Shown here: piece by piece, positions 1 through 64,000 of the stretch
Layout: every line of letters starts with the position of its first letter
Numbering within the stretch: position 1 is the first letter of the stretch
IMG/VR virus record: IMGVR_UViG_3300005347_000205
Location: 1-64,000 of that record
Direction: 5' to 3' (one strand)
Length of the DNA: 64,000 nucleotides
Source of the DNA: a virus
The notes under the pieces: model-generated
What the model was told of the DNA's origin: nothing
The model's input: only the letters and a program-made list of their open reading frames with translations
The model's database searches: none
Made by a program: the position numbers and the translations under genes

Positions 1-126
1 AGACGCGGACGGTCCGCAACGGCAAAATATCTGTGCGGCGATCCGTATAACCGTCTGTTCGGCCCGGATCTGACGCTGGTGGGCCCGGCAGGACAGACAA
101 TGGGTTTATTATCAATTACTTGTTGA
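1..126 (+). CDS. Possible 3' end of a gene entering from the left
   Basis: An open frame runs from the first base to a TGA at 124-126 and would encode about 41 residues ending LLSITC. The start lies outside the window. I recognise no family. The opposite strand is also open here, so coding on the plus strand is only a guess. The following bases to 194 hold a short repeat (TACCGTGA twice near 134-152) and a GGGACCGCTGGGGAA element. Confidence 0.2.
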   Translation, partial: RRGRSATAKYLCGDPYNRLFGPDLTLVGPAGQTMGLLSITC

Positions 127-178
127 TACGATACCGTGATTCGGTACCGTGAAATCGATGGGCTTCGTAGACACCGAT

Positions 179-194
179 AGGGACCGCTGGGGAA
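179..194 (+). repeat. GGGACCGCTGGGGAA element, left copy
   Basis: AGGGACCGCTGGGGAA lies just past the end of the lipoprotein gene. The surrounding 25 bases (170-194) match 17356-17380 in the putative origin region with one mismatch. Related copies are at 17299-17316 and, inverted, at 17403-17419. Function unknown; a protein-binding repeat or a recombination remnant are both possible. Confidence 0.5.
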
Positions 195-413
195 TCACCT
201 AGCCGCCCGGTCGATCCGCGCCTTGTAATCCTCGGCCATGATCTGGCCGGCAATTTCGGTGAAACAGCGCCGCTGGAAATCCTCGTTGCTGGGAAACTCC
301 GCCTGGCACTTGTCCCTTAGTTCCTGCTGAGGCGACTTCGCATAGCCATCACCGTTCGGCCCGGAGCAGCCGGCCAGGAGGAGCAGTGCTGAGCTTATTC
401 CTGCGATCTTCAT
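195..413 (-). CDS. Small predicted lipoprotein
   Basis: The 72-residue product starts with a short basic stretch and a hydrophobic run ending in the lipobox LLAGC, so it should be lipid-modified at the cysteine near residue 16 and anchored in a membrane. The mature part is polar with two further cysteines (near residues 36 and 50) and no family I recognise. It lies downstream of the tail spike gene on the same strand. Phage lipoproteins of this size can be outer spanins, superinfection-exclusion proteins or surface morons; nothing here decides between them. A spanin pair is already present in the lysis cassette near 37.6-38.4 kb, so a spanin role is less likely. Confidence 0.6.
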   Translation of the reverse strand: MKIAGISSALLLLAGCSGPNGDGYAKSPQQELRDKCQAEFPSNEDFQRRCFTEIAGQIMAEDYKARIDRAAR

Positions 414-547
414 ACGCCACCCGAATCCATGAGCGTCATTATGGGTCGGCGTCTCTTATATCGCTATCCGTTCTGAAAACCAGACGAGCCCAGTCGACCG
501 ATCCGGACGCCATGTAATGGCAAGAAATGGCTAAAACCGACTTCGAA

Positions 548-2557
548 TTAGCTGTTAACGAAGCCTGATGCGGTTATACGCCCTCGGCGGACGCCGCCGA
601 TATAAAATTCCCACTCACTGGTTCCGCGGTTGAAAACCATGTAGTCATTGGAGTCATAGGCTTCGAGCGGGTTGTTCCCTGAAAAGGTCGAGTAACGCGT
701 TCCGTCGCGGGCCGTGCCACTCCGCCACGTCACACCTCCGGTTATGTCGCCACCTAGATTGTTCGCGAACCATGGCTCACAAGCCGAAACACCGGCCGGC
801 GCATTGATCCCGTAGCGGCCGTTGTTTCTTACGTCGGGCCCGACAATCTGCAGTACGGTAGGGAGGCCGCTATTCATTCGAATGCCGTCACGGTTGTTCT
901 TGTAGTAGGTGCCGCCTACGACCTGGACAGTCGCATATCCGAAATTCTGAACGAACAAGGCGTCCAAGGTGTTCGAGCAATTCCACGTGCCAACGAACGT
1001 ACACCAGCCGGTTCCGATCAGGCTGTCGTTGAGGAGAACACCGTAGCCGTAATTACCATCGATTGAACAACCCTTGCCAAACATAAACTCGCGGTTCTGT
1101 ACCCCGACCATGGCATTGTCGATTTTCACACCGCCGGATGTTCCCAGAAGCCCGCACGCAATGATATCTAGATCATCGATATAGACCCCGCCCAGGCCGC
1201 CGCCGAAATGCATTCCCCAGCCACCCATGCCGCCGATTTTGCCGTGGTGAAGAAATAGACCAGCTGCAGCCGCGCTGGTATTGTTACGAGCTGAGTTGGC
1301 TCTGATGCCGGTACCACGTCCGTGATAGTCCATGCCATGGATGTAAACATAGTCCATGCCGTCAAGCCATACGAGATCGAAAAGCTTCTCATTCCCGTCC
1401 TGGCCGCCCAATGTTACATCATTTAGGCGGCTACGACAGAAATTATATGCATGGATTCCACAGCCTCCTGACATGGTGGTGTTGGAATCAATTCTGAATC
1501 CTTCCAGAACCCAGTTGATCGAATTATAAGACTGGTTTCCAATTGTTATTACATCGCTGGTAGAACTCGCGCCATTATACATCAGCACCGACTGATAGTC
1601 GCGACCTTCAATAGCGATATTGCTTGCGGCTTTGCTCAGCGGGGTCGTGAAATTGTAAACCCGCGAGTCCAGGCGCCCGACGTAGCCTGACTGTAACGCT
1701 GCGAACCAGCGCGTGACAGCTTGATCATCAGTGGTGCTGTTCGACCCGGTATATCCGAACCGCTCTGGCGTCAGGCCAGACATCTTTACATAGTGCGTCA
1801 GCGGTAGCGTGACTTCGTTAGTCAAGCTGCTGCTGTGGCCAACCTGTGCTGCACCGCCTGCGCCAGCCAAGGCTCCAGAATTAAGCGGAGTGAACCCGAG
1901 GGCGGTAATAATTGCACTTTGTGTTATCGTTGCAGCACTCCCGTCCGCGCCCTTGATATCCGAGAGGGCGACCAGGTTGATCCAAGAGGAATCGCCAGCA
2001 TAGCGCCACTGGATATGCGTTGCGCTTTTCTGAATCTCGACCTGTTTGCCTGGGTCACCTTTGCCGAATGGCACACCGTCGGTCCATTCGCCGGCCGGCC
2101 CAAGGCGGAAGTACAGGGTGCCGCCATCTACATCGGTAGCGATATAAGCGAACGGGGGCTCTTCGGCATCGTAAAGATCCCGCTCGACGAGCGTACCGAC
2201 CTGGTCAACGGTGAATGATTGTCCATCAGCACCAGCCGAGCCGCGGATGTTGACCGCCTCGGCTAGGACGCTGGTCAGCCCGTCGGGCCCCACATAGGAG
2301 CCGATTGGAGGCTTGGTCGTACCAGGCGGACCGCCAACCCAGTCCGCGACTGTAAGAACGCTGCGCGCGCCGTCCGTATGGATGGCCAGGAGCGGCGACC
2401 AGCCGCGAAAGTTCTTGGCCAGTTTCGCTAGTGACGGGACGGGACCTGCATCAGTGCCCTGATCGAAATTGTCGGCACCGTTCACGATACCGTCGAGGCG
2501 GTCCATGTTGACCGCCGCTTTGGTGACTTTCGCTTGAAACTCGGTCGCAGTGGTCAC
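548..2557 (-). CDS. Tail spike / tail fibre with pectate-lyase-like beta-helix
   Basis: A 669-residue structural protein. The N-terminal 200 residues contain Gly/Pro-rich stretches (GPDG, GADG, KGDPG) typical of phage fibres; from about residue 265 the phrase RFGYTGSNSTTDDQAV opens a pectate-lyase-like right-handed beta-helix region, as in tail spikes that bind or cut surface polysaccharide. A short fibre-tip segment follows after about residue 620. The start is GTG with GGAG ten bases upstream. The gene is alone on the minus strand behind its own promoter (TTGAAT at 2615-2620, 17-bp spacer, TATTGA at 2592-2597), whose -35 is the arm of the operator at 2616-2633. Enzymatic activity is not shown by the sequence. 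Confidence 0.85.
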   Translation of the reverse strand: MTTATEFQAKVTKAAVNMDRLDGIVNGADNFDQGTDAGPVPSLAKLAKNFRGWSPLLAIHTDGARSVLTVADWVGGPPGTTKPPIGSYVGPDGLTSVLAEAVNIRGSAGADGQSFTVDQVGTLVERDLYDAEEPPFAYIATDVDGGTLYFRLGPAGEWTDGVPFGKGDPGKQVEIQKSATHIQWRYAGDSSWINLVALSDIKGADGSAATITQSAIITALGFTPLNSGALAGAGGAAQVGHSSSLTNEVTLPLTHYVKMSGLTPERFGYTGSNSTTDDQAVTRWFAALQSGYVGRLDSRVYNFTTPLSKAASNIAIEGRDYQSVLMYNGASSTSDVITIGNQSYNSINWVLEGFRIDSNTTMSGGCGIHAYNFCRSRLNDVTLGGQDGNEKLFDLVWLDGMDYVYIHGMDYHGRGTGIRANSARNNTSAAAAGLFLHHGKIGGMGGWGMHFGGGLGGVYIDDLDIIACGLLGTSGGVKIDNAMVGVQNREFMFGKGCSIDGNYGYGVLLNDSLIGTGWCTFVGTWNCSNTLDALFVQNFGYATVQVVGGTYYKNNRDGIRMNSGLPTVLQIVGPDVRNNGRYGINAPAGVSACEPWFANNLGGDITGGVTWRSGTARDGTRYSTFSGNNPLEAYDSNDYMVFNRGTSEWEFYIGGVRRGRITASGFVNS

Positions 2558-2591
2558 GCGAATGTGTCTCCGGAAGCAGCGCCTCCGGAGA

Positions 2592-2633
2592 TCAATATCA
2601 TTTCATCCGAAAATATTCAACCTTATGGTGAAA
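2592..2633 (-). promoter_or_regulatory. Promoter with operator S1 over the -35, for the tail spike
   Basis: On the minus strand TTGAAT (2615-2620), 17 bases, then TATTGA (2592-2597). The palindrome at 2616-2633 reads TTCAACCTTATGGTGAAA on the plus strand and its arm supplies the -35. The same 18 bases recur exactly at 13308-13325. Confidence 0.6.
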
Positions 2634-2642
2634 TTCACCCCT

Positions 2643-3296
2643 TCACAGTCGATGAGCAAACGACTCGATCCGGTTCAAGCTCTCGACGGGTGCGGCGAGC
2701 TCGGTCGAGCCGCCGTGTAGTTTCCCGTGCTCACTGATGACCTCATCGGCAAGTTCGAAAATCTGGAAACTGAAGCCCTCCCGGACTACCCCAAGAACGA
2801 CAATATTCGTATGTTTGCTGGGTATAGAACCGTGGAAGAGGCCGTCGCTCACCGTGCCACTCACGATATGAAAGTCGTATTTTGCGCCGCGGATGATCGC
2901 ATGGAGATCAATAACTTCATCTGATTCCGGAAACGCCGGGTTGCCACCATCCATCTGGATCAGCCCTGCGACCACGTTAACGACGCCATCCGCGATCGCA
3001 TTCCGAACGCGACGTTCCTTCAGGTCCATTCCGGAATTATGTCCCATCAGAAGCCAAACGTCATCGACATCAAGAACCTTCGCGAGCTTCTCACCCCTCG
3101 CAGGAAGTGGTCGAGCTTCACCCTTCAGCCACTTCCGGATTGTCTCGTAGCTCACATCAACGCCCTGACTGTGGAGCTGCTTGCGCAACCATTGAAGCCT
3201 GCCGTAATTGAGCGCCGGGCAGTGGGGATGCACATCGCACGCATGTTCGAGCCGCGTTGCAAAAGCCGGATCGCGAACGATTGATGAAACGCCCAT
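2643..3296 (-). CDS. HTH transcriptional regulator, candidate phage repressor
   Basis: 217 residues from the ATG at 3296, preceded by GAGGGA at a good distance. The N-terminal part (residues about 25-85) has an XRE-like helix-turn-helix: a first helix around YGRLQWLRKQL, then SYETIRKWLKGE as turn plus recognition helix, then a third helix. The C-terminal 120 residues are not a recognisable LexA/S24 protease domain and no Ser-Lys dyad is evident, so self-cleavage is not expected. The gene is monocistronic and its promoter (TTGACA-17-CATATC) is overlapped by a copy of the dispersed palindrome, as expected for an autoregulated repressor. I infer it is the regulator of the palindrome network; a non-repressor HTH role is possible. 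Confidence 0.7.
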   Translation of the reverse strand: MGVSSIVRDPAFATRLEHACDVHPHCPALNYGRLQWLRKQLHSQGVDVSYETIRKWLKGEARPLPARGEKLAKVLDVDDVWLLMGHNSGMDLKERRVRNAIADGVVNVVAGLIQMDGGNPAFPESDEVIDLHAIIRGAKYDFHIVSGTVSDGLFHGSIPSKHTNIVVLGVVREGFSFQIFELADEVISEHGKLHGGSTELAAPVESLNRIESFAHRL

Positions 3297-3334
3297 GGTA
3301 GTCCCTCTTAGGTATATCAACTCGTGATTGCAGC

Positions 3335-3374
3335 GATATGATAGCCTTTTGGGTGACTGTCAACCTACAGTTGA
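3335..3374 (-). promoter_or_regulatory. Promoter with operator S2, for the HTH regulator
   Basis: Minus strand: TTGACA (3358-3363), 17-base spacer, CATATC (3335-3340). The palindrome TCAAC-CTACA-GTTGA (3360-3374) overlaps the -35. This is the best-matching -35 among the operator sites and suggests autoregulation of the 2643-3296 gene. Confidence 0.6.
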
Positions 3375-3376
3375 AT

Positions 3377-3763
3377 TTATTTACACAAACGGTTGAGAGA
3401 ATCCACTGCTTCGTGAGGTGAACGGGCGAGAATATAGATCCCGCCAGCTAGCGTCCATGCGCGCTCGTAGTTGGTCTGAACGGTGGACTGGCGACCGATG
3501 GCGGCCTTGATTTCGATGTCGACGGCGCGGCCGCGGAATGAGCCTTTGATGTCGCCCGACCCCGGCAACCCGAACCGGATTATACGGGCATCCGCCAATA
3601 TCATCATACCGGGGACAACCTTCACGTACTGCCCTACCGGCGGCGTGACATTCCTGCCCTGCCATGCCTGCCCCGTATTGTTGCGATAGAACAATGAACC
3701 TGTAAGCTTGGACACCGCGACGAGGGTGTCATTCAGAATTTTCTTCTCCGATGCTCCGGACAT
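3377..3763 (-). CDS. VRR-NUC domain nuclease
   Basis: 128 residues from the ATG at 3763, which has GGAGG five bases upstream; an in-frame upstream extension lies inside the helicase gene. The family signature is clear: YRNNTG near residue 27, GLPGSGDIKG near 65, then the PD-(D/E)XK core DIEIKAA with GRQS and a following Gln-X4-Tyr helix. VRR-NUC proteins are Holliday-junction or flap nucleases in phage replication modules and act on branched DNA. It is the last gene of the block that starts at the polymerase and follows the helicase by a few bases. Confidence 0.85.
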   Translation of the reverse strand: MSGASEKKILNDTLVAVSKLTGSLFYRNNTGQAWQGRNVTPPVGQYVKVVPGMMILADARIIRFGLPGSGDIKGSFRGRAVDIEIKAAIGRQSTVQTNYERAWTLAGGIYILARSPHEAVDSLNRLCK

Positions 3764-3765
3764 CT

Positions 3766-5262
3766 CTACCTCCAACGTGCTGCCGCTACCGAACGGCCGC
3801 GGCAACGCGCCGACGCCCACTTGCCCGGCTCCGGGTAGCCTCGCGCCTCACCAAGCCGCTTGAAATCAAGCCAGGATTTACACGCCTTCTCCTCGCGCTC
3901 GCGTTGAGCACGGATACGACGCTTCATCTCAGCCTGTTCGAGTTTTTTGAGCTTCCCATCGGTAACCTCGACCTTACGGATTTGAGCTGGAAATTCGGTT
4001 CCGCAAGCGCAGGTTTTCACGCCAGAGTATGATACCCTGAAACATACGAGACACTGTCTAACGGGTGTCGCATCATCGTTACACCCGGATGCTGCCCGAC
4101 GCGCCGCGCGGCCGAGCAGGCTCCACTCTCGATCCGAATCCGGGAGACCGAGATTTCGCGTGATCGCGTTACCTGCGTGGTCACAGATGACAGCCGGATC
4201 GGGCGGCCGAAGTCCGCGGCCACACCATTGCAGATGATTGACAAGCGATCGGGTACCAGCTGCGATACCGACATAGCGGATGTTCGGCACGTCATAGCCT
4301 TCGCCGAAAAGGCCAACATTGACGCCGAGCAGAAGGTCACCGGCACGAAACGCGTCGTCGAAATAGTCGCGCTGCTTGTCGTTCATTTCCCCATCGACGT
4401 GCATCGCAGGAATGCCGTGAGCATTGAACTCATCGGCGATGTGACGACTATGCCTGCGGTTCTGGGCAAAGACTATGCCTTGGAAGCCCTTGGCGAGCCG
4501 TAGATAATGCTCGACAACACTGCCCACGATCTTAGGCTTGTCCACTACCTGGGCCGCTGCCTCGCGCGCGAAGTCGCCAGCGACGCTCTTGACCCCTGTG
4601 AAATCTGGCGTGTCCGGCGCAAAATATTCGTACCGGGCGAGATATCCCTGTTCAATCAGCCAGGATACGGGAGGACCGGGGACCATCACGTCGAACTGGT
4701 CATCGAGGCCACGACCGTCGAGCCGTTCCGGGGTGGCCGTCAGTCCGAGAATATAGGCGTCGGGATCGGCCTCAAGTATCGCCGAATAGGTGTCGCTGGT
4801 TGCGTGGTGAGCCTCGTCGACGACGCGGAGGTTCGATGGGAATGCGTGCGACATGCGACGGATCAGCGTCTGGATGCCGACCAGGTGCAGCATGGCATCC
4901 GGGTCGTAATCGAACTTGGCGGCAATGAAGCTGTGATCGAGTCCAGAGCCTGTGAAGGATTTGCTCGTCTGCCTGATCAGTTCCTTGCGGTGGACCAGAA
5001 ACTGGCTGTGCATGTCGCGAGCAGTGGTGCTGAGCAGTGCGGCTTCGGCCATCTTGGTCTTACCAGAGCCGGTCGGCGACTGCAGCAGGACTCGCCTGTA
5101 ACCCTGGCGCATGTAAGCCGCGGCGGCGGTGAGCATGTCGCGCTGAAAGTCGCGCAACCATGGTGGCAGCAGCTCCTCGACGATCGGTACCGGAATATGC
5201 GCGATTGCTGGATTGAGAGTAGCGATCGAGAAGAGGAGCGCGTCGCGGGGGCTGAGGATCAT
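3766..5262 (-). CDS. SF2 DEAH-box helicase
   Basis: 498 residues from the ATG at 5262, which overlaps the polymerase stop as ATGA; a longer in-frame start at 5295 is less likely. Motif I QSPTGSGKT at about 61, motif II DEAH at about 149, motif III LTATPER near 173, and motif VI QWCGRGLRP in the second RecA domain. A cluster of cysteines (CLVC and CACG) after the helicase core suggests a zinc-binding insert. It should unwind or remodel DNA during phage replication, in the role the SNF2 or DEAD helicase plays next to VRR-NUC in related modules. Confidence 0.88.
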   Translation of the reverse strand: MILSPRDALLFSIATLNPAIAHIPVPIVEELLPPWLRDFQRDMLTAAAAYMRQGYRRVLLQSPTGSGKTKMAEAALLSTTARDMHSQFLVHRKELIRQTSKSFTGSGLDHSFIAAKFDYDPDAMLHLVGIQTLIRRMSHAFPSNLRVVDEAHHATSDTYSAILEADPDAYILGLTATPERLDGRGLDDQFDVMVPGPPVSWLIEQGYLARYEYFAPDTPDFTGVKSVAGDFAREAAAQVVDKPKIVGSVVEHYLRLAKGFQGIVFAQNRRHSRHIADEFNAHGIPAMHVDGEMNDKQRDYFDDAFRAGDLLLGVNVGLFGEGYDVPNIRYVGIAAGTRSLVNHLQWCGRGLRPPDPAVICDHAGNAITRNLGLPDSDREWSLLGRAARRAASGCNDDATPVRQCLVCFRVSYSGVKTCACGTEFPAQIRKVEVTDGKLKKLEQAEMKRRIRAQREREEKACKSWLDFKRLGEARGYPEPGKWASARCRGRSVAAARWR

Positions 5263-7175
5263 ACAGCGATCGCGAAATACGCCGGCGCTGACCACTTGAA
5301 GATCCTGACCGGCTTCACGAGCTCTGGGCGCTTGTCGAACCCTATGTCCATGAGGATCTCGCGTGCCTCGGCGACATAGCGATCATAATCTATGTCCGCA
5401 GGCAATTCGTCAGGTAGGTCCATTAGCGGCCGGCAGCCGTCCGTCTTCGAGACCTTCTTGTAATTTCCGGTCGTCTCGTGCGGCGTTTTATAGAGGATCT
5501 CTTCGCCGTCCTTGGCCCAGTAGTAGCGCACCACCTTGCCCAGATAGTCACCGCGCCAGGTGCCGCCGCCTTTCACGTTCACCACGGTGACGAAGTCCCG
5601 GATATCCGTCTGGGCGCGGATATAGTCCTCGATATCGGTGCCCTTGGTGATGAGCTCTACCACTGCGTCTGAGCACACGCCGGCGTTTGGGTTCTTCATC
5701 AACTGGGTTCTGGTGCCCTCTTTGTAGGGATTCGCCAGGGTGCCCTTGCGTTTGACCTTTCCGTCCTCGGTGATCGCGATATAGGTGTTAACGGACAGGC
5801 TGTAGAGGGACTGGTAGTATGTCGCCTCAAGGTTTATCCCGGTGTCTTTCTCCCACTGTCGCGATATCGCGTCGAGGATGTCGAGCTTATCGCGCGGGCA
5901 GTTGAAGACAACGCCGTCTGTGTTAGCAGATACAACCGGTATGCCTGCCAGTTCTGATCGCTCAATCAGCATGAGCAGGAGCAACTGCCCAGTCAGCGTG
6001 ACAGTTACCAGAAGATGCGGTGCGTACAGGACAGAATAGGGCGACCCGCTCTTCCCGAACAAGGCCCCGTTTAGCGCGATTTTAAGACCTTCATTCGTGA
6101 CAGTATCACCGCTGCGCTTGGCAATAACGCGGTCATCGAGCATCTTCTGAGCGACTGGTAGATAGCTCGGTCCACACGACTTCGGATATAAGCCAGAATT
6201 GATGATCATCGTCGGATAGAAGGAGGTCCCGTCCTGATCAACGAGCTGATTGTCGTCATCGGAGTGAACTGCTCGATTGGACTCAGTCGAGTGAAGTCCG
6301 CCGATACCCATGCGGTACGTGGAACCACCTAGCGTGATCTGTTTATCGGTCAGCCAGTACGGTAGATCGACCTTACCGTTTGGCTGGACGATGAAATCGG
6401 TCGTCCGCAGCCGCTCCAGCACGTCACGCAACTCGGCGGTCTCGAACCGCATGTTTGCGGGCACTTTGTATTTGAACATCGTACCCGCAGGTGTCTGGAC
6501 TTTCTCGACCCGTTCGCCTGTAGCCTTCTCGACGCGGCTCTTGACGATAGCCTCACCAAGCTGCGAATCGCTCTTGGACATAAAGTTCAGGCCGTACTCG
6601 GCGCCCAGGGCGGCACGAAGCTCAAGCGCCGGTTCAAGCGCGTAGAACAGCTCCATCGTGCCGGCGAGGTCGTTGCCCATGTACGCCAACGTCTTATCCA
6701 TCTCATCCGGCGTGAGACAGGCGTCGGGGCTGTACGGGAGATCCTGGAGCTTCTTGCTGTGCATCCGCCCCATCAGGGTCTTGAGACTGGCGAAGGCGTT
6801 TGGCTGCGGCTCGATGAGGTCGATGATCTGCCAGTTGCGCGGCACCTCGACGCCGAGAACTTCGCGGGCGTGCCAGTATTTCATTCCGCCGAGGATGATT
6901 CTGTCATTCGCCTGCTTAAGCGACGCATTCGAGGCGCCGCTGATCCACATCGCGATCATGGGTGCGTCGTAATTCTGAAAATTGTAACCGACGACAGTGT
7001 GGCAGCGCATGATGCTGGTGATGTGGGCGCGCTCTTGCTCTGTCAGCGGCTTCCGTTCGGAATGTTCATATACTACCGTCTTTCGGTCGCTCAGGCGAAT
7101 GAAGCCGATTGACGCGAAGTTAGGATGGCATTCGGTGTCGCAGACAACTGTCTTGGCTGGATCATAGAAGGTCAA
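5259..7175 (-). CDS. Family B DNA polymerase with 3'-5' exonuclease
   Basis: 638 residues. Exonuclease motifs: DTE at 13-15 (Exo I), GYNFQNYD at 63-70 (Exo II), YMGND at 165-169 (Exo III). Polymerase motifs: A as DGTSFYPTM from 315, B as KIALNGALFG from 365, and C as ANTDGVVF around 418, so the usual DTDS is NTDG here; both metal-binding aspartates (315, 420) remain. A KRKG stretch follows as in the family's KXY region. The chain is short for family B. It sits between a GIY-YIG endonuclease and the helicase with 4-base overlaps. It is probably the replicative polymerase, working with the DUF2815 and VapE proteins. Confidence 0.85.
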   Translation of the reverse strand: MTFYDPAKTVVCDTECHPNFASIGFIRLSDRKTVVYEHSERKPLTEQERAHITSIMRCHTVVGYNFQNYDAPMIAMWISGASNASLKQANDRIILGGMKYWHAREVLGVEVPRNWQIIDLIEPQPNAFASLKTLMGRMHSKKLQDLPYSPDACLTPDEMDKTLAYMGNDLAGTMELFYALEPALELRAALGAEYGLNFMSKSDSQLGEAIVKSRVEKATGERVEKVQTPAGTMFKYKVPANMRFETAELRDVLERLRTTDFIVQPNGKVDLPYWLTDKQITLGGSTYRMGIGGLHSTESNRAVHSDDDNQLVDQDGTSFYPTMIINSGLYPKSCGPSYLPVAQKMLDDRVIAKRSGDTVTNEGLKIALNGALFGKSGSPYSVLYAPHLLVTVTLTGQLLLLMLIERSELAGIPVVSANTDGVVFNCPRDKLDILDAISRQWEKDTGINLEATYYQSLYSLSVNTYIAITEDGKVKRKGTLANPYKEGTRTQLMKNPNAGVCSDAVVELITKGTDIEDYIRAQTDIRDFVTVVNVKGGGTWRGDYLGKVVRYYWAKDGEEILYKTPHETTGNYKKVSKTDGCRPLMDLPDELPADIDYDRYVAEAREILMDIGFDKRPELVKPVRIFKWSAPAYFAIAV

Positions 7176-7939
7176 GCCGGGTCTCCGAGAAGATTTTCGA
7201 ACGTAGCGGCAGGCACTTTGCGCCAGACATAGCCACGGTAAGTGGGCTTATGACCACTACAAACGCTGTATATGTTCTGCCATTTGAAGGTTGGATTGGC
7301 TGCGATAATATCTTCAACGCTGTCCCAACGGCGAACGAACTCCCCTGCTCTTGTGAACTGGAGAAAATCATTCTTGAGCTTCTTGGTTACCGAGACACTT
7401 CGCGCTACTGCACGGCGATTGGCAGGATCGGACCAATACTGCTTCGAGGCCGTACTTATCCGGGAACGCCACTCGTTACCGTAGCAGCCAAGCATGTGTC
7501 GGAACTTCGCGTTGGCGCGCATGGCGGCTTTCTGCGCGTCACTCCAATAGTTGCCGTAATTAGGATTGGCTGGACCGGTGACGCTTGCCGCCATAGTCGC
7601 GCGAGTCTCATCATGTACGATCATTCTGGTCGAACTGTCCCGGCGCAGATTGAAGCCGTGGGCTCGATCGCATGTCTTAAAATGATCAATCCAAAAAAGC
7701 TCGCGATCTGCGATGAATTGTTCATCAACCGACCGAAACGATTCTAGGATCTCAACCTTGAAGGCGACCCAACCGTACTTTTGAACAGCGTTCCAGAGAT
7801 GGCGGTTGCAATCTTTAGGTCGTGGGGACTTTCCGAGCGTGTGCCGGTGCGTCCATATCCGGCCTTCGACCTTCACCGACTTGCCGATGTACCGTTTGCC
7901 GCTGGTGATGTGTCGGATGCAGTAGATACCAATCGTCAT
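7172..7939 (-). CDS. GIY-YIG homing endonuclease
   Basis: 255 residues. GIYCIRH at 4-10 and RYIGKS at 16-21 form the GIY-YIG core, with the arginine of GRIWTHR and a later acidic residue completing the nuclease. Residues 115-190 contain repeated PNYGNYWSDAQK and SKQYWSDPANR stretches, which resemble NUMOD DNA-binding modules, followed by a helix-turn-helix-like C-terminal part. It overlaps the polymerase start by 4 bases and the DUF2786 gene by 4, so it is free-standing but built into the operon. A selfish homing element is the likely role; a tidy fit in the operon could also mean it has been recruited. Confidence 0.85.
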   Translation of the reverse strand: MTIGIYCIRHITSGKRYIGKSVKVEGRIWTHRHTLGKSPRPKDCNRHLWNAVQKYGWVAFKVEILESFRSVDEQFIADRELFWIDHFKTCDRAHGFNLRRDSSTRMIVHDETRATMAASVTGPANPNYGNYWSDAQKAAMRANAKFRHMLGCYGNEWRSRISTASKQYWSDPANRRAVARSVSVTKKLKNDFLQFTRAGEFVRRWDSVEDIIAANPTFKWQNIYSVCSGHKPTYRGYVWRKVPAATFENLLGDPA

Positions 7940-8637
7940 CCCAGCAGTCCCCTCGCTACGTCGGTCCCCGCGAGCCCGCGATCAAAGGCGACCCGGTCGG
8001 CGGCAATCCGGCCCATGAAATATTCGGGTTCTAGGCTGCGGCTGCCGCGCGCGCGGCCGTCCTGGAGATCTAGCCCCGCGTCCTTCATCGCCTGGGCGAC
8101 CAGGGCGTCATGGACGACGATCAGTCCGTTCCCTGCCGGCTGTTCGGGCTTCAGCGCGCGAATGCGCTCAGCCAGGCGGTCCGCCATGCCGTCGAGGAAC
8201 GGGAGAACGGTCCGGCGCTGGCGTGATGTCAGGAACCCAAGCGCGTCACCGACCAGGCGACGCTGCTGCCGGCGCATGGCGCCCGTGCAGATCTCCAGCA
8301 TATAGCAGGCGACCTGAACCTCGTGGGCGAAGCCGAAGAAGCTGACCTCGGGAACCTCGCCTGGGCGGGCGCCCCAATAGCGCGCACCAGTGAGGTAGGA
8401 GACGGCCGCTGCGACTTTCCACAGCCGCGCACCAACGTGATCTTCATGACGTTCGCTGTGCCGCTCGAACGGCGAGCTACGCAGTTCAGCTTCGTCGAGG
8501 GTCATGTTATATTTTTCAAGCAGGCGCGCGAGCATCTCCGCAGCAGCGATCGCTTCTTCTTCGGTACAGCCGTTCCCCACCGTTTTCGCACGCAACGCAC
8601 GAATGCGGGCGGCGATTTTCTCGCGCTCTCCGTTCAT
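7936..8637 (-). CDS. DUF2786 domain protein
   Basis: 233 residues. The N-terminal 50 residues (helical, EREKIAARIRALRAKT then EEEAIAAAEMLARLLEKYNM) match the DUF2786 helical domain found in many phage proteins, and the rest is the longer domain that usually follows it, with GARYWGAR and FFGFAHEVQVA. Function unknown; it is often near recombination and replication genes. It heads the polymerase operon. The gap behind it (8638-8730) holds a weak copy of the palindrome. The C-terminus ends GLLG, loosely like other proteins in this phage. Confidence 0.75.
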   Translation of the reverse strand: MNGEREKIAARIRALRAKTVGNGCTEEEAIAAAEMLARLLEKYNMTLDEAELRSSPFERHSERHEDHVGARLWKVAAAVSYLTGARYWGARPGEVPEVSFFGFAHEVQVACYMLEICTGAMRRQQRRLVGDALGFLTSRQRRTVLPFLDGMADRLAERIRALKPEQPAGNGLIVVHDALVAQAMKDAGLDLQDGRARGSRSLEPEYFMGRIAADRVAFDRGLAGTDVARGLLG

Positions 8638-8677
8638 TCAGATACCTTCGCAGACGCTTCCGAACTTCATGCGTGTA

Positions 8678-8697
8678 TTTCACCACATAGTTGTATT
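8678..8697 (-). promoter_or_regulatory. Weak operator S3 upstream of the DUF2786-polymerase operon
   Basis: TTTCACCACATAGTTGTATT on the plus strand has the left arm intact and a degraded right arm. It lies in the only gap (8638-8730) between the DUF2815 and DUF2786 genes. Confidence 0.35.
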
Positions 8698-8730
8698 CCC
8701 CGGCAGCCGAAGCCACCGGGGTGTACGAAA

Positions 8731-9426
8731 TCAGCCCAAGGGATCGTCGTCGTCAGTGGTGGCCGGAGACGCAAATGCGTCGTCCTCGCCCTCTTCTTCG
8801 TCCATGGCCGAGTTGGCGTCGACACGCTTGGCGCCGAATGGTTCGCCGTGGCGCTTATGTTGAACGACTTCGAGCGAAGCGTTGATGCGATCCGGGTTTT
8901 TGTCCTTCGACCCATCATACGCATAGATGCGAATGATCGCGTTGACGTAGCAACCGCCGTAGAGCAGCGCGTCAGCCGGGGTCAGCTGGCGGAACTTCTT
9001 CTCCCCGGTGCGCTGGTCGACCTCCTTACGCGGGCCAATCAGCTGCAGCGGGTTCGGCGCATCAAGCGATTTCACCTTCTTCTTGGCGCTGATATACATC
9101 TGCCCTTTGTAGCCGTCATAGAGCGGCTCGCGGGTGCCGTCGATCTCGGGCTCACCGTCGCGCATGCAGCGGCGCTCAGCGGGAATCTTCTTGTTTTGGC
9201 CAGGCCATTTCGCTTCACGGGCCGCCACCATTGCTTCCGTGACCGCCTTAATTTGGTCTGCGTGCGTAACCTTGTCGAGAAGAAGCACACAGTTGTAGCT
9301 GATGTCCTTGACCTTCTGGCCCGTATTTGGGTCGACCTTATCACCCTCCTGAACCTGGGGTTCGAACAGATTGTCGAAGCTCAGTCGAACGTCCTTCAGT
9401 TTGATCTCAATATTGGTGTCAGCCAT
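8731..9426 (-). CDS. DUF2815 single-stranded-DNA-binding-like protein
   Basis: 231 residues. The N-terminal KDVRLSFDNLFEP and the later YDGYKGQMYISAKKK, together with the YGGCYVNAIIRIYAY strand, match the DUF2815 family, an OB-fold-like ssDNA-binding family that takes the SSB place beside DUF2800 in phage replication modules. The C-terminus is a disordered acidic tail ending DDDDPLG, reminiscent of the acidic tip of bacterial SSB that recruits partners. The same ending occurs on the unrelated protein at 12692-13231. Twelve bases separate it from the DUF2800 gene. Confidence 0.82.
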   Translation of the reverse strand: MADTNIEIKLKDVRLSFDNLFEPQVQEGDKVDPNTGQKVKDISYNCVLLLDKVTHADQIKAVTEAMVAAREAKWPGQNKKIPAERRCMRDGEPEIDGTREPLYDGYKGQMYISAKKKVKSLDAPNPLQLIGPRKEVDQRTGEKKFRQLTPADALLYGGCYVNAIIRIYAYDGSKDKNPDRINASLEVVQHKRHGEPFGAKRVDANSAMDEEEGEDDAFASPATTDDDDPLG

Positions 9427-9437
9427 TCTTCAGTCCT

Positions 9438-10655
9438 TCATTCTTCATCCATCGTGATCTCGACCGGCTTTACTGCTAGGCGAGCATCTGTCTCCGGGAC
9501 CATTGAGTGTCCGTGCTGGCCGAACTTGATGTGTTCGGAGAGCTTCTCATAATCGTCGGATGAGATTTGCTTACGCGCTTGCGCGGGAGAAATCAACTTT
9601 TTGGTGAAACTTCTATCACCAAGAATCGGCACCAGCACCGCCTCGGCAGCAGCCTCATCTTCATATGTATCTCTACTGCCCTTCCGAGTGTCGACAACGC
9701 ATTTGCGACCGGGCGTCGGCCGGCCGGCGAGCGCGTCCCTGAGTTCCTCATTCGCGAGTTGATCCAACCAGTGTTCGAGCATGGAACGATGCTGCAGGAT
9801 GTAGCTGCGGCGCTCGGGCGTCATGGCGCCTGCCGGCACAATGGGATTGTCGATCATGATCTCAAGGTCCAGTTCGCTATAATCAGTGCCCAGCAAGGCG
9901 AGATTGAAGTCCTCGAACTCGCGGCATCCGCCTGCCGCGCGCTTACGTCGGCACCAGATGCAACCCTTCTCCGAGGCGACACGCGGCGGGTTCGGCTGCA
10001 GGGTCAGTTCGGCCCGCTCCCTGATCCAGTCTCCGAATGCCAGCAGATCGTCTAGCGTCGTGTGCCAGACGCCGCCGCCACCTGGGCACCGAGGCTGATC
10101 GATTTCGATGATGAACCGCACCGGATCGGTGCCGACAATCTGCTGGGCGATCGTCTGCCAGAAGCCGAGTAAGTAGAGCATCACTTGCTTGTTCTGGACC
10201 GGACTGATCGCTACTCCCCTGCCCCACTTCAGATCGGAAACGTAGACGATCCAGACGCCGTCGATTTTTACGATTACCGCGCGATCAAGCGTGCCGAACT
10301 GCCCAGGCAACACCCAGTGCGACACGTCGACCCGGTGTTCGCTGAAAAAGCGACCGCCCATGCCACGGACGCGGTCAATGCCAGGCTGCAGCAGCAGTGC
10401 ATCGTCGACCGTCCAGGTGAAGGTCCAATCGTGCAGGCGGGTGCGCTGTCCGACGAAATCGAGCGCGTCGAAGCCGTAGCGGAGGCAGTCGTCAGAGATC
10501 CCGTGCGCCACCGTTCCTTCGGCCGCAACTTCGGTCGGATCGTCCGGCAAACCTCGGTTGGCGTTGACATAGTCGAGACATGTCGACCAGCCTTCGGCGC
10601 CGGACGGGCCGTGTGAGGAGTGCGCCAGCTCGCTGTCGAGGCGATCGTCGATCAC
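9438..10655 (-). CDS. DUF2800 Cas4/RecB-like nuclease
   Basis: About 405 residues. The N-terminal ELAHSSHGPSGAEGW stretch and EGTVAHG, then GTLDRAVIV and YVSDLKWGRG, give the D...DxK core of PD-(D/E)XK nucleases; cysteines in CIWCRRKRAAGGC near residue 245 could bind an iron-sulfur cluster or zinc as in Cas4. The GTG at 10655 is four bases past the preceding stop and fits the family N-terminus; an ATG at 10721 would overlap that gene by 62 bases. Likely a recombination exonuclease partnered with DUF2815. Confidence 0.8.
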   Translation of the reverse strand: MIDDRLDSELAHSSHGPSGAEGWSTCLDYVNANRGLPDDPTEVAAEGTVAHGISDDCLRYGFDALDFVGQRTRLHDWTFTWTVDDALLLQPGIDRVRGMGGRFFSEHRVDVSHWVLPGQFGTLDRAVIVKIDGVWIVYVSDLKWGRGVAISPVQNKQVMLYLLGFWQTIAQQIVGTDPVRFIIEIDQPRCPGGGGVWHTTLDDLLAFGDWIRERAELTLQPNPPRVASEKGCIWCRRKRAAGGCREFEDFNLALLGTDYSELDLEIMIDNPIVPAGAMTPERRSYILQHRSMLEHWLDQLANEELRDALAGRPTPGRKCVVDTRKGSRDTYEDEAAAEAVLVPILGDRSFTKKLISPAQARKQISSDDYEKLSEHIKFGQHGHSMVPETDARLAVKPVEITMDEE

Positions 10656-10659
10656 AGGA

Positions 10660-10995
10660 TCACAGGCTCCATCTGTAACCCCTTCCCCAGACCACCTCCA
10701 CTGGCCACGGAGCGCCAGCATCAGCGAGCGTCTTTCGGATTCTGCCGAAGATGACGGACATCGTGTTGCTTACGTTATTCGACTCGCTACCAACCCTATC
10801 AGCGAGCACGTCCCGCCTCACAGGGCGTCCGTAGGAGGCTGCCAGGGTGTACAACAACTGCACATGGTTCTTGGGCAGGGTGATCGCTTCGCCATGAAAC
10901 GACACTGCGCCGCGGGGATCGAGTATAAAACCATCGCGTTCGATCACCTGGTCTTGCTCAAGATTGAAGCCGCAATGAGGACAGTGAGCGGTCAT
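10660..10995 (-). CDS. Zinc-ribbon winged-helix DNA-binding protein (OmpR-type)
   Basis: 111 residues from the ATG that overlaps the previous stop as ATGA. Residues 5-9 hold CPHCG, a half zinc ribbon. The rest is an OmpR/PhoB-type winged helix: LPKNHVQLLYTLAASYGRPV, RDVLADRV, then NNVSNTMSVIFGRIRKTL as recognition helix and VWGRGYRW as wing. There is no receiver domain, so it is not a classical response regulator. It lies in the same coupled operon as the ECF sigma factor and should act on phage promoters. Confidence 0.75.
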   Translation of the reverse strand: MTAHCPHCGFNLEQDQVIERDGFILDPRGAVSFHGEAITLPKNHVQLLYTLAASYGRPVRRDVLADRVGSESNNVSNTMSVIFGRIRKTLADAGAPWPVEVVWGRGYRWSL

Positions 10996-11159
10996 GCGCA
11001 ATCATCCCGCTGTTCGGCCTGCATCACCGCGAAACGATGGCGCGCGTCGATCACCGTCCGTTCGAGTATGCCCATCGAAATCCGCAGCGTGCGCTCGTTT
11101 GCCGAGAGGTTGCGCATCTCGCTCACTCGGGAGAGCAAGGTTTCATGATCTATCGTCAT
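10992..11159 (-). CDS. Small helical protein encoded between sigma factor and winged-helix gene
   Basis: 55 residues from an ATG overlapping the sigma factor stop as ATGA. The sequence is polar and predicted helical (ETLLSRVSEMRNLSANERTL). No family recognised. Its place directly after an ECF sigma gene is where anti-sigma factors often lie, but it has no membrane segment and is very short, so this is only positional speculation. Confidence 0.6.
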   Translation of the reverse strand: MTIDHETLLSRVSEMRNLSANERTLRISMGILERTVIDARHRFAVMQAEQRDDCA

Positions 11160-11632
11160 GACAACAGCTCCTTGAGAGCGTCGCGCCCGCGGGCGACGCG
11201 ACTCTTGATGGTGCCGACGGCACATCCGAGATCCTGTGCGGCCTCTTCATACGAAGCTCCTGCACCGACCAAGATCAGCGCCTCGCGCATGTCCTGCGGC
11301 AGCATGGCGAGCGCCTTAAGCGTGTCGGCAAGGTCGACCACTGCGCCCTGTGGCGCAGGAACCCATGGAAGCGCGCTTATCGCCAGATCCTCAGTGCTGC
11401 CGCCATCCCAACGCTTGCGCCGCATCTGGGTGATGAAGCGGTTGCGCAGGATAGTTTGTGTCCAGGCAGGGAGGTTGGTGCCGACCTGAAATTTATCCCG
11501 ATGCTGCCATGCTTTCCCCAACGTCCACGCCGCCAAGTCTTCGGCCGCGTCAAAATCGCCGCTGACGAGGTGCATGGCATATCGGATCAGCGGCTTGCGT
11601 TGTCCCGCAAGCGCGGCAGCGAAATCGCTCAC
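11156..11632 (-). CDS. Phage-encoded ECF sigma factor
   Basis: 158 residues, with a GTG start overlapping the upstream stop as GTGA. Region 2 is at about 12-80 (LIRYAMHLVSGDFDAAEDLAA, WTQTILRNRFITQMRRKR) and region 4 at 105-155 (LPQDMREALILVGAGASYEEA, GCAVGTIKSRVARGRD). The spacing, and the phrases GTNLPAW and TILRN, resemble the alphaproteobacterial EcfG general-stress group. No anti-sigma gene of the usual kind is adjacent. A phage-borne ECF sigma could redirect host RNA polymerase to phage promoters or mimic the stress sigma. Family assignment is firm; the subgroup is a judgement by eye. Confidence 0.85.
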   Translation of the reverse strand: MSDFAAALAGQRKPLIRYAMHLVSGDFDAAEDLAAWTLGKAWQHRDKFQVGTNLPAWTQTILRNRFITQMRRKRWDGGSTEDLAISALPWVPAPQGAVVDLADTLKALAMLPQDMREALILVGAGASYEEAAQDLGCAVGTIKSRVARGRDALKELLS

Positions 11633-12426
11633 TCGACATGCTTCCGATAAGCGTCTCTGAAGACGTTAGTCAGGGCGATGTTCGAGCCTTGGCCAGTCCG
11701 CGCAATCCACTCGTTCATCTTCCGGACCCATTGCTGTTGGGTATTCATCGAAAGGCGGTCAACGAACGCTTCCAGCTTAAAATCAGGATCTCGACCGTCG
11801 GTCGCGAGAAAGACGAACAGGCTGCGGAGAATTTGCCCGGCATATCGCAGGATGTTGCCGTCGAATGCATCCGCCAAGGCACTCAGACCTTGATCTATCG
11901 TTAGTGGACCGTAGCGCCTATAGGCTGATGCGATGCCCGGAACGCAGTAAATCATCCTTGGCTGCCAAGCCGTGTAATTGGAGTGCGGTGCGAGAACCAA
12001 TCCTGATTTCTGGATCAGTGCCATGACTTCGGATGATTCGGCAGAACCTGCCGCTATAGATGCACGGAACACGTCAACTGAATTGAGTGATCTGCGTCTC
12101 TTGTTTAGCTTGACGAAGGTCTTCGCTTCGTCTTCAACGCTAGGTTGATCGAATATTACACAAGGTAGCCGGGGTATATCCGAGCGCATCTTCGCCGCTG
12201 TCAACCGGTGCTGCCCATCCATGACCGCGAGCGTGTCATCAGGCCGGCGGCCAACGGAAAGCGGCTGGCAGAGCCGCCAATCCCAGTCCTTCGCGATGTT
12301 GCGAATGAGTTCCTGGGATGAGCGGGCTTCGATTTTCCGCTGGTAGCTTTCGTCGACATACAGTTCGTCTAGCGCTACCCACTCCATTGCCGGCGGATCG
12401 CCTATGGCAGGATTGAAATCCGTCAC
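11629..12426 (-). CDS. ParB/sulfiredoxin-like nuclease-domain protein (DUF6551-like)
   Basis: 265 residues from a GTG at 12426 with GAGGG upstream; a longer frame runs back into the preceding gene. Residues 10-95 show the ParB N-terminal fold: ALDELYVDESYQRKI, then a central block ending with AVMDGQHRLTAAKM, the family's GxHR-type box. The C-terminal 150 residues are helical, unlike the HTH of plasmid ParB. Such proteins occur in phages with unknown roles (nuclease, CTPase or regulator). It opens the coupled sigma-winged-helix operon. Confidence 0.75.
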   Translation of the reverse strand: MTDFNPAIGDPPAMEWVALDELYVDESYQRKIEARSSQELIRNIAKDWDWRLCQPLSVGRRPDDTLAVMDGQHRLTAAKMRSDIPRLPCVIFDQPSVEDEAKTFVKLNKRRRSLNSVDVFRASIAAGSAESSEVMALIQKSGLVLAPHSNYTAWQPRMIYCVPGIASAYRRYGPLTIDQGLSALADAFDGNILRYAGQILRSLFVFLATDGRDPDFKLEAFVDRLSMNTQQQWVRKMNEWIARTGQGSNIALTNVFRDAYRKHVE

Positions 12427-12430
12427 GGCT

Positions 12431-12610
12431 TCAGCCCTCGATCTTAAGCAACACGTCGCCGCTGAACCACTCAGAGGATTCTGGCGCCATGTTTGGAAAC
12501 ATGATGAGGTACGAGGCATTGCCCTCCGCATACTCGGCTCTGCCGATGACGATCCCCGTTGCTCCGCTGGGGTGAAACCGCACGGTTTCCTTCAACTCGA
12601 ACTCGAACAT
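12431..12610 (-). CDS. Small beta-rich protein
   Basis: 59 residues from the ATG at 12610, with AAGGAG at the right distance. The repeating hydrophobic pattern (ETVRFHPSGATGIVIGRAEY, then SYLIMFP) suggests a small SH3/KOW-like barrel, common in phages as an accessory protein. No family assigned. It precedes the ParB-fold gene by 4 bases and follows a strong hairpin at 12663-12682. Confidence 0.65.
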   Translation of the reverse strand: MFEFELKETVRFHPSGATGIVIGRAEYAEGNASYLIMFPNMAPESSEWFSGDVLLKIEG

Positions 12611-12662
12611 TGGTCGATCTCCTTCGGGAAGGCGGCTCAATTGCGCGCCGCCTACCGGAAGA

Positions 12663-12682
12663 CCGGCCTCCGAAGAGGCCGG
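12663..12682 (-). terminator. UUCG-capped hairpin between 12692-13231 and downstream genes
   Basis: On the minus strand CCGGCCTC-TTCG-GAGGCCGG: eight pairs closed by the very stable C(UUCG)G loop. No T-run follows, so it is more likely an mRNA-stabilising or attenuating hairpin than a full intrinsic terminator. Confidence 0.5.
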
Positions 12683-12691
12683 GCAACCTGC

Positions 12692-13231
12692 TCAGCCCAG
12701 CGGATCATCCTCCTCGGCAGGGGCTGCGCCGGCCTGCGCCGGATCACCGTCAAGATCGTAATCGGCCGACAGATCGACCGTGCAGCCGGCCAATAGCCGC
12801 CTGAAGAAGAACTCGGCTTCCTTGCGCTGGTCATCATCGAGCGTCGCATCTGGGCCGACCAGTTTGGGCGTATTGTACCGCGCGAGCAGCGACGCCATGA
12901 ACTCAGCGCACTTTTTCTTCTGCGCGTCGGTTTCCGCGCGCTCGCGATATTGAAGTGCTACCTTCTTCACGTCGTCGTCGCTGACACTCCGCTCAACAAC
13001 AGCTGTGGCAGCGGCCTCCGCTGACCCCGTGCTGGCAGCTTCGGCGGCGTTTCCCGCGGGTTCCTCTTCCTTCGGCTTGCGCGTGCGCGTTGCCTTGGGC
13101 GTCTCGATCTTATCGATCGCGGCCTGCTGCCCCGCGATCAATCGCTCATGGTTGGCGGCAAGGACGGTAAGTTGTGCCGTGTTGGCGGCGAGCGCCTCGA
13201 TCAGCGCATCCAATTTGGCTTCGATGCTCAT
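12692..13231 (-). CDS. Phage protein with acidic DDPLG tail
   Basis: 179 residues, ATG with AGGGA upstream. The first 45 residues form an amphipathic coiled coil (SIEAKLDALIEALAANTAQL); residues 45-80 are a Lys/Glu and Ala-rich linker; residues 85-160 are a helical domain. The end is EEDDPLG, the same tip as DUF2815. First gene of the leftward operon behind the divergent control region, so likely expressed early. Role unknown; it could be an accessory of the ssDNA or replication complex. Confidence 0.7.
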   Translation of the reverse strand: MSIEAKLDALIEALAANTAQLTVLAANHERLIAGQQAAIDKIETPKATRTRKPKEEEPAGNAAEAASTGSAEAAATAVVERSVSDDDVKKVALQYRERAETDAQKKKCAEFMASLLARYNTPKLVGPDATLDDDQRKEAEFFFRRLLAGCTVDLSADYDLDGDPAQAGAAPAEEDDPLG

Positions 13232-13284
13232 GGTGATCCCTTCGATCTCTGTACGTGCCCGCTGGGTCAGCGAGTCGGGCCACC

Positions 13285-13370
13285 TTAAAACACAGAGTTA
13301 TTCCAATTTCAACCTTATGGTGAAATATTCCCACACCGAGGTTGATTTTACCCGTGCTGGAAGGTAGAAC
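13285..13370. promoter_or_regulatory. Divergent control region with operator S4
   Basis: The palindrome TTCAACCTTATGGTGAAA (13308-13325) is identical to that at 2616-2633. Leftward: TTGAAA (13307-13312), 16 bases, TTTTAA (13285-13290), with the operator arm as -35. Rightward: TTGATT (13342-13347), 17 bases, TAGAAC (13365-13370). One operator can thus control both the sigma/replication operon and the VapE operon. The 170-base gap holds nothing else I can name. Confidence 0.6.
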
Positions 13371-13400
13371 CGCCCCAGACAGCATCGGAGATTCTTATTC

Positions 13401-13715
13401 ATGAACCAGCCCGCCAGTGTGAACCGTACCTGGAGCAGCGGTCCACTTTACAAGCATCTGGTTGCCGTGCTCCCGGCCTTTGTTGACAACCCCTTCTCCG
13501 ACGATCCGGTGCTAAACGTGCAGAAACTGCGCGAGGCGACGGGGCGCAGCCATGAAGGCGTCTATAAGTGGCTCCGGGCTAGTCGGCTGACGGCCGCCGG
13601 CGCGAAGAAACTCGTTACCGTCGCCAACTCGGCCGAAAATCGCCGCGCGCTGACCGCCCTCAACCGGGAAATCCCGACGATCGATAGCTTCGCGAGATTC
13701 GTCTTCGCCGACTGA
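13401..13715 (+). CDS. HTH protein, first gene of the rightward operon
   Basis: 104 residues, ATG with GGAG ten bases upstream. Residues 38-75 (LNVQKLREATGRSHEGVYKWLR followed by LTAAGAKKLVTVAN) form a helix-turn-helix of Cro/XRE flavour; the rest is short and helical. The position next to the divergent operator and directly before the replication initiator is that of lambda cro/cII-like regulators. It shares the arrangement 'YKWL' with the HTH of the 2643-3296 protein. Role inferred, not shown. Confidence 0.65.
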   Translation: MNQPASVNRTWSSGPLYKHLVAVLPAFVDNPFSDDPVLNVQKLREATGRSHEGVYKWLRASRLTAAGAKKLVTVANSAENRRALTALNREIPTIDSFARFVFAD

Positions 13716-13743
13716 GCTGTTGATCGACGGGAGTACCGTTTTT

Positions 13744-16236
13744 ATGAATTCGGTCGTCTCGATCGACGCCATTCGTCCGCTGGTCGAAGCCGGTTTCGCG
13801 GTGCATTGGCTGCATCCGCGCACCAAGCGGCCGATCGGCGATGAGTGGCAGCACGCCCAGGTGGCATCGCTCGCGTGGCTCCGGGCAAAACATCGCCATG
13901 ACAACAATGTCGGCGTGCGCCTTGGCCAACATTCGTTGCTGACATCAGGTGGCTATCTTCACGCATTCGACATCGACATCCGGGTAGCTGACCTGGCCGA
14001 CGAAGCATGGGAATCCTTCGATCGCCTGCTGCCCGGCGTCCGCGATACGCTTCCGTCGGTTGCGTCTGGGTCCGGTAGCACGTCCGAGCACCTCTATTTC
14101 GTTACCGACGCTCCATTCTTCGGCAAGAAGCTTGCCGTGTCCGAGGGGAAGCACCGCGGCGCCGACGGTAAGTGGCATTACGACTGGGAGATCGAGCTTT
14201 TCGGCACCGGTAAGCAGATCGTCCTCCCGCCATCGATCCACCCCGACACCGGGCTGCCGTATCGCTGGAAGCGCGAGTTCGACTTCGAGGGGATGGATTT
14301 CGGCCTGCAGCCGCACATCCCTGTCGATCAGATAGAGGCGCTGGGTGTCGCAGAAACCGCGGAATATGAGTTCGAAAAGCGCGAGCCGCTGGAATTCAAA
14401 CCCGGCCAGCTGGAAGCCGAACTCGATCTTGTGCCGATCGATCGCCTCGACGACTATCATGACTGGATCACACTCGGCCAGGCGCTGCATCATCAGTTCG
14501 GCGGATCGACCGGCGGGTACGACCTCTGGATCGCTCATTCTAAACGCTCCGCGAAGTTCGAGGGCACCAATCAGCGCGAACTGCTCCGCAAGTGGCGCGG
14601 CTTCGGCCGCAACCGCCGGAAGCCGGTTACCATGGCGTCGGTCCGACTGTGGGTACAGGAAGCAAGGTCCGCCGCTCTGCTGGCGCAGTTCGACGAGGTC
14701 GAGGACGAAGAAGACGACGCATTTGGTAATTCGGGTGATGCGCTCGCGGATGATTTCGAGACACTTCTTGGCGGAAATGAGCCAGAAAAGACCGATTCTC
14801 AACGTGACCCTTTCGATGACGATGTTGCGGCGGCGCTAGCGACCAGTCCTCTCGACTGGGTTTCACTGCTTGACCTAAACGAAGAAGGCGCGATCAAGCC
14901 CACTTTGCATAATCTCCGCTTGATCGTGGAGAATGACGTCTGGACGAAAGGTGTTGTGGCGTTCAACCAATTCACCCAGGAAATCGTCCAGCGTGGTCAG
15001 CCCGGAACGAAAAATCCCCGCCGCGCAAATTCCGCGAAGAAGCCGCTCCAACTCGACGGCGAATCATGGGTTCTGCGCGATCGGGTCAACGGAGATTTTT
15101 GGACAGAGGACAAGGACAACGCGATCCGCGCTCTGATCGAAGCACCAAAGAGCCAAGGTGGATATGGTATCAAGGTTCCAGACCGAGATCTGCGCGCAGC
15201 AATAGACATCGCCGGCCGGAAGAACGGCTTCCATCCTGTCTGCGAATATCTTGAGGGTCTCACCTGGGACGGGGTGCCGAGGGTGCGCACGCTTTTTCAG
15301 ACCTACATGGGAGCGCCCGACGACGCCTATCACCGACAGGTCTCAGAAATCATGTTGGTGGCCGCGGTCGCGCGCGTCCACGAGCCCGGTGCGAAATTCG
15401 ATACCGCAGTCATCCTCGAAGGCGTGCAGGGTAAGCGAAAATCGACCTTCATCTCCATTCTCGCGAAAAACTGGTTCGTCGAGCTCGACTGTGACGTGAC
15501 CGACACACAGGCCGTTGTCGAGCTCCTGCAGGGCGCCTGGTTGGTCGAGCTGAATGAATTAGGCGGCTTCACCAAGGCCGACGTGCGTCACGTCAAGGCG
15601 TTCATCAGCCGGCGGTCTGACAAGGTGCGCCTCGCCTATGCCAAACGTGCACAGGAATATCACCGGCAGTCGATCCTCGTCGGCAGCACCAACGACGATG
15701 TGTATCTGCGCGACTCGACCGGTGGGCGCCGCTTCCTCCCCGTCCGCTGTTCAATCGAGGGTGAGATCGACACAGATCGCCTGCTTGCCGAGGTTGATCA
15801 GTTGTGGGCCGAGGCTCTGTTGATCTATCGAAAAATGCGCGAGAATCAGCCGCGCGGCACGTTGCCACTGTATCTGTCCGACGCCGAAGCCCGCGACATT
15901 GCCGAGAGGCTGCAGGAATCGCGGCAGGTCGAAAGCAGTGAGGATGCAATCGCTGGCCAGATTGCCGAGTGGCTTGAGCGACCGGTATACACCGGTTCCA
16001 TCGACGATCCAATGGACGGCAAAGTCCGTAACGAGACCTGCCTGCTTGAGATCTGGTGCGACTGCCTCGACCGCGATGCCGCCCAGTATACCGGCATGTG
16101 GCCAGCGGCGCTTGGTCGCGCGATGCGGATGGTGCCGGGCTGGAGGGAAAGCGCTCGGAGGCCCCGCTTCGGTAAGTATGGGCAACAGCGCGCATTTGAG
16201 CGCGTTGGTTGGGTGAGAGACCACCTGCGACTGTGA
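13744..16236 (+). CDS. Primase-polymerase / VapE-type helicase fusion
   Basis: 830 residues from the ATG at 13744, with GGAG ten bases upstream. The first 190 residues look like the bifunctional prim-pol domain (HAFDIDIR acidic motif, SGSGSTSEHLYF, LFGTGKQIVLPPS). Residues 230-310 resemble PriCT. A low-complexity acidic linker follows (about 325-370, with DDFETLLGG and DPFDDD). The C-terminal half is a VapE/DUF5906 P-loop helicase: EGVQGKRKST near 559, LNELGGF and GSTNDDVYLRD with GRRFLPV. Likely initiator primase-helicase for the origin just downstream. Confidence 0.85.
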   Translation: MNSVVSIDAIRPLVEAGFAVHWLHPRTKRPIGDEWQHAQVASLAWLRAKHRHDNNVGVRLGQHSLLTSGGYLHAFDIDIRVADLADEAWESFDRLLPGVRDTLPSVASGSGSTSEHLYFVTDAPFFGKKLAVSEGKHRGADGKWHYDWEIELFGTGKQIVLPPSIHPDTGLPYRWKREFDFEGMDFGLQPHIPVDQIEALGVAETAEYEFEKREPLEFKPGQLEAELDLVPIDRLDDYHDWITLGQALHHQFGGSTGGYDLWIAHSKRSAKFEGTNQRELLRKWRGFGRNRRKPVTMASVRLWVQEARSAALLAQFDEVEDEEDDAFGNSGDALADDFETLLGGNEPEKTDSQRDPFDDDVAAALATSPLDWVSLLDLNEEGAIKPTLHNLRLIVENDVWTKGVVAFNQFTQEIVQRGQPGTKNPRRANSAKKPLQLDGESWVLRDRVNGDFWTEDKDNAIRALIEAPKSQGGYGIKVPDRDLRAAIDIAGRKNGFHPVCEYLEGLTWDGVPRVRTLFQTYMGAPDDAYHRQVSEIMLVAAVARVHEPGAKFDTAVILEGVQGKRKSTFISILAKNWFVELDCDVTDTQAVVELLQGAWLVELNELGGFTKADVRHVKAFISRRSDKVRLAYAKRAQEYHRQSILVGSTNDDVYLRDSTGGRRFLPVRCSIEGEIDTDRLLAEVDQLWAEALLIYRKMRENQPRGTLPLYLSDAEARDIAERLQESRQVESSEDAIAGQIAEWLERPVYTGSIDDPMDGKVRNETCLLEIWCDCLDRDAAQYTGMWPAALGRAMRMVPGWRESARRPRFGKYGQQRAFERVGWVRDHLRL

Positions 16237-16778
16237 AACGCATTCGCTACGTCGAAGGGCGACCCTGCAGTTCATGCGGGCGGACGAAACGCCTCGCTTC
16301 AAATCGCCGGTGCGTCTTCTGCCTGTTTTGGGATGCCTGTCGCGTAGTCGAAGGTGAAATCATCCTGTCACGCCGCGAAACCGCGCGCGCCTGGAACACC
16401 TATATGGAACTCGGTCGGGATTATCGACATCGAGAAACTGCGCGACGGGGAGCTAACATTCGAAGGGGCCGTATGGCTCAAGCCGCAGGCTCATTTACGA
16501 GCGCTCAGGCGGCCGCGATATTGAAGCTCCAGAACGGCAGGTGCGCCTATTGTGATGCCACGGTGAATTTGCATCTAGACCACGCAATTCCACTTGCCCG
16601 AGGCGGTTCTAACTGGCCTTGGAATTTACAATGGCTGTGCGCGCACCACAATATCTCGAAAGGTGCTCGCACTGACGCGGAGTACCGCGATATCATCGGA
16701 CTGCCTGCGGACGAGCCGGTCAGCCTGCAAATTTGGCGAGAATTTTTCAGGGTTTCCCTGGTGCCGATTCTGGGCTGA
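16233..16778 (+). CDS. HNH endonuclease with zinc ribbon
   Basis: 181 residues from a GTG that overlaps the VapE stop (GTGA). N-terminal CSSCG...CVFC is a zinc ribbon. The HNH core is CAYCDATVNLHLDHAIPLARGG followed by NLQWLCAHHNISKG, with both CxxC and H residues in place. Phage HNH enzymes of this type are homing nucleases or, near terminases, packaging nickases; the place here, after the initiator and before the likely origin, suits a homing or origin-nicking role. Confidence 0.82.
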   Translation: MKRIRYVEGRPCSSCGRTKRLASNRRCVFCLFWDACRVVEGEIILSRRETARAWNTYMELGRDYRHRETARRGANIRRGRMAQAAGSFTSAQAAAILKLQNGRCAYCDATVNLHLDHAIPLARGGSNWPWNLQWLCAHHNISKGARTDAEYRDIIGLPADEPVSLQIWREFFRVSLVPILG

Positions 16779-16786
16779 ATCAGCCG

Positions 16787-16812
16787 AAAAAAAAACCTCC
16801 GAAAAACTTCGG
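16787..16812 (-). terminator. Intrinsic terminator facing left
   Basis: On the minus strand CCGAA-GTTT-TTCGG, then AGG and nine T. Nothing obvious on the minus strand nearby needs it, so it may stop leftward transcription from the origin region or be a coincidence of an A-rich stretch. Confidence 0.4.
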
Positions 16813-16859
16813 GAAATTTTACCCGGAATCGGCGAAAACGGGCTGAATCGACCAATTTA

Positions 16860-17175
16860 GTGTGACAGCCCATAAAATTCGGCGATCCTGTCACAGGGCT
16901 GTCACAGCACCGTCAACCTCAATTTCTCCAGGTTTTCCGCGGTTTTGCGGAACCTTGTGACAGGTGTGACGGAAATACCGGTCTCCCTATAAGTTCTCCT
17001 CGTGCAGACCCCTCCATGGGTAGCCGTCAGGCCCCTTGAATCGTCGGTTTTGGGGCTCTTGCTCAACGACAACTTATAGAAATGCTGTCACTCCTGTCAC
17101 AGTTGTCACATCATTTATAAAATCAATGACTTAGCAGGTGTGACAGCCCTGTGACAGCTTTTACCCTGTCACAAA
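16860..17175. other. Putative replication origin with TGTCAC iterons
   Basis: Ten copies of TGTCAC or its complement GTGACA, plus one GTGACG, lie within 311 bases (16862, 16889, 16900, 16957, 16966, 17086, 17095, 17104, 17140, 17151, 17167), several as CTGTCACAG or TGTGACAG and at spacings of about nine to eleven bases. AT-rich stretches lie between (TTTATAAAATC near 17114). This is the longest noncoding stretch in the window (16779-17513) and follows the primase-helicase gene, so an iteron-type origin is likely. No clear DnaA box seen. Confidence 0.6.
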
Positions 17176-17298
17176 ATTTGGAAAAAGTTTCAGAGGTCGC
17201 CGCGATCGAAGGCTTTGCACCCTGGTGTGGTTTGAGATGTCTGGAAAAAAGGGGCTCAGCGCCCCGCGCCCGAGCCACAGACACTAACTGGGACCCGT

Positions 17299-17419
17299 GG
17301 GGACCGCTGGGGAAAACCAGCGCACCCGCAACGCCAGCGCACCCGCAGCTCACCAGACACCAATAGGGACCGCTGGGGAAAAGCAGCTAGCCAGGCTCAG
17401 GGTTTCCCTATCGGTCCCT
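17299..17419. repeat. GGGACCGCTGGGGAAAA repeat cluster beside the origin
   Basis: Two direct copies of GGGACCGCTGGGGAAAA (17299-17316 and 17365-17382) and an inverted relative TTTCCCTATCGGTCCCT (17403-17419). Between them CAGCGCACCCGCA is repeated (17318 and 17334). A fourth copy is at 179-194. No reading frame here looks like a gene. Confidence 0.55.
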
Positions 17420-17443
17420 AGCCGTCTCTAGCGGTTGATTATG

Positions 17444-17461
17444 TTTCACTATTTAGTTGAA
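17444..17461 (+). promoter_or_regulatory. Operator S5 before the accessory island
   Basis: TTTCACTATTTAGTTGAA, with TTGATT (17435-17440) upstream and GAATAT (17459-17464) 18 bases after it, a plausible promoter with the operator in the spacer. It precedes the first small gene of the island. Confidence 0.5.
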
Positions 17462-17513
17462 TATGCGCGCCAGTTATGGTGTGATGATGAGAACACTAAG
17501 GAGTGATTCGATC

Positions 17514-17693
17514 ATGCGTAACTGGGCAACCCGCGAAGCCTATGGCACCCCGTCACCTGGCGCCTTCGAACTACCGGATGATGGGTTCGCCTATGGTCCG
17601 GTTTCGATCGCCTACATATTCGGCAGGCGCCCCCAGGAAAGCGTGCGGGAATATCATCTCGACCGTGCAGCTCGGAAAAACGAGCGCCCATAG
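17514..17693 (+). CDS. Small hypothetical protein
   Basis: 59 residues from the ATG at 17514, preceded by AAGGAG at ten bases. An upstream in-frame TTG at 17457 lies in the operator and is rejected. The sequence is polar with aromatic and proline residues and the ending AARKNERP. No family recognised. First gene of the island that contains ardA. Confidence 0.55.
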   Translation: MRNWATREAYGTPSPGAFELPDDGFAYGPVSIAYIFGRRPQESVREYHLDRAARKNERP

Positions 17694-17720
17694 TTTCAAC
17701 TTACCATAGGATATTCAACC
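17694..17720 (+). promoter_or_regulatory. TTTCAAC leader S6
   Basis: TTTCAAC, then AGGATATTCAACC directly before the GTG at 17721. The left arm of the operator is kept while the right arm is replaced by a GGA ribosome-site-like stretch and ATTCAAC. The same layout occurs before 18944, 19626 and 20208. Confidence 0.4.
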
Positions 17721-17831
17721 GTGGCGAAACGCAAAAAGATTATCCGTATGATAGTGGAGGTGTCCGCACCGCAGTGGTTAACGGCCGCCCAGGCGCGCCG
17801 CGAAGTCCGTGCGCTGATCAATGATCAATGA
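17721..17831 (+). CDS. Very small basic protein
   Basis: 36 residues from a GTG: a basic start (AKRKKIIRMIVEV) followed by a short helix (LTAAQARREVRALIND). Preceded by the TTTCAAC leader with AGGA near the start codon. The shape recalls tiny plasmid or phage proteins with a beta strand and a helix. No family known to me. Confidence 0.45.
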   Translation: MAKRKKIIRMIVEVSAPQWLTAAQARREVRALINDQ

Positions 17832-17942
17832 TCAGTGTTTCTATGGGCACTGCGGCGCCGCCTGGGCGACGGAGGAAATAGGCGACGATAATTTCCGCGC
17901 TCGATCGGTTCGGGCGGTTCCTGAAGCCGCGGCGCGCGCGCA

Positions 17943-18068
17943 ATGAGCATCGCCCCATGGCGCCGCGCCGCCATCCCCTACGTCGCATGGATATCGCGCG
18001 TCCTGACATGGGCGGCCGTGTCGCTCTGTCTGGCTGCTTTCGTGATTATCCCGATCATAAGATCATAA
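17943..18068 (+). CDS. Possible small membrane protein
   Basis: 41 residues from ATG: a basic N-terminus (PWRRAA) and one hydrophobic segment of about 20 residues (TWAAVSLCLAAFVIIPII). It ends 12 bases before the next ATG. No clear ribosome site precedes it, so the call is tentative. The 111 bases before it (17832-17942) hold only very short frames. Confidence 0.35.
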   Translation: MSIAPWRRAAIPYVAWISRVLTWAAVSLCLAAFVIIPIIRS

Positions 18069-18080
18069 GGAGCCTGTGAA

Positions 18081-18911
18081 ATGTCGAACCTGGACGATTA
18101 TGCCGGCCACGGCGCGGCACAGATTTACCGCTACCATAGGCAACGGTGCACCCCGGCGGCCGCGCTGCAGGCGACGCGCGTCAACCTGATCGCGGGCACG
18201 TCGCGCTATCCCAAATGCTCGAATAAAGCGGGCGCCCCGTTCGGATCTAGCCGGCTGCGGTGGATCGAACGCCCCGAGGATGCGGGATTCCGGTTCGTCG
18301 GTTTCGCCGATGAGATCGCGGGCCGAGCGATCGACCATACCGGATGGTATACGCATCCCGACGGCGATTTTGGCGGAACGCTGCGCGGCGCGATCTACCA
18401 ATTGCCAGCCAGGCGCGGCCGCGCTCGCTATGTCGCGGGATATCAGGAAATTGGTTTCGGCAGTGAAGGCGCCGCGCTCGCATTGGGAGAGATATTTACA
18501 GGCGAACCGGGCGGCATGGGTGAAACCCCATATCGTGGCCGTTACGCCAGCACCTACGGCGACACATTTGGCGCCCACCGTGACGCCGCATTCCGCGCCG
18601 ATCGGATAGCCGAGATCTACGCGGAAAGAGAGCGCGAATATCAAGAGGCATGCCAACAGGCGGCGCGATGGGAAGAAGCTGCCGAGGACATGAAGCGCGA
18701 GCGCGCGGCCGCCCGTCAGCTCGTCCACGATATGCGCCAGGCGATCAAAGCCGGTTTAGCCGCGGCGCCAAGTATCTGCAACGCGCTACGGTCCGAATTG
18801 CGGCGCCGGCTCGATCGGTGGGAAGAATTGCGCGAGGAGCGCCGCGATCTGGCCGATAATTTCCATTATGAGCGCCAGGATATCGCGGAATTCGCCGCAG
18901 GTAATTTGTAG
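18081..18911 (+). CDS. Hypothetical protein with C-terminal coiled coil
   Basis: 276 residues, ATG with AAGGAG eight bases upstream. The N-terminal half is globular, Gly/Arg/Tyr-rich (DHTGWYTHPDGDFGG, YVAGYQEIGFG). From about residue 188 the protein is almost all charged helix (EREREYQEACQQAARWEEAAED and RLDRWEELREERRDL), a likely coiled coil. No family recognised; the neighbours suggest an accessory or counter-defence gene. Confidence 0.65.
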   Translation: MSNLDDYAGHGAAQIYRYHRQRCTPAAALQATRVNLIAGTSRYPKCSNKAGAPFGSSRLRWIERPEDAGFRFVGFADEIAGRAIDHTGWYTHPDGDFGGTLRGAIYQLPARRGRARYVAGYQEIGFGSEGAALALGEIFTGEPGGMGETPYRGRYASTYGDTFGAHRDAAFRADRIAEIYAEREREYQEACQQAARWEEAAEDMKRERAAARQLVHDMRQAIKAGLAAAPSICNALRSELRRRLDRWEELREERRDLADNFHYERQDIAEFAAGNL

Positions 18912-18917
18912 TAACGG

Positions 18918-18943
18918 TTTCACGTTTTACGGGAGTTATCAAT
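18918..18943 (+). promoter_or_regulatory. TTTCAC leader S7 before ardA
   Basis: TTTCACGTTTTACGGGAGTTATC, where GGGAG is the ribosome site for the ATG at 18944. Only the left operator arm is conserved. Confidence 0.35.
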
Positions 18944-19594
18944 ATGCCTCGCATATATGTCGCTTGCCTCGCGAGTTATAACAACGGCCGGTTGCATGGC
19001 GCCTGGATCGACTGCGACGGCAAAGACGCGGACGATATACAGCGCGAAGTAAATCAGATGCTGCGCACCTCACCCTATCCGAACGTAATGCGGCGCCAGT
19101 GCATCGATTGCGAATATATTCAGGATGACCGGGGCGCCGATGATACCTGCGATGAATGCCGCGGCGAACTGTCGCCCGCGTTCCCCTCCGCTGAAGAATA
19201 CGCGATTCACGACCATGAGGGCTTTAGCAATCTGATCGGCGAGTCCACGTCCTTCGAAGACGTTGCTCTGATCGCAGCGGCCCTAGATGGCGATAACGCA
19301 ATGGCGTTCAAATGGTTAATTTCAGACATTGGCATGTCCGCAGCGGATGCGGCTGATAAAGCTGACGAAGTCTGTATTTGGGAAGATGATCGCGGTCAGT
19401 GGGACGAAACAATGCTGGCGGAGTATGCGGAAAAATTCGCGAACGACTGTTATGATTTGCGCGAAATTCCCGAGACATTCCGTAATTATATCGATTGGGA
19501 AGCAATGGGCCGCGATATGCGAGCAGGCGGCGATATTACCCTGGCCGAAATTGACGGAAGGCGGTTCATTGTCACGAACCCGTCCGAATTCTGA
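18944..19594 (+). CDS. ardA: Antirestriction protein ArdA with cysteine-rich insertion
   Basis: 216 residues against about 165-180 for typical ArdA. ArdA features are clear: RIYVACLASYNNGRLHGAWID at the start, SPYPNV, EEYAIHDHEGF near residue 86, LAEYAEKFANDC, and YIDWEAMGRDM near 185. ArdA mimics B-form DNA and blocks type I restriction enzymes. Between SPYPNV and EYAIHD an extra stretch carries CIDC and CDEC pairs (about residues 54-74), which could bind zinc. This makes the gene a DNA-entry counter-defence factor. Confidence 0.88.
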   Translation: MPRIYVACLASYNNGRLHGAWIDCDGKDADDIQREVNQMLRTSPYPNVMRRQCIDCEYIQDDRGADDTCDECRGELSPAFPSAEEYAIHDHEGFSNLIGESTSFEDVALIAAALDGDNAMAFKWLISDIGMSAADAADKADEVCIWEDDRGQWDETMLAEYAEKFANDCYDLREIPETFRNYIDWEAMGRDMRAGGDITLAEIDGRRFIVTNPSEF

Positions 19595-19600
19595 TTATAG

Positions 19601-19625
19601 TTTCACTATATTGTAGGAATTAAAC
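19601..19625 (+). promoter_or_regulatory. TTTCAC leader S8
   Basis: TTTCACTATATTGTAGGAAT directly before the ATG at 19626; AGGAA is the ribosome site. The left operator arm is kept, the right one is not. Confidence 0.35.
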
Positions 19626-20156
19626 ATGTATATTTGGAAAACCCCGGATAGTTACGCCGGTTATAATCCAGACGGCCATATTCTTGTCGTTTCAACGTGG
19701 CGCGACGCGGACGCACTGACGCGGACGAATTGGGACGCTGCAATTACGCGGTTGCTGAAAGCCGCGAACCTGGAAGCCGTTGGAAGCCTCGAAAGCGAGC
19801 GCGGCGGATGGTGGAACGCACCTGATCCTGCAAGCGCGCCAATGATTTACCAATGGTCGGCCTCACATTGGGCAGGCGGATGGATTCAATATCTCATGGT
19901 CCGGCCGGACGCGCCGCAAGCTGTGCTCGATGAATGCCAGGCAATTGCGGACGATTTGGCAGCCTATCCCGCGCTCGATGAAGACGCATGGTGCGAGCTC
20001 GAATATGAAGAAAATTCGAACCATTGGCGTGATTCAAGCGTCCGCGATCGAGCCGATATCATCAAGCATAGCGGTTCCGACGCTTCGATATTTGCCGCGC
20101 GCCGCGACTACCTGCCGTCCGACAATGGCGCTGTGGAGCAATATTTGAACGGATAG
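19626..20156 (+). CDS. Hypothetical protein of the ArdA island
   Basis: 176 residues, acidic, rich in Trp and Asp/Glu (STWRDADALTRTNWDAA, YQWSASHWAGGWIQYLMVRP, WCELEYEENSNHW). No family recognised. Its acidity and position immediately after ardA make a DNA-mimic or other counter-defence role conceivable, but that is speculation from context. AGGAA lies six bases before the ATG. Confidence 0.6.
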   Translation: MYIWKTPDSYAGYNPDGHILVVSTWRDADALTRTNWDAAITRLLKAANLEAVGSLESERGGWWNAPDPASAPMIYQWSASHWAGGWIQYLMVRPDAPQAVLDECQAIADDLAAYPALDEDAWCELEYEENSNHWRDSSVRDRADIIKHSGSDASIFAARRDYLPSDNGAVEQYLNG

Positions 20157-20180
20157 GCCGCCGATGATGCTTGCTTATTG

Positions 20181-20207
20181 TTTCAACCGTAACGTGGAGA
20201 TTCAACC
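20181..20207 (+). promoter_or_regulatory. TTTCAAC leader S9
   Basis: TTTCAACCGTAACGTGGAG then ATTCAACC directly before the ATG at 20208. TGGAG, in place of the right arm, is the ribosome site. Confidence 0.4.
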
Positions 20208-20576
20208 ATGAAACGCCTGCCGATTATTTTTCGCGCCGATAAATCCGAGGTCACTGCGATTTTCCCGACATTGCCGCACGATTATCACGGCCGATTCATG
20301 ACCTGTTACGCCCACGTCGGACAGCATGGTTCCTGCTCGCTCGATTGGTATCGTGGCACGCGGCCCGCCAAGCCGGCGGAATATGCGGACCTATTAGCCG
20401 AGCTGCGCAGGATCTATTCGCGGCCCGGCGATCCGGACGCGGTGGAATTAGTTATCTACAGCCGCATAATGCCGCAGCATCGGGCCGCCCTGCGCCAGGC
20501 TGTCGCCGGATATCAGACCGCGGTGGCCGGCGAGTCCGCATGGGTGCAAGGGCGCATCGGCGAGTCCGTCGCATGA
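20208..20576 (+). CDS. Conserved-looking plasmid/phage hypothetical protein
   Basis: 122 residues. The start KRLPIIFRADKSEVTAIFP and YAHVGQHGSCSLDWY recall small hypothetical proteins of proteobacterial plasmids and phages, which I cannot name. The C-terminal half is helical. TGGAG precedes the ATG; the next gene overlaps the stop by ATGA. Confidence 0.6.
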   Translation: MKRLPIIFRADKSEVTAIFPTLPHDYHGRFMTCYAHVGQHGSCSLDWYRGTRPAKPAEYADLLAELRRIYSRPGDPDAVELVIYSRIMPQHRAALRQAVAGYQTAVAGESAWVQGRIGESVA

Positions 20577-20773
20577 TATTCCAGCCAATCGGGCGCCAGG
20601 CACCCTGGTCGCCCATAGCCGCGCTGCGGACCGCTATCCGGGCATATCAGCGGCGCGAAATAACGTTATCCGAGCTCAAGGAAATTACGCTCGAATGCCG
20701 CGATTTGTATGATTGGCAAAGCGAAGCCATGAAGGCATATTGTCGCGACGATAACGCGACAGGTGGCGAGTAA
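20573..20773 (+). CDS. Small hypothetical protein
   Basis: 66 residues from the ATG overlapping the previous stop. A middle helix (LRTAIRAYQRREITLSELKE) dominates. No family recognised. Its stop shares a base with the next ATG, so the three genes are translationally coupled. Confidence 0.55.
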   Translation: MIFQPIGRQAPWSPIAALRTAIRAYQRREITLSELKEITLECRDLYDWQSEAMKAYCRDDNATGGE

Positions 20774-20949
20774 TGCCGGCGCCCGGATTTATCATTGTTG
20801 CGTTGCTTATCATCTGCGTCGCGAGCTCCACGCGCCAGGCACGCAGTGAAGCCCGGCAACGGCTGAAGCGCTGGAACCCGATTTTCTGGAGCGCCGCGCT
20901 CATCTTATGGGCGATTATCCTGATACCGGAGTTATTCCGCCACCGCTGA
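20773..20949 (+). CDS. Small membrane protein
   Basis: 58 residues with two hydrophobic segments (FIIVALLIICVA near 6-17 and FWSAALILWAIILI near 39-52) separated by a basic loop (RQARSEARQRLKR). The start overlaps the preceding stop (TAATG). It is the last gene before a strong terminator. Function unknown. Confidence 0.5.
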   Translation: MPAPGFIIVALLIICVASSTRQARSEARQRLKRWNPIFWSAALILWAIILIPELFRHR

Positions 20950-20976
20950 CGCTCCGCCACAGCAACGTCATCTAAA

Positions 20977-21006
20977 CCCGCCGGGCAACCCCCTGGCGGG
21001 TTTTTT
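20977..21006 (+). terminator. Intrinsic terminator ending the ArdA island
   Basis: CCCGCC...GGCGGG stem with a GC-rich inner part, followed by TTTTTT. The best terminator in the window; it separates the island from the next operon. Confidence 0.85.
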
Positions 21007-21270
21007 GTGCGCCCCAGGTTGACCGACCCGTTCGCCGCGGCGGGCCGCTTTCCGCGATTGATCACGGTCAGTGGGGCGCCCGGTTCCCACATCTCTTCTG
21101 GCACGCCAGCTAGGGCGTGAACCGTACTGTGCCGCTGTGATTGCGGCGCGTGGGGAGGCTCTTCCCACCTCGACCGTGAAAACCGAAGACCGAGGCAGTG
21201 TGCGTCCATGGAGAGGCCGCCCCGGTTCGATTGGTCCCGATATATCCGAAACCACGCGTCCCTGCAACCG

Positions 21271-21367
21271 GACTCCGGGACTCGAACCTCCTCGATTTAT
21301 TCCGGACTCCGGGACTCGAACCTCCTCGATCTATTCCAGACTCCGGGACTCGAACCTCCTCGATTTA
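21271..21367. repeat. 34-bp tandem repeat, 2.9 copies
   Basis: Units start at 21271, 21305 and 21339, each opening GACTCCGGGACTCGAACC; the last copy is 29 bases. Near-identical, so probably recent. The unit contains, on the minus strand, GGTTCGAGTCCC, which resembles a tRNA T-arm, but the flanking stem does not pair. It ends next to operator S10. The rest of the 515-base gap 20950-21464 shows no gene I can support. Confidence 0.8.
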
Positions 21368-21368
21368 G

Positions 21369-21387
21369 TTTCAACTTTTTGTTGACT
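21369..21387 (+). promoter_or_regulatory. Operator S10 after the tandem repeats
   Basis: TTTCAAC-TTTTT-GTTGACT, with TTGACT (21382-21387) as a good -35 in the right arm. A -10 is less clear (TAGCAG at 17 bases). It precedes the operon starting at 21465. Confidence 0.55.
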
Positions 21388-21464
21388 TTCATGCTACGAC
21401 TCGATAGCAGCAGGTATGATGAACCGTTCGGAGCGCGGCTGCGGGCTACAAGAGGTGGTGAGAG

Positions 21465-21737
21465 ATGAGTGACGACACCCCCATGACCGAAGCCGAGCGC
21501 GGTTATTCGAAGGGCTACGCTGCCGGGCAGAGACGGATCGCAGCCAACATGACGAGGGAAGAACGACAGGCCGCCCGCGACGAATTCCGACGCGCCGTCT
21601 TTCTCGCGGTCATCCCGCACATTGGCGACGAATGGAAGCAGGGCGAAAAGCATATCAGTCTCGATGTCGCTGGCAAGGTCGAAATCGCATGGGACTTCGC
21701 TGACGAAGCCATGAAGAAAGCGAGGCTCCCATCATGA
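21465..21737 (+). CDS. Small helical phage protein
   Basis: 90 residues, ATG after AGAGGTGGTGAGAG. Basic and acidic helices (GYSKGYAAGQRRIAANM, REERQAARDEFRRA). No family recognised. First gene of an operon of small genes (21465-24151), linked to the next by a 4-base overlap. Confidence 0.55.
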   Translation: MSDDTPMTEAERGYSKGYAAGQRRIAANMTREERQAARDEFRRAVFLAVIPHIGDEWKQGEKHISLDVAGKVEIAWDFADEAMKKARLPS

Positions 21738-22561
21738 CCGACCATGGCGACGAGTGCCCCTGTGATGAGCATGGGGAGACGGCTTACGGCATCGAGAAAT
21801 GCACGTGCGGCGACAAAGCCTGTAACACCTATTGGCTGACCGGCATCGGTAGTTTTTGTCAGGGATCGGGCTTCAAGAAAGATGAGGCGGAACAAATTGT
21901 CGCCGCCCTCCGCCAAGGTGAAGTCGACCGGGCGCGGGTTGTGGAGTTGGAGGCTCTGTGCCTGGCCCTCGAATGTGAGGTGAGCAATAGTGCTGCTGAC
22001 AAGGCCGCAGCCGAGGCCCAACTAGCCGAGGTGACGAAGGAGCTTGAGGAGGCGCGGGCCAAGATGCGGATGATCGTCTCGCACGCATCCGGTGGATGGA
22101 CACAGGACATCGAACAATCGACCAACGACATCTGTGTGCAAATCAGCGCCAACCGCAACACGGTCTACGAAGCTGGTATCGAAAAGGGACGCAAGGAAGC
22201 CGAATCCCGCCTCAGCGAGGCGGTTAAGGCGTTGGAGGATATCGCCAGCGGTCGAGCGTTCCGTCAGCAGCGGTTCGCCGAGGACGATGACGCAGACTAT
22301 TTTTTGCGAGCGCAGCGCTCCGTGCAGAAACTCGCAGCCGAGGTCGTGAAGTCGACCACGCTCTCTCAGCCCGAGGGTGGGGAGGAAGCATCTTATACCG
22401 GGTCCGACTGGCGGCTGCACGCGCAGCAGCATCAGGCAGGGTCGGAGACTGGAAGTGAGCAGCAGAGCGGCCATGGTAACGCTTCTGCCAGCATGGACAG
22501 TTTGGAGGGTTCGAATCCCTCTCCCGGTGCCCATCCCGGCGATGCAGGGAGCGAGGGGTGA
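21734..22561 (+). CDS. Hypothetical protein with Cys-rich start and coiled coil
   Basis: 275 residues. The start is Cys/His-rich (CPCDEHG, CTCGDKAC), likely metal-binding. Residues 70-120 form a coiled coil (ALCLALECEV, AEAQLAEVTKELEEARAKM). The last 50 residues are low-complexity Gly/Ser/Gln and overlap a tRNA-like stretch at 22448-22533, so the true C-terminus may be younger than the rest. The layout recalls lambdoid Ea/Ead-type proteins. Function unknown. Confidence 0.55.
   Translation: MTDHGDECPCDEHGETAYGIEKCTCGDKACNTYWLTGIGSFCQGSGFKKDEAEQIVAALRQGEVDRARVVELEALCLALECEVSNSAADKAAAEAQLAEVTKELEEARAKMRMIVSHASGGWTQDIEQSTNDICVQISANRNTVYEAGIEKGRKEAESRLSEAVKALEDIASGRAFRQQRFAEDDDADYFLRAQRSVQKLAAEVVKSTTLSQPEGGEEASYTGSDWRLHAQQHQAGSETGSEQQSGHGNASASMDSLEGSNPSPGAHPGDAGSEG
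22448..22533 (+). other. tRNA-like stretch (degenerate tRNA or att-like segment)
   Basis: A perfect T-arm GAGGG-TTCGAAT-CCCTC (22505-22521) is followed by TCCCGGT, G and CCCA. ACTGGAA at 22448 pairs with TCCCGGT at six of seven places, and GAGC/GCTT can form a D-stem with an overlong loop. The anticodon arm is poor and lacks the conserved U before CAT, so a working tRNA is unlikely. It overlaps the end of a coding frame. Phage att sites often carry a tRNA 3' end, which is the alternative. Confidence 0.35.
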
Positions 22562-22749
22562 TGATCTGTTATCGTGACATGACGTTCTGTGCCGCTCAAT
22601 GCGCCACGAAAGAATGCCCCCGCCAGTTGAACGAACGGCAACGCGAAGGTGCGCGCAAATGGTGGTCACACGATCCCAATAATGCACCGATCGCGGTTGC
22701 GGATTTCCACCATAACTGCCCCGATTACGCACCGGAGAGCCGGATATGA
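22561..22749 (+). CDS. Small Cys/His-containing protein
   Basis: 62 residues from the ATG at 22561, which shares a base with the preceding TGA; GAGGGG upstream. Cysteines at CYRD, FCAAQCATKEC and a late HHNC could form a zinc site. ARKWWSHDPNNAPIAVADF in the middle. No family recognised, though similar short Cys-rich proteins are common in alphaproteobacterial phages. Confidence 0.55.
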   Translation: MICYRDMTFCAAQCATKECPRQLNERQREGARKWWSHDPNNAPIAVADFHHNCPDYAPESRI

Positions 22750-23435
22750 CCAACACCCCTGATCTCACTGTGACGCAGGAGGCGAGAGAGCAGATCATGC
22801 GTATCATCGGAAGTGTCTGTTATTCCGAGCGCTCGATCCCGCAGGCTACTGATGACGTTATAGCCACCATCCCCTCCCGCCCAGAAGCGCAAGCCAGGGA
22901 ATTGGTCGAGCGGTTGCGGACACAGGCTGACAGCGCAGATGAAGCCTTCATGTCGCGAATGGGCATCACCTCAGTCGAGGCAGCAACAATGCGTCAGGCC
23001 GCCGACCTGATCGAAAGCTTGAACCGCAGCAAGGCGCAGGTTTTGGAGCGCCACAGCCTCGCACCGCGCGACGGCGGGGAGGATCAGGACACGCGCGACA
23101 GCATAATCGCCGGCATGTGCATGACCTGGGATCACAGCTTCGGCCTGATGTCCGGCGACAAACAGAATGCGCTTTGGTCGAGCATGAGCCAGCTATACGA
23201 GCATGATGTAAAGCCTGCGATCGACAGGGCCCTAGCCACCCTCGACCGGGGGAAGGCGCAGGTTCGGGATGGGGCGCTGGAGGAATGTGCCTTGGCCTGG
23301 GAGGCGTTCAAAGGGCCATATCTCAAGCGCTTCGGCGGTTGGGGTGATGGCGCCGCGATCGACGCCATGCAGACGCTCAACCGCGTTTTGATGCCGATCT
23401 CGACCGAAATCTGCGCACGCCGCGAGGGGAAATAG
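22746..23435 (+). CDS. Hypothetical protein with modular helical segments
   Basis: 229 residues, overlapping the previous gene by 4 bases. It contains repeated short helices of the kind found in mosaic phage Ea-type proteins (ARELVERLRTQADSADEAF, MRQAADLIESLN, then GALEECALAWEAFKG). No enzymatic motif. Probably an accessory early protein. Confidence 0.6.
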   Translation: MTNTPDLTVTQEAREQIMRIIGSVCYSERSIPQATDDVIATIPSRPEAQARELVERLRTQADSADEAFMSRMGITSVEAATMRQAADLIESLNRSKAQVLERHSLAPRDGGEDQDTRDSIIAGMCMTWDHSFGLMSGDKQNALWSSMSQLYEHDVKPAIDRALATLDRGKAQVRDGALEECALAWEAFKGPYLKRFGGWGDGAAIDAMQTLNRVLMPISTEICARREGK

Positions 23436-23436
23436 G

Positions 23437-23643
23437 ATGAAGGTCACAAGGCTCAAGCGCGGCTACCGCATCAACCTGTCCGACGCTGAGTTCGAAGCGC
23501 TTGAACATCTCGTCATGCTTGGCAAAAGCGACATGGAAGGCGCGGATGAACAGCTTGATTTTCTCAGCCATCGAGCCCGCCATGCCATGGAAAAGTATTT
23601 CCTGTCAGGCGACTGTCTGGCAATTGATGAGGATCGGCGATGA
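23437..23643 (+). CDS. Small hypothetical protein
   Basis: 68 residues, ATG one base after the preceding stop. A basic beta-like start (KVTRLKRGYRINLSD) is followed by a long helix (AEFEALEHLVMLG). No family recognised. The next tiny gene overlaps its stop. Confidence 0.5.
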   Translation: MKVTRLKRGYRINLSDAEFEALEHLVMLGKSDMEGADEQLDFLSHRARHAMEKYFLSGDCLAIDEDRR

Positions 23644-23729
23644 CCCCGCCCGATCTAGCCGCCTTGGTGCGGGGGCTCAAAGCCGACGAGATCAACTTTC
23701 TCAACCGCGTTGCCCAGGAACCGTCATGA
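23640..23729 (+). CDS. Tiny coupled reading frame
   Basis: 29 residues (TPPDLAALVRGLKADEINF and on) from an ATG overlapping the stop before it, with its own stop overlapping the next ATG. The perfect double coupling supports translation; the helix-like composition supports a real peptide. Function unknown. Confidence 0.4.
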   Translation: MTPPDLAALVRGLKADEINFLNRVAQEPS

Positions 23730-24151
23730 GACTCGCAGTCACAGGCTCCCGCCAACACGGTCACGAGCGCCGGGTATTTGAAGCGCTCGATATCATTCAC
23801 GCTGCAGAACCTGTCGACGTACTGATCAGCGGACACTGCCCAAGCACTCGCTATAAGCCACGATCGTTCGACATGATATGCGAAGATTGGGCGCACGCCC
23901 GCGGCATCCCAGTCGATGAGTATCCAGCCGACTGGGACAATATCGATGCGATGCCGTGCCGAATCGAGATCAACGCGCGCGGAAGGCCGTACAACAAGCT
24001 CGCCGGCATGAACCGAAACCACAGGATGCTGATGCTCGGAGTCCCACACCTACTGGCAGTCGGTCCGATCAGGGGCCCAGGCACCGAGCATTGCCGATCC
24101 CTCGCACTGAGCCGAACCTTCGAGATCCCGATCATCGACATCGACCTGTGA
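23726..24151 (+). CDS. DUF2493 (SLOG/YspA-like) protein
   Basis: 141 residues from the ATG overlapping the previous stop; a longer frame starting at 23501 is rejected. RLAVTGSRQHGHERRVFEALD gives the SLOG-type Rossmann start, ISGHCPSTRYKPRSFDMICEDWA the nucleotide-binding part, then YPADWD and GMNRNHRML. The family is thought to bind nucleotide-derived ligands; it is common in phages. It ends 36 bases before the tail-fibre-like gene. Confidence 0.75.
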   Translation: MRLAVTGSRQHGHERRVFEALDIIHAAEPVDVLISGHCPSTRYKPRSFDMICEDWAHARGIPVDEYPADWDNIDAMPCRIEINARGRPYNKLAGMNRNHRMLMLGVPHLLAVGPIRGPGTEHCRSLALSRTFEIPIIDIDL

Positions 24152-24180
24152 TTGAATTTTCACCAATTTGGTGATATACA
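24152..24180 (+). promoter_or_regulatory. Promoter with operator S11 filling the spacer
   Basis: TTGAAT (24152-24157), a spacer of exactly 17 bases that is the palindrome TTTCACC-AAT-TTGGTGA, then TATACA (24175-24180). The ATG at 24187 lies six bases on, so the transcript may start at the A of ATG (leaderless). No ribosome site fits otherwise. Confidence 0.65.
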
Positions 24181-24186
24181 CGCCAC

Positions 24187-25707
24187 ATGTCGATACAGAC
24201 GCTCAACAACTCAGAATCCAAGCTATCGTTCAGAACCAAGCTGAACGCCATGTTCACCGAGGTGTATGGCGGCTCCTTCCTGAGCGCAGGTAGCCTCGGC
24301 GCGCTATCGTTCGCTTTTAGCGTAGATGTCGATACCGGACTCTATCGCCCTGCCTCAAACTCGATCGGCCTGGTCGCAGGCGGAACAGAAATTGCCCGCT
24401 TGACTCTAGCCGGCTTTGGGATTGGGGCGGCACCATCCTACCCGCTTGACGTTGTCGGCGAAGTGCTCGGACCCGTGGTCGCGAGGGTGAACAACCTCAG
24501 TGCCGATGCGAGCGCGATCAGCAAATTCCGCGGCCAAACCGGATCACCGAACAGTTTCTTCGATCTACTCATCCAGGACGGTGGCGGCTCGGCAACCGTC
24601 TATCTTCTGACAGGTTCGGCCGTAGGAGCAATCCGCAGCCAGGCTGCCGCCCATGTCTGGCAGGATCAGATAGGTACCACAGAATTCGGGCGCCTGACGG
24701 CAAACGGTCTATCCATTGGAGTGACGCCACCCCCGTGGAACAGCGCGGTCAACGCCCTTACGCTCACCAGCTATCTGGCCTTCACTGGGACGACCGGTAA
24801 CATTACCTCGAACGCCTATCTCGCGACTGGTAATGTGTTCAAGTATATAGGCTCCGGCGCCGCAACCATGCTGCAGGTTGGCAGCGGCAAGATTGATATG
24901 TACGTCGCGCCCTCGGTCGGCAGCGGACCCAACCAGAGCTTGACATGGACCAGAGTATTCGTAGTCGATGACAAGGGTAATGCGGGATTCGGCGCCAACA
25001 CTAGCGCGACCCGCACACTCTCTGTCTCGAAGAACATCACGGGCGGATCAACGATCCATGGAATTGCCTCAGAAGGCGAGATCCAGACGGATGTCACGAA
25101 CAGCGCTTATCTGTTTTCAACTACCGCAAAAACGGCACCTTCAACGGCTATAGCCGGTAGTTTGGCCCATTATATGGCCACGCAGGGTACGTTTGGATCT
25201 GGTTCGACGGTTCTCGCGCAATATGGTTTTTACGCTGCATCTTCGCTAACCGGCGCGAGCTACAATTACGGATTTCGCAGCGACATCGCAGCAGGTAGCC
25301 AGAAATATAATTTCTACGCCAACGGCACTGCAATGAACGTCTTCAGGGGCAACACGCGGATCGGCGGTGGTGCCGACCCCGCGAATACCCTCGATATCAC
25401 CGGGTCGCTCGGACGCGGCACCCCTGTTGCAAAGACTGCTGACTTCACCGTCGCGGCAACCGACAGCTGGCTAATCAACAACAAGTCGGGTTCGAGCTGC
25501 ACCGTCACTCTGCCGACCGCTTCGAGCTTCACCGGCCGCGAGATCATGATCCAGAACTATCAGGCCCAGACGGTCGTCAGCGCCTCGGCCAACGTGGTCC
25601 CCATCGCCGGGGGCGCAGCCGGCACAGCCATCCTGGCGGCTGCGGCGGGTAAGTGGGCCGTCCTGGTCAGCGACGGTACCAACTGGCTCATCACACAGGC
25701 TGGTTGA
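24187..25707 (+). CDS. Tail-fibre-like protein in the non-structural arm
   Basis: 506 residues. A short N-terminal helix (KLSFRTKLNAMFTEVYGG) is followed by Gly/Ser/Thr-rich beta repeats of the fibre type (GLYRPASNSIGLVAGGTEIARL, FGANTSATRTLSVSKN, RIGGGADPANTLDI) and a C-terminal TVTLPTASSFTGREIMIQN and AGKWAVLVSDGTNW fold seen at fibre ends. It lies far from the structural genes, on the opposite strand, alone behind its own operator promoter. It may be an alternative receptor-binding protein or a lysogeny-expressed surface protein. Confidence 0.75.
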   Translation: MSIQTLNNSESKLSFRTKLNAMFTEVYGGSFLSAGSLGALSFAFSVDVDTGLYRPASNSIGLVAGGTEIARLTLAGFGIGAAPSYPLDVVGEVLGPVVARVNNLSADASAISKFRGQTGSPNSFFDLLIQDGGGSATVYLLTGSAVGAIRSQAAAHVWQDQIGTTEFGRLTANGLSIGVTPPPWNSAVNALTLTSYLAFTGTTGNITSNAYLATGNVFKYIGSGAATMLQVGSGKIDMYVAPSVGSGPNQSLTWTRVFVVDDKGNAGFGANTSATRTLSVSKNITGGSTIHGIASEGEIQTDVTNSAYLFSTTAKTAPSTAIAGSLAHYMATQGTFGSGSTVLAQYGFYAASSLTGASYNYGFRSDIAAGSQKYNFYANGTAMNVFRGNTRIGGGADPANTLDITGSLGRGTPVAKTADFTVAATDSWLINNKSGSSCTVTLPTASSFTGREIMIQNYQAQTVVSASANVVPIAGGAAGTAILAAAAGKWAVLVSDGTNWLITQAG

Positions 25708-25711
25708 TTAT

Positions 25712-25729
25712 TTTCACCATTATGTTGAT
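25712..25729 (+). promoter_or_regulatory. Operator S12
   Basis: TTTCACCATTATGTTGAT just past the tail-fibre-like gene and 50 bases upstream of operator S13; the two may act together on the MazG-type operon. Confidence 0.5.
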
Positions 25730-25735
25730 TCCATA

Positions 25736-25778
25736 TTGACCGGCAACGGGCGATTCGCTAATTCAACCATAAGTTGAA
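25736..25778 (+). promoter_or_regulatory. Promoter with operator S13, nucleotide operon
   Basis: TTGACC (25736-25741), 17 bases, TAATTC (25759-25764). The perfect palindrome TTCAACCATAAGTTGAA (25762-25778) covers the -10 and the expected start of transcription. AAGGGG follows as ribosome site for the ATG at 25796. Confidence 0.6.
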
Positions 25779-25795
25779 ATTAAGGGGACGCCACA

Positions 25796-26428
25796 ATGGA
25801 TGATGGTCAGAAATTCGTTACCGATCATGCCGGGTTTGGGCCGCTGACTGTGCCAATTCCCCTGACGCTGATGGCATGCGAGATCCACCAGGATAACATC
25901 GAAGCCGGGTGGTGGAAGCAGGAATGGGTCAATGGTTATGGCGATGAGCCGGGCCGCTACCACACCCTGCCGCGGAATATCGGCGAACTGCTCTGCCTGG
26001 TCCATAGCGAGATCAGCGAAGCCTATGATGGTTGGATCGCCGGTAAGCAGGACGACAAGCTGCCGCACCGTCCTGCCCTGGAAGTCGAACTCGCCGACAC
26101 CGTCATCCGGGTGCTCGATATCCTTGGATTTTATGACGTTAATGTCGACGCGCTGATCGCGATCCACCGGCAGGAACCACCTCGCGGCGGGGCATTCTGG
26201 TTCACGTTGATGCACAGCACCGTATCGAATGCGATGGAAGGGTTTCGGAAAGGGAAGCAGGAGGTCGGCTGTCTCAAGCTGGTATTGCTGCTGGCGACCA
26301 TCATCGACTGCTCGATAGCGTTCGACCTCGACCTGTGGACCGCGGTAGCCGAGAAGCGGGCCTACAACGCCACGCGTGCCGACCACAAGCCGGAGAACCG
26401 CGCCAAAGCTGGCGGCAAGCAGTTTTAA
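25796..26428 (+). CDS. MazG-like NTP pyrophosphohydrolase
   Basis: 210 residues. The all-alpha NTP-PPase core is seen in the middle: LLCLVHSEISEAYDGWIAGKQ, with the EXXEA-type pair, then ALEVELADTVIRVLDIL as the second metal-binding helix. The C-terminal AEKRAYNATRADHKPENR is typical of phage members. It should hydrolyse non-canonical or host-alarm nucleotides. A second MazG-like protein is encoded at 27783-28391. RBS AAGGGG. Confidence 0.8.
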   Translation: MDDGQKFVTDHAGFGPLTVPIPLTLMACEIHQDNIEAGWWKQEWVNGYGDEPGRYHTLPRNIGELLCLVHSEISEAYDGWIAGKQDDKLPHRPALEVELADTVIRVLDILGFYDVNVDALIAIHRQEPPRGGAFWFTLMHSTVSNAMEGFRKGKQEVGCLKLVLLLATIIDCSIAFDLDLWTAVAEKRAYNATRADHKPENRAKAGGKQF

Positions 26429-26434
26429 GCCACG

Positions 26435-26453
26435 TTTCACCATATTGATGAAA
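26435..26453 (+). promoter_or_regulatory. Operator S14
   Basis: TTTCACCATATTGATGAAA lies in the 36-base gap before the ATG at 26465. No convincing hexamers flank it, so it may act as a roadblock site rather than a promoter operator. Confidence 0.5.
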
Positions 26454-26464
26454 GTACTGATACT

Positions 26465-26683
26465 ATGAGCAGTTTCGCACGAACGCTGCAGCGCCGGTTC
26501 GCCAGGTCCGCGGAGGATTATGAACCTAAAGTGCAGCCCGTCCGCATGCTGAAGGACGGAGGCTACGAGACGCTGCGGCCAACAAGCGGGTGGTACAGGA
26601 TATCGGGGCGCCGATTACTCGCCCAGCGAAAGCTCGCCGTGCTCCGTCAGATAATTGACCTGAAGATGGGCAGGATCGGCTGA
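26465..26683 (+). CDS. Small basic hypothetical protein
   Basis: 72 residues, strongly basic (TLQRRFARSAED, ISGRRLLAQRKLAVLRQI). No family recognised. The ribosome site is poor and operator S14 is directly upstream. Its stop shares a base with the next ATG. Confidence 0.5.
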   Translation: MSSFARTLQRRFARSAEDYEPKVQPVRMLKDGGYETLRPTSGWYRISGRRLLAQRKLAVLRQIIDLKMGRIG

Positions 26684-26844
26684 TGCCAGTCAGGGTCAGC
26701 ACGATGAGCCAGTGGCTATTAGCGGCTATCACTGGTGGATTGCTTAGCGGCATCGTGACCGACTGGGAATCGAGCTCGATAGGCTTCTTCATCGGAATCG
26801 TGTGGACATCGGCCATAGCCTATCTTGGGAGCAAGATCCCGTGA
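26683..26844 (+). CDS. Small membrane protein
   Basis: 53 residues with two hydrophobic stretches (WLLAAITGGLLSGIV and GFFIGIVWTSAIAYLG). The start overlaps the preceding stop and the end overlaps the next start (GTGA). It forms a pair with the following membrane protein. A holin-like role is possible, but the lysis genes are elsewhere, so an envelope accessory role is as likely. Confidence 0.5.
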   Translation: MPVRVSTMSQWLLAAITGGLLSGIVTDWESSSIGFFIGIVWTSAIAYLGSKIP

Positions 26845-27047
26845 TCCCCAAGATCTTAATGGTCCTGTTGCTCGTCGGCCACGCGGTCGGGACACTGCAG
26901 CTCGCGATCCGCTCACGCCAACGTTACCGGGGAATGGAGAAGCTCATGACGCCGGCCCAGGTTTTCTACCTGCGTTACGGCTACATCTGGGCCCTGCTGC
27001 CGGTGACCGAGGGGATCATCCTGTTCATCGGAGGCTATTTCTCATGA
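26841..27047 (+). CDS. Small membrane protein, partner of the preceding one
   Basis: 68 residues from the GTG at 26841, with GGGAGC upstream. Two hydrophobic segments (ILMVLLLVGHAVGTLQLAI and YIWALLPVTEGIILFIGGY) flank a basic loop. No family recognised. Coupled to both neighbours by 4-base overlaps. Confidence 0.5.
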   Translation: MIPKILMVLLLVGHAVGTLQLAIRSRQRYRGMEKLMTPAQVFYLRYGYIWALLPVTEGIILFIGGYFS

Positions 27048-27325
27048 AGGCGTCGACCGTTGCCGCGCTGCTGAGCGCCGATTTTGACGGGATCATCCAT
27101 CCACCGCTGCCTCAGTTTCCGACGCCAGATGGCAACGGTGACGCCGAAGCTCCTCGCCTATGGCGCTCGGCCGACCTCAACCGGTTGCACGAACTCGAAC
27201 TCGCCGTGCCTTACCGGCGCCGTGAGGATCATCTGTGGCTCTACCGCCTGACCGAGAAGGGTTGGGAGATGGCCGTCAAAACGGCCGCTGTGATTGCCAC
27301 TGTAGAGAAGGAATTGGCCGCATGA
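27044..27325 (+). CDS. Small hypothetical protein
   Basis: 93 residues. The second half looks like a small winged helix or helix-hairpin (RLHELELAVPYRRREDHLWLYRL, then EKGWEMAVKTAAV). No family recognised. ATGA overlaps on both sides. Confidence 0.55.
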   Translation: MKASTVAALLSADFDGIIHPPLPQFPTPDGNGDAEAPRLWRSADLNRLHELELAVPYRRREDHLWLYRLTEKGWEMAVKTAAVIATVEKELAA

Positions 27326-27786
27326 ACACCGTCTATCTGGCCGGGCCGATATCCGGGCTTTCGTATGCCGGCGCCACGGACTGGCGAGACACTGCGATCA
27401 ACAGCCTCGCTGCTTCCGGCATAAAGGGCCTCTCGCCGATGCGGGCCAAGGAATATCTCCGTCACGTTGAGAGCGATGTCGGATTTTCTTCGACGTGCGA
27501 GGAATATGGTCACCTCTCGCCGCTGTCCGGGCCGCGCGGGATCATGACGCGCGACCGGTTCGACGCGACGCGCTGTGACGTGCTGCTGGTGAATCTCCTC
27601 GGCGCGGCGCGGCCGTCGATAGGTACTATTATGGAAATTGCCTGGGCAGACCTCTCCCGGACTCCGATTGTCGTCGCGATGGAACCAGGCAACCCGCACG
27701 AGCATGCCATGGTCAACGAGGCGATCGGTTTCCGTTGCGGATCGCTCGATGAGGCGCTGGACGTCGTCAAGGCGATTTTGGGGTGA
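27322..27786 (+). CDS. Nucleoside 2-deoxyribosyltransferase-like protein
   Basis: 154 residues. VYLAGPISGLSYAGATDWRD is the family start (AGP followed by a Trp-Arg pair). FDATRCDVLLVNLLGA and PSIGTIMEIAWAD give the second half with a likely catalytic Glu, and EPGNPHEHAMVNEA follows. The fold exchanges bases between deoxynucleosides or hydrolyses N-glycosidic bonds. Beside ThyX, RNR and MazG it fits nucleotide salvage or base modification; substrate unknown. Confidence 0.75.
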   Translation: MNTVYLAGPISGLSYAGATDWRDTAINSLAASGIKGLSPMRAKEYLRHVESDVGFSSTCEEYGHLSPLSGPRGIMTRDRFDATRCDVLLVNLLGAARPSIGTIMEIAWADLSRTPIVVAMEPGNPHEHAMVNEAIGFRCGSLDEALDVVKAILG

Positions 27787-28391
27787 GCCCGGCGCCGCGT
27801 CCTGCCGAAGATGCCGTTTGCTCGATTTGCGACGGTGGCCCCGGCAACGAATGCGCCTGCTCCTGCGGCCAGCGGATGTGGGACAGGGTTGAGTGCTGCC
27901 ACCAAACGGTGCTGTCGCGCTGCCCAGGCTGCCCTCATGCTGAGTCAGCAGCGCGTCCCAAGACGATAATGTTCGAGCAAGGCGCAAGCGCTCGGATTGC
28001 CGGAAAGCAGAAATCCGAAAACCCATATACCACCTACTATAACCGGCGAGATTGGGACGATGGCTGGGATTCAGTCACGCCGTCCAACGGGTCTGGCGAC
28101 TTCGCGTTCGGCAGCGCTGTCTGGCCCGGCATCTCAAAGGTTGTCGAGGAATGCGCTGAGGTCATCCAGGTCGCTGGCAAGCTCATGCAGCGTGGCGGCC
28201 GAACCGATCATTGGTCGGGCGATCTGCTCAAGATGATGATCGAGGAGCTGGGTGACTGTCAGGCTGCGATCGACATGCTGATAGAGCTCAACGACCGGGT
28301 TGATGCTGCAGCCGTGGAAGAGCGCCGCCGCGACAAGCGGCGCACGTTCCGCCGCTGGCACCAGGAAAACATGGGGAACCCCGCATCATGA
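27783..28391 (+). CDS. Zinc-ribbon plus MazG-like fusion protein
   Basis: 202 residues from the GTG overlapping the previous stop. Residues 13-50 are cysteine-rich (CSICDG, CACSCG, ECC, CPGCPH), a treble-clef or ribbon. Residues 80-95 carry NPYTTYYNRRDWDDGW, a ribosome-modulation-factor-like stretch often linked to phage MazG proteins. Residues 115-170 form the NTP-PPase helices (VVEECAEVIQVAGKLMQRGG, MMIEELGDCQAAIDML). Probably a second house-cleaning pyrophosphohydrolase. Confidence 0.72.
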   Translation: MSPAPRPAEDAVCSICDGGPGNECACSCGQRMWDRVECCHQTVLSRCPGCPHAESAARPKTIMFEQGASARIAGKQKSENPYTTYYNRRDWDDGWDSVTPSNGSGDFAFGSAVWPGISKVVEECAEVIQVAGKLMQRGGRTDHWSGDLLKMMIEELGDCQAAIDMLIELNDRVDAAAVEERRRDKRRTFRRWHQENMGNPAS

Positions 28392-28783
28392 CCGTGCACG
28401 TAGTCGGCCTCCTCTTTGACGATAACATCACCAAGATCGCTCTCCGCCAGGTCGACGGGAAGCTCGACGGCGTGCGCGGCGTTGTGCGGCCCGGCGAAAC
28501 ATCAATGGAGGCGATCGACCGGGCCTGCGACGAGGCGATTGAACTCACCTTCAACCAATGGACTCAGATCGCCGTCCTCCGGTTACCGGATGCGATCATC
28601 CACTACTTCGCGGTGTTCGCGGTAGAGATCACTTTAGCCGAGAATGTGGAGTTCTATGACATGCCGGGGGCCGCGCAGCGGAGCGACCTCGGCGATCGGC
28701 TGCCGCTGATGATTTCGATCGCTACCGACCCGGCGATCCAGAAACCCGTCATGTTCAACCAAGGGGGAAGCGATGACGAGTAG
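28388..28783 (+). CDS. NUDIX-fold-like protein with degenerate Nudix box
   Basis: 131 residues. The start VVGLLFDDNITKIALRQ, then GVVRPGETSMEAIDRACDEAIEL, resembles a NUDIX core, where GX5EX7REUXEEXGU would be expected. The second half of the box has CDEAIE in place of REXXEE, so catalysis is doubtful. Possibly a ligand-binding or altered-specificity NUDIX protein. It lies in the coupled nucleotide operon. Confidence 0.5.
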   Translation: MTVHVVGLLFDDNITKIALRQVDGKLDGVRGVVRPGETSMEAIDRACDEAIELTFNQWTQIAVLRLPDAIIHYFAVFAVEITLAENVEFYDMPGAAQRSDLGDRLPLMISIATDPAIQKPVMFNQGGSDDE

Positions 28784-28973
28784 GGCGCTCATCGCTGCGG
28801 CGGTGCTGCTGCTCAGCGCGTGCGATCCGGGACCCACGATCGAGCTTTCGGTGAATGCGTGGCGCTGCACGGCACAGCGCACGGAGAAGTATCTGCGACC
28901 CCAGCCAACTGGGAAGACGGTGATCATGATCCCGGATGTGCGAACCGTCTGCAGCCAATGGAGCAAGATGTGA
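28773..28973 (+). CDS. Small predicted lipoprotein
   Basis: 66 residues. Signal peptide with lipobox LLLSAC near residue 17, then a short mature domain with two more cysteines. The ATG follows GGGGGAAG and overlaps the end of the preceding gene by 11 bases. A lipoprotein in a nucleotide operon suggests a moron-like or exclusion gene. No family recognised. Confidence 0.6.
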   Translation: MTSRALIAAAVLLLSACDPGPTIELSVNAWRCTAQRTEKYLRPQPTGKTVIMIPDVRTVCSQWSKM

Positions 28974-29662
28974 GCGACAGTAAAATCGAGGTTCTCGACC
29001 ACGGCTTCGTGCGCCTGGTCGACTCCATGGGTTCCGATCTATCGGTCGTCCGCGCGGCCCGCATCTCCTATGATGCGGCGTGGCGGGCAGGAGAAGACAC
29101 GGGCTCCGATCGCCGGCTGATCAACTACCTCTGGAAGAACCACCACACGACCCCGTTCGAGGCGGTGACGTTCACCTTCGAGGTCAAGGCGCCGATCTTC
29201 GTGTTCCGCCAATGGCATCGCCACCGCACCTGGAGTTTTAACGAACTGAGCGCCCGGTATCGCGAGCTGCCCGAGGAATTCTATGTGCCGGTGCCAGAGA
29301 TGATCGGGGTGCAGTCGGCGGCGTCGAAGCAGGCTCGCGTCGCGGTGGAGATGGACGATCGGGAGTACCGCGATCGAGCCTATCAGGTCGAACTGTTCAG
29401 GGCTCATTGTACGGGCGCGTTCGAGCGATACCGAGGTCTCCTTCATGCAGGCTGGCCCCGCGAGCTCGCGCGATCGGTGCTGCCGGTCAGCACCTACAGC
29501 CACATGTTCGCGACGGTTGATCTGCTGAACCTGCTCAAGTTCCTGACGCTGCGCTGTCACGAGCACGCCCAGCACGAGATCCGAGTTTACGCGGAGGCTA
29601 TGCTGGATCTCGTCCGCGAAGTTGTTCCTGAATGTGTTGCTGCCTGGGAGTCGGGGCGATGA
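28970..29662 (+). CDS. thyX: FAD-dependent thymidylate synthase
   Basis: 230 residues from the GTG that overlaps the lipoprotein stop. The ThyX signature RHRTWSFNELSARY is complete (from about residue 83). HHTTPFEAVTFTFEVKAPIFVFRQW precedes it, and LPVSTYSHMFATVDLLNLLKFLTLR with HAQHEIRVYAEAM follows. The enzyme makes dTMP from dUMP using methylene-tetrahydrofolate and FAD/NADPH. It supplies thymidylate for phage DNA synthesis with the RNR and dNMP kinase downstream. Confidence 0.93.
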   Translation: MSDSKIEVLDHGFVRLVDSMGSDLSVVRAARISYDAAWRAGEDTGSDRRLINYLWKNHHTTPFEAVTFTFEVKAPIFVFRQWHRHRTWSFNELSARYRELPEEFYVPVPEMIGVQSAASKQARVAVEMDDREYRDRAYQVELFRAHCTGAFERYRGLLHAGWPRELARSVLPVSTYSHMFATVDLLNLLKFLTLRCHEHAQHEIRVYAEAMLDLVREVVPECVAAWESGR

Positions 29663-29865
29663 CCAAGGAACAGGAACGCTTCGAAGCACTGGCGGATAAG
29701 CTCCTCAGTTTCGCTCGGAGTTCGGCATCCAAAGGCATCTCATCAGGGGTCAACCAAGTCGCTGCTGGACTGGCTTACCTTCATGCTCGCGGGGACATCA
29801 TTCTACCGCCACCGGCAGCCCCGCCGCTCTTCCACTGGCTCGGCGCTGACGCCCCGACAGCATGA
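29659..29865 (+). CDS. Small hypothetical protein
   Basis: 68 residues, ATGA overlap with thyX. One helix (EQERFEALADKLLSFARSS) then a Gly/Ser and Ala-rich middle and a Pro-rich end. No family recognised. Confidence 0.5.
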   Translation: MTKEQERFEALADKLLSFARSSASKGISSGVNQVAAGLAYLHARGDIILPPPAAPPLFHWLGADAPTA

Positions 29866-30203
29866 GAACGAGGCTCCTGCCAGAGATGTTATGGAAAATA
29901 GATCCCAAGGTCGAAGCCGCCCGCAAGCTGCCTGGTTGGGGTCCCTTCCACTATGCCTGTCAGCAGGAGCGCTTCTACTTCGATCACTGCGAAAAGCAGG
30001 GGCGCGAGTACAAGGTGCTCTGTTACTCAGTCGACGCACATTGGCACATCGTCCCGCTCGTCGAGGGTCGCGGGTCGGCTGTCCTCGACGCCTATCGCGA
30101 CGCCCATGAGCGGTGCGGGCGGGCAACCACGGAAACTACGGCCGCGCTCGATACTCTGATCGCCGGGCCGCCGGCCGATGATTTCATGGAGATGCTGGGA
30201 TGA
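29862..30203 (+). CDS. Hypothetical protein ending in ADDFMEMLG
   Basis: 113 residues. A mixed alpha/beta pattern (GPFHYACQQERFYFDHCEKQ, YKVLCYSVDAHWHIVPLVEG) with no family I recognise. The C-terminal tip ADDFMEMLG resembles those of the proteins at 34661-34972 and 34969-35583. Coupled on both sides by ATGA. Confidence 0.55.
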   Translation: MRTRLLPEMLWKIDPKVEAARKLPGWGPFHYACQQERFYFDHCEKQGREYKVLCYSVDAHWHIVPLVEGRGSAVLDAYRDAHERCGRATTETTAALDTLIAGPPADDFMEMLG

Positions 30204-30781
30204 ACGTGCTCACAGGCTGTTCTGTCGATGGGTGCCACAAACCGCTGAAAGCACTAGGGTTATGCCGTTCCCATTATTTGCGGAACTGGCGCCACGGGGC
30301 ACCGGAAGCAGGTGGACAAAGTAGAGGTTTCGCGACCGAGTTCATCCGCAGCCACATCAACTATAAGGGTGATGATTGCATCCTTTGGCCGTTTGCTCGG
30401 ACGCCGACCGGATACGGAGTGGTTAGATATCCTGGATTACATGGCAACAACGCACATCGCGTGATGTGCATTCTCGCCCGCGGTGAGCCACCTTCGCCGG
30501 AGCTTGAGGCAGCCCATGAATGCGGGAACGGGCATCTCGGGTGCGTAAACCCAAAGCATCTGAAATGGAAAGAAAGGATCGATAATATCCGGGACAAAGC
30601 AGTACACGGAACACAACTTTGGGGTGATCTTATCCATTTTTCTAAGTTGACCCTAGAGCAAGCGCAGCGAGTAAAGTTCGGATCTGATCGTGGTACTGAT
30701 CTTGCTAAAGAATTGTCAGTAACACCTGCAACAATTTACCGCATTAGGTCGGGGCATACTTGGAAAGGACTTATGCTATGA
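30200..30781 (+). CDS. HNH homing endonuclease
   Basis: 193 residues. Zinc-knuckle-like CSVDGCHKPLKALGLCRSHY at the start; the HNH core is in NNAHRVMCILARGEPPSPEL, AAHECGNGHLGCVNPKHLKW, a layout typical of phage and intron HNH enzymes. The C-terminal 50 residues end with an HTH (DLAKELSVTPATIYRIRSG) for target recognition. Lower GC than its neighbours by eye, and it is slotted between coupled genes, so it is probably a recent homing insertion. Confidence 0.85.
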   Translation: MNVLTGCSVDGCHKPLKALGLCRSHYLRNWRHGAPEAGGQSRGFATEFIRSHINYKGDDCILWPFARTPTGYGVVRYPGLHGNNAHRVMCILARGEPPSPELEAAHECGNGHLGCVNPKHLKWKERIDNIRDKAVHGTQLWGDLIHFSKLTLEQAQRVKFGSDRGTDLAKELSVTPATIYRIRSGHTWKGLML

Positions 30782-31611
30782 CGGCGATCATGGTCGATCT
30801 GGAAACGTGGGGTAAAATCCCCGGCTCCGATATTCGCAGTATCGGCGCGGTCGTGTTCGACCCGGTCTCCGGGACTCTGAGCGACGAATTCTACGTGGCG
30901 GTGGATAATCCGGTTCGATCCGACGCGCGGCCTATATTCTCCGATCCCGGCGATCCAAACGCTGATCGGCGATACCTGCTGTTCCGCGACCCGGACACCG
31001 TTGCATGGTGGGCCGACCAGAGTCCCGAGGCGCAAGGGGCGTTCGATAACCCCGTCGATCTAAGGAAAGGTCTGCAGCTTTTCGCGAACTGGTGGACGAA
31101 ACAGCACGACGGTGAGGGTTACTCGCGCTTCTGGGCGAAAGGCCCCCATTTCGACGAAGCGATATTGGCAGCCTGCTATCGGGCTGTCGATTTACCAGCT
31201 CCCTGGTCGTACCGCGCCCCACGGGACTGCCGCACGATCTATGAGGCGGCCGGTGGCGTCGAAATTCCTTTCGAGGGCACCCAACACAACGCTCTCGATG
31301 ATGCCAAGCATCAGGCGCGGTGCGTGATCGAGGCATATCGGAAACTGCGTAAGCATGTAACCATGACGATCGACTGCAACACGGCGCCATATCGGGAATT
31401 GATCGCCGAACTCGTCGCTGCGCGGAGATACACCGATCAGCGCGTAACAGGACTGCTCGAAGCCAATAACCGCGAAGTCGAGCGACGGCGGACCGCCACT
31501 GGCCTGCTCCGGAAGGCTGGCGATTATATAGCTGACATCACGGGCGCCAGAGATCGCCCAGGTTCAGACAGCGCCGAAATTTGCGACGCCATCGACGAGT
31601 TCCTGGGATGA
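30778..31611 (+). CDS. DEDDh-type 3'-5' exonuclease
   Basis: 277 residues from the ATG overlapping the HNH stop. VDLETWG is Exo I, FWAKGPHFDEAIL Exo II, and HNALDDAKHQA Exo III with the DEDDh histidine. The family resembles RNase T-like or Rv2179c-like exoribonucleases found in phages. The C-terminal 70 residues are a helical extension ending AIDEFLG. It may trim RNA or ssDNA during nucleotide recycling. Confidence 0.83.
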   Translation: MTAIMVDLETWGKIPGSDIRSIGAVVFDPVSGTLSDEFYVAVDNPVRSDARPIFSDPGDPNADRRYLLFRDPDTVAWWADQSPEAQGAFDNPVDLRKGLQLFANWWTKQHDGEGYSRFWAKGPHFDEAILAACYRAVDLPAPWSYRAPRDCRTIYEAAGGVEIPFEGTQHNALDDAKHQARCVIEAYRKLRKHVTMTIDCNTAPYRELIAELVAARRYTDQRVTGLLEANNREVERRRTATGLLRKAGDYIADITGARDRPGSDSAEICDAIDEFLG

Positions 31612-31652
31612 GCGATTATCGCGAATTGATGGCCCTGTACCACACCCGATGA
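31608..31652 (+). CDS. Tiny coupled reading frame
   Basis: 14 codons (MSDYRELMALYHTR) from an ATG overlapping the exonuclease stop. Too short to be sure; it could be a leader or a decayed gene. The gap to 31688 shows no other feature. Confidence 0.2.
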   Translation: MSDYRELMALYHTR

Positions 31653-31688
31653 CTGCAGCCTCAACCACTAGCAACGGATGCGAAACAT

Positions 31689-32327
31689 ATGACAATTGCC
31701 ATAGGAATTAGCGGTTTCGCCAAAGCGGGCAAGACCACCGTCGCCGAGTATATCGAGCGCCGCTACGGGGTGAAACGCCTCCATGTTGCCGAGCCGCTGC
31801 GCGATATGTTGCGCGTGCTGCTGCGCGCCAACGGTGTCGCCGAAGACATGATCGAGCGCTACCTTACCGGCGACCTTAAGGACGGCGTCGTTATCCCTGA
31901 GATCGGTCGCACGTCGCGCGAGCTGCAGATCACCCTCGGCACCGAATGGGGTAGAGAATGTGTGCATCCCAATCTCTGGGCGAAAACATGGTCGCGCTGT
32001 GCCTCACCGTTCTTCGCGGTAATGAATGACAGCGTTCGCTTCCCCAATGAGGAAGATGTTATCCGCGGCGAGCTCGGTGGCCTGACCATACTCGTCGAGC
32101 GCTTCGATACCCACCCCGTCTCCTATAAATGGGGCGCGGTTGGCCGCTGGCTCTACAACGTCTTCGGTTGCATGTGGGGTGTCCACGACAGCGAACGGAC
32201 CGACCGGCTGAATCCGGACTTCATTTTGCGCAACAACGGTTCGCTTGAGGAGCTGTTCGAGCGCGTCGATGAAATCATCCAGGTCGAATTCGATATCGAC
32301 CCCGTCGAGGTCGTTGCCGCGGCCTAA
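31689..32327 (+). CDS. Deoxynucleoside monophosphate kinase
   Basis: 212 residues. P-loop GFAKAGKTT at 9-17, then a phage dNMP-kinase pattern: EPLRDMLRVLL, TSRELQITLGTEWGR near 80 and the lid-type stretch later (VNDSVRFPNEEDVI equivalents). T4 gp1-like enzymes phosphorylate several dNMPs. It should feed ThyX product toward dNTPs. Confidence 0.8.
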   Translation: MTIAIGISGFAKAGKTTVAEYIERRYGVKRLHVAEPLRDMLRVLLRANGVAEDMIERYLTGDLKDGVVIPEIGRTSRELQITLGTEWGRECVHPNLWAKTWSRCASPFFAVMNDSVRFPNEEDVIRGELGGLTILVERFDTHPVSYKWGAVGRWLYNVFGCMWGVHDSERTDRLNPDFILRNNGSLEELFERVDEIIQVEFDIDPVEVVAAA

Positions 32328-32347
32328 CTTTCACCATATAGGTGAAT
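32314..32347 (+). promoter_or_regulatory. Operator S15, with promoter-like hexamers, before the RNR gene
   Basis: The perfect palindrome TTTCACC-ATATA-GGTGAA sits at 32329-32346. TTGCCG (32314-32319), 17 bases, TATAGG (32337-32342) form a plausible promoter with the operator over the -10. Confidence 0.55.
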
Positions 32348-32379
32348 TTCCATCCCATAAACCGGGAGACACCCGAGTC

Positions 32380-34329
32380 ATGCCTTCTGCTACCCTGCCG
32401 ACTGATTACCAGAGTTTCATTGCTTCCAGCCGCTATGCGCGGTTCTTGGAGTCGGAGGGGCGGCGCGAGCATTGGGACGAGACAATTGCCCGCTACTTCG
32501 ATTATTTCGAAGACGACCTCAACCGGCGCCACAGCTACAAGGTGCCCGCGACGCTGCGCTCGGAGCTTCAGGATGCGGTGCTGAACCTTCACGTCATGCC
32601 GTCGATGCGCGCGCTGATGACCGCCGGCGAGGCGCTGCGGCGTGAGAATATAGCGGGTTACAATTGCAGCTATCTGCCGATCGACCGGCCGCGCGCCTTC
32701 GCCGAGATACTGTATATCCTGATGTGCGGCACCGGTGTCGGCTTCTCAGTCGAGCGCCAGGAGATCGCCAAGCTGCCGGCCGTGCCCGATTCATTCAGCC
32801 CGTCGGCATTGGAGATCGTCGTTGGTGACAGCAAGATGGGCTGGGCCATCGCATTCGATAGCTTGCTTGAATGCCTCTACGGCGGCACCATCCCGGACAT
32901 CAATTATGACGCGATCCGCCCGGCCGGCGAGCGACTGATGACCTTCGGCGGCCGGGCGTCTGGGCCGGAGCCGCTGCGCGAACTGTTCGAGTTTGTGATC
33001 CGCTCCTTCCGTAATGCTGCGGGTCGCAAGCTAAACAGCCTCGAATGCCACGAGATTGCGACGAAAACCGGCGAGATCGTCGTCGTCGGCGGCGTGCGCC
33101 GCTCGGCCGAAATCAGCCTGTCCAACCTCTCGGACCTACGGATGCGCGACGCCAAGTCGGGTAATTGGTTCCTGGATAAGCCCCACTTGGCGCTCAGCAA
33201 CAACAGCGTCGCCTATACTGAGAAGCCGGACGTTGGCGCGTTCATGGACGAATGGTCAGCGCTCTATCGCAGCCGATCGGGCGAACGGGGGATCTTCAAC
33301 CGCCACGGTAGCGTTCAGAAGATGCTGCGCCTGGGTCGCCGGGACCATCGTTACGACTTCGGAACGAATCCATGCGGTGAGATTCTCTTACGTCCCCGCG
33401 GCCTCTGCAACCTCTCCGAAGCGGTCGCTCGGCTCGGCGACGGAGCGTCCGAGCTCAAGGAAAAGGTCCGGCTCGCGGCGATCCTCGGCACCTGGCAATC
33501 GACGCAGACCAGCTTCAATTTCGTCGAGCCAAGCTGGAAGGTGAACGCTGATGAGGAACGGCTGCTGGGTGTCTCGCTGACTGGCATCTACGATAATCGC
33601 TGGCTGCGCGGCGAGATGGGTATGGACACGCTGGAATCGCTGCTGCGGACGTTGAAATCCAAGGTTATCACCAGCAATCGGCTCGAAGCGCATGCGATCG
33701 GTATCAACCCGTCTGTCGCGACGACAACGGTGAAGCCGTCTGGCACCGTTTCGCAGCTCGTGAACAGCAGTTCAGGCATTCACCAAGGGCACGCCGAATA
33801 TTACATCCGGCGCGTCCGCGGCGACAATAAGGACCCGATCACCCAGTTCATGAAGGATGCCGGTATCCCAGGCGAGCCTGATGTCAGCAAGCCCGACGCG
33901 ATGACGGTGTTCAGTTTCCCGATGTGCGCGCGCGGTACCGTCACCCGAGACCAAGTCACTGCGGTCGACCATCTCGAACTGGTCCGGACTTACAACACCC
34001 ATTGGTCCGAGCATGCGGTCTCCTGCACGATCAGCGTGCGCGAGCATGAGTGGCCTGCAGTCGGTGGCTGGGTTTATGACCATTTCGACGACCTGGCCGG
34101 TCTGTCGTTCCTGCCTCATTTTGCCGACGACAGCAGCTACGCCCAGATGCCGTTCGAAGCGATCACCAAGGAGCGCTATGGCGAGCTCTGCGCCGCCATG
34201 CCCATCTCGATCGACTGGGCGGATCTGGCACACTACGAGCGCGGCATCGACTCTGTTACCGCCACCAGGGAATTCGCGTGCGTGGGCAACAGCTGCGAAA
34301 TCGTGGACGCACAGTCTCCGCTTGCGTGA
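32380..34329 (+). CDS. Adenosylcobalamin-dependent (class II) ribonucleotide reductase
   Basis: 649 residues from the ATG at 32380, with GGGAG upstream; a longer frame runs into the kinase gene. RNR hallmarks: the N-terminal YNCSYL cysteine (Tyr-Asn-Cys), NPCGEI near 330, GVSLTGI near 390, TTTVKPSGTVSQL near 448, and a C-terminal CVGNSCE pair. The layout is that of monomeric ribonucleoside-triphosphate reductases of the NrdJ/RTPR type, which need B12 and no small subunit. It provides dNTPs for phage replication. Confidence 0.9.
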   Translation: MPSATLPTDYQSFIASSRYARFLESEGRREHWDETIARYFDYFEDDLNRRHSYKVPATLRSELQDAVLNLHVMPSMRALMTAGEALRRENIAGYNCSYLPIDRPRAFAEILYILMCGTGVGFSVERQEIAKLPAVPDSFSPSALEIVVGDSKMGWAIAFDSLLECLYGGTIPDINYDAIRPAGERLMTFGGRASGPEPLRELFEFVIRSFRNAAGRKLNSLECHEIATKTGEIVVVGGVRRSAEISLSNLSDLRMRDAKSGNWFLDKPHLALSNNSVAYTEKPDVGAFMDEWSALYRSRSGERGIFNRHGSVQKMLRLGRRDHRYDFGTNPCGEILLRPRGLCNLSEAVARLGDGASELKEKVRLAAILGTWQSTQTSFNFVEPSWKVNADEERLLGVSLTGIYDNRWLRGEMGMDTLESLLRTLKSKVITSNRLEAHAIGINPSVATTTVKPSGTVSQLVNSSSGIHQGHAEYYIRRVRGDNKDPITQFMKDAGIPGEPDVSKPDAMTVFSFPMCARGTVTRDQVTAVDHLELVRTYNTHWSEHAVSCTISVREHEWPAVGGWVYDHFDDLAGLSFLPHFADDSSYAQMPFEAITKERYGELCAAMPISIDWADLAHYERGIDSVTATREFACVGNSCEIVDAQSPLA

Positions 34330-34335
34330 CCACTC

Positions 34336-34354
34336 TTTCAACTTTATGGTGATA
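34336..34354 (+). promoter_or_regulatory. Operator S16 before the GapR gene
   Basis: TTTCAACTTTATGGTGATA followed by TATTCA. TTGCGT (34322-34327), 17 bases, TATGGT (34345-34350) is a possible promoter within the palindrome. ACGGAG is the ribosome site of the ATG at 34378. Confidence 0.55.
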
Positions 34355-34377
34355 TTCAATAAACGGAGCGAGTCGAT

Positions 34378-34659
34378 ATGAGCGGCATTGGTCATAATTC
34401 TGGCGAAGATCCCCTGGACGACAAGGGCAGCATCGCATCGCAGGAGCTTCGGCTGTTTGTCGAGCGCGTCGAGCGGCTTGAGGAGGAAAAGAAAGGGATC
34501 GTCGATGACATCAAAGAGGTGATGTCAGAGATGAAGGGACGTGGCTACGACACGAAGATGGTCCGAAAACTTATCGCCATACGGAAGAAGAAGAAGGGTG
34601 AATATGAGGAAGAGCAGATGGTGCTCGATACCTACTTAGCCGCGCTCGGGATGATCTGA
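34378..34659 (+). CDS. gapR: GapR/DUF2312 nucleoid-associated protein
   Basis: 93 residues. After a GIGHNSG start, ELRLFVERVERLEEEKKGI, DDIKEVMSEMKGRGYD, and MVRKLIAIRKKKKGEYEEEQ follow the DUF2312 profile closely. The GapR family of alphaproteobacteria binds AT-rich, overtwisted DNA and helps topoisomerases ahead of forks. The phage copy could aid phage replication or occupy host or phage promoters. It has its own operator. Confidence 0.9.
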   Translation: MSGIGHNSGEDPLDDKGSIASQELRLFVERVERLEEEKKGIVDDIKEVMSEMKGRGYDTKMVRKLIAIRKKKKGEYEEEQMVLDTYLAALGMI

Positions 34660-34660
34660 T

Positions 34661-34972
34661 TTGTCTGACGCCGCCCTCTCCCATCTGCTGCGCGACGCCG
34701 CACCCGACAATCTGCGCATCCATATCTGGACCCGCGCCGGCGGCGGCTACCAGATCAATGTCAGCGAGCGCGGCAGCGGCTCCTGGACGGTAGTTCACGA
34801 TGATGATCCGGCTCTGGGTCTTGCGGTCGCGCTGCGACAGCGGGGGAGCGGATCACCGGGCCGCAGGATTGCCCACAGCAGCGAGCCGACGTTCGATGCC
34901 CCGGATGTGCAGATTGACATTGAGGAGGCGATCGCGACCGCGGTGGACCCGTTCGAGGATATGCTTGGATGA
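34661..34972 (+). CDS. Hypothetical protein ending in VDPFEDMLG
   Basis: 103 residues with a TTG start just past the GapR stop. Beta-rich middle (IHIWTRAGGGYQINVSERGSGSW), then a disordered stretch and the tail VDPFEDMLG. No family recognised. The tail is shared with its neighbour, the MT-A70 methylase. Confidence 0.6.
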   Translation: MSDAALSHLLRDAAPDNLRIHIWTRAGGGYQINVSERGSGSWTVVHDDDPALGLAVALRQRGSGSPGRRIAHSSEPTFDAPDVQIDIEEAIATAVDPFEDMLG

Positions 34973-35583
34973 GCAGCCCGTTCGCCGATTTGCCGGCCAA
35001 CCACTTCGGCATGATAGAGGCCGATCCGGCCTGGGCCTGGACGAGTTACGCGGGGAAGGCTTCGGCGCCACACCGCACGGCTGACGCTCCCTACCCCGTG
35101 ATGTCGCTCGACGAGATGAAGGCCCTCCCCGTGGCCGACCTCGCAGCTAAAGATTGTCTGCTGAATATGTGGGTGATCGGCAGTCACCTCGACCAGGCGA
35201 TTGAGCTCGGCCGGCACTGGGGATTCCTATTCAAGAGCGATGGCTTCATCTGGGTTAAAACTGGCAAGCACGATGCGACCCTGCGACCGATCGGCATGGG
35301 CAAGTGGGTGCGAAAGCAGGTCGAGTATAGCTTGATCTTCAGCCGCGGGAAGCCGAGCCGGACTGATGCCGGGGTTCGCCAGCTTATCGAGACGGGCGAA
35401 AATGTGATCTATGCGCCGAAGCGCGAGCACAGCCGCAAACCCGAAGAGCGCTACGAGAGAATCGAGCGCCTAGTGTCCGGGCCCTACGTCGAATTATTCG
35501 CTAGGGAAACCAGGCGCGGATGGTCCTGCTGGGGAAACGAGACATCGAAATTCGACGATCCCTTCGAGCGCATGCTGGGATGA
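34969..35583 (+). CDS. MT-A70-type adenine methyltransferase
   Basis: 204 residues, overlapping the previous gene by 4 bases. MT-A70 signature: MIEADPAWAW at 16-25 (catalytic DPPW as DPAW), YPVMSLDEMKAL, LLNMWVIGSHLDQAIELGRHWGF, then FIWVKTG and EYSLIFSRG with the C-terminal PYVELFARE. It should add a methyl group to N6 of adenine in DNA, protecting phage DNA from restriction or acting in regulation. The last residues DDPFERMLG match other phage proteins here. Confidence 0.88.
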   Translation: MSSPFADLPANHFGMIEADPAWAWTSYAGKASAPHRTADAPYPVMSLDEMKALPVADLAAKDCLLNMWVIGSHLDQAIELGRHWGFLFKSDGFIWVKTGKHDATLRPIGMGKWVRKQVEYSLIFSRGKPSRTDAGVRQLIETGENVIYAPKREHSRKPEERYERIERLVSGPYVELFARETRRGWSCWGNETSKFDDPFERMLG

Positions 35584-35643
35584 TAGGTTTTTTCCTATTA
35601 CGGGTTGCATTGTAGGAACAGATAGGGAACTTTAGACGGCGAA

Positions 35644-35805
35644 ATGTTCGATTCGCGTAAACCAGAAGAGCGCAGGCGCGATAAATCGTCTCCGCAACAA
35701 TCCCTAGAGGGAGGGCATCGGCCTCTACGAAACCGGCCGAAAAATAAGACGAAAGTCGAACAGTGCGGCGCAGCATTTCAACTCACCTTAGTATTTTCAA
35801 CTTGA
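35644..35805 (+). CDS. Doubtful small basic reading frame
   Basis: 53 codons (starts MFDSRKPEERRRDKSSP) without a good ribosome site, running into the TTTCAAC elements at 35776. It is basic and low in complexity. The gap 35584-35858 otherwise holds an ATAGG-TTTTTT-CCTAT hairpin near 35582-35599 and no clear gene. Confidence 0.25.
   Translation: MFDSRKPEERRRDKSSPQQSLEGGHRPLRNRPKNKTKVEQCGAAFQLTLVFST
35776..35801 (+). promoter_or_regulatory. TTTCAAC direct pair S17
   Basis: TTTCAAC at 35776 and again at 35795, 19 bases apart, in the same orientation. It lies about 58 bases before the ATG at 35859, further than other leaders. Confidence 0.35.
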
Positions 35806-35858
35806 GTGAGTCCACTTTTCTGCCTATTCAACCGGAACCTATTCACGGGGAGAGTGTT

Positions 35859-36161
35859 ATGAACGATTCACTTACCGCCAATCCGCCATCGAATCCGCAA
35901 GTAGCGGATCTGAGCTTCGTTACGTTCCGGAACGGCAAATGTGACATGTGGACACCTGAGCGCCCCGCCGATCGCGCCCAAGCGATTGAGATGGGTAAGG
36001 ATTATGCCAGGGAAATGCTGGTGATGATCAGGGAGACCGACAATCCGCTCATTTTTGGAGCGGTCATCCGCACGATGACGAGCAACGGATTATGGGGCCC
36101 AGTCGAGATGGGGTTCTGCTCGGTCCTCGGCATCGAGTTGCTGGGCGCCTTCAGCTTGTGA
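35859..36161 (+). CDS. Hypothetical phage protein
   Basis: 100 residues from the ATG after GGGGAGAG. Central helices (AIEMGKDYAREMLVMIRE) and a hydrophobic end (LGIELLGAFSL). No family recognised. Last gene of the rightward arm, converging on the structural genes. Confidence 0.6.
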   Translation: MNDSLTANPPSNPQVADLSFVTFRNGKCDMWTPERPADRAQAIEMGKDYAREMLVMIRETDNPLIFGAVIRTMTSNGLWGPVEMGFCSVLGIELLGAFSL

Positions 36162-36173
36162 AGCCACGTTGAA

Positions 36174-36191
36174 GGGCGGCTCAGGCCGCCC
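36174..36191. terminator. Bidirectional hairpin between convergent arms
   Basis: GGGCGGC-TCAG-GCCGCCC between the stops of the convergent genes ending at 36161 and 36196, followed by only a few T. A likely transcription stop for at least one direction. Confidence 0.6.
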
Positions 36192-36195
36192 GGTT

Positions 36196-37371
36196 TCACG
36201 AGATCATTGCGATGTCACATCGTGTTCGCTGGATTTCACCATAATCGCGGTGATAGGTGATTACATTCATGTCACGGCCAGAGCGATACCCTTGCCCAGC
36301 GTGCCAGGCATCTTTCGCAGCCAGAGTGCGAAAGGTCTCGACGATGACGCCGGGATGCTCTTTCGCCGACCAATGGTGGATGTGACCGCATAGCCAATAG
36401 CGGTGAACAGTTTCACCCCAATCAACCGCTCGATCCGTGGCCATGAGCAAAGGGAGCTCGCCAGATTTGCAAGCGTGCCCATGGTGGCTCCCGATCAGGA
36501 CTCGGCCAAAGCGCATATATTTGTAGAGCGACGGTGACATATCCACGATCACGCGAGGCTGGTCGTTAAACCACGCATTGAGCGCTATGGCGAGAAGCTG
36601 GGAGATGTGGGGATCATGGTTGCCAGGCATCATCCACGCGTGGACCCGATCGTGCTTTTCCAGTAGCCGCCGCACACAGTAGACGATCGCCCGAAGCCCG
36701 ACCTGGGCAATCTTACCAAAGCGACTGTCAACATCGAGTTTGTTGCCGTGACCTGGTGTTTCGTTGCGCGAGTCGTCGGCATGGAAGAAATCGCCAAGGT
36801 TGAGCAGCAACGCGGTCTTTGCGGCCGGCGCGGCCGATACGAGGCGATCAATAGCCGTACAGGTTATCCGCTCGGCTTCCTTGAGATCGAAATCATCACC
36901 GGTTTCGGCCGCCCAGCTATGCAGCCCGAAATGCGGATCTCCCATCGGGTACACCGCTAGGAGGTCTTCGTCAGTGGTCGCTGGGGGAGGCGTAAGCGGT
37001 GCCAGTCCTCGGACACCCTCTGTCGTCAGCCAGTCGACGAACTCGGCGATGATCTGCTGCTGCCAGTCATTGTCGCGTACCGACTTGACCCACTGCCCGC
37101 GGGCAACCCCGTCGCTATCGTAATAGGTGCTGACTCCCTTGACTGTGAAGCCGTCGGGGACGGTCTTCTTCATGTCATGTTCGGGACTGTGACCCTGCAG
37201 AGCAGCCTTCTTCCTGACGGCCGCGATGGATCGACCAACAGCACTCGGATGGACACCAAACCGCGCGGCCACGGCCTTGGCGCTACCTAGCTCAATGAGC
37301 GCATCGATATATTCAGCCTGACGTGGCGCCGCCCAGCGTTTGAGCTCGGCGTCGATTTTCAGTGCGACCAT
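36196..37371 (-). CDS. Metallophosphoesterase with N-terminal HTH
   Basis: 391 residues. An N-terminal HTH (EYIDALIELGSAKAVAARFG, PSAVGRSIAAV) precedes a calcineurin-like phosphoesterase: GDPHFGLH, LNLGDFFHADD, PGNHD and a final GHIHH, the full metal set. Similar proteins occur in siphophages near lysis or tail genes. Substrate unknown (nucleic acid ends or nucleotides). Last gene of the leftward late operon. Confidence 0.85.
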   Translation of the reverse strand: MVALKIDAELKRWAAPRQAEYIDALIELGSAKAVAARFGVHPSAVGRSIAAVRKKAALQGHSPEHDMKKTVPDGFTVKGVSTYYDSDGVARGQWVKSVRDNDWQQQIIAEFVDWLTTEGVRGLAPLTPPPATTDEDLLAVYPMGDPHFGLHSWAAETGDDFDLKEAERITCTAIDRLVSAAPAAKTALLLNLGDFFHADDSRNETPGHGNKLDVDSRFGKIAQVGLRAIVYCVRRLLEKHDRVHAWMMPGNHDPHISQLLAIALNAWFNDQPRVIVDMSPSLYKYMRFGRVLIGSHHGHACKSGELPLLMATDRAVDWGETVHRYWLCGHIHHWSAKEHPGVIVETFRTLAAKDAWHAGQGYRSGRDMNVITYHRDYGEIQRTRCDIAMIS

Positions 37372-37383
37372 GGTGACGGTCTC

Positions 37384-37620
37384 CTATTTGGAGAGATCGT
37401 CGTCCTGATGCTGGCGGGATGTGATCCTGCGATAGAGGACGATCGAGGAATCAATGATCCGGATGATCATCCAGATCACGGTTAGAATGGTCGCAAGCTG
37501 CGGTAGCACGTCCAGAAACACGGCGAGCAGCGTACCTACCGCGGCGAAATCGGTGGACAGCTTGAGCGTTTCGGCATGTTCCTGGACATATTGTATCACC
37601 ACGCTGGCGCCATCCTTCAC
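37384..37620 (-). CDS. Holin-like membrane protein
   Basis: 78 residues. A polar N-terminus, then a long hydrophobic region (AAVGTLLAVFLDVLPQL, TILTVIWMIIRIIDSSIVLY) with one or two membrane spans, and a charged C-terminus (RITSRQHQDDDLSK). It overlaps the spanin lipoprotein by 4 bases, so it is a good holin candidate or an antiholin. The protein at 39296-39604 is the competitor. Confidence 0.6.
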   Translation of the reverse strand: MKDGASVVIQYVQEHAETLKLSTDFAAVGTLLAVFLDVLPQLATILTVIWMIIRIIDSSIVLYRRITSRQHQDDDLSK

Positions 37621-37934
37621 TTTTCAGCGCGCGGGCAGCCCGCGACGACGGTTTCAAGGTCATTGAGCCGCGTAACGCGTAGGGGTCGCCCGGCTGCGAA
37701 AAGCTGGTAGCGTTCAGCGGCACTTGGCGCGCTGCGCAGAGCCTCGTCGCTATCTGGATAGATCGGAGCCGGTCCCAGGTAGGCCGGTACGCACGGGCTG
37801 GAAACCGGAACCGGGCGATCGACCGTAACAATGCGTTCGGGCGGCCTAGCCTGATCATGAGCGCACCCGGTGAGAAAAAGCGCGAACCCGCAGGCAAAGA
37901 CCGGCATCCAGATCATCGATAGGCGACGGATCAT
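37617..37934 (-). CDS. Outer spanin-like lipoprotein (Rz1 analogue)
   Basis: 105 residues. Lipobox FLTGC near residue 24, then a Pro-rich mature part (ARPPERIVTVDRPVPVSSP) and a C-terminal domain. It directly follows and overlaps the Rz-like gene. Proline-rich small lipoprotein after Rz is the usual o-spanin layout. Confidence 0.7.
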   Translation of the reverse strand: MIRRLSMIWMPVFACGFALFLTGCAHDQARPPERIVTVDRPVPVSSPCVPAYLGPAPIYPDSDEALRSAPSAAERYQLFAAGRPLRVTRLNDLETVVAGCPRAEK

Positions 37935-38374
37935 TTCAGGCTCTCCAGAACACGGGCGTCGATATCGCGGATCTGCGCTTCGAGCGTGTCACCCGTTGGC
38001 TTCGTCGCGAGGATAGACCCGGATGAACGGCGTGCCCGCTCACGATCGCGCTCGGCCGCTGCAAGCCGGTTGCTGGTTTCTGCCAGGCGCGCGGCATCGG
38101 TAGCTGCCTTGGCATCGAGTTCGGCTCGTGTGCGGGCGAGCGCGATCCGAAGCGTGGCGACATTGGTGTCTGACTGGGCGAGCTGGACCACCAGGCCGGT
38201 GTCGCGGTTGTTGATGCGATCGTCGAGGGCGCGGTTCTGCCGCTTGACCTGACCGAGATCGATCCGGGTCGTGATCAGGAGGAAGCCCAAAATTAGGGTT
38301 CCGGCCACTCCCGCGACGCCGGCGATCTTGAAGCCGAGACTTCCGAGCAGACGGGCTACAGCTGTAGTGATCAT
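37931..38374 (-). CDS. Inner spanin-like protein (Rz analogue)
   Basis: 147 residues from the ATG at 38374, which overlaps the previous stop as ATGA and has GGAG nine bases upstream. One membrane segment at 13-35 (GVAGVAGTLILGFLLITT) then a long periplasmic coiled coil (KRQNRALDDRINNRD to AERDRERARR). With the lipoprotein it should form the spanin complex that fuses inner and outer membranes at lysis. Confidence 0.72.
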   Translation of the reverse strand: MITTAVARLLGSLGFKIAGVAGVAGTLILGFLLITTRIDLGQVKRQNRALDDRINNRDTGLVVQLAQSDTNVATLRIALARTRAELDAKAATDAARLAETSNRLAAAERDRERARRSSGSILATKPTGDTLEAQIRDIDARVLESLK

Positions 38375-38679
38375 AGTGGAAACTCCGGTAGATCGACCGT
38401 CTGGCCCGCGAGCGCATGCGTGCTGTCGCCGCAAAACTCGATCCGTCCGCCCCGCACGAAGCTGTGGCACCGCTTCGTCAGGCCGGGCCAAGTGACAAGG
38501 ATCGACGGCGAAAAGGTCGGGGCGGCTGCGTTGCCGTCATATTCCCATCGTGGCCCTCTGGCTGGGTCGGCAACGCCGACGCCGTGGGGCTTGTCACAAC
38601 CTGGGCAGTGGAACCACATTTCCCCCTCATGCTCGCGCAGGAGTGGTGACGGTTTCGCCATATCAGCGAACGCCGTCAT
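38371..38679 (-). CDS. DUF6527-like phage protein
   Basis: 102 residues. MWFHCPGCDKPHGV, PTFSPSILVTWPG, CHSFVRGGRIEFCGDSTHAL and the ending TVDLPEF follow a family of phage proteins that lie near the endolysin. Zinc binding by the cysteines is likely. Function unknown. Confidence 0.7.
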   Translation of the reverse strand: MTAFADMAKPSPLLREHEGEMWFHCPGCDKPHGVGVADPARGPRWEYDGNAAAPTFSPSILVTWPGLTKRCHSFVRGGRIEFCGDSTHALAGQTVDLPEFPL

Positions 38680-39299
38680 GCCTCGTTCTCCGATATCGCG
38701 CCGCTGCGCTTCAGTCGAAACGGGCGCACGGACGCCGGTGGTGTATGATATTCGGGGCGGCGGATGGCGACGCAGCGCCTCTTGGCGATCCAGGTGAAGC
38801 TGACGGCATCACCCTGGTTGAAGCCGAGGACACGGTAATAGTCGCTGTCCTCGCCGATATAGAAGCCGACATGACCAGAGCGGGTAGTCGCGCCAGGTTG
38901 AGTTCGATCGAAGACCAGCACGTCACCGAGGGAAGCCAATAAGGCGTTCGCAAATATTAGCGGCAGATCGACCATTAAGCCTTGTCGCAGCGCGACAGGC
39001 GTGCCGAACTTCGCCCAGTTGAGGGCATAGAGCGGGCCTTCGGGAATCCGCTTTCCCGCACGGAGGCAGCTGATGGAAACGCCGAGGCCACACCACGGAA
39101 TCGAGTCAGCGGTGTATTTCCAACCAATTCGCTGCTCGCCGAGTTCGGCGGCCCATTCCATGATGACCGGGTTGTTATCCGACCCGACCTTTTCCTTGAC
39201 GCCATATAGCTTGAGGGCCTCGTCGATGACGCGCGGCAACGGGGTCTGATGAAGCACCCAGGCGTCAGCGAGCGGTACGGCCGCATAGCCAGTCGTCAT
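38676..39299 (-). CDS. Endolysin, TIGR02594/NlpC-P60-like
   Basis: 207 residues. KYTADSIPWCGLGVSISC carries the catalytic Cys, and GDVLVFDR...GHVGFYIGED the catalytic His; VLGFNQGDAVSF completes the TIGR02594 pattern. A peptidoglycan amidase or endopeptidase is expected. No signal peptide, so it depends on a holin. A related domain is present in the tape measure protein. Confidence 0.8.
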   Translation of the reverse strand: MTTGYAAVPLADAWVLHQTPLPRVIDEALKLYGVKEKVGSDNNPVIMEWAAELGEQRIGWKYTADSIPWCGLGVSISCLRAGKRIPEGPLYALNWAKFGTPVALRQGLMVDLPLIFANALLASLGDVLVFDRTQPGATTRSGHVGFYIGEDSDYYRVLGFNQGDAVSFTWIAKRRCVAIRRPEYHTPPASVRPFRLKRSGAISENEA

Positions 39300-39604
39300 T
39301 CCGACGCTCCAGTTTTGCTGTCGGCATCGATTTCAAGGCCCGTGCCGGCCGGGCCGCTGGCCTTGACCCTCACCGCGGCGAGGGTAACGATGATCACCGC
39401 GATCAGAGACAGAACGATCAGCAGAGACCAACCGATATAGTCTAGCCGCCGGGCGGCGAGTTCGATCGGCCAGTCGCCCTGCCATACGATCATGACGAGG
39501 GCGACCGCGGCCGCTGTGAGGACAGGTCCGCCACCGATCAGCGCCCACAGCCGCAGAGGCGCGAGCCTAGTCAGAGGGTTCAGATGGCGGACCAGCCACT
39601 CCAT
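39296..39604 (-). CDS. Holin candidate with two membrane segments
   Basis: 102 residues. Two hydrophobic segments (LWALIGGGPVLTAAAVALVMIVW and YIGWSLLIVLSLIAVIIVTL) with a charged C-terminus, ending on the endolysin start by ATGA overlap. A class II holin is the most likely role; the 37384-37620 product is the other candidate. Confidence 0.6.
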   Translation of the reverse strand: MEWLVRHLNPLTRLAPLRLWALIGGGPVLTAAAVALVMIVWQGDWPIELAARRLDYIGWSLLIVLSLIAVIIVTLAAVRVKASGPAGTGLEIDADSKTGASE

Positions 39605-39610
39605 TCCGGA

Positions 39611-39958
39611 TTACTTCGCCACCCGGACGCGCAGGGTGCCGGAGGCGAGATCTAGGGTGCCACCGCTCTCGTTCTGGAAGCGCACCGCTACGGTATTGGC
39701 GGCCGACACATAGGCGCTGAGCGTAATCCCCTGAAGGTCCAGGCTGAACGAAACACCGGTGACGAAATCACCCAGCGCCGCGCCGGTTACGGTTACCGTG
39801 GTGGTCGTGCCCGCCCCGTCGGCAAGACTGGGGGGATCATAAGTGGCGCTGCCGGCGATACCGTCGAGGATCGCCATCGCCGCTTTGTACGACCGCTTGA
39901 ACTGGGTATCGCCGAGCGTATCGAGCGGGAGGCTGCGGACCGGAGTCTTCTTTGCCAT
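39611..39958 (-). CDS. Small virion-associated protein
   Basis: 115 residues. A basic helix start (DTQFKRSYKAAMAILDGIAG) then a beta-rich domain (GTTTTVTVTGAALGDFVTG, TVAVRFQNESGGTLDLASG), like small trimeric or capping proteins of phage fibres. GAAGGAAC is the ribosome site. It has its own promoter with operator S18. Confidence 0.6.
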   Translation of the reverse strand: MAKKTPVRSLPLDTLGDTQFKRSYKAAMAILDGIAGSATYDPPSLADGAGTTTTVTVTGAALGDFVTGVSFSLDLQGITLSAYVSAANTVAVRFQNESGGTLDLASGTLRVRVAK

Positions 39959-39994
39959 CGTTGACTGTTCCTTCGTTGCGGCTAAGACTTGGGT

Positions 39995-40023
39995 TGAATA
40001 TCACTATTATAGTGAAATTACAA
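39995..40023 (-). promoter_or_regulatory. Promoter with operator S18 filling the spacer
   Basis: Minus strand: TTGTAA (40018-40023), 17 bases that are the palindrome TTTCACTATAATAGTGA, then TATTCA (39995-40000). Transcription would start about 30 bases before the ATG at 39958. Confidence 0.6.
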
Positions 40024-40029
40024 TCAGCC

Positions 40030-40698
40030 CTATTGGACGGCCTTCAAGGTGATCCGCAGCCTGGCAATTGTGCCGTCGGTCGTTCCCGGAGCTATCAGGC
40101 TCAATAGATCGCCGGCGGCAAAGGAGAGCGATCCACCAGTGGTGGTGAATGTCGCGACGCCACCAGTCGAAATGCTGATGCTACCGACGCTCGACCCATT
40201 CTTGCGGACATCGATCAGGAATGTCGACGCGGGATTGGTTCCTACAGAGGCTCGTGAGCCGGCTAAGTCGTCGGCAAAGACGGTGCTCTCGACGAACATC
40301 TGGTCGAGCAGGATCTGGGACGATGTCGGAGCGGGTACCGAGAAGCAGGAAAAACTCACGGAACGCGGAGGCGTTACCCAAGCGCTGCCATTCCATACGA
40401 CCAGCAGATCCTCATCCTGCAGCCACGCGCGCAGCCCCTCGAATGCGGTGATATAGACCCATCCCCCGTTATCACGCGCCGCCACCTCGTTCGGATGGCT
40501 TCCGGCGCCCGATGGCACGATATAAAGATCACCGTTCGTCGGGCTTCCGGGTAGCGCGGTGACCCGCGACTTGACCGTCAGCTGGGGTAGAAGCGAAAGC
40601 CTCAACAGGTTGGCGTTCATGGATGCTGTCCATCCGTCCTCACCGCCCGAATAATCTCCAGTCAGCCCCATAGGCCCGGCCAAATTGCGCGCTGTCAT
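40030..40698 (-). CDS. DUF2793-type tail/fibre protein
   Basis: 222 residues from the ATG at 40698, with GGAGG upstream. VTALPGSPTNGDLYIVPSGA and GGWVYITAFEGLRAWLQDED and VVWNGSAWV are the DUF2793 pattern of alphaproteobacterial phage and gene-transfer-agent-like tails. The C-terminal half is a beta domain with IDVRKNGSSVGSI. Likely a host-contact or tail-tip accessory protein. Confidence 0.75.
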   Translation of the reverse strand: MTARNLAGPMGLTGDYSGGEDGWTASMNANLLRLSLLPQLTVKSRVTALPGSPTNGDLYIVPSGAGSHPNEVAARDNGGWVYITAFEGLRAWLQDEDLLVVWNGSAWVTPPRSVSFSCFSVPAPTSSQILLDQMFVESTVFADDLAGSRASVGTNPASTFLIDVRKNGSSVGSISISTGGVATFTTTGGSLSFAAGDLLSLIAPGTTDGTIARLRITLKAVQ

Positions 40699-40709
40699 TG
40701 CCGCCTCCG

Positions 40710-43115
40710 TTAGTAGATGAAGAAAAAGCCCCACGGGAAAGGCGGGAACTGATAGCCGGGGGCCGGCTGATATTCCGCTCCCGGTGGCGACGGATCGGGA
40801 TCTCCTGGCGGCGGATCGTCGTTTGTGCCGCCCCAGTTGTCACCCCAGTTGTCGCCCCAACCATTCGGTCGAACCTTGACGCGGACCGTGTGCCCCTGAA
40901 GCGATTCGAGTCCGTCCCGCTTGGACGTGACACGGACATCGGCAACCGCCCTGTCCCCGAAGGATGCGATCGGGACGCTGAAGCTGGTACCCGTCAGTCC
41001 GTCATGGGTAGCAAGGGTGGTACCGTTGATATCGATCACGCGCACGGTCGTCGTCTGCCCAGGTTCCGGCGTCATCGAACCGTCGGTCCAGCCGAGTACC
41101 TGACTGTCCTCCATGGTTCGGTTCCTGATCGCCCAGGCGACTGGAACGAGCGTCGGATTGCTGGCCGAGATGTCGATCGTGCCGAAGGATGCGCCGGCGA
41201 CAGCAACATTTGCTGGCCTGTTCGGCAGATAAGGGCGACCTGTGAGAACGACGCCGGAAAGTGGCGCCTCGTCGATCGACAGCGTCCCCTTCGAGGTGGT
41301 CGGGAGCATCTTGTAGACGACACTTTCCCCCGCGGAGTGGATGTTGTTGGTGTCGATGAAATTGGTGTTGACGGATAGGAACCAGCAGGGCGTCCCGGTG
41401 GGCCAGTCGCGTGGAACGGTATCGAGCACTCCGCGCTTAAGATTGAAGCCGTTGTCGTCGATCGACTGGATCAGCGCGATCTCTTGCCCACCTTCCGGTT
41501 GATTGCCGATGAAGATGAACGCCGCGCTCCGTGGGCCCAGACCGCCAGTTACCACGCCGAAGCTGAGGACCGTGCTCAGCGCGGCAGCCGGGAGCGGTTC
41601 GATAAGCTGCGCGTAGCCGAGCAGCGGTTTGACACCGGCGAGGTCACCGACAACTTCGCCGTTGGGCTGGGTCACCTGGCCTATCAACTGGTAGTCGACC
41701 GTGTCATCGATGTTCGAGCTGGCCAGCATTGCAGCGAAGACTTCGGGATAGTCGAGCGTGTCGGCTTCTGCCTGCGCGAGCGCGGCGGACATGAAAAATC
41801 CCGGCGCGGTGATCAACCGCACGAAGTCGAGCGGGCTCGGAGGCGTGGCCGGGTTGACCCATGCCGATGTCTCAGGGTCTTCGAACGCGGACGCGGGCAG
41901 CGAGAAGAGATCCTCGGTCGCGGATATCTTGATTACCGCGTCGCCTGGCTTTCCATAGTCAATCTGGGCAATGCGGAGGATCAGACCATCGATCCCATAT
42001 TCTGGGTAAACCAGCTTGACGCAGCCGCCGGGTACAAAATTCCAGGCCGACCGGTTCACCTCTATCTCGAAGGCTGCAAGCGGCGACGAAGATAGTGCGA
42101 GGTCGCGTTGGGCGAGCCTGAGTGCCAGGTCGCGATTGCGTACCCCATAATAATTGCGCGAGTCCGAGATCGTCGCGCCCTGTATGACGATATTCGCCAG
42201 ATTCTGCGCTGTGACCGTTTCCTCTTGCTCATTTTCAGGATTGGTCCATGTGACGACGATTTCGTTGACAGTCTCCCCCCAGGCTTTTCGATCGAAGCTG
42301 CTTACAGTGCAGTTATCTGGATCAAGCACCGGCAGGGCGTCGGCATCATAGTCGTTACGTATCAGCTTGAGCGTCATCAGCCCGTCACGCGGATTGATGA
42401 ACAGCGTTGCCTGAATATGGTCGAGAACTTCGCTGACAAAGGTCTCGATCTCGCTTTGACGCGTCCACTGAAGCGACATGCCGAAACCTTCGGCTGCCAG
42501 CTGCTGCGCCGCCGATACGAATGCGCTGGTGTTGATCAGGCTCGGACTCATGCCCGCACCCCAGGCAGTGTTGACCAGGCATTCGTAGATGATTGCAGCG
42601 GGGTTGGCATCATCCCCAATCATGCGGAGCGAGGTACTCAGCACCTTCGGGCTTCGCTTCACCTTCATCCAAATGTCACGAAGATAGGGGTTGTTAGTAC
42701 CCCACATGAAACCCTGGAACGTCGCGGGAAAATACAGACCCCACAGGATCGGCTCGCCCGTGCCCTGGATGCCGCTCGCGCCTCCGGAGAACCATACGGA
42801 CGCGAGGCCGCGATAACCCGGTGCCGTATCCGGCGTGAGACCTACTTTGGACGCGAGATAAGCCGGAAGCTTCTGATTGCTGTCCCCAGGCAGATAATGA
42901 GCATAGCCTACGAGCCCGCCTTCCTTCTTCTGTCCGCCAAACAGATCTGGACGATTGATCGCAATGGCGCTCTCTGTCGACACCGAGCCTGACCAGGCTT
43001 CCTTTTCGCCGACATAGATGCCTTCTATCGAGTCCACCGGCCCATGGCAGATGCCGTAATGGATCGACATCCGGTAATCGGTGATCTCTATCTTGGCACT
43101 GCCGGACTTACCCAC
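40710..43115 (-). CDS. Tail tip / central fibre protein (J-like)
   Basis: 801 residues. The N-terminal half shows the tail-hub pattern of this phage group (SIEGIYVGEKEAWSG, NNPYLRDIWMKVKR, YECLVNTAWGAGM, QATLFINPRDGLMTLKL). The middle holds an NWFVPGG-like insert (SAWNFVPGGCVKLVYPEYG). The C-terminal third looks like fibronectin/Ig-type repeats, ending in an Asn/Gly/Trp/Pro-rich tip. It should close the tail end and contact the host surface. Confidence 0.8.
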   Translation of the reverse strand: MGKSGSAKIEITDYRMSIHYGICHGPVDSIEGIYVGEKEAWSGSVSTESAIAINRPDLFGGQKKEGGLVGYAHYLPGDSNQKLPAYLASKVGLTPDTAPGYRGLASVWFSGGASGIQGTGEPILWGLYFPATFQGFMWGTNNPYLRDIWMKVKRSPKVLSTSLRMIGDDANPAAIIYECLVNTAWGAGMSPSLINTSAFVSAAQQLAAEGFGMSLQWTRQSEIETFVSEVLDHIQATLFINPRDGLMTLKLIRNDYDADALPVLDPDNCTVSSFDRKAWGETVNEIVVTWTNPENEQEETVTAQNLANIVIQGATISDSRNYYGVRNRDLALRLAQRDLALSSSPLAAFEIEVNRSAWNFVPGGCVKLVYPEYGIDGLILRIAQIDYGKPGDAVIKISATEDLFSLPASAFEDPETSAWVNPATPPSPLDFVRLITAPGFFMSAALAQAEADTLDYPEVFAAMLASSNIDDTVDYQLIGQVTQPNGEVVGDLAGVKPLLGYAQLIEPLPAAALSTVLSFGVVTGGLGPRSAAFIFIGNQPEGGQEIALIQSIDDNGFNLKRGVLDTVPRDWPTGTPCWFLSVNTNFIDTNNIHSAGESVVYKMLPTTSKGTLSIDEAPLSGVVLTGRPYLPNRPANVAVAGASFGTIDISASNPTLVPVAWAIRNRTMEDSQVLGWTDGSMTPEPGQTTTVRVIDINGTTLATHDGLTGTSFSVPIASFGDRAVADVRVTSKRDGLESLQGHTVRVKVRPNGWGDNWGDNWGGTNDDPPPGDPDPSPPGAEYQPAPGYQFPPFPWGFFFIY

Positions 43116-43299
43116 CGCGACGCTCCTCGGCCAGCTTCACAACCCGCTCGGCCAGTGCATCTCCGGTGGCGACGAGTTGATCAGCCTCGATGCCGTTTTC
43201 TAGGAAGTCCCGGAAATCGAGCCCGTGGGTAGCGAACCAGCCTCTGACTCCGCGGACGCAATGTCCGGCGCGCCGCATGTCGTCGATGCGGATGATCAT
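43108..43299 (-). CDS. Small tail-tip assembly protein
   Basis: 63 residues, helical (RGVRGWFATHGLDFRDFLENG). Overlaps the tail tip gene and the next membrane protein by a few bases. Small proteins like this precede the tail tip gene in many related phages; function unknown. Confidence 0.65.
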   Translation of the reverse strand: MIIRIDDMRRAGHCVRGVRGWFATHGLDFRDFLENGIEADQLVATGDALAERVVKLAEERRGG

Positions 43300-43523
43300 G
43301 CCTTGATCTTGTAAGTCGACATCGACTTGTCACCGTACCATAGACAGTTCGGACTCTTGATCAGCATGCGACCGAACGGCACCGGTATTTCGCGCCCGGC
43401 CTCCGCTGTTGGCCCGTCCATCTCCTTTGCTGCCTCGGGCTTCGGAGCTTTCGGGCGCGGCATCAGCACATAGCTGACCACCAGGAGAGCAATCGCGATC
43501 AGGAAAGGTATCAGAAATGCCAT
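43296..43523 (-). CDS. Small membrane protein of the tail-tip block
   Basis: 75 residues. One N-terminal hydrophobic segment (FLIPFLIAIALLVVSYVL), then a Pro/Lys linker and a conserved-looking VPFGRMLIKSPNCLWYGD. The pattern is known upstream of DUF2163/tail tip genes. The start is six bases after a -10-like TATTCA, so it may be leaderless. Confidence 0.65.
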   Translation of the reverse strand: MAFLIPFLIAIALLVVSYVLMPRPKAPKPEAAKEMDGPTAEAGREIPVPFGRMLIKSPNCLWYGDKSMSTYKIKA

Positions 43524-43529
43524 CGGCGT

Positions 43530-43558
43530 TGAATATCACTTTTTTGTTGAAATCGGAA
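43530..43558 (-). promoter_or_regulatory. Operator S19 with TATTCA and TTCCGA flanks
   Basis: Minus strand: TTCCGA (43553-43558), 17 bases (TTTCAACAAAAAAGTGA), TATTCA (43530-43535), six bases, then ATG. Same layout as S20. Confidence 0.55.
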
Positions 43559-43588
43559 GTCGGTGTCGCTCGGATACGACGATAATAT

Positions 43589-44434
43589 TCAATAGAACCG
43601 GTTTACGAAACCGATGGGATTCTCCAACGGTATCCACGGATCGCCACCGAAATTGTTGATGTTGTTGAATACAACCGAGCAGTCTCCCCCATTTATCCCT
43701 TTGTGATTGCAACCTAACGACACCTTCACATAATCACCAGCTTGCAGCTCGTGTGGGAGCCCGTCGAGCAGAATGTTTTGGCTTAGATGATATGCGCGCA
43801 AGATCGTCCGCAGTTCACTCCGGCCAGAGCGCGTGAATTCGAACAGCCCGCCGATGAACTTGATCGCTGACTGGCCGGAGCCATTCTCCCAGCCCGGCTC
43901 CATGGTGAGCTGCGCACCCGATATAGCGATAACCTGCCGCGTCCAGGTGAACTGATTGCGATCAGCACGGCACTGCGGTCCGTAAAGTGCATGGGGGCAA
44001 CCATATTGATAACGCTGGCGGAGACCGGGGCGCCGCATCGATGTATTGATCGGCTCGCAAGCCAGCGATGCCTCGGACCCTTCGCGCGGCGCACTGACGA
44101 CACGACCACTATATATGGCAAGAAACTCAGAGTCCGGGTCGCCATAGTGACCCTGGAAAATCGTCACCCCGACCACCTCCGACGGTGGAAAAACACGGAA
44201 GAGTTCCGCCACTTCACAATCGTGAGGTACGTTGATCTTGATCTGCGACTTGTCGAGCGATCCCGATGTAGATACCGAATCTCGGTCGATAGCCAGCGGC
44301 ATGTACGAGATGCCATTGAAGGTGATGGGTTCCTCGGCGTCTGTGTAGGCGTAGACATCGGTGAACACCGTGAAACGGTACAACGTGTCCGGGGAGCCGA
44401 GCGAGCGGCTGTTCTCACGGCTGCCGAAGCTCAT
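43589..44434 (-). CDS. DUF2163/BR0599-type tail protein
   Basis: 281 residues. YRFTVFTDVYAYTDAEEPITF at the start, YGCPHALYGPQCRADR and SLGCNHKGINGGDC at the C-terminus give the family's conserved cysteine motifs. These proteins form part of the tail tip hub in siphophages and GTAs. It overlaps the next gene by 4 bases. Confidence 0.82.
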   Translation of the reverse strand: MSFGSRENSRSLGSPDTLYRFTVFTDVYAYTDAEEPITFNGISYMPLAIDRDSVSTSGSLDKSQIKINVPHDCEVAELFRVFPPSEVVGVTIFQGHYGDPDSEFLAIYSGRVVSAPREGSEASLACEPINTSMRRPGLRQRYQYGCPHALYGPQCRADRNQFTWTRQVIAISGAQLTMEPGWENGSGQSAIKFIGGLFEFTRSGRSELRTILRAYHLSQNILLDGLPHELQAGDYVKVSLGCNHKGINGGDCSVVFNNINNFGGDPWIPLENPIGFVNRFY

Positions 44435-47394
44435 CCAACAATCTCCGGATAAATGACGTTCACGATCTGGTCGAGCGGGTCATAAAGATTGACTACCTCG
44501 ATCCCGCCCGACTCAAGCACCCAGAGAGCAGCCCCGTCGTAGATCGACTGATCAAGATCCGGCTCATCGTCGGGCAACGTTTTCATCGACATCTGGATCT
44601 GGGTCACGCTGTCGGTGAGCCACTCGGTCGTCAGCAGATCGGATGCCATGCGCGTCACGGTCATCCAGGATATCCGCTTTACCTCGGACGGGGATATGTC
44701 GGACTGCCACGTCTGAGACAACTGGAGAACGGATTCCCCATCATCTCCCGTCATGCCCGTCACGGTGCGCAGAATCTGGGCACCTCCAAAAAGCGTGAGC
44801 GAAATCGAACGGTGGACGGGATCGTTCAGAAAATTGTCTGCAACATCGGTACCGCGGATTCGCAGGGTGTTGTTACCGGCAATGGCCGGGGCGGCCATCA
44901 AAAGATCCTCCTGGCCGCTCGGCAGATAAAATTCGCCCTGGCGGCCACGCATCCGCTCGAAGAAGCGGCGGACACCATCTGTCTCATCGCGCCCGATCCC
45001 GACGAATGTGGCTCGCCTCGTTTCCGATCCGAACGCTACAGGGCGATAGGTATTGACAACTCCATAGCCGTAGTCGACCTCCTCCACGGGCCAGTCGAAA
45101 TTGTTGTCTACCCCCCTTGCCCAATTGGGGTTAAACGGGAATACCTCCCGCCCATTGTGGACGAGCAACCCCGGATCACCCCCATCATATGGTTCAGAGC
45201 CGGGTTCAACCCTGAACCCGATCGTCACGGCAGCGACATTGTCGGTGAGGTTCTTGGCCGAGATGCTGTCATCCAGTCGCCCAGTGAGACCTGGTCGCAC
45301 TCGCGCACCCTTGGGCCAGGACTGCGTGCTGCCGCTGACGAGCGAAATCTGCGAACCATTGATCCCCTTGATCGTCGCCGCTTCCATTCGGTCGGCAGCG
45401 TCTATGACAATGGTGGCCCCGATCGTCATCCAAGCAGGAGGTGCGCTGTTCAACGTCAGGCTTTCCGCGCCCGGTGCTGTTGTTGAGGCTATGGTCACCG
45501 AACGGGTCGGATCGCCCAGGGTCATGTCGCGATTCTGCGCGGTCTTCAGCAGTCGCGTAAAGGAGCGAAATCGTTCACGATCGACCGTCACGGAGAATTC
45601 AAACCGCTTACGTCCGCTTCGCCGAAGCGCGCGGCGCTGCTCACGCCCGGATCTGGTGGTGATGATGTCGGTACGGAACTCCAGATCCACATCGACCGAC
45701 TTGCTCCAGTTTGGAGCGAAATCGAACAGGACTGCGCGCTTGCCAGTCACTGTGAGATATGATGGTAATAAACTGCTACCGAAGTTGAATTGAAAGCGGC
45801 CGTTGATATTATACGGTCCGTCCGAGCCAACATTCACGGTGAAGCCGAGTGTCCCGAGGGCACGGATATCCAGACCGTTGTTGAGCCCGGAGATCGTTAC
45901 TCCACTCTCGCCGAGCGATTGCGTCTCCGTCAGGACGACTGGGTTCGGCCACGCGTTCCATAGCGTCGCCGTTCGAGTGGCTGCGTTGGGAATCGCGCCG
46001 ATGTCCAGCATGTTGGGAAGGAGGTGGATTCTGTAATACCAGTCGCTCCTGAAGCTCCGCTGACGACCACCCGGAACGAGGATCTCTGGTGCCAGAGCAG
46101 GTGATGAGCCGGTAATAGTGCCACCCCGCATCACGACGGTAGGTAACACGGCACGTGGGATCGAAGGCCGCTGGCGGACAAAACCCGATGTCGACCAGCT
46201 TTGGTCATCGTCCCAGCTTTCGCTATCGTTCCATAATTCTGTCGTCTCCTGGTCACCCTGACAATTCAAAGTGAGTCCGATAAGCCCGACGGCCGCCAGG
46301 GGGGCCGGTCGCTGACCGAAGCGATCGCCTGTGATCGCTGCCAAATAATCCTGCTGCTCAGATCCATCGAAGCTGGCCGCGAGATTGGTTACTGCAAAGG
46401 CCCCAAGATCCTCGGCGCCCTCGCTACCGCTGAAGCTCGCGACAGCTGCCGGTATAGCAGCCGCACTCAGATCATCACTGTCCTCGACGGCCGCCATCAA
46501 GGCCGGGCGATAATGAACGGCGGTAGCAGATGCCACCAAGCCATCGCTACCCTCGGCTGCCGTGAAACCTGCCGCCGCGACTGGGCCTATGACTGTGGTG
46601 AGAGTTTCGCGCCCTTCATTGGCATGGAGGACGGGTTCGGCAACATCGACGGTCGTGACGACGATGACGATTTGTCCATGGGAGCCAAAGCCAGACCCTG
46701 CCGAACCGGTGTTTTCACCGAAGCCGCCACCTCCCGCGCCCCAGCCGCGGTTGGTAACCGACAGGTCACCGCCGCCATGGCCACCGGTGAAACCAAGTTT
46801 GGCCCCGCCGCCGCCCGAGCCCGGACCGCCCGTGCGCCCATCGGACGAGCGCACGAACATCGCCATAAGGGCGCCAGAACCGCCATCGCCGGAGTTACTG
46901 CCGATGCCGCCCGCTGGTCCACCTGGGAGCGATCCACCGTTCGTACCGCTACTACTGGTGGGGGAGGTTGAGGAGCCGCCAGGGCCCGTCAGCGTCGCGG
47001 CAGCACCGCCACCCGATCCTCCGCCGCCGGGCCCGACGCTTCCCGAATTACCGCCGCTATTGGCTCCGCTCAGGCCGGTAGCGGTACCACCTTGCCCTCC
47101 GACAAGCGCCTCCGGCCCCCACTGCCCAGAATTGGCTCGGAGAATATCACCCGTGTTAGTGGCGTTGCGCAGAAAAGTCTGCCCGCCTTCGCTGACGAAA
47201 CTCGCGACACCGCAATTATAGACAGTACCCGCCGAGGTCGTAACGCCAAGCGCCCATCCGAGACCGCCGCCTCCGCCGCCGCGTTTCCCGCCGAATCCGC
47301 CCGCACCCCAACCATAGGCGTCGAACGACACCGCGCCCGTGGGCATGGTGATCAAGGTCGTCCCAGGCGGATAGTAGAATGTGAGCTTGGCCAC
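44431..47394 (-). CDS. Tail hub/adhesin fusion with glycine-rich N-terminal domain
   Basis: 987 residues. The first 250 are a glycine-rich domain (many GGGGSGGG-type runs, GGHGGGDLSVTNRGWGAGG), like polyglycine-II adhesin tips. Residues 250-360 carry about five short repeats of an EGxDxL type (ANEGRETLT, AAEGSDGLVA, GSEGAEDLGA, GSEQQDYLA). The C-terminal 600 residues look like a DUF2460-type tail-hub protein (WPVEEVDYGYGVVNTYRPV, RRFFERMRGRQGEFYLPSG). The unusual fusion suggests host recognition built into the baseplate. Confidence 0.75.
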   Translation of the reverse strand: MAKLTFYYPPGTTLITMPTGAVSFDAYGWGAGGFGGKRGGGGGGLGWALGVTTSAGTVYNCGVASFVSEGGQTFLRNATNTGDILRANSGQWGPEALVGGQGGTATGLSGANSGGNSGSVGPGGGGSGGGAAATLTGPGGSSTSPTSSSGTNGGSLPGGPAGGIGSNSGDGGSGALMAMFVRSSDGRTGGPGSGGGGAKLGFTGGHGGGDLSVTNRGWGAGGGGFGENTGSAGSGFGSHGQIVIVVTTVDVAEPVLHANEGRETLTTVIGPVAAAGFTAAEGSDGLVASATAVHYRPALMAAVEDSDDLSAAAIPAAVASFSGSEGAEDLGAFAVTNLAASFDGSEQQDYLAAITGDRFGQRPAPLAAVGLIGLTLNCQGDQETTELWNDSESWDDDQSWSTSGFVRQRPSIPRAVLPTVVMRGGTITGSSPALAPEILVPGGRQRSFRSDWYYRIHLLPNMLDIGAIPNAATRTATLWNAWPNPVVLTETQSLGESGVTISGLNNGLDIRALGTLGFTVNVGSDGPYNINGRFQFNFGSSLLPSYLTVTGKRAVLFDFAPNWSKSVDVDLEFRTDIITTRSGREQRRALRRSGRKRFEFSVTVDRERFRSFTRLLKTAQNRDMTLGDPTRSVTIASTTAPGAESLTLNSAPPAWMTIGATIVIDAADRMEAATIKGINGSQISLVSGSTQSWPKGARVRPGLTGRLDDSISAKNLTDNVAAVTIGFRVEPGSEPYDGGDPGLLVHNGREVFPFNPNWARGVDNNFDWPVEEVDYGYGVVNTYRPVAFGSETRRATFVGIGRDETDGVRRFFERMRGRQGEFYLPSGQEDLLMAAPAIAGNNTLRIRGTDVADNFLNDPVHRSISLTLFGGAQILRTVTGMTGDDGESVLQLSQTWQSDISPSEVKRISWMTVTRMASDLLTTEWLTDSVTQIQMSMKTLPDDEPDLDQSIYDGAALWVLESGGIEVVNLYDPLDQIVNVIYPEIVG

Positions 47395-47409
47395 CGCGTG
47401 GCTCCAGTT

Positions 47410-47967
47410 TTAGTTGGCGGCGGTGAAATCGAAGGCGGAGACCGTCACCTGCTGGGTGGTGGCGATATTGGTGTTGGTCATAGTCATGCTCTCCGGGCCG
47501 GCGTAGGCCCACACGACCGTGCCATCGGTGATACCGGTGCCGGTACCGCTCGGGCCGCCCGACGATGCCGACGTGCCTGGTGTCGTGCAGCGAAACACGA
47601 GGCCGTTGATGTGACATTGCTGACCAGAGGCCCAAGCCGTGTTCGGCACCCATGGCTGCGATACTAGCCCCTGAAAGTGGCAAGTTGTCCCTGAACTGTC
47701 CATCAACTCCCACTGGGTCGCATAACCGCTGGCGTCGGCGGAAGGATCTTCCCAGGTGCCCGTTTTTACCTTGGTCCGCGAGCTCGCATTGCCCAGCCAG
47801 TCGGAAGGGAGGTTTATCGTGGCGAGAATCGTGCCGCTGCGCGCTGCAGCGCAGTTGGCCGGCATCGTACCGTTACGAAGACGCAGGATCGGCGATGTGC
47901 CGACCGTGGTTTCATACGCATTGAGCTTCGCATTGGCGACCGCATCAGAGGTCTGGAACGTACCCAT
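47410..47967 (-). CDS. Tail structural protein with carbohydrate-binding-like region
   Basis: 185 residues. NLPSDWLGNASSRT, then WEDPSADASGYATQWELMD and PWVPNTAWASGQQCHINGLVFRC, a beta-rich pattern of receptor-contact modules. No certain family. Between two larger tail genes. Confidence 0.6.
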   Translation of the reverse strand: MGTFQTSDAVANAKLNAYETTVGTSPILRLRNGTMPANCAAARSGTILATINLPSDWLGNASSRTKVKTGTWEDPSADASGYATQWELMDSSGTTCHFQGLVSQPWVPNTAWASGQQCHINGLVFRCTTPGTSASSGGPSGTGTGITDGTVVWAYAGPESMTMTNTNIATTQQVTVSAFDFTAAN

Positions 47968-47979
47968 CGAGTTCTCCTA

Positions 47980-48939
47980 TTAGCCGAGGTAGGCGTAGCC
48001 GATGACATGGCTGGTTTCCTCAGCCGCCCAGCCGCCCAGGCTTTTGCCAACAGTGGTTGCCTCCTTCTTCGAGAAGGCTGGAAACAGATACCAAGTGTCG
48101 CTTCCGATGGTGAGCTGCGCGCCAGGATCGATCCCACTCAGATTGACCATGCGGACTCCGGCCGGGTTTCCAAGCGGAGCAAAGTTCGCCGTCGCTCCGC
48201 CAGCGGTAGGGGCGTAAAGCTGGATCGGCACGAGCATGTTGATACCAGCGAACGTGCCGATGCCGCGGGCCACATAAGCGTCGTTAATCTCGTCCGAGAA
48301 TCCCCCAAAGGCTTCACTACCGGTCATGGTGTCGACCGGGTTGCCGGTTATCGGGCAAGCAAAGGTGCGCCATTTCACACCATTATTGGCGTGATCAACG
48401 AGGACGCCGCCGGCCTCGGATGGCGTGCGGAGGGCCTGGAAGCCGGAGAACAGATATTGGTGTGCAGGATCTCGGTAGTTGCGAGGATAATCGGCACCAT
48501 CAGCAGACGCAGCAAAGTCGCAACCTGATATCACCTGACCGCCGATATAGCCGCCAATCTTATCCATCCCGCCCAGGTATAGGTGACGGTAGCTGTTGAA
48601 GCCGTACTCGACGATGATAGCCAGATAGGGGGCCGGGCTGAGACCGGCGATAAAATGAACCTTGGTCGGTGCAGAGACCGTGGGCGTAGCCGTCGTTCCA
48701 TTGAGCTTCGGACTGCGCGTGCGTGCCGCCGACGTGATCGACGGCGCAGACTGGGCATCCCAGCGGAGTTCCTGGTCGAAACCGTCAGTCGTGGCACTGA
48801 GTAAGAAATGGATTCCGTCGATCGCGAGCGTCGGTGCGGCCGAACTTCCGCCCACAGTCAGCCCGGCGGTCGGCGCGAAGCTATACATGAGGGCAGGAAT
48901 TTGGGCGAGCGCGCTGATACCGTTCTGCTGATATGCCAT
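47980..48939 (-). CDS. Tail protein
   Basis: 319 residues, beta-rich and Gly/Thr/Asn-rich (GLTVGGSSAAPTLAIDGIHF, YGFNSYRHLYLGGMDKIGG, GTDTWYLFPAFSKKEATTVG-like end). No family name I can give, though such proteins lie with the hub genes in related phages. The start is six bases after TATTCA of operator S20. Confidence 0.6.
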   Translation of the reverse strand: MAYQQNGISALAQIPALMYSFAPTAGLTVGGSSAAPTLAIDGIHFLLSATTDGFDQELRWDAQSAPSITSAARTRSPKLNGTTATPTVSAPTKVHFIAGLSPAPYLAIIVEYGFNSYRHLYLGGMDKIGGYIGGQVISGCDFAASADGADYPRNYRDPAHQYLFSGFQALRTPSEAGGVLVDHANNGVKWRTFACPITGNPVDTMTGSEAFGGFSDEINDAYVARGIGTFAGINMLVPIQLYAPTAGGATANFAPLGNPAGVRMVNLSGIDPGAQLTIGSDTWYLFPAFSKKEATTVGKSLGGWAAEETSHVIGYAYLG

Positions 48940-48945
48940 CAGCCG

Positions 48946-48974
48946 TGAATATCACTATTTTGTTGCAAACGGAA
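48946..48974 (-). promoter_or_regulatory. Operator S20 with TATTCA and TTCCGT flanks
   Basis: Minus strand: TTCCGT (48969-48974), 17 bases (TTGCAACAAAATAGTGA), TATTCA (48946-48951), six bases, ATG at 48939. Confidence 0.5.
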
Positions 48975-48985
48975 GCGGCGAGCGG

Positions 48986-49930
48986 TCAGTCAAGCCCGAC
49001 TGCGATATATTCGCCGGCGGCGGTTCTAAACACGTTCTGGACGACCATGTGCGTAACACCGTCGGCAGCAACCATATTTTCGGATGCGAGCCCGATACCG
49101 GCCACCCGATAGACCCCGTCAAGCACACCAAAGGTCTCGTCGGCCGGAATCTTCTGTACGAGGCTGACATCGGTGAGCGGATAGGTACCGTCGAATGTCG
49201 CGGTGGTGCGCTTACGGATCGCGTCGTATCTGGTCGGATCGACGCCCAAGCCGTCGAACATCTGCTCAGGTGCCATGCCGATCTTAGGGTCACCTGGATC
49301 ATCGCCATGGTTCCAGCAGCGCAACCACTGGCCCGAAGGATCAAGCATCCATGCACTACTGTCCCGCGCGGGCGAGGACTTGAAGTTTGGGCTGGTGAAG
49401 AGAGTATGATCGTCTGCTACCGATCGCCAACTAAGCGGCGGTGCCGGATTGTCACCGCGCGTACCTCCCACGAACATCGGGTAAGGATAGCTCAGTGGAG
49501 TGGAATAAGGGAGGAAAAGCCCGCCATAAGCGACTTGGTAGACCGTCGAGATACGTAAAACGACGATGAAACGTCGGCCATTGGCGATGAACCAATAGGT
49601 GAATGGGTTGGCGTCGAGGTACAACCCGACCTTCTTCGAGACATTGATATGTCCCCCAACGTCCGTGGCGCCGGTCAATACCCCGGACATGCCGCGCAGT
49701 TCGAGCCAGTAGCTGTCGAGCGCGACATCTGCATTCAGGCGCAGACCGATAAAGACTTCGTCACTCTCTGATAGCCCCGGCCCTTTGAGAACGCGCTGGT
49801 TGCCGTTCGACCACGCGACAGTCCAATCTTCATTGGCGGCGACGAGATCGACATTGGTCGTGAGGAAGTTGAGCAGCTTCGACCAGAGGTCGGTGTGACT
49901 GCTGGCGGTACCGGTTGCATAGGCTGTCAT
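48986..49930 (-). CDS. Tail protein
   Basis: 314 residues. HTDLWSKLLNFLTTNVDLV at the start and GLRLNADVALDSYWLELRG later; KVGLYLDANPFTYWFIANGRRFIVV is a hydrophobic beta core. No family recognised by name. First gene after the tape measure in the tail fibre block. Confidence 0.6.
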   Translation of the reverse strand: MTAYATGTASSHTDLWSKLLNFLTTNVDLVAANEDWTVAWSNGNQRVLKGPGLSESDEVFIGLRLNADVALDSYWLELRGMSGVLTGATDVGGHINVSKKVGLYLDANPFTYWFIANGRRFIVVLRISTVYQVAYGGLFLPYSTPLSYPYPMFVGGTRGDNPAPPLSWRSVADDHTLFTSPNFKSSPARDSSAWMLDPSGQWLRCWNHGDDPGDPKIGMAPEQMFDGLGVDPTRYDAIRKRTTATFDGTYPLTDVSLVQKIPADETFGVLDGVYRVAGIGLASENMVAADGVTHMVVQNVFRTAAGEYIAVGLD

Positions 49931-49961
49931 GGTCGCGATTTAACACGACTTCGGTGCACAT

Positions 49962-49977
49962 ACAATTTTATGTTGAT
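49962..49977 (-). promoter_or_regulatory. Weak operator-like site S21
   Basis: Minus strand ATCAACATAAAATTGT before the 48986-49930 gene. Only partly palindromic, so it could be chance. Confidence 0.25.
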
Positions 49978-50026
49978 CTTGTGTAAGTCGAGTCGTTCAT
50001 GCCTGAATATCACGCGCCGGTGGTTC

Positions 50027-53000
50027 TCATCCCAATGCCGCCTTCACAGCGCGCGAATTCGAGCGCATGAAGTTCAGGATCGCCTTCTCCCCGACCTTGG
50101 AGCCGAGACCCTGCGACACGAAGTCGCCTGCGTCGATCGTGTTGACGATCTTAATGTTCGGCGCGGCTCCGCTACCGCCATTATTGCGATGGCGTGGATC
50201 GTCCGCTGTCAGCACTTCCTCCCCCTTCTGCAGGATGGCTGGCACCTCGTCGGGGCGGAGGCCGGCCATACCGCCGGTGTGGTAGCGCGTCGCCGATGCG
50301 AATATCCCAGGTGACACGATGCTGTGTCGCGCCAGGCCCCCGCCGCCGATGACGCCACCGCTGTGCACCATCACCGGGGCGACACCGAGGCCACCGCCAC
50401 CGGCCGCCGCTGTTGCACCACCGGTGAAGCCCGACAGGAAGCCGGCCACTGCATTGAAGATGAGCTGCTGGATGATCATGCGCGCAATCTGGCGCAGGAA
50501 CTCAGCGGCGGTTTCGAGAATGGCTGCCCTCAGCGATTTGAAAACGTTCGCGCCACCGGCGACCGCCTGGGCAAAACGATCAATGGCGTTGACCGCGGCG
50601 CCAGAGAAAGTCTCGGCCAGCTGCTGCCCAGTCAGGCGCGCCGATCCGAGCCGCAACTGGAATTCGATGACCTTCTGCTTGGCGGCCTCAAATCCTTGGA
50701 TGATCGCCTGGATTTGTAGCTGGAACTCATCACCGAACAGAGACCTCGCATCCTGCTCGGAGAGGCTCTGGAGAAACTTTTCGGCATTGGAAGTGGCTTC
50801 CAAGAGCTGCTTGTTGATCGTATCGAGCAACGGCTGCAATTGCGCGGCGGTACCACTCTGTCCGGTTTCAAGCAGGCCGGTGATACGCTCCTGCAAGGCA
50901 TCGCGGTTGTTCTTAAGAATGTCGACCCGATCGTTGATGGCACCCCAGCGCTCACGAACGACATCCTGGGCATGCGCTTGATCGAAGAGAGCCGCCGTGG
51001 TCTCCTTGATCTGCTTCACCTGCTCATCGGTAACGTTGACGCCGGCGTCCCTCGCCTTCAGTTCGGCGCGCTGGACCGCTTCGGCTATGGCCTGCTCGCG
51101 CTGCTTTGCGATCAACGCCTCTCCACTCAGGCCGATTTGCTCACGAAGCAGTTGGGCGCTCAGCCGGCGCTTATCATTCTCGGCGTCCAGATCTTCGTTG
51201 AATTCCTTCTGGCGCTTCGCGGTCGCCTCGGATTCCTTGAACTTGCTTTGGGCAATATCACCCTGCGACGGGGCACGACGAACGCCAACCACGTCGTTAC
51301 GACTGAACGACTGGGTGTTCACCCCGTCCTTCTGGTTGCCACCGAGCACCTTTACGCGACCCTGCGCATCGAAGCCCTGGAAGAAGCCGACATGCCCATC
51401 GGACGGATTGCCGCCGCGGTTGAGGATGACGATGTCCCCGACCTTGGGCTCCCCCTTCACTTCCTGACCGAAGCCAAGGAAGGACTTGGCGCTGAGCGAG
51501 CCGGTGCCAGCGATACCGTTGGTGGCGAGCACGGCGTTCACAAAGGCCGCGCACCAGGCGGTCATCTTCGGATCGACATTGATCCCGTTCGACTTGAAGA
51601 AATCCTGCAATGATCCGCGGTTGGCGGTCTCGTTCATGCCGCTGAACCGCCTCGCAGTGGCGACCAGGGCATCGTTGCTGCTGTTTCCGAGATCCTGCGA
51701 CCATTCGCGGACCTGTTTGTCCCTGGCGCTCTGCTGCTGTTTCCGCGCTGCTGTGATCTCTTTCTCGACCGCAAGTTCGCGCTTCTTGTTGGCGATCAAC
51801 TCGGAGCCGGAAGACAGGATTTCATCGTTGTACGCGAGCTGTCCAGCCAGGAAGGCTCGGCGCTTCTCCTCGCTAGCGCTCAGTCCCTTATCCGACTTGT
51901 CGCGCAGCTTCTGGAGCTCATTTTCAAGATCGAGCTCAGCCGCCTTCTGTCGGTTAACTTTCTGCTGGGCTGCCGATTCCTGGATGCCGGTGCGCGCTGA
52001 CTCGGCGTCGGCCTTGGCGGCTTTTTCCGCCATTGCGGCGGCTTCTTTGCGGAGTTCGCCGAGCTTGGTCTGAAGACGCTCTATATTGAACGGGTTGGCG
52101 AGACCAAGCTGGGCGCCCTGACCCGATTGCGCGAGCGCCAGTTCCTTCTGCGTGTTCGCGATATCGGTGGCAATGTCCTTCAATGTCCGGTTGCCGGACA
52201 GTCGATTTAGGACACTGGTTATCGACCTCGCCAGATTGTCGAAGCTCGTTATTATCCCGTTGATCGCCGCAGTATCGGCGATCGCCTTGATCATCCCATC
52301 CCAGGCATTGCCGAGCGCCTTGGCTGCATCGGCCCATGGTCCCCGCTCCGCAGCTGCGATCTCCGCCATCTTGGCGGCATAGCGCTCAAAAGCTTCGTTG
52401 CGCGCGCGAGCTGCTTGACCGCTTTCGAACATGGCACGAATTTGCTCGCGCTCGGCGGTCGACAGGAAATTCAGGGTGTCGTCGAGCTTCGCGATAGCAT
52501 CGAAGCCACCAGTGAACGCGTCCGCCATTTCCTTGGCGGCAGCCGGCAACTCCTTGCCCGTGGCAATCGCTGCATCCTGCGCGGCACGTCCGAATGCCTC
52601 GAACCGCGATGGATCGAGCCCATCCCTGTAGAAGAGCTTGACGACAGCAGTGGCGTCTTTGGTTGACGCGCCATAGCGGTCGATCGCCTCAGCTGCCTTG
52701 TTGAGATCCTCAGCGGTCGTCGCGATTCCCGATCCGGTCCCGGCGATCAGGCCATTGAAACCCTTAATCCGGGCCGCCTGATCACTAGCCTCTTTAAGAG
52801 ACAGCGCTATGACCCCGACGGTCGCCGCGAACGTCAAAATGGCCGGGTTACTGAAGGCGGCGACTATCGCGCTGCCGACACGCGGGAATATCTGGAGGAG
52901 CTGACCGCCCTGCTGGGCCAGCGTCTGGCTGAGCGACGTGCCAGAGGCGAGCTGGGTGAAAATGTCGTTGATCTGGAACGACAGGTTCTGCAGCTCATAG

Positions 53001-54154
53001 GGTTTGAGGCCAAACAGCGTCGGCTTGCCACCGAGGCCATTGCGCCCGATCCCCTTGGCTGCATCGTCGGCGCGCTGTTTTACCAGCGCCAGTCCATCCG
53101 CATATTCCTTGCTGCTGATGCGACCGGCCTTGAACAGGACCGATAGCTGATGTGTCTCCTCGGCTAAGCGCTCCTGAATCGAAGCGAGCGGGTTCAGTTT
53201 GTCGCGCAGCGATGCAGCGGCGTTGTCGAGCGCCTTGGCATCAGCCGCCGCAGCCTTCATCTGGGCGTCGAATTTCCGGAGCGCCTCGGCATCGGCTTCC
53301 TGGAAGACTGCCGCCGAATCCCGTGCAGACTTGCCGGACAGGCTACCGGCACCGAGATTGGCCGCGCGTGCCTGGGCGGCCTGCGTTTCTCCCAGTTCCC
53401 GCGTGGCGCGCTCCTGTTCGCGCAGTTTCAGGATTTCGCGATCGCGAGCTTCGGCGAGTCTCAGCACCCCGGCGATCTGGTTTCGATCGCTGTCGGTCAG
53501 TGTGCTCTGTGCGCGATCAACGCCGGTCGCCCGGTTGATGCGCGCCTGAATAGCAGTCGTCTTATCAAGTTCGCCATTCTGGCGTTTCAGTTCGGCAGTA
53601 ACTTGGGCTACCGCGCTGCCGACCTCGGCAAAACCCTCGCGATAAACACGCTGTGCGGCGCGAAGTTCGCCCAGTTGCTGGCGCTCCTTCTCGAAGCGAG
53701 CGACCAGGCCGCCATCGCCGCTGCGACCATTAAGCTGGGTTGCGGCGCGGCCGAGCTCGCGCTTGATCGCTGATATCTGCGCGGCGACCGCCTTGGGATC
53801 GCCGAATTGGCTCGGTCCAACGAAATCCTTGCCGCTCTCCGCCTGCAGCAATTTGAGCGCGCGCCCCAGCTCCTCGATACGGGCCTTGCGCTCGCTGATC
53901 GCGCGGTTGGTCGCCAACAGCCGTTCGGCCTGGGCGCCGGCCGCAGCAGTGGTCGCGTCGAGTGATTTACCGATATTGCGTTCGCTGCGTTCGAGCGCAG
54001 CCAGTTCGCGGGCTAGGGACTTGGCGCTATCAGCGGCGCCCGACTGAGCGGCGTCGAGGGTGCTGAGAGACTTGGCAGCAGCGTTGACGCCAGCGGAGGC
54101 TTCGTTCTTGGCTCGGATGACGAGATTGACATCGCGGTTGCCGCTGCTGCTCAT
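50027..54154 (-). CDS. Tape measure protein with embedded peptidase domain
   Basis: 1375 residues. Long coiled-coil and Ala-rich helical stretches from the start, a short hydrophobic region near 390-450 (AIVAAFSNPAILTFAATVG), and a TIGR02594/CHAP-type peptidase near 830-960: MTAWCAAFVNAVLATNG with catalytic Cys, GHVGFFQGF with catalytic His, VLGGNQKDGVNTQSF. The C-terminal part has Gly-rich PVMVHSGGVIGGGG. It sets tail length and may cut peptidoglycan during entry. Confidence 0.9.
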   Translation of the reverse strand: MSSSGNRDVNLVIRAKNEASAGVNAAAKSLSTLDAAQSGAADSAKSLARELAALERSERNIGKSLDATTAAAGAQAERLLATNRAISERKARIEELGRALKLLQAESGKDFVGPSQFGDPKAVAAQISAIKRELGRAATQLNGRSGDGGLVARFEKERQQLGELRAAQRVYREGFAEVGSAVAQVTAELKRQNGELDKTTAIQARINRATGVDRAQSTLTDSDRNQIAGVLRLAEARDREILKLREQERATRELGETQAAQARAANLGAGSLSGKSARDSAAVFQEADAEALRKFDAQMKAAAADAKALDNAAASLRDKLNPLASIQERLAEETHQLSVLFKAGRISSKEYADGLALVKQRADDAAKGIGRNGLGGKPTLFGLKPYELQNLSFQINDIFTQLASGTSLSQTLAQQGGQLLQIFPRVGSAIVAAFSNPAILTFAATVGVIALSLKEASDQAARIKGFNGLIAGTGSGIATTAEDLNKAAEAIDRYGASTKDATAVVKLFYRDGLDPSRFEAFGRAAQDAAIATGKELPAAAKEMADAFTGGFDAIAKLDDTLNFLSTAEREQIRAMFESGQAARARNEAFERYAAKMAEIAAAERGPWADAAKALGNAWDGMIKAIADTAAINGIITSFDNLARSITSVLNRLSGNRTLKDIATDIANTQKELALAQSGQGAQLGLANPFNIERLQTKLGELRKEAAAMAEKAAKADAESARTGIQESAAQQKVNRQKAAELDLENELQKLRDKSDKGLSASEEKRRAFLAGQLAYNDEILSSGSELIANKKRELAVEKEITAARKQQQSARDKQVREWSQDLGNSSNDALVATARRFSGMNETANRGSLQDFFKSNGINVDPKMTAWCAAFVNAVLATNGIAGTGSLSAKSFLGFGQEVKGEPKVGDIVILNRGGNPSDGHVGFFQGFDAQGRVKVLGGNQKDGVNTQSFSRNDVVGVRRAPSQGDIAQSKFKESEATAKRQKEFNEDLDAENDKRRLSAQLLREQIGLSGEALIAKQREQAIAEAVQRAELKARDAGVNVTDEQVKQIKETTAALFDQAHAQDVVRERWGAINDRVDILKNNRDALQERITGLLETGQSGTAAQLQPLLDTINKQLLEATSNAEKFLQSLSEQDARSLFGDEFQLQIQAIIQGFEAAKQKVIEFQLRLGSARLTGQQLAETFSGAAVNAIDRFAQAVAGGANVFKSLRAAILETAAEFLRQIARMIIQQLIFNAVAGFLSGFTGGATAAAGGGGLGVAPVMVHSGGVIGGGGLARHSIVSPGIFASATRYHTGGMAGLRPDEVPAILQKGEEVLTADDPRHRNNGGSGAAPNIKIVNTIDAGDFVSQGLGSKVGEKAILNFMRSNSRAVKAALG

Positions 54155-54155
54155 T

Positions 54156-54365
54156 CTACCATATCTCCGAGAGCCGCTTGATCAGCTTGTTGAAAAAAGG
54201 TCCCCCTTTGGTGGTGGTTATCGCTGCACCGGCTGAGTGGATCACCGTGCCAACGCTAGCGAGCATCCCGTTCTGCCGTTCGATCACAAGGGCCGCTTCG
54301 TCGCCCAGAAACCCGAGCGGGTAACCGCCAGCGTCCGGATGGCCATTGCCGAGGAGAAGTCCCAC
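54156..54365 (-). CDS. T part of the tail assembly chaperone (frameshift extension)
   Basis: Open frame of 69 residues from a GTG, but the frame is open far upstream into the gpG-like gene and reads EPGGTLTLERWLWGLRRQ there. So it is probably translated as a gpGT-like fusion through a -1 frameshift at 54473-54479 and not on its own. The T part would bring the tape measure and tail tube together during assembly. Confidence 0.6.
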   Translation of the reverse strand: MGLLLGNGHPDAGGYPLGFLGDEAALVIERQNGMLASVGTVIHSAGAAITTTKGGPFFNKLIKRLSEIW

Positions 54366-54892
54366 TTGGCGCCGTAACCCCCACAGCCAGCGTTCGAGCG
54401 TCAGGGTACCTCCCGGCTCGGCGCCGCGCTGATCCCGCCGGCCTGAAGCGTCTTCTGGATCAGCGCGAGCATTTTTCCCGGCGGCATGTCCGAGGTGAAA
54501 GTCTGCAGCGCGATCTTCTCCAGGGCATCCATCTGAGCCCCGACGGGGAGACCGCGCGCGATCACCACGTCCCCGACCCAGGTGAGCAGAATCGGATCAT
54601 CCGAATCTTCGAGACCGCTCGGTGCGATCGAGCCACTGGCTAAGGCGATTGCCTCAGCAACAAGTTGTGGCGCTGCATCGATCGCCTGCACGAGGAAGGT
54701 CGCCACATCGGCCTCTGATAGCTGGGCGCCACCGCGTATCTTCTCCGCGATCGCGTTGAACTGAGCAACCATGGCGAGGCCGTGACGCTGAAACAGCGTC
54801 AGCAAGTGGTCGAAGCCCAGACCACGAACGGCGAAATTGCCGCCCGCGGTCTGGACCTCGTAAGTCGGGAAGGTGAGGTTGCGCAGTCCCAT
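54156..54892 (-). CDS. G-GT tail chaperone fusion by -1 frameshift
   Basis: Reading the gpG-like frame up to the slippery G GGA AAA (minus strand, 54479 to 54473) and then the -1 frame to 54156 gives a protein of about 245 residues. The heptamer has the right phase (zero-frame GGA AAA, shifted GGG AAA) and is a classic lambda-type slip site. The expected product ratio is not known. Confidence 0.6.
54401..54892 (-). CDS. G part of the tail assembly chaperone
   Basis: 163 residues, ATG, between the tail tube and tape measure genes. Helical (HLLTLFQRHGLAMVAQFNAIAEKI, VATFLVQAIDAAPQLVAEAIALA) as in gpG-like chaperones that cover the tape measure. It ends APSREVP and stop. A slippery sequence near codon 140 allows readthrough to the T frame. 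Confidence 0.75.
   Translation of the reverse strand: MGLRNLTFPTYEVQTAGGNFAVRGLGFDHLLTLFQRHGLAMVAQFNAIAEKIRGGAQLSEADVATFLVQAIDAAPQLVAEAIALASGSIAPSGLEDSDDPILLTWVGDVVIARGLPVGAQMDALEKIALQTFTSDMPPGKMLALIQKTLQAGGISAAPSREVP
54473..54479 (-). other. Slippery heptamer GGGAAAA for -1 frameshifting
   Basis: On the minus strand G GGA AAA, in phase with the gpG-like frame, 70 bases before that frame's stop, followed by ATG CTC GCG. The overlapping -1 frame is open from here to 54156. A downstream stem was not worked out. Confidence 0.6.
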
Positions 54893-54908
54893 CGCAATCT
54901 ACTCCGGA

Positions 54909-55685
54909 TCAGTAAGGTTGGCCGTCGATGTAGATCGCCGCCTTGTTGTAGGTCGTATCGGCGAGGATCTCGACCGTGCAGGGAAGCTGCTGCCATTCGT
55001 CCGATTTCAGTTCGAAGTCGCCGTTCGGCCCGAGCCGGACATAGGGCATCAGGAAGTCGTTATTCTGACCGCTGGGGTTATCGGCCAGGAACCGCAGTGC
55101 CCCTTCGACCTGGGTGGTGCCGGAGATGACCTGTTTGCGGTTCACGGCCGCACGGTCGTAGGTGACGTTGATCGTCGCACCATCGGCTATCGTGCCGCTC
55201 TCGACGATGAAGATGATGCCACGCGCTGCGTCGACCGTGTAATCGGTGCCGAGCGTCTTCGGGCTGCCGGAAACCTGAACCGTGACGTTGCTGATCGAGC
55301 GAACGCCGGTTTGATTGTTGGTCGTGACGCCGAGCTGATAGGCGAACCCTTTGGTCACGCTCGCGAAAGCTTCCGCCTGCGAGGTCGCCGAGGTCTGGGC
55401 AACAGTGGACTGGGTACCGAAGAAGAACAGCGCCAGGTTGGCATTGTTGATATCGTCCATGGTGACGTTGCCGGAATAGTCGGTCTGCAGAATGACCGTC
55501 TTGTCCTTCACCCGCACGCCGGACTCGGAGGAGAAGTGATCGAGCTTTTCCTGCGAGATGGTGAGGTTGAAGCTGGGCGTGTTTCCGATGTAGCGGAATC
55601 CCGAGGGCGTGTGCGTGCCCGAGTTGAACAGCGAGAAATACACCTTCCCGCGGCCGAGGGTCTGATTGCCAAGTTCAAGCGCCAT
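54909..55685 (-). CDS. Major tail tube protein (V-like)
   Basis: 258 residues. RGKVYFSLFNSGTHTPSGFRY and FNLTISQEKLDHFSSESG at the start, then strand-rich VTVQVSGSPKTLGTDYTV and an Ig-like TINVTYDRAAVNRKQVI, and a final VEILADTTYNKAAIYIDG. The position between the terminator-like and chaperone genes fits the tube protein. It has its own promoter with operator S22. Confidence 0.8.
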   Translation of the reverse strand: MALELGNQTLGRGKVYFSLFNSGTHTPSGFRYIGNTPSFNLTISQEKLDHFSSESGVRVKDKTVILQTDYSGNVTMDDINNANLALFFFGTQSTVAQTSATSQAEAFASVTKGFAYQLGVTTNNQTGVRSISNVTVQVSGSPKTLGTDYTVDAARGIIFIVESGTIADGATINVTYDRAAVNRKQVISGTTQVEGALRFLADNPSGQNNDFLMPYVRLGPNGDFELKSDEWQQLPCTVEILADTTYNKAAIYIDGQPY

Positions 55686-55708
55686 TTTATTTCAACCTCC
55701 AGATTGAA

Positions 55709-55744
55709 TTTCACTCCTATAGTGAAATTATGGGTAAATGTCAC
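55709..55744 (-). promoter_or_regulatory. Operator S22 and promoter for the tail tube operon
   Basis: Minus strand: GTGACA (55739-55744), 17 bases, TATAGG (55716-55721). The palindrome TTTCACTATAGGAGTGAAA (55709-55727) covers the -10. CTGGAGG follows as ribosome site for the ATG at 55685. Confidence 0.55.
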
Positions 55745-56283
55745 GCGTCGGGTGCAAGCGGATCATCGTAAATGGTCGGGACCACACTCAACCAGAAATA
55801 AGCTCGCGCCGATATGTCATCTGCCGGCCGCACCGAACCAGTGCCGATCCGCAACGCGGTGACCCGGCAGCCGCCGCGGCCGAGACCCAGAATGTCGCTG
55901 TCATGCTCGGCCGTCTTGCGTTTGACCTCGATCGCAAGACGGCGCTTTACGTCGCGCAGCAGGAAATATGCCGGATCAGTCGGGTGCTGGGGATCGTCCT
56001 TCACAAAACCTTGCACTATCAACGGCCACTCATATTCCGATCTTGGGGTTTGCTGCGGTGGCTCGGACAGTTCGTCACCGGGAGCCGTACCTTCGAGCAC
56101 ACTCGTCATCGGCAGGGGACTTTCCTCTCCGAACCACAGGCGACCGCGGTAAACGCGGGCGGTCATGACGCCGTCGCCGGGGACGAAGTCGCTCAGGTCG
56201 CTCACATAGCCGTTCGCCGGAGTGATGCTTTTCAGTGCATCAGTGATTGCGGACAGGACGCGCAGTTTGAACGGGTCACTCAC
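55741..56283 (-). CDS. Tail terminator-like protein (U-like)
   Basis: 180 residues. KLRVLSAITDALKSITPANGY then EYEWPLIVQGFVKDDPQHPTDPAY with a GRGGCRVTALRI strand; it fits the gpU/minor tail protein fold in position and size. It caps the tail tube to end assembly. Family assigned mainly by synteny. Confidence 0.65.
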   Translation of the reverse strand: MSDPFKLRVLSAITDALKSITPANGYVSDLSDFVPGDGVMTARVYRGRLWFGEESPLPMTSVLEGTAPGDELSEPPQQTPRSEYEWPLIVQGFVKDDPQHPTDPAYFLLRDVKRRLAIEVKRKTAEHDSDILGLGRGGCRVTALRIGTGSVRPADDISARAYFWLSVVPTIYDDPLAPDA

Positions 56284-56906
56284 AGGTCGAGCTCCAACAG
56301 TCTGGAAAATTCACGAGAGAGGTAGTCGCCGGTGTCGCCGCTGATGTCCCCCGCAACGCCGGCGAAAACCTGGTCGATCGACGGACCGAACAAAAGATAT
56401 GGCCCTCCCCTGCCCATCTGGACCATGCGCAGCTTGTTCGCGATGCGCTCACCAGCCTTCAGGCGGATAGCGAGACCGAGGTTCGATTTGGTCTCGACAT
56501 TGCCGCTGCCGGCAGGCAACCGGATCAAGAAGGCGCGGCGCATGAATTTTGCGAAACCCGGCGCGACCTCGACTCTGACGCCGTTACGGCCACCGACGCT
56601 GCCACTGGTCGCGAAGCGTGCCAGCATGGTCGGACGCTGGCGACCGGTGATTACACCTTCGAGGTCCCCGCCCCGCGCCTTCTTGGTGATGCCGAGCCGC
56701 TGGCGGCCGGAGGAATCCTTGCCGGTGAGATAGGAAGCCGGGAAGGCAACCTGGTCGCGGACCAACCGGCGCGACCGGGCGGTTGCCCAGTCGAGCGTTC
56801 CATTGACGGCGCGCAAGGCAGCACGTTCGACCGAGCGCGGTATTTCATCCAGGCCGCGGAGATCCGACAAACCCTCGACCGCCACTATGTAGGGATCGTT
56901 ATTCAT
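56280..56906 (-). CDS. Minor tail / tail completion protein (Z-like)
   Basis: 208 residues. ERAALRAVNGTLDWATARSRRLV, then DQVAFPASYLTGK and GRQRLGITKKARGGDLEG, the basic pattern of gpZ-type prophage minor tail proteins. GpZ connects the tail to the head. Overlaps by 4 to 8 bases with both neighbours. Confidence 0.7.
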   Translation of the reverse strand: MNNDPYIVAVEGLSDLRGLDEIPRSVERAALRAVNGTLDWATARSRRLVRDQVAFPASYLTGKDSSGRQRLGITKKARGGDLEGVITGRQRPTMLARFATSGSVGGRNGVRVEVAPGFAKFMRRAFLIRLPAGSGNVETKSNLGLAIRLKAGERIANKLRMVQMGRGGPYLLFGPSIDQVFAGVAGDISGDTGDYLSREFSRLLELDL

Positions 56907-57282
56907 CGGCGACCGGCAGGCCGTCGGCCTCGGTTGCCGTCAAGGGTATGACGCGCGCGCTCTGAAACTCGTCGTCAGCCGGATAAACGTGATCAATGCG
57001 GTACGCCTCGCCCGCGGCCACTGATACGATCGCGTTGCGGCGCAGATCGGCGGCAAAGTCTGGACGGTAAAAGCGAATGCGGTCCTCGGGCTCAACGCTT
57101 TCGGCGGAGCCCTGATAGCTGGCAAGTTGTCCGCCCATGACAGGCTGCCCCTTGTGCCATATCCGCACGGTGCATGGCACCGGAGTCACAGCGAGCGCTG
57201 GGATATAAAGCGCCGGGACGCACATCTCGCGATGTAGGTCCCGGCGCGCACGCCGCTTCTGTTCCCGGAAGCGGTTCATCAA
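56899..57282 (-). CDS. Head-tail joining protein (FII-like)
   Basis: 127 residues: a basic start (MNRFREQKRRARRDLHREM), then a beta-rich domain (TVRIWHKGQPVMGG, AGEAYRIDHVYPADDEFQS). Size and position between the FI-like and Z-like genes fit a head-tail adaptor. Family by synteny. Confidence 0.6.
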   Translation of the reverse strand: MMNRFREQKRRARRDLHREMCVPALYIPALAVTPVPCTVRIWHKGQPVMGGQLASYQGSAESVEPEDRIRFYRPDFAADLRRNAIVSVAAGEAYRIDHVYPADDEFQSARVIPLTATEADGLPVADE

Positions 57283-57585
57283 TCAGTTGAGCGGATCATC
57301 GCTGGGGGTTGGTCCCGGCTCATCGTCATCGTCATCGGGGTCGATGCCCAGCTTGAACAGGCGTGCCTCGGTCTTCGACAGTTCGACCGCCGCGCCGCAG
57401 TCGACAAGGAAGCGACGCTCATCTTCGGTAATCGGCGTGAAAACCGAGTCCGGAGGCGCGGTCTGGTCGTTGCCATAAACGATCATGTGCACTGCCTTGA
57501 GCGGCTTGACGCCGGCCTGCTGTTCCACCTCAATCCGGGGCTCGTCCTTCTTGAAGACGGGCTCTTCCTTAACCTTGCGAGTCAT
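57283..57585 (-). CDS. FI-like head protein with acidic C-terminus
   Basis: 100 residues. A Lys/Glu-rich start, VHMIVYGNDQTAPPDSVFTPI, EDERRFLVDCGAAVELS, and an acidic tail (DPDDDDDEPGPTPSDDPLN). Sits between capsid and connector genes as gpFI does in lambda. The ribosome site is AAGGTGA, which is also the right arm of operator S23. Confidence 0.55.
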   Translation of the reverse strand: MTRKVKEEPVFKKDEPRIEVEQQAGVKPLKAVHMIVYGNDQTAPPDSVFTPITEDERRFLVDCGAAVELSKTEARLFKLGIDPDDDDDEPGPTPSDDPLN

Positions 57586-57588
57586 ATA

Positions 57589-57606
57589 TTCACCTTATTG
57601 TTGAAA
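57589..57606 (-). promoter_or_regulatory. Operator S23, whose arm doubles as ribosome site
   Basis: Minus strand TTTCAACAATAAGGTGAA, then TAT and ATG. AAGGTGA matches the extended anti-SD, so bound protein at this site and translation initiation would overlap in space. Confidence 0.55.
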
Positions 57607-57607
57607 C

Positions 57608-57628
57608 CACGGGCACGGTCCGCCCGTG
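57608..57628 (-). terminator. Hairpin after the capsid gene
   Basis: CACGGGC-N7-GCCCGTG, seven pairs, between the capsid stop and operator S23. No T-run, so it is an attenuator or mRNA end-protecting hairpin and not a strong terminator. Confidence 0.5.
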
Positions 57629-57642
57629 TTTCCGGGTTCGGT

Positions 57643-64000: not shown

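What the first reader, a model, noticed from the sequence alone, without database searches (positions are those of the whole stretch)
10655..12426. Phage control operon: ParB-fold protein, ECF sigma factor, 55-aa protein and zinc-ribbon winged-helix protein
Four regulatory-looking genes are joined by 4-base overlaps directly upstream of the recombination nuclease. The sigma factor has complete regions 2 and 4 and resembles the alphaproteobacterial EcfG group. The winged-helix protein has no receiver domain but carries a CPHC element. ECF sigma factors are rare in phages; this set may redirect host RNA polymerase. The short protein sits where an anti-sigma would.
Basis: partly seen in the sequence, partly recalled or inferred. 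Interest (0 to 1): 0.65.

Follow-up and report, generated by a model that had tools for sequence, protein, structure and literature searches.

The report
Phage-borne host stress sigma factor
A virus that probably infects soil bacteria related to Sphingomonas carries its own altered copy of the switch protein (EcfG) those bacteria use to turn on their general stress response, suggesting that it manipulates host stress physiology rather than its own genes.

Summary
The four genes are real, at the stated coordinates, with three 4-base overlaps, on a 72.5-kb Casjensviridae-like phage record. The sigma gene is of EcfG lineage (alphaproteobacterial general stress response): sister to 54 cellular, mostly sphingomonad, EcfGs on a long branch. 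It keeps the invariant promoter-reading residues of the -35 recognition helix but has lost the invariant core-RNAP pair Q-[E/D] (DLAAWT instead of DLVQ[E/D]T), so "complete region 2" is only partly right. The phage has essentially no EcfG promoters; host stress loci are rich in them under the same scan. No NepR is encoded. The 55-aa protein is not a dedicated anti-sigma: a relative phage has it without sigma or ParB. The winged-helix protein has one CxxC, not a full zinc ribbon. A syntenic sphingomonad prophage and 78 related viral contigs lack the sigma. Most likely it acts on host EcfG promoters, free of a phage-borne NepR; a decoy role remains open. In passing: 27 copies of a 19-bp palindrome, 25 intergenic, form a phage-wide operator set, the strongest in this operon's control region.

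The parts
11629..12426 (-). ParB/Srx-fold protein, DUF6551 / phrog_1033, 265 aa, DGQHR motif, all-helical C-terminal half
   Evidence: Pfam DUF6551 4.5e-14; phrog_1033 2e-18; AF2 pLDDT 95.5, Foldseek Noc/ParB/KorB E 3e-5 to 1e-4
11156..11632 (-). EcfG-lineage ECF sigma factor, 158 aa, region 2.2 core motif DLAAWT instead of DLVQ[ED]T
   Evidence: PDB 5uxx 3e-34; tree SH 0.965 with Sphingomonadales EcfG; motif counts
11525..11542 (-). codons for sigma residues 31-36 (E D L A A W): altered core-RNAP contact
   Evidence: Q35 is Q in 88/88 EcfG, 32/32 viral ECFs, 15/16 paralogues; residue 36 acidic in 88/88 EcfG
10992..11159 (-). 55-aa protein (SEMRNLS motif), older Casjensviridae early-operon gene, not NepR
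   Evidence: homologue L286 3547-3729 E 1.8e-6 in a phage contig without sigma or ParB at the locus; no NepR HMM match
10660..10995 (-). receiverless OmpR/PhoB-type winged helix with N-terminal CPHC (one CxxC only), 111 aa
   Evidence: Pfam Trans_reg_C 3.3e-12; PDB CpxR/PhoB family; CPCCG-bearing relative in Casjensviridae phage RHph_X2_30
9438..10655 (-). DUF2800 / Cas4-like recombination exonuclease downstream (family backbone)
   Evidence: Pfam 2.8e-40; 38% to Loktanella phage pCB2051-A
12431..12610 (-). 59-aa gene upstream (phrog_8618), older operon gene
12692..13231 (-). 179-aa first gene of the operon, conserved in the sphingomonad prophage
13307..13325 (.). strongest copy of the dispersed 19-bp palindrome, centred between the sigma operon and the divergent primase operon
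   Evidence: 28.0 bits, 75 bp from both start codons

Best explanation
The phage captured an EcfG sigma factor from a Sphingomonadales-like host and placed it, with a ParB-like gene, near the start of its early operon. Made early, the protein keeps EcfG promoter specificity, is not under the control of a phage-borne NepR, and has diverged at some positions shared by EcfG and PhyR that may face NepR. It therefore directs (or alters) transcription from host general stress response promoters rather than phage promoters, tuning host physiology during infection or lysogeny. Shown: EcfG ancestry, conserved DNA-reading residues, altered core motif, lack of EcfG promoters in the phage, absence of NepR, insertion relative to relatives. 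Inferred: early expression, that it binds core RNAP, that host promoters are its targets, and that NepR no longer binds it.
For: Tree places it next to 54 cellular EcfGs of Sphingomonadales with SH support 0.965. Closest cellular relatives are sphingomonads at 57-58%. A Sphingomonadaceae genome carries a syntenic prophage. Invariant EcfG residues are kept at 14/16 in 2.3-2.4 and 16/18 in the -35 HTH, with every invariant residue of the recognition helix (138-150) kept, despite only 49% identity to the EcfG consensus overall. No exact EcfG promoter in the phage and 2 loose ones against 7.3 for permuted motifs; positive control 232 against 64. The DAED-type acidic core contact is retained (D28-A-A-E-D32), the motif described as essential for holoenzyme formation in PMC8103513. 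Precedent: phage sporulation-like sigmas act on host regulons and are non-essential for lytic infection (PMC9429907).
Against: The invariant Q35 and [E/D]36 of the core-binding helix are A and W, which could cripple core binding. Invariant residues are also lost elsewhere (A18, F19, F59, Q115, F126, I134, C135), and residues shared with PhyR are not lost significantly more often than EcfG-only ones (Fisher P 0.33), so escape from NepR is a guess. Host is inferred, not shown. Promoter specificity could have shifted in spite of the conserved residues. The shortage of the loose motif in the phage is not a strong statistic.
Confidence: 0.42

Rival explanations
1. Decoy sigma: the protein no longer works with core RNAP. 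It acts either by occupying EcfG promoters (silencing the host stress response) or by titrating NepR as PhyR does (activating host EcfG).
For: The motif that is invariant across EcfG, viral ECFs and nearly all paralogues and yet broken here is the core-contact Q-[E/D]. PhyR, a sigma mimic that binds NepR and not RNAP, is degenerate at the same two positions (R/A and A). A 30-sequence sphingomonad sample taken without pattern bias is DLVQET in every case.
Against: The DAED acidic patch is retained. Free ECF sigmas bind promoters weakly (own knowledge). F126, invariant in both EcfG and PhyR and so a candidate NepR contact, is lost, against NepR titration.
Confidence: 0.25
2. Phage developmental sigma: it transcribes phage middle or late genes from promoters whose sequence is not the EcfG consensus, as T4 gp55-type sigmas do; ParB-like or winged-helix neighbours may assist.
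For: Its gene lies upstream of the replication genes on the same strand as the structural genes; the ECF-like sigma of T4-like rhizobial phage phiM9 lies among structural genes.
Against: Relatives with the same gene order run their late genes without a sigma at this locus. No shared EcfG-like promoter. Late operon gaps share the 19-bp palindrome instead. The invariant residues of the -35 recognition helix are unchanged from host EcfG.
Confidence: 0.2
3. Transient passenger: a recently acquired, slowly decaying moron gene with no lasting function.
For: Present only in this phage species among 80 exonuclease-bearing contigs; long branch (0.76 against at most 0.28); loss of some invariant residues.
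Against: Frame intact with 4-base coupling on both sides; invariant residues of the recognition helix all kept in spite of about half of all residues having changed.
Confidence: 0.13

Closest known systems
EcfG general stress response sigma, e.g. S. melonis EcfG, B. quintana RpoE (5uxx)
   Same: Sequence lineage, two-domain fold, invariant -35 recognition helix residues and most -10 region residues
   Different: Phage-borne, no NepR or PhyR partner, short, DLVQ[ED]T replaced by DLAAWT, F126 and F59 lost
Phage-encoded sporulation-like sigma factors of Bacillus phages (PMC9429907)
   Same: Host-type developmental or stress sigma carried by a phage, apparently aimed at the host regulon
   Different: SigF/SigG type in Bacillota; here a group IV EcfG in an alphaproteobacterial phage, with an altered core motif
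ECF-like sigmas of T4-like rhizobial phages (phiM9, P10VF, AF3)
   Same: ECF class in alphaproteobacterial phages, about 32% identical
   Different: phiM9's keeps DLVQ, lies among structural genes and may serve phage promoters; different phage family
PhyR sigma-like domain
   Same: EcfG mimic, degenerate at the same core-contact positions
   Different: The phage protein keeps the DNA-reading residues and has no receiver domain
Casjensviridae early operon (Loktanella pCB2051-A, RcLkye, RHph_X2_30, sphingomonad prophage)
   Same: Divergent primase, first gene, DUF2800 exonuclease, ssDNA annealing protein, polymerase
   Different: ParB-like, sigma and this winged helix are absent at the locus there

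Membership tests
EcfG / general stress response ECF sigma | Groups with cellular EcfG rather than other ECFs | tested here: met
   FastTree SH 0.965 with 54 Sphingomonadales EcfGs; ECF paralogues as comparison
EcfG / general stress response ECF sigma | Invariant promoter-recognition residues (region 4.2 helix, 2.3-2.4) | tested here: met
   A138 G140 T141 I142 K143 S144 R145 V146 R148 R150 and W57 I61 L62 R63 N64 Q69 M70 R71 all kept; F59 and S68 differ
EcfG / general stress response ECF sigma | Intact core-RNAP motif DLVQ[ED]T | tested here: not met
   DLAAWT; Q invariant in 88 EcfGs plus 30 sampled without pattern bias
EcfG / general stress response ECF sigma | Linked nepR and phyR | tested here: not met
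   NepR HMM finds nothing convincing in the whole record (best E 0.07 in an unrelated frame); no PhyR neighbour; some cellular EcfG paralogues also lack linkage (PMC3892343, PMC8103513)
EcfG / general stress response ECF sigma | Drives GGAAC-N-GTT promoters | not testable with these tools
   needs in vitro transcription
NepR anti-sigma (55-aa protein) | NepR motif and pairing with sigma | tested here: not met
   no match even at E 1000; homologue occurs without sigma
ParB/Srx-fold DUF6551 proteins | DGQHR-containing ParB-like fold | tested here: met
ParB plasmid or chromosome partition protein | ParA partner and parS sites | not tested
   No dedicated search for ParA or parS was made; no ParA was noticed among neighbours
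Zinc-ribbon protein | Two CxxC knuckles (four ligands) | tested here: not met
   only C5 and C8 in the 111-aa protein (sequence)
Casjensviridae | Homologous terminase, portal, polymerase, primase and exonuclease in family order | tested here: met
   TerL 2e-201, portal 2e-171, polymerase 2e-182 to named members

The most novel reading that the evidence does not exclude
A phage has turned the host's general stress sigma into a new tool: a NepR-free EcfG with a rewritten core-RNAP contact that reads host stress promoters but is uncoupled from normal holoenzyme control, either a rewired activator or a promoter-occupying decoy that blocks the host stress response.
Probability: 0.3. Interest if true: 0.75.

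Novelty: new variant of a known kind. Interest (0 to 1): 0.52.

Why it matters
Phage-borne sporulation sigmas show that phages can steer dormancy in spore-formers; this would be the alphaproteobacterial counterpart, aimed at the general stress response that governs survival of soil and plant bacteria. The broken core motif next to an intact promoter-reading surface makes a sharp, testable case of how a sigma factor can be repurposed. I found no paper in the open library on a phage-encoded EcfG.

Tried and rejected
(1) EcfG promoters in the phage: strict and loose motifs, permuted-motif controls and a host positive control; essentially none. The only intergenic loose hit (35834-35858) ends directly before a start codon. 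(2) 55-aa as NepR: HMM from 83 NepRs gives no match; L286 shows it without sigma. (3) ParB plus sigma as a recurrent module: two diverged contigs, L026 and L050, have sigma directly followed by a ParB-like gene, but none of 79 ParB-seeded contigs has an ECF sigma within 4 kb; suggestive, not general, and the order is reversed. (4) NepR-escape statistic: not significant, P 0.33. (5) Defence or counter-defence: no PADLOC match. (6) Sigma-70 promoter and terminator scan of the region: no more than chance. (7) Close-relative scans with sigma, ParB and exonuclease found only the two identical contigs. (8) Palindrome copy inside the exonuclease gene: set aside as a likely coding coincidence, since the same place encodes a conserved FTKKL stretch.

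Full report
WHAT THE WINDOW IS. The window is bases 1-64000 of a 72,509-base virus record. Terminase, portal, capsid, tail, DNA polymerase, primase and exonuclease match Casjensviridae phages RcLkye, RHph_X2_30 and Loktanella pCB2051-A in family order. One end of the record cuts an integrase gene (71295-72509), so the phage is probably temperate and the record nearly complete. A Sphingomonadaceae genome carries a syntenic prophage, and the sigma's nearest cellular relatives are sphingomonads, so a sphingomonad host is likely but not shown.

OBSERVATION. The four genes lie where stated, with three 4-base overlaps. Two further IMG/VR contigs are 100% identical over the locus, so a chimera is unlikely. 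The gene order on the minus strand is 179-aa, 59-aa, ParB-like, sigma, 55-aa, winged helix, DUF2800 exonuclease, ssDNA annealing protein, DUF2786 gene, GIY-YIG gene, polymerase.

HOW THE CASSETTE AROSE. In the sphingomonad prophage the interval is 179-aa homologue, a 69-aa protein, exonuclease; in X2_30 it is one gene then exonuclease; in contigs L287 and L292 the 179-aa homologue ends close to the exonuclease. Contig L286 has 179-aa, 59-aa, a 60-aa homologue of the 55-aa protein (22 of 39 residues identical, E 1.8e-6), a small Cys-rich frame, exonuclease, and no sigma or ParB. None of 78 other exonuclease-bearing contigs has an ECF sigma within 4 kb. The simplest history is that ParB plus sigma were inserted between two older small genes and the winged helix was added separately. 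This removes the positional argument for the 55-aa protein as anti-sigma. It also has no NepR match.

THE SIGMA. Best PDB match is B. quintana RpoE (EcfG) from the RpoE-NepR crystal, E 3e-34, also by predicted structure (pLDDT 82; Foldseek top hit). In a FastTree with cellular EcfGs, other viral ECFs and ECF paralogues it is sister to 54 EcfGs, none of them from the Rhizobiales loci (SH 0.965), on a branch of 0.76 against at most 0.28 for cellular EcfGs. Aligned to 88 EcfGs, 32 viral or phage ECFs and 16 paralogues, it keeps all invariant residues of the -35 recognition helix and nearly all in 2.3-2.4, but the region 2.2 motif DLVQ[ED]T reads DLAAWT. Q is present in 88/88, 32/32 and 15/16 of those sets. 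The first two sets were gathered with patterns that favour this motif in part, so 30 sphingomonad EcfGs were fetched without motif selection: all read DLVQET. By my knowledge of sigma-70 these two residues correspond to Q406 and E407, which face the beta-prime clamp helices. The acidic DAED-type patch just before them, described as essential for holoenzyme formation (PMC8103513), is kept as D28-A-A-E-D32. Core binding is therefore altered, not proven lost. PhyR, the natural EcfG mimic, is degenerate at the same two positions but has also lost the DNA-reading residues, which the phage protein keeps. F126, invariant in both EcfG and PhyR, is lost and may be a NepR contact; the overall contrast between residue classes is not significant (P 0.33).

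TARGETS. S. melonis EcfG reads GGAAC-N17-20-GTT (PMC6599016). The phage has 2 such sites, one intergenic, against 7.3 for permuted motifs; no exact GGAAC-N16/17-CGTT exists. The same scan on 80 cellular EcfG loci gives 232 against 64, so the test works. If the conserved recognition helix means conserved specificity, the targets are host genes.

NEIGHBOURS. The ParB-like protein has a confident ParB/Srx-fold model (pLDDT 95.5) and DUF6551 membership; its relatives occur in early regions of many phages. Two diverged viral contigs place an ECF sigma directly before a ParB-like gene, but 79 ParB-seeded contigs do not. The winged helix is an OmpR/PhoB-type DNA-binding domain without receiver and with a single CxxC.

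CONTROL OF THE OPERON. A 19-bp palindrome, TTTCA(A/C)(C/T)-N5-(A/G)(G/T)TGAAA, occurs 27 times; 25 copies are intergenic although intergenic DNA is 10% of the record, against about 0.4 expected in shuffled sequence. The strongest copy sits 75 bp from both divergent start codons at 13307-13325, so the sigma operon is one member of a phage-wide regulon. Similar sites are dispersed in RHph_X2_30 (32 hits) with a few in V16 and Phobos. The HTH_3 protein at 2643-3188, flanked by sites at 2615 and 3358, is the best candidate regulator. This is inference.

VERDICT. An EcfG-lineage sigma carried by a Casjensviridae-like phage, probably aimed at the host stress regulon, with an unusual core-contact change that leaves a decoy role open. 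New variant of a known kind (phage-encoded host-type sigma factors).

Noticed in passing
record positions 110-71293, e.g. window 2615, 3358, 13307, 17444, 21369, 24158, 25712, 25761, 32329, 34336, 39999, 43534, 48950, 55709, 57588, 62574: 27 copies of a 19-bp palindrome TTTCAMY-N5-RKTGAAA, 25 intergenic, many 2-75 bases before start codons inside operons: dispersed operators of one phage regulator, reminiscent of mycobacteriophage stoperators; also dispersed in RHph_X2_30.
   Followed up: partly
window 16861-17173: All 8 copies of CTGTCACA in the window (1.2 expected) lie within 313 bases just downstream of the primase gene: likely replication-origin iterons.
   Followed up: partly
L026 6001-7352 and L050 5947-7199: Diverged viral contigs with an ECF sigma directly followed by a ParB-like gene, as in the window but in reverse order; L026 also has a sliding-clamp-like gene and a DnaA-C-terminus-like frame nearby (read by eye).
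   Followed up: partly
L024, L025, L027, L047: Viral contigs with a NepR homologue just upstream of an EcfG-like sigma; in L024, L025 and L027 the sigma is near the contig end, so host flank cannot be excluded.
   Followed up: no
window 62703-63842: Acyltransferase-3 membrane protein (E 5e-20) between the portal-side and terminase-side genes: a possible lysogenic surface-modification gene.
   Followed up: no
window 2643-3188: HTH_3 regulator conserved beside the integrase region in Casjensviridae, flanked by two palindromes: candidate repressor for the dispersed operators.
   Followed up: partly
window 36196-37371: 391-aa gene at the end of the late strand with a weak LysR-type HTH hit; its homologue in RcLkye is annotated metallophosphoesterase.
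   Followed up: no
G113:C1 1344001-1404000 (L280-L282): Sphingomonadaceae prophage syntenic with the window; its exonuclease match was reported with one internal TGA, and it lacks the palindrome (one weak hit).
   Followed up: partly
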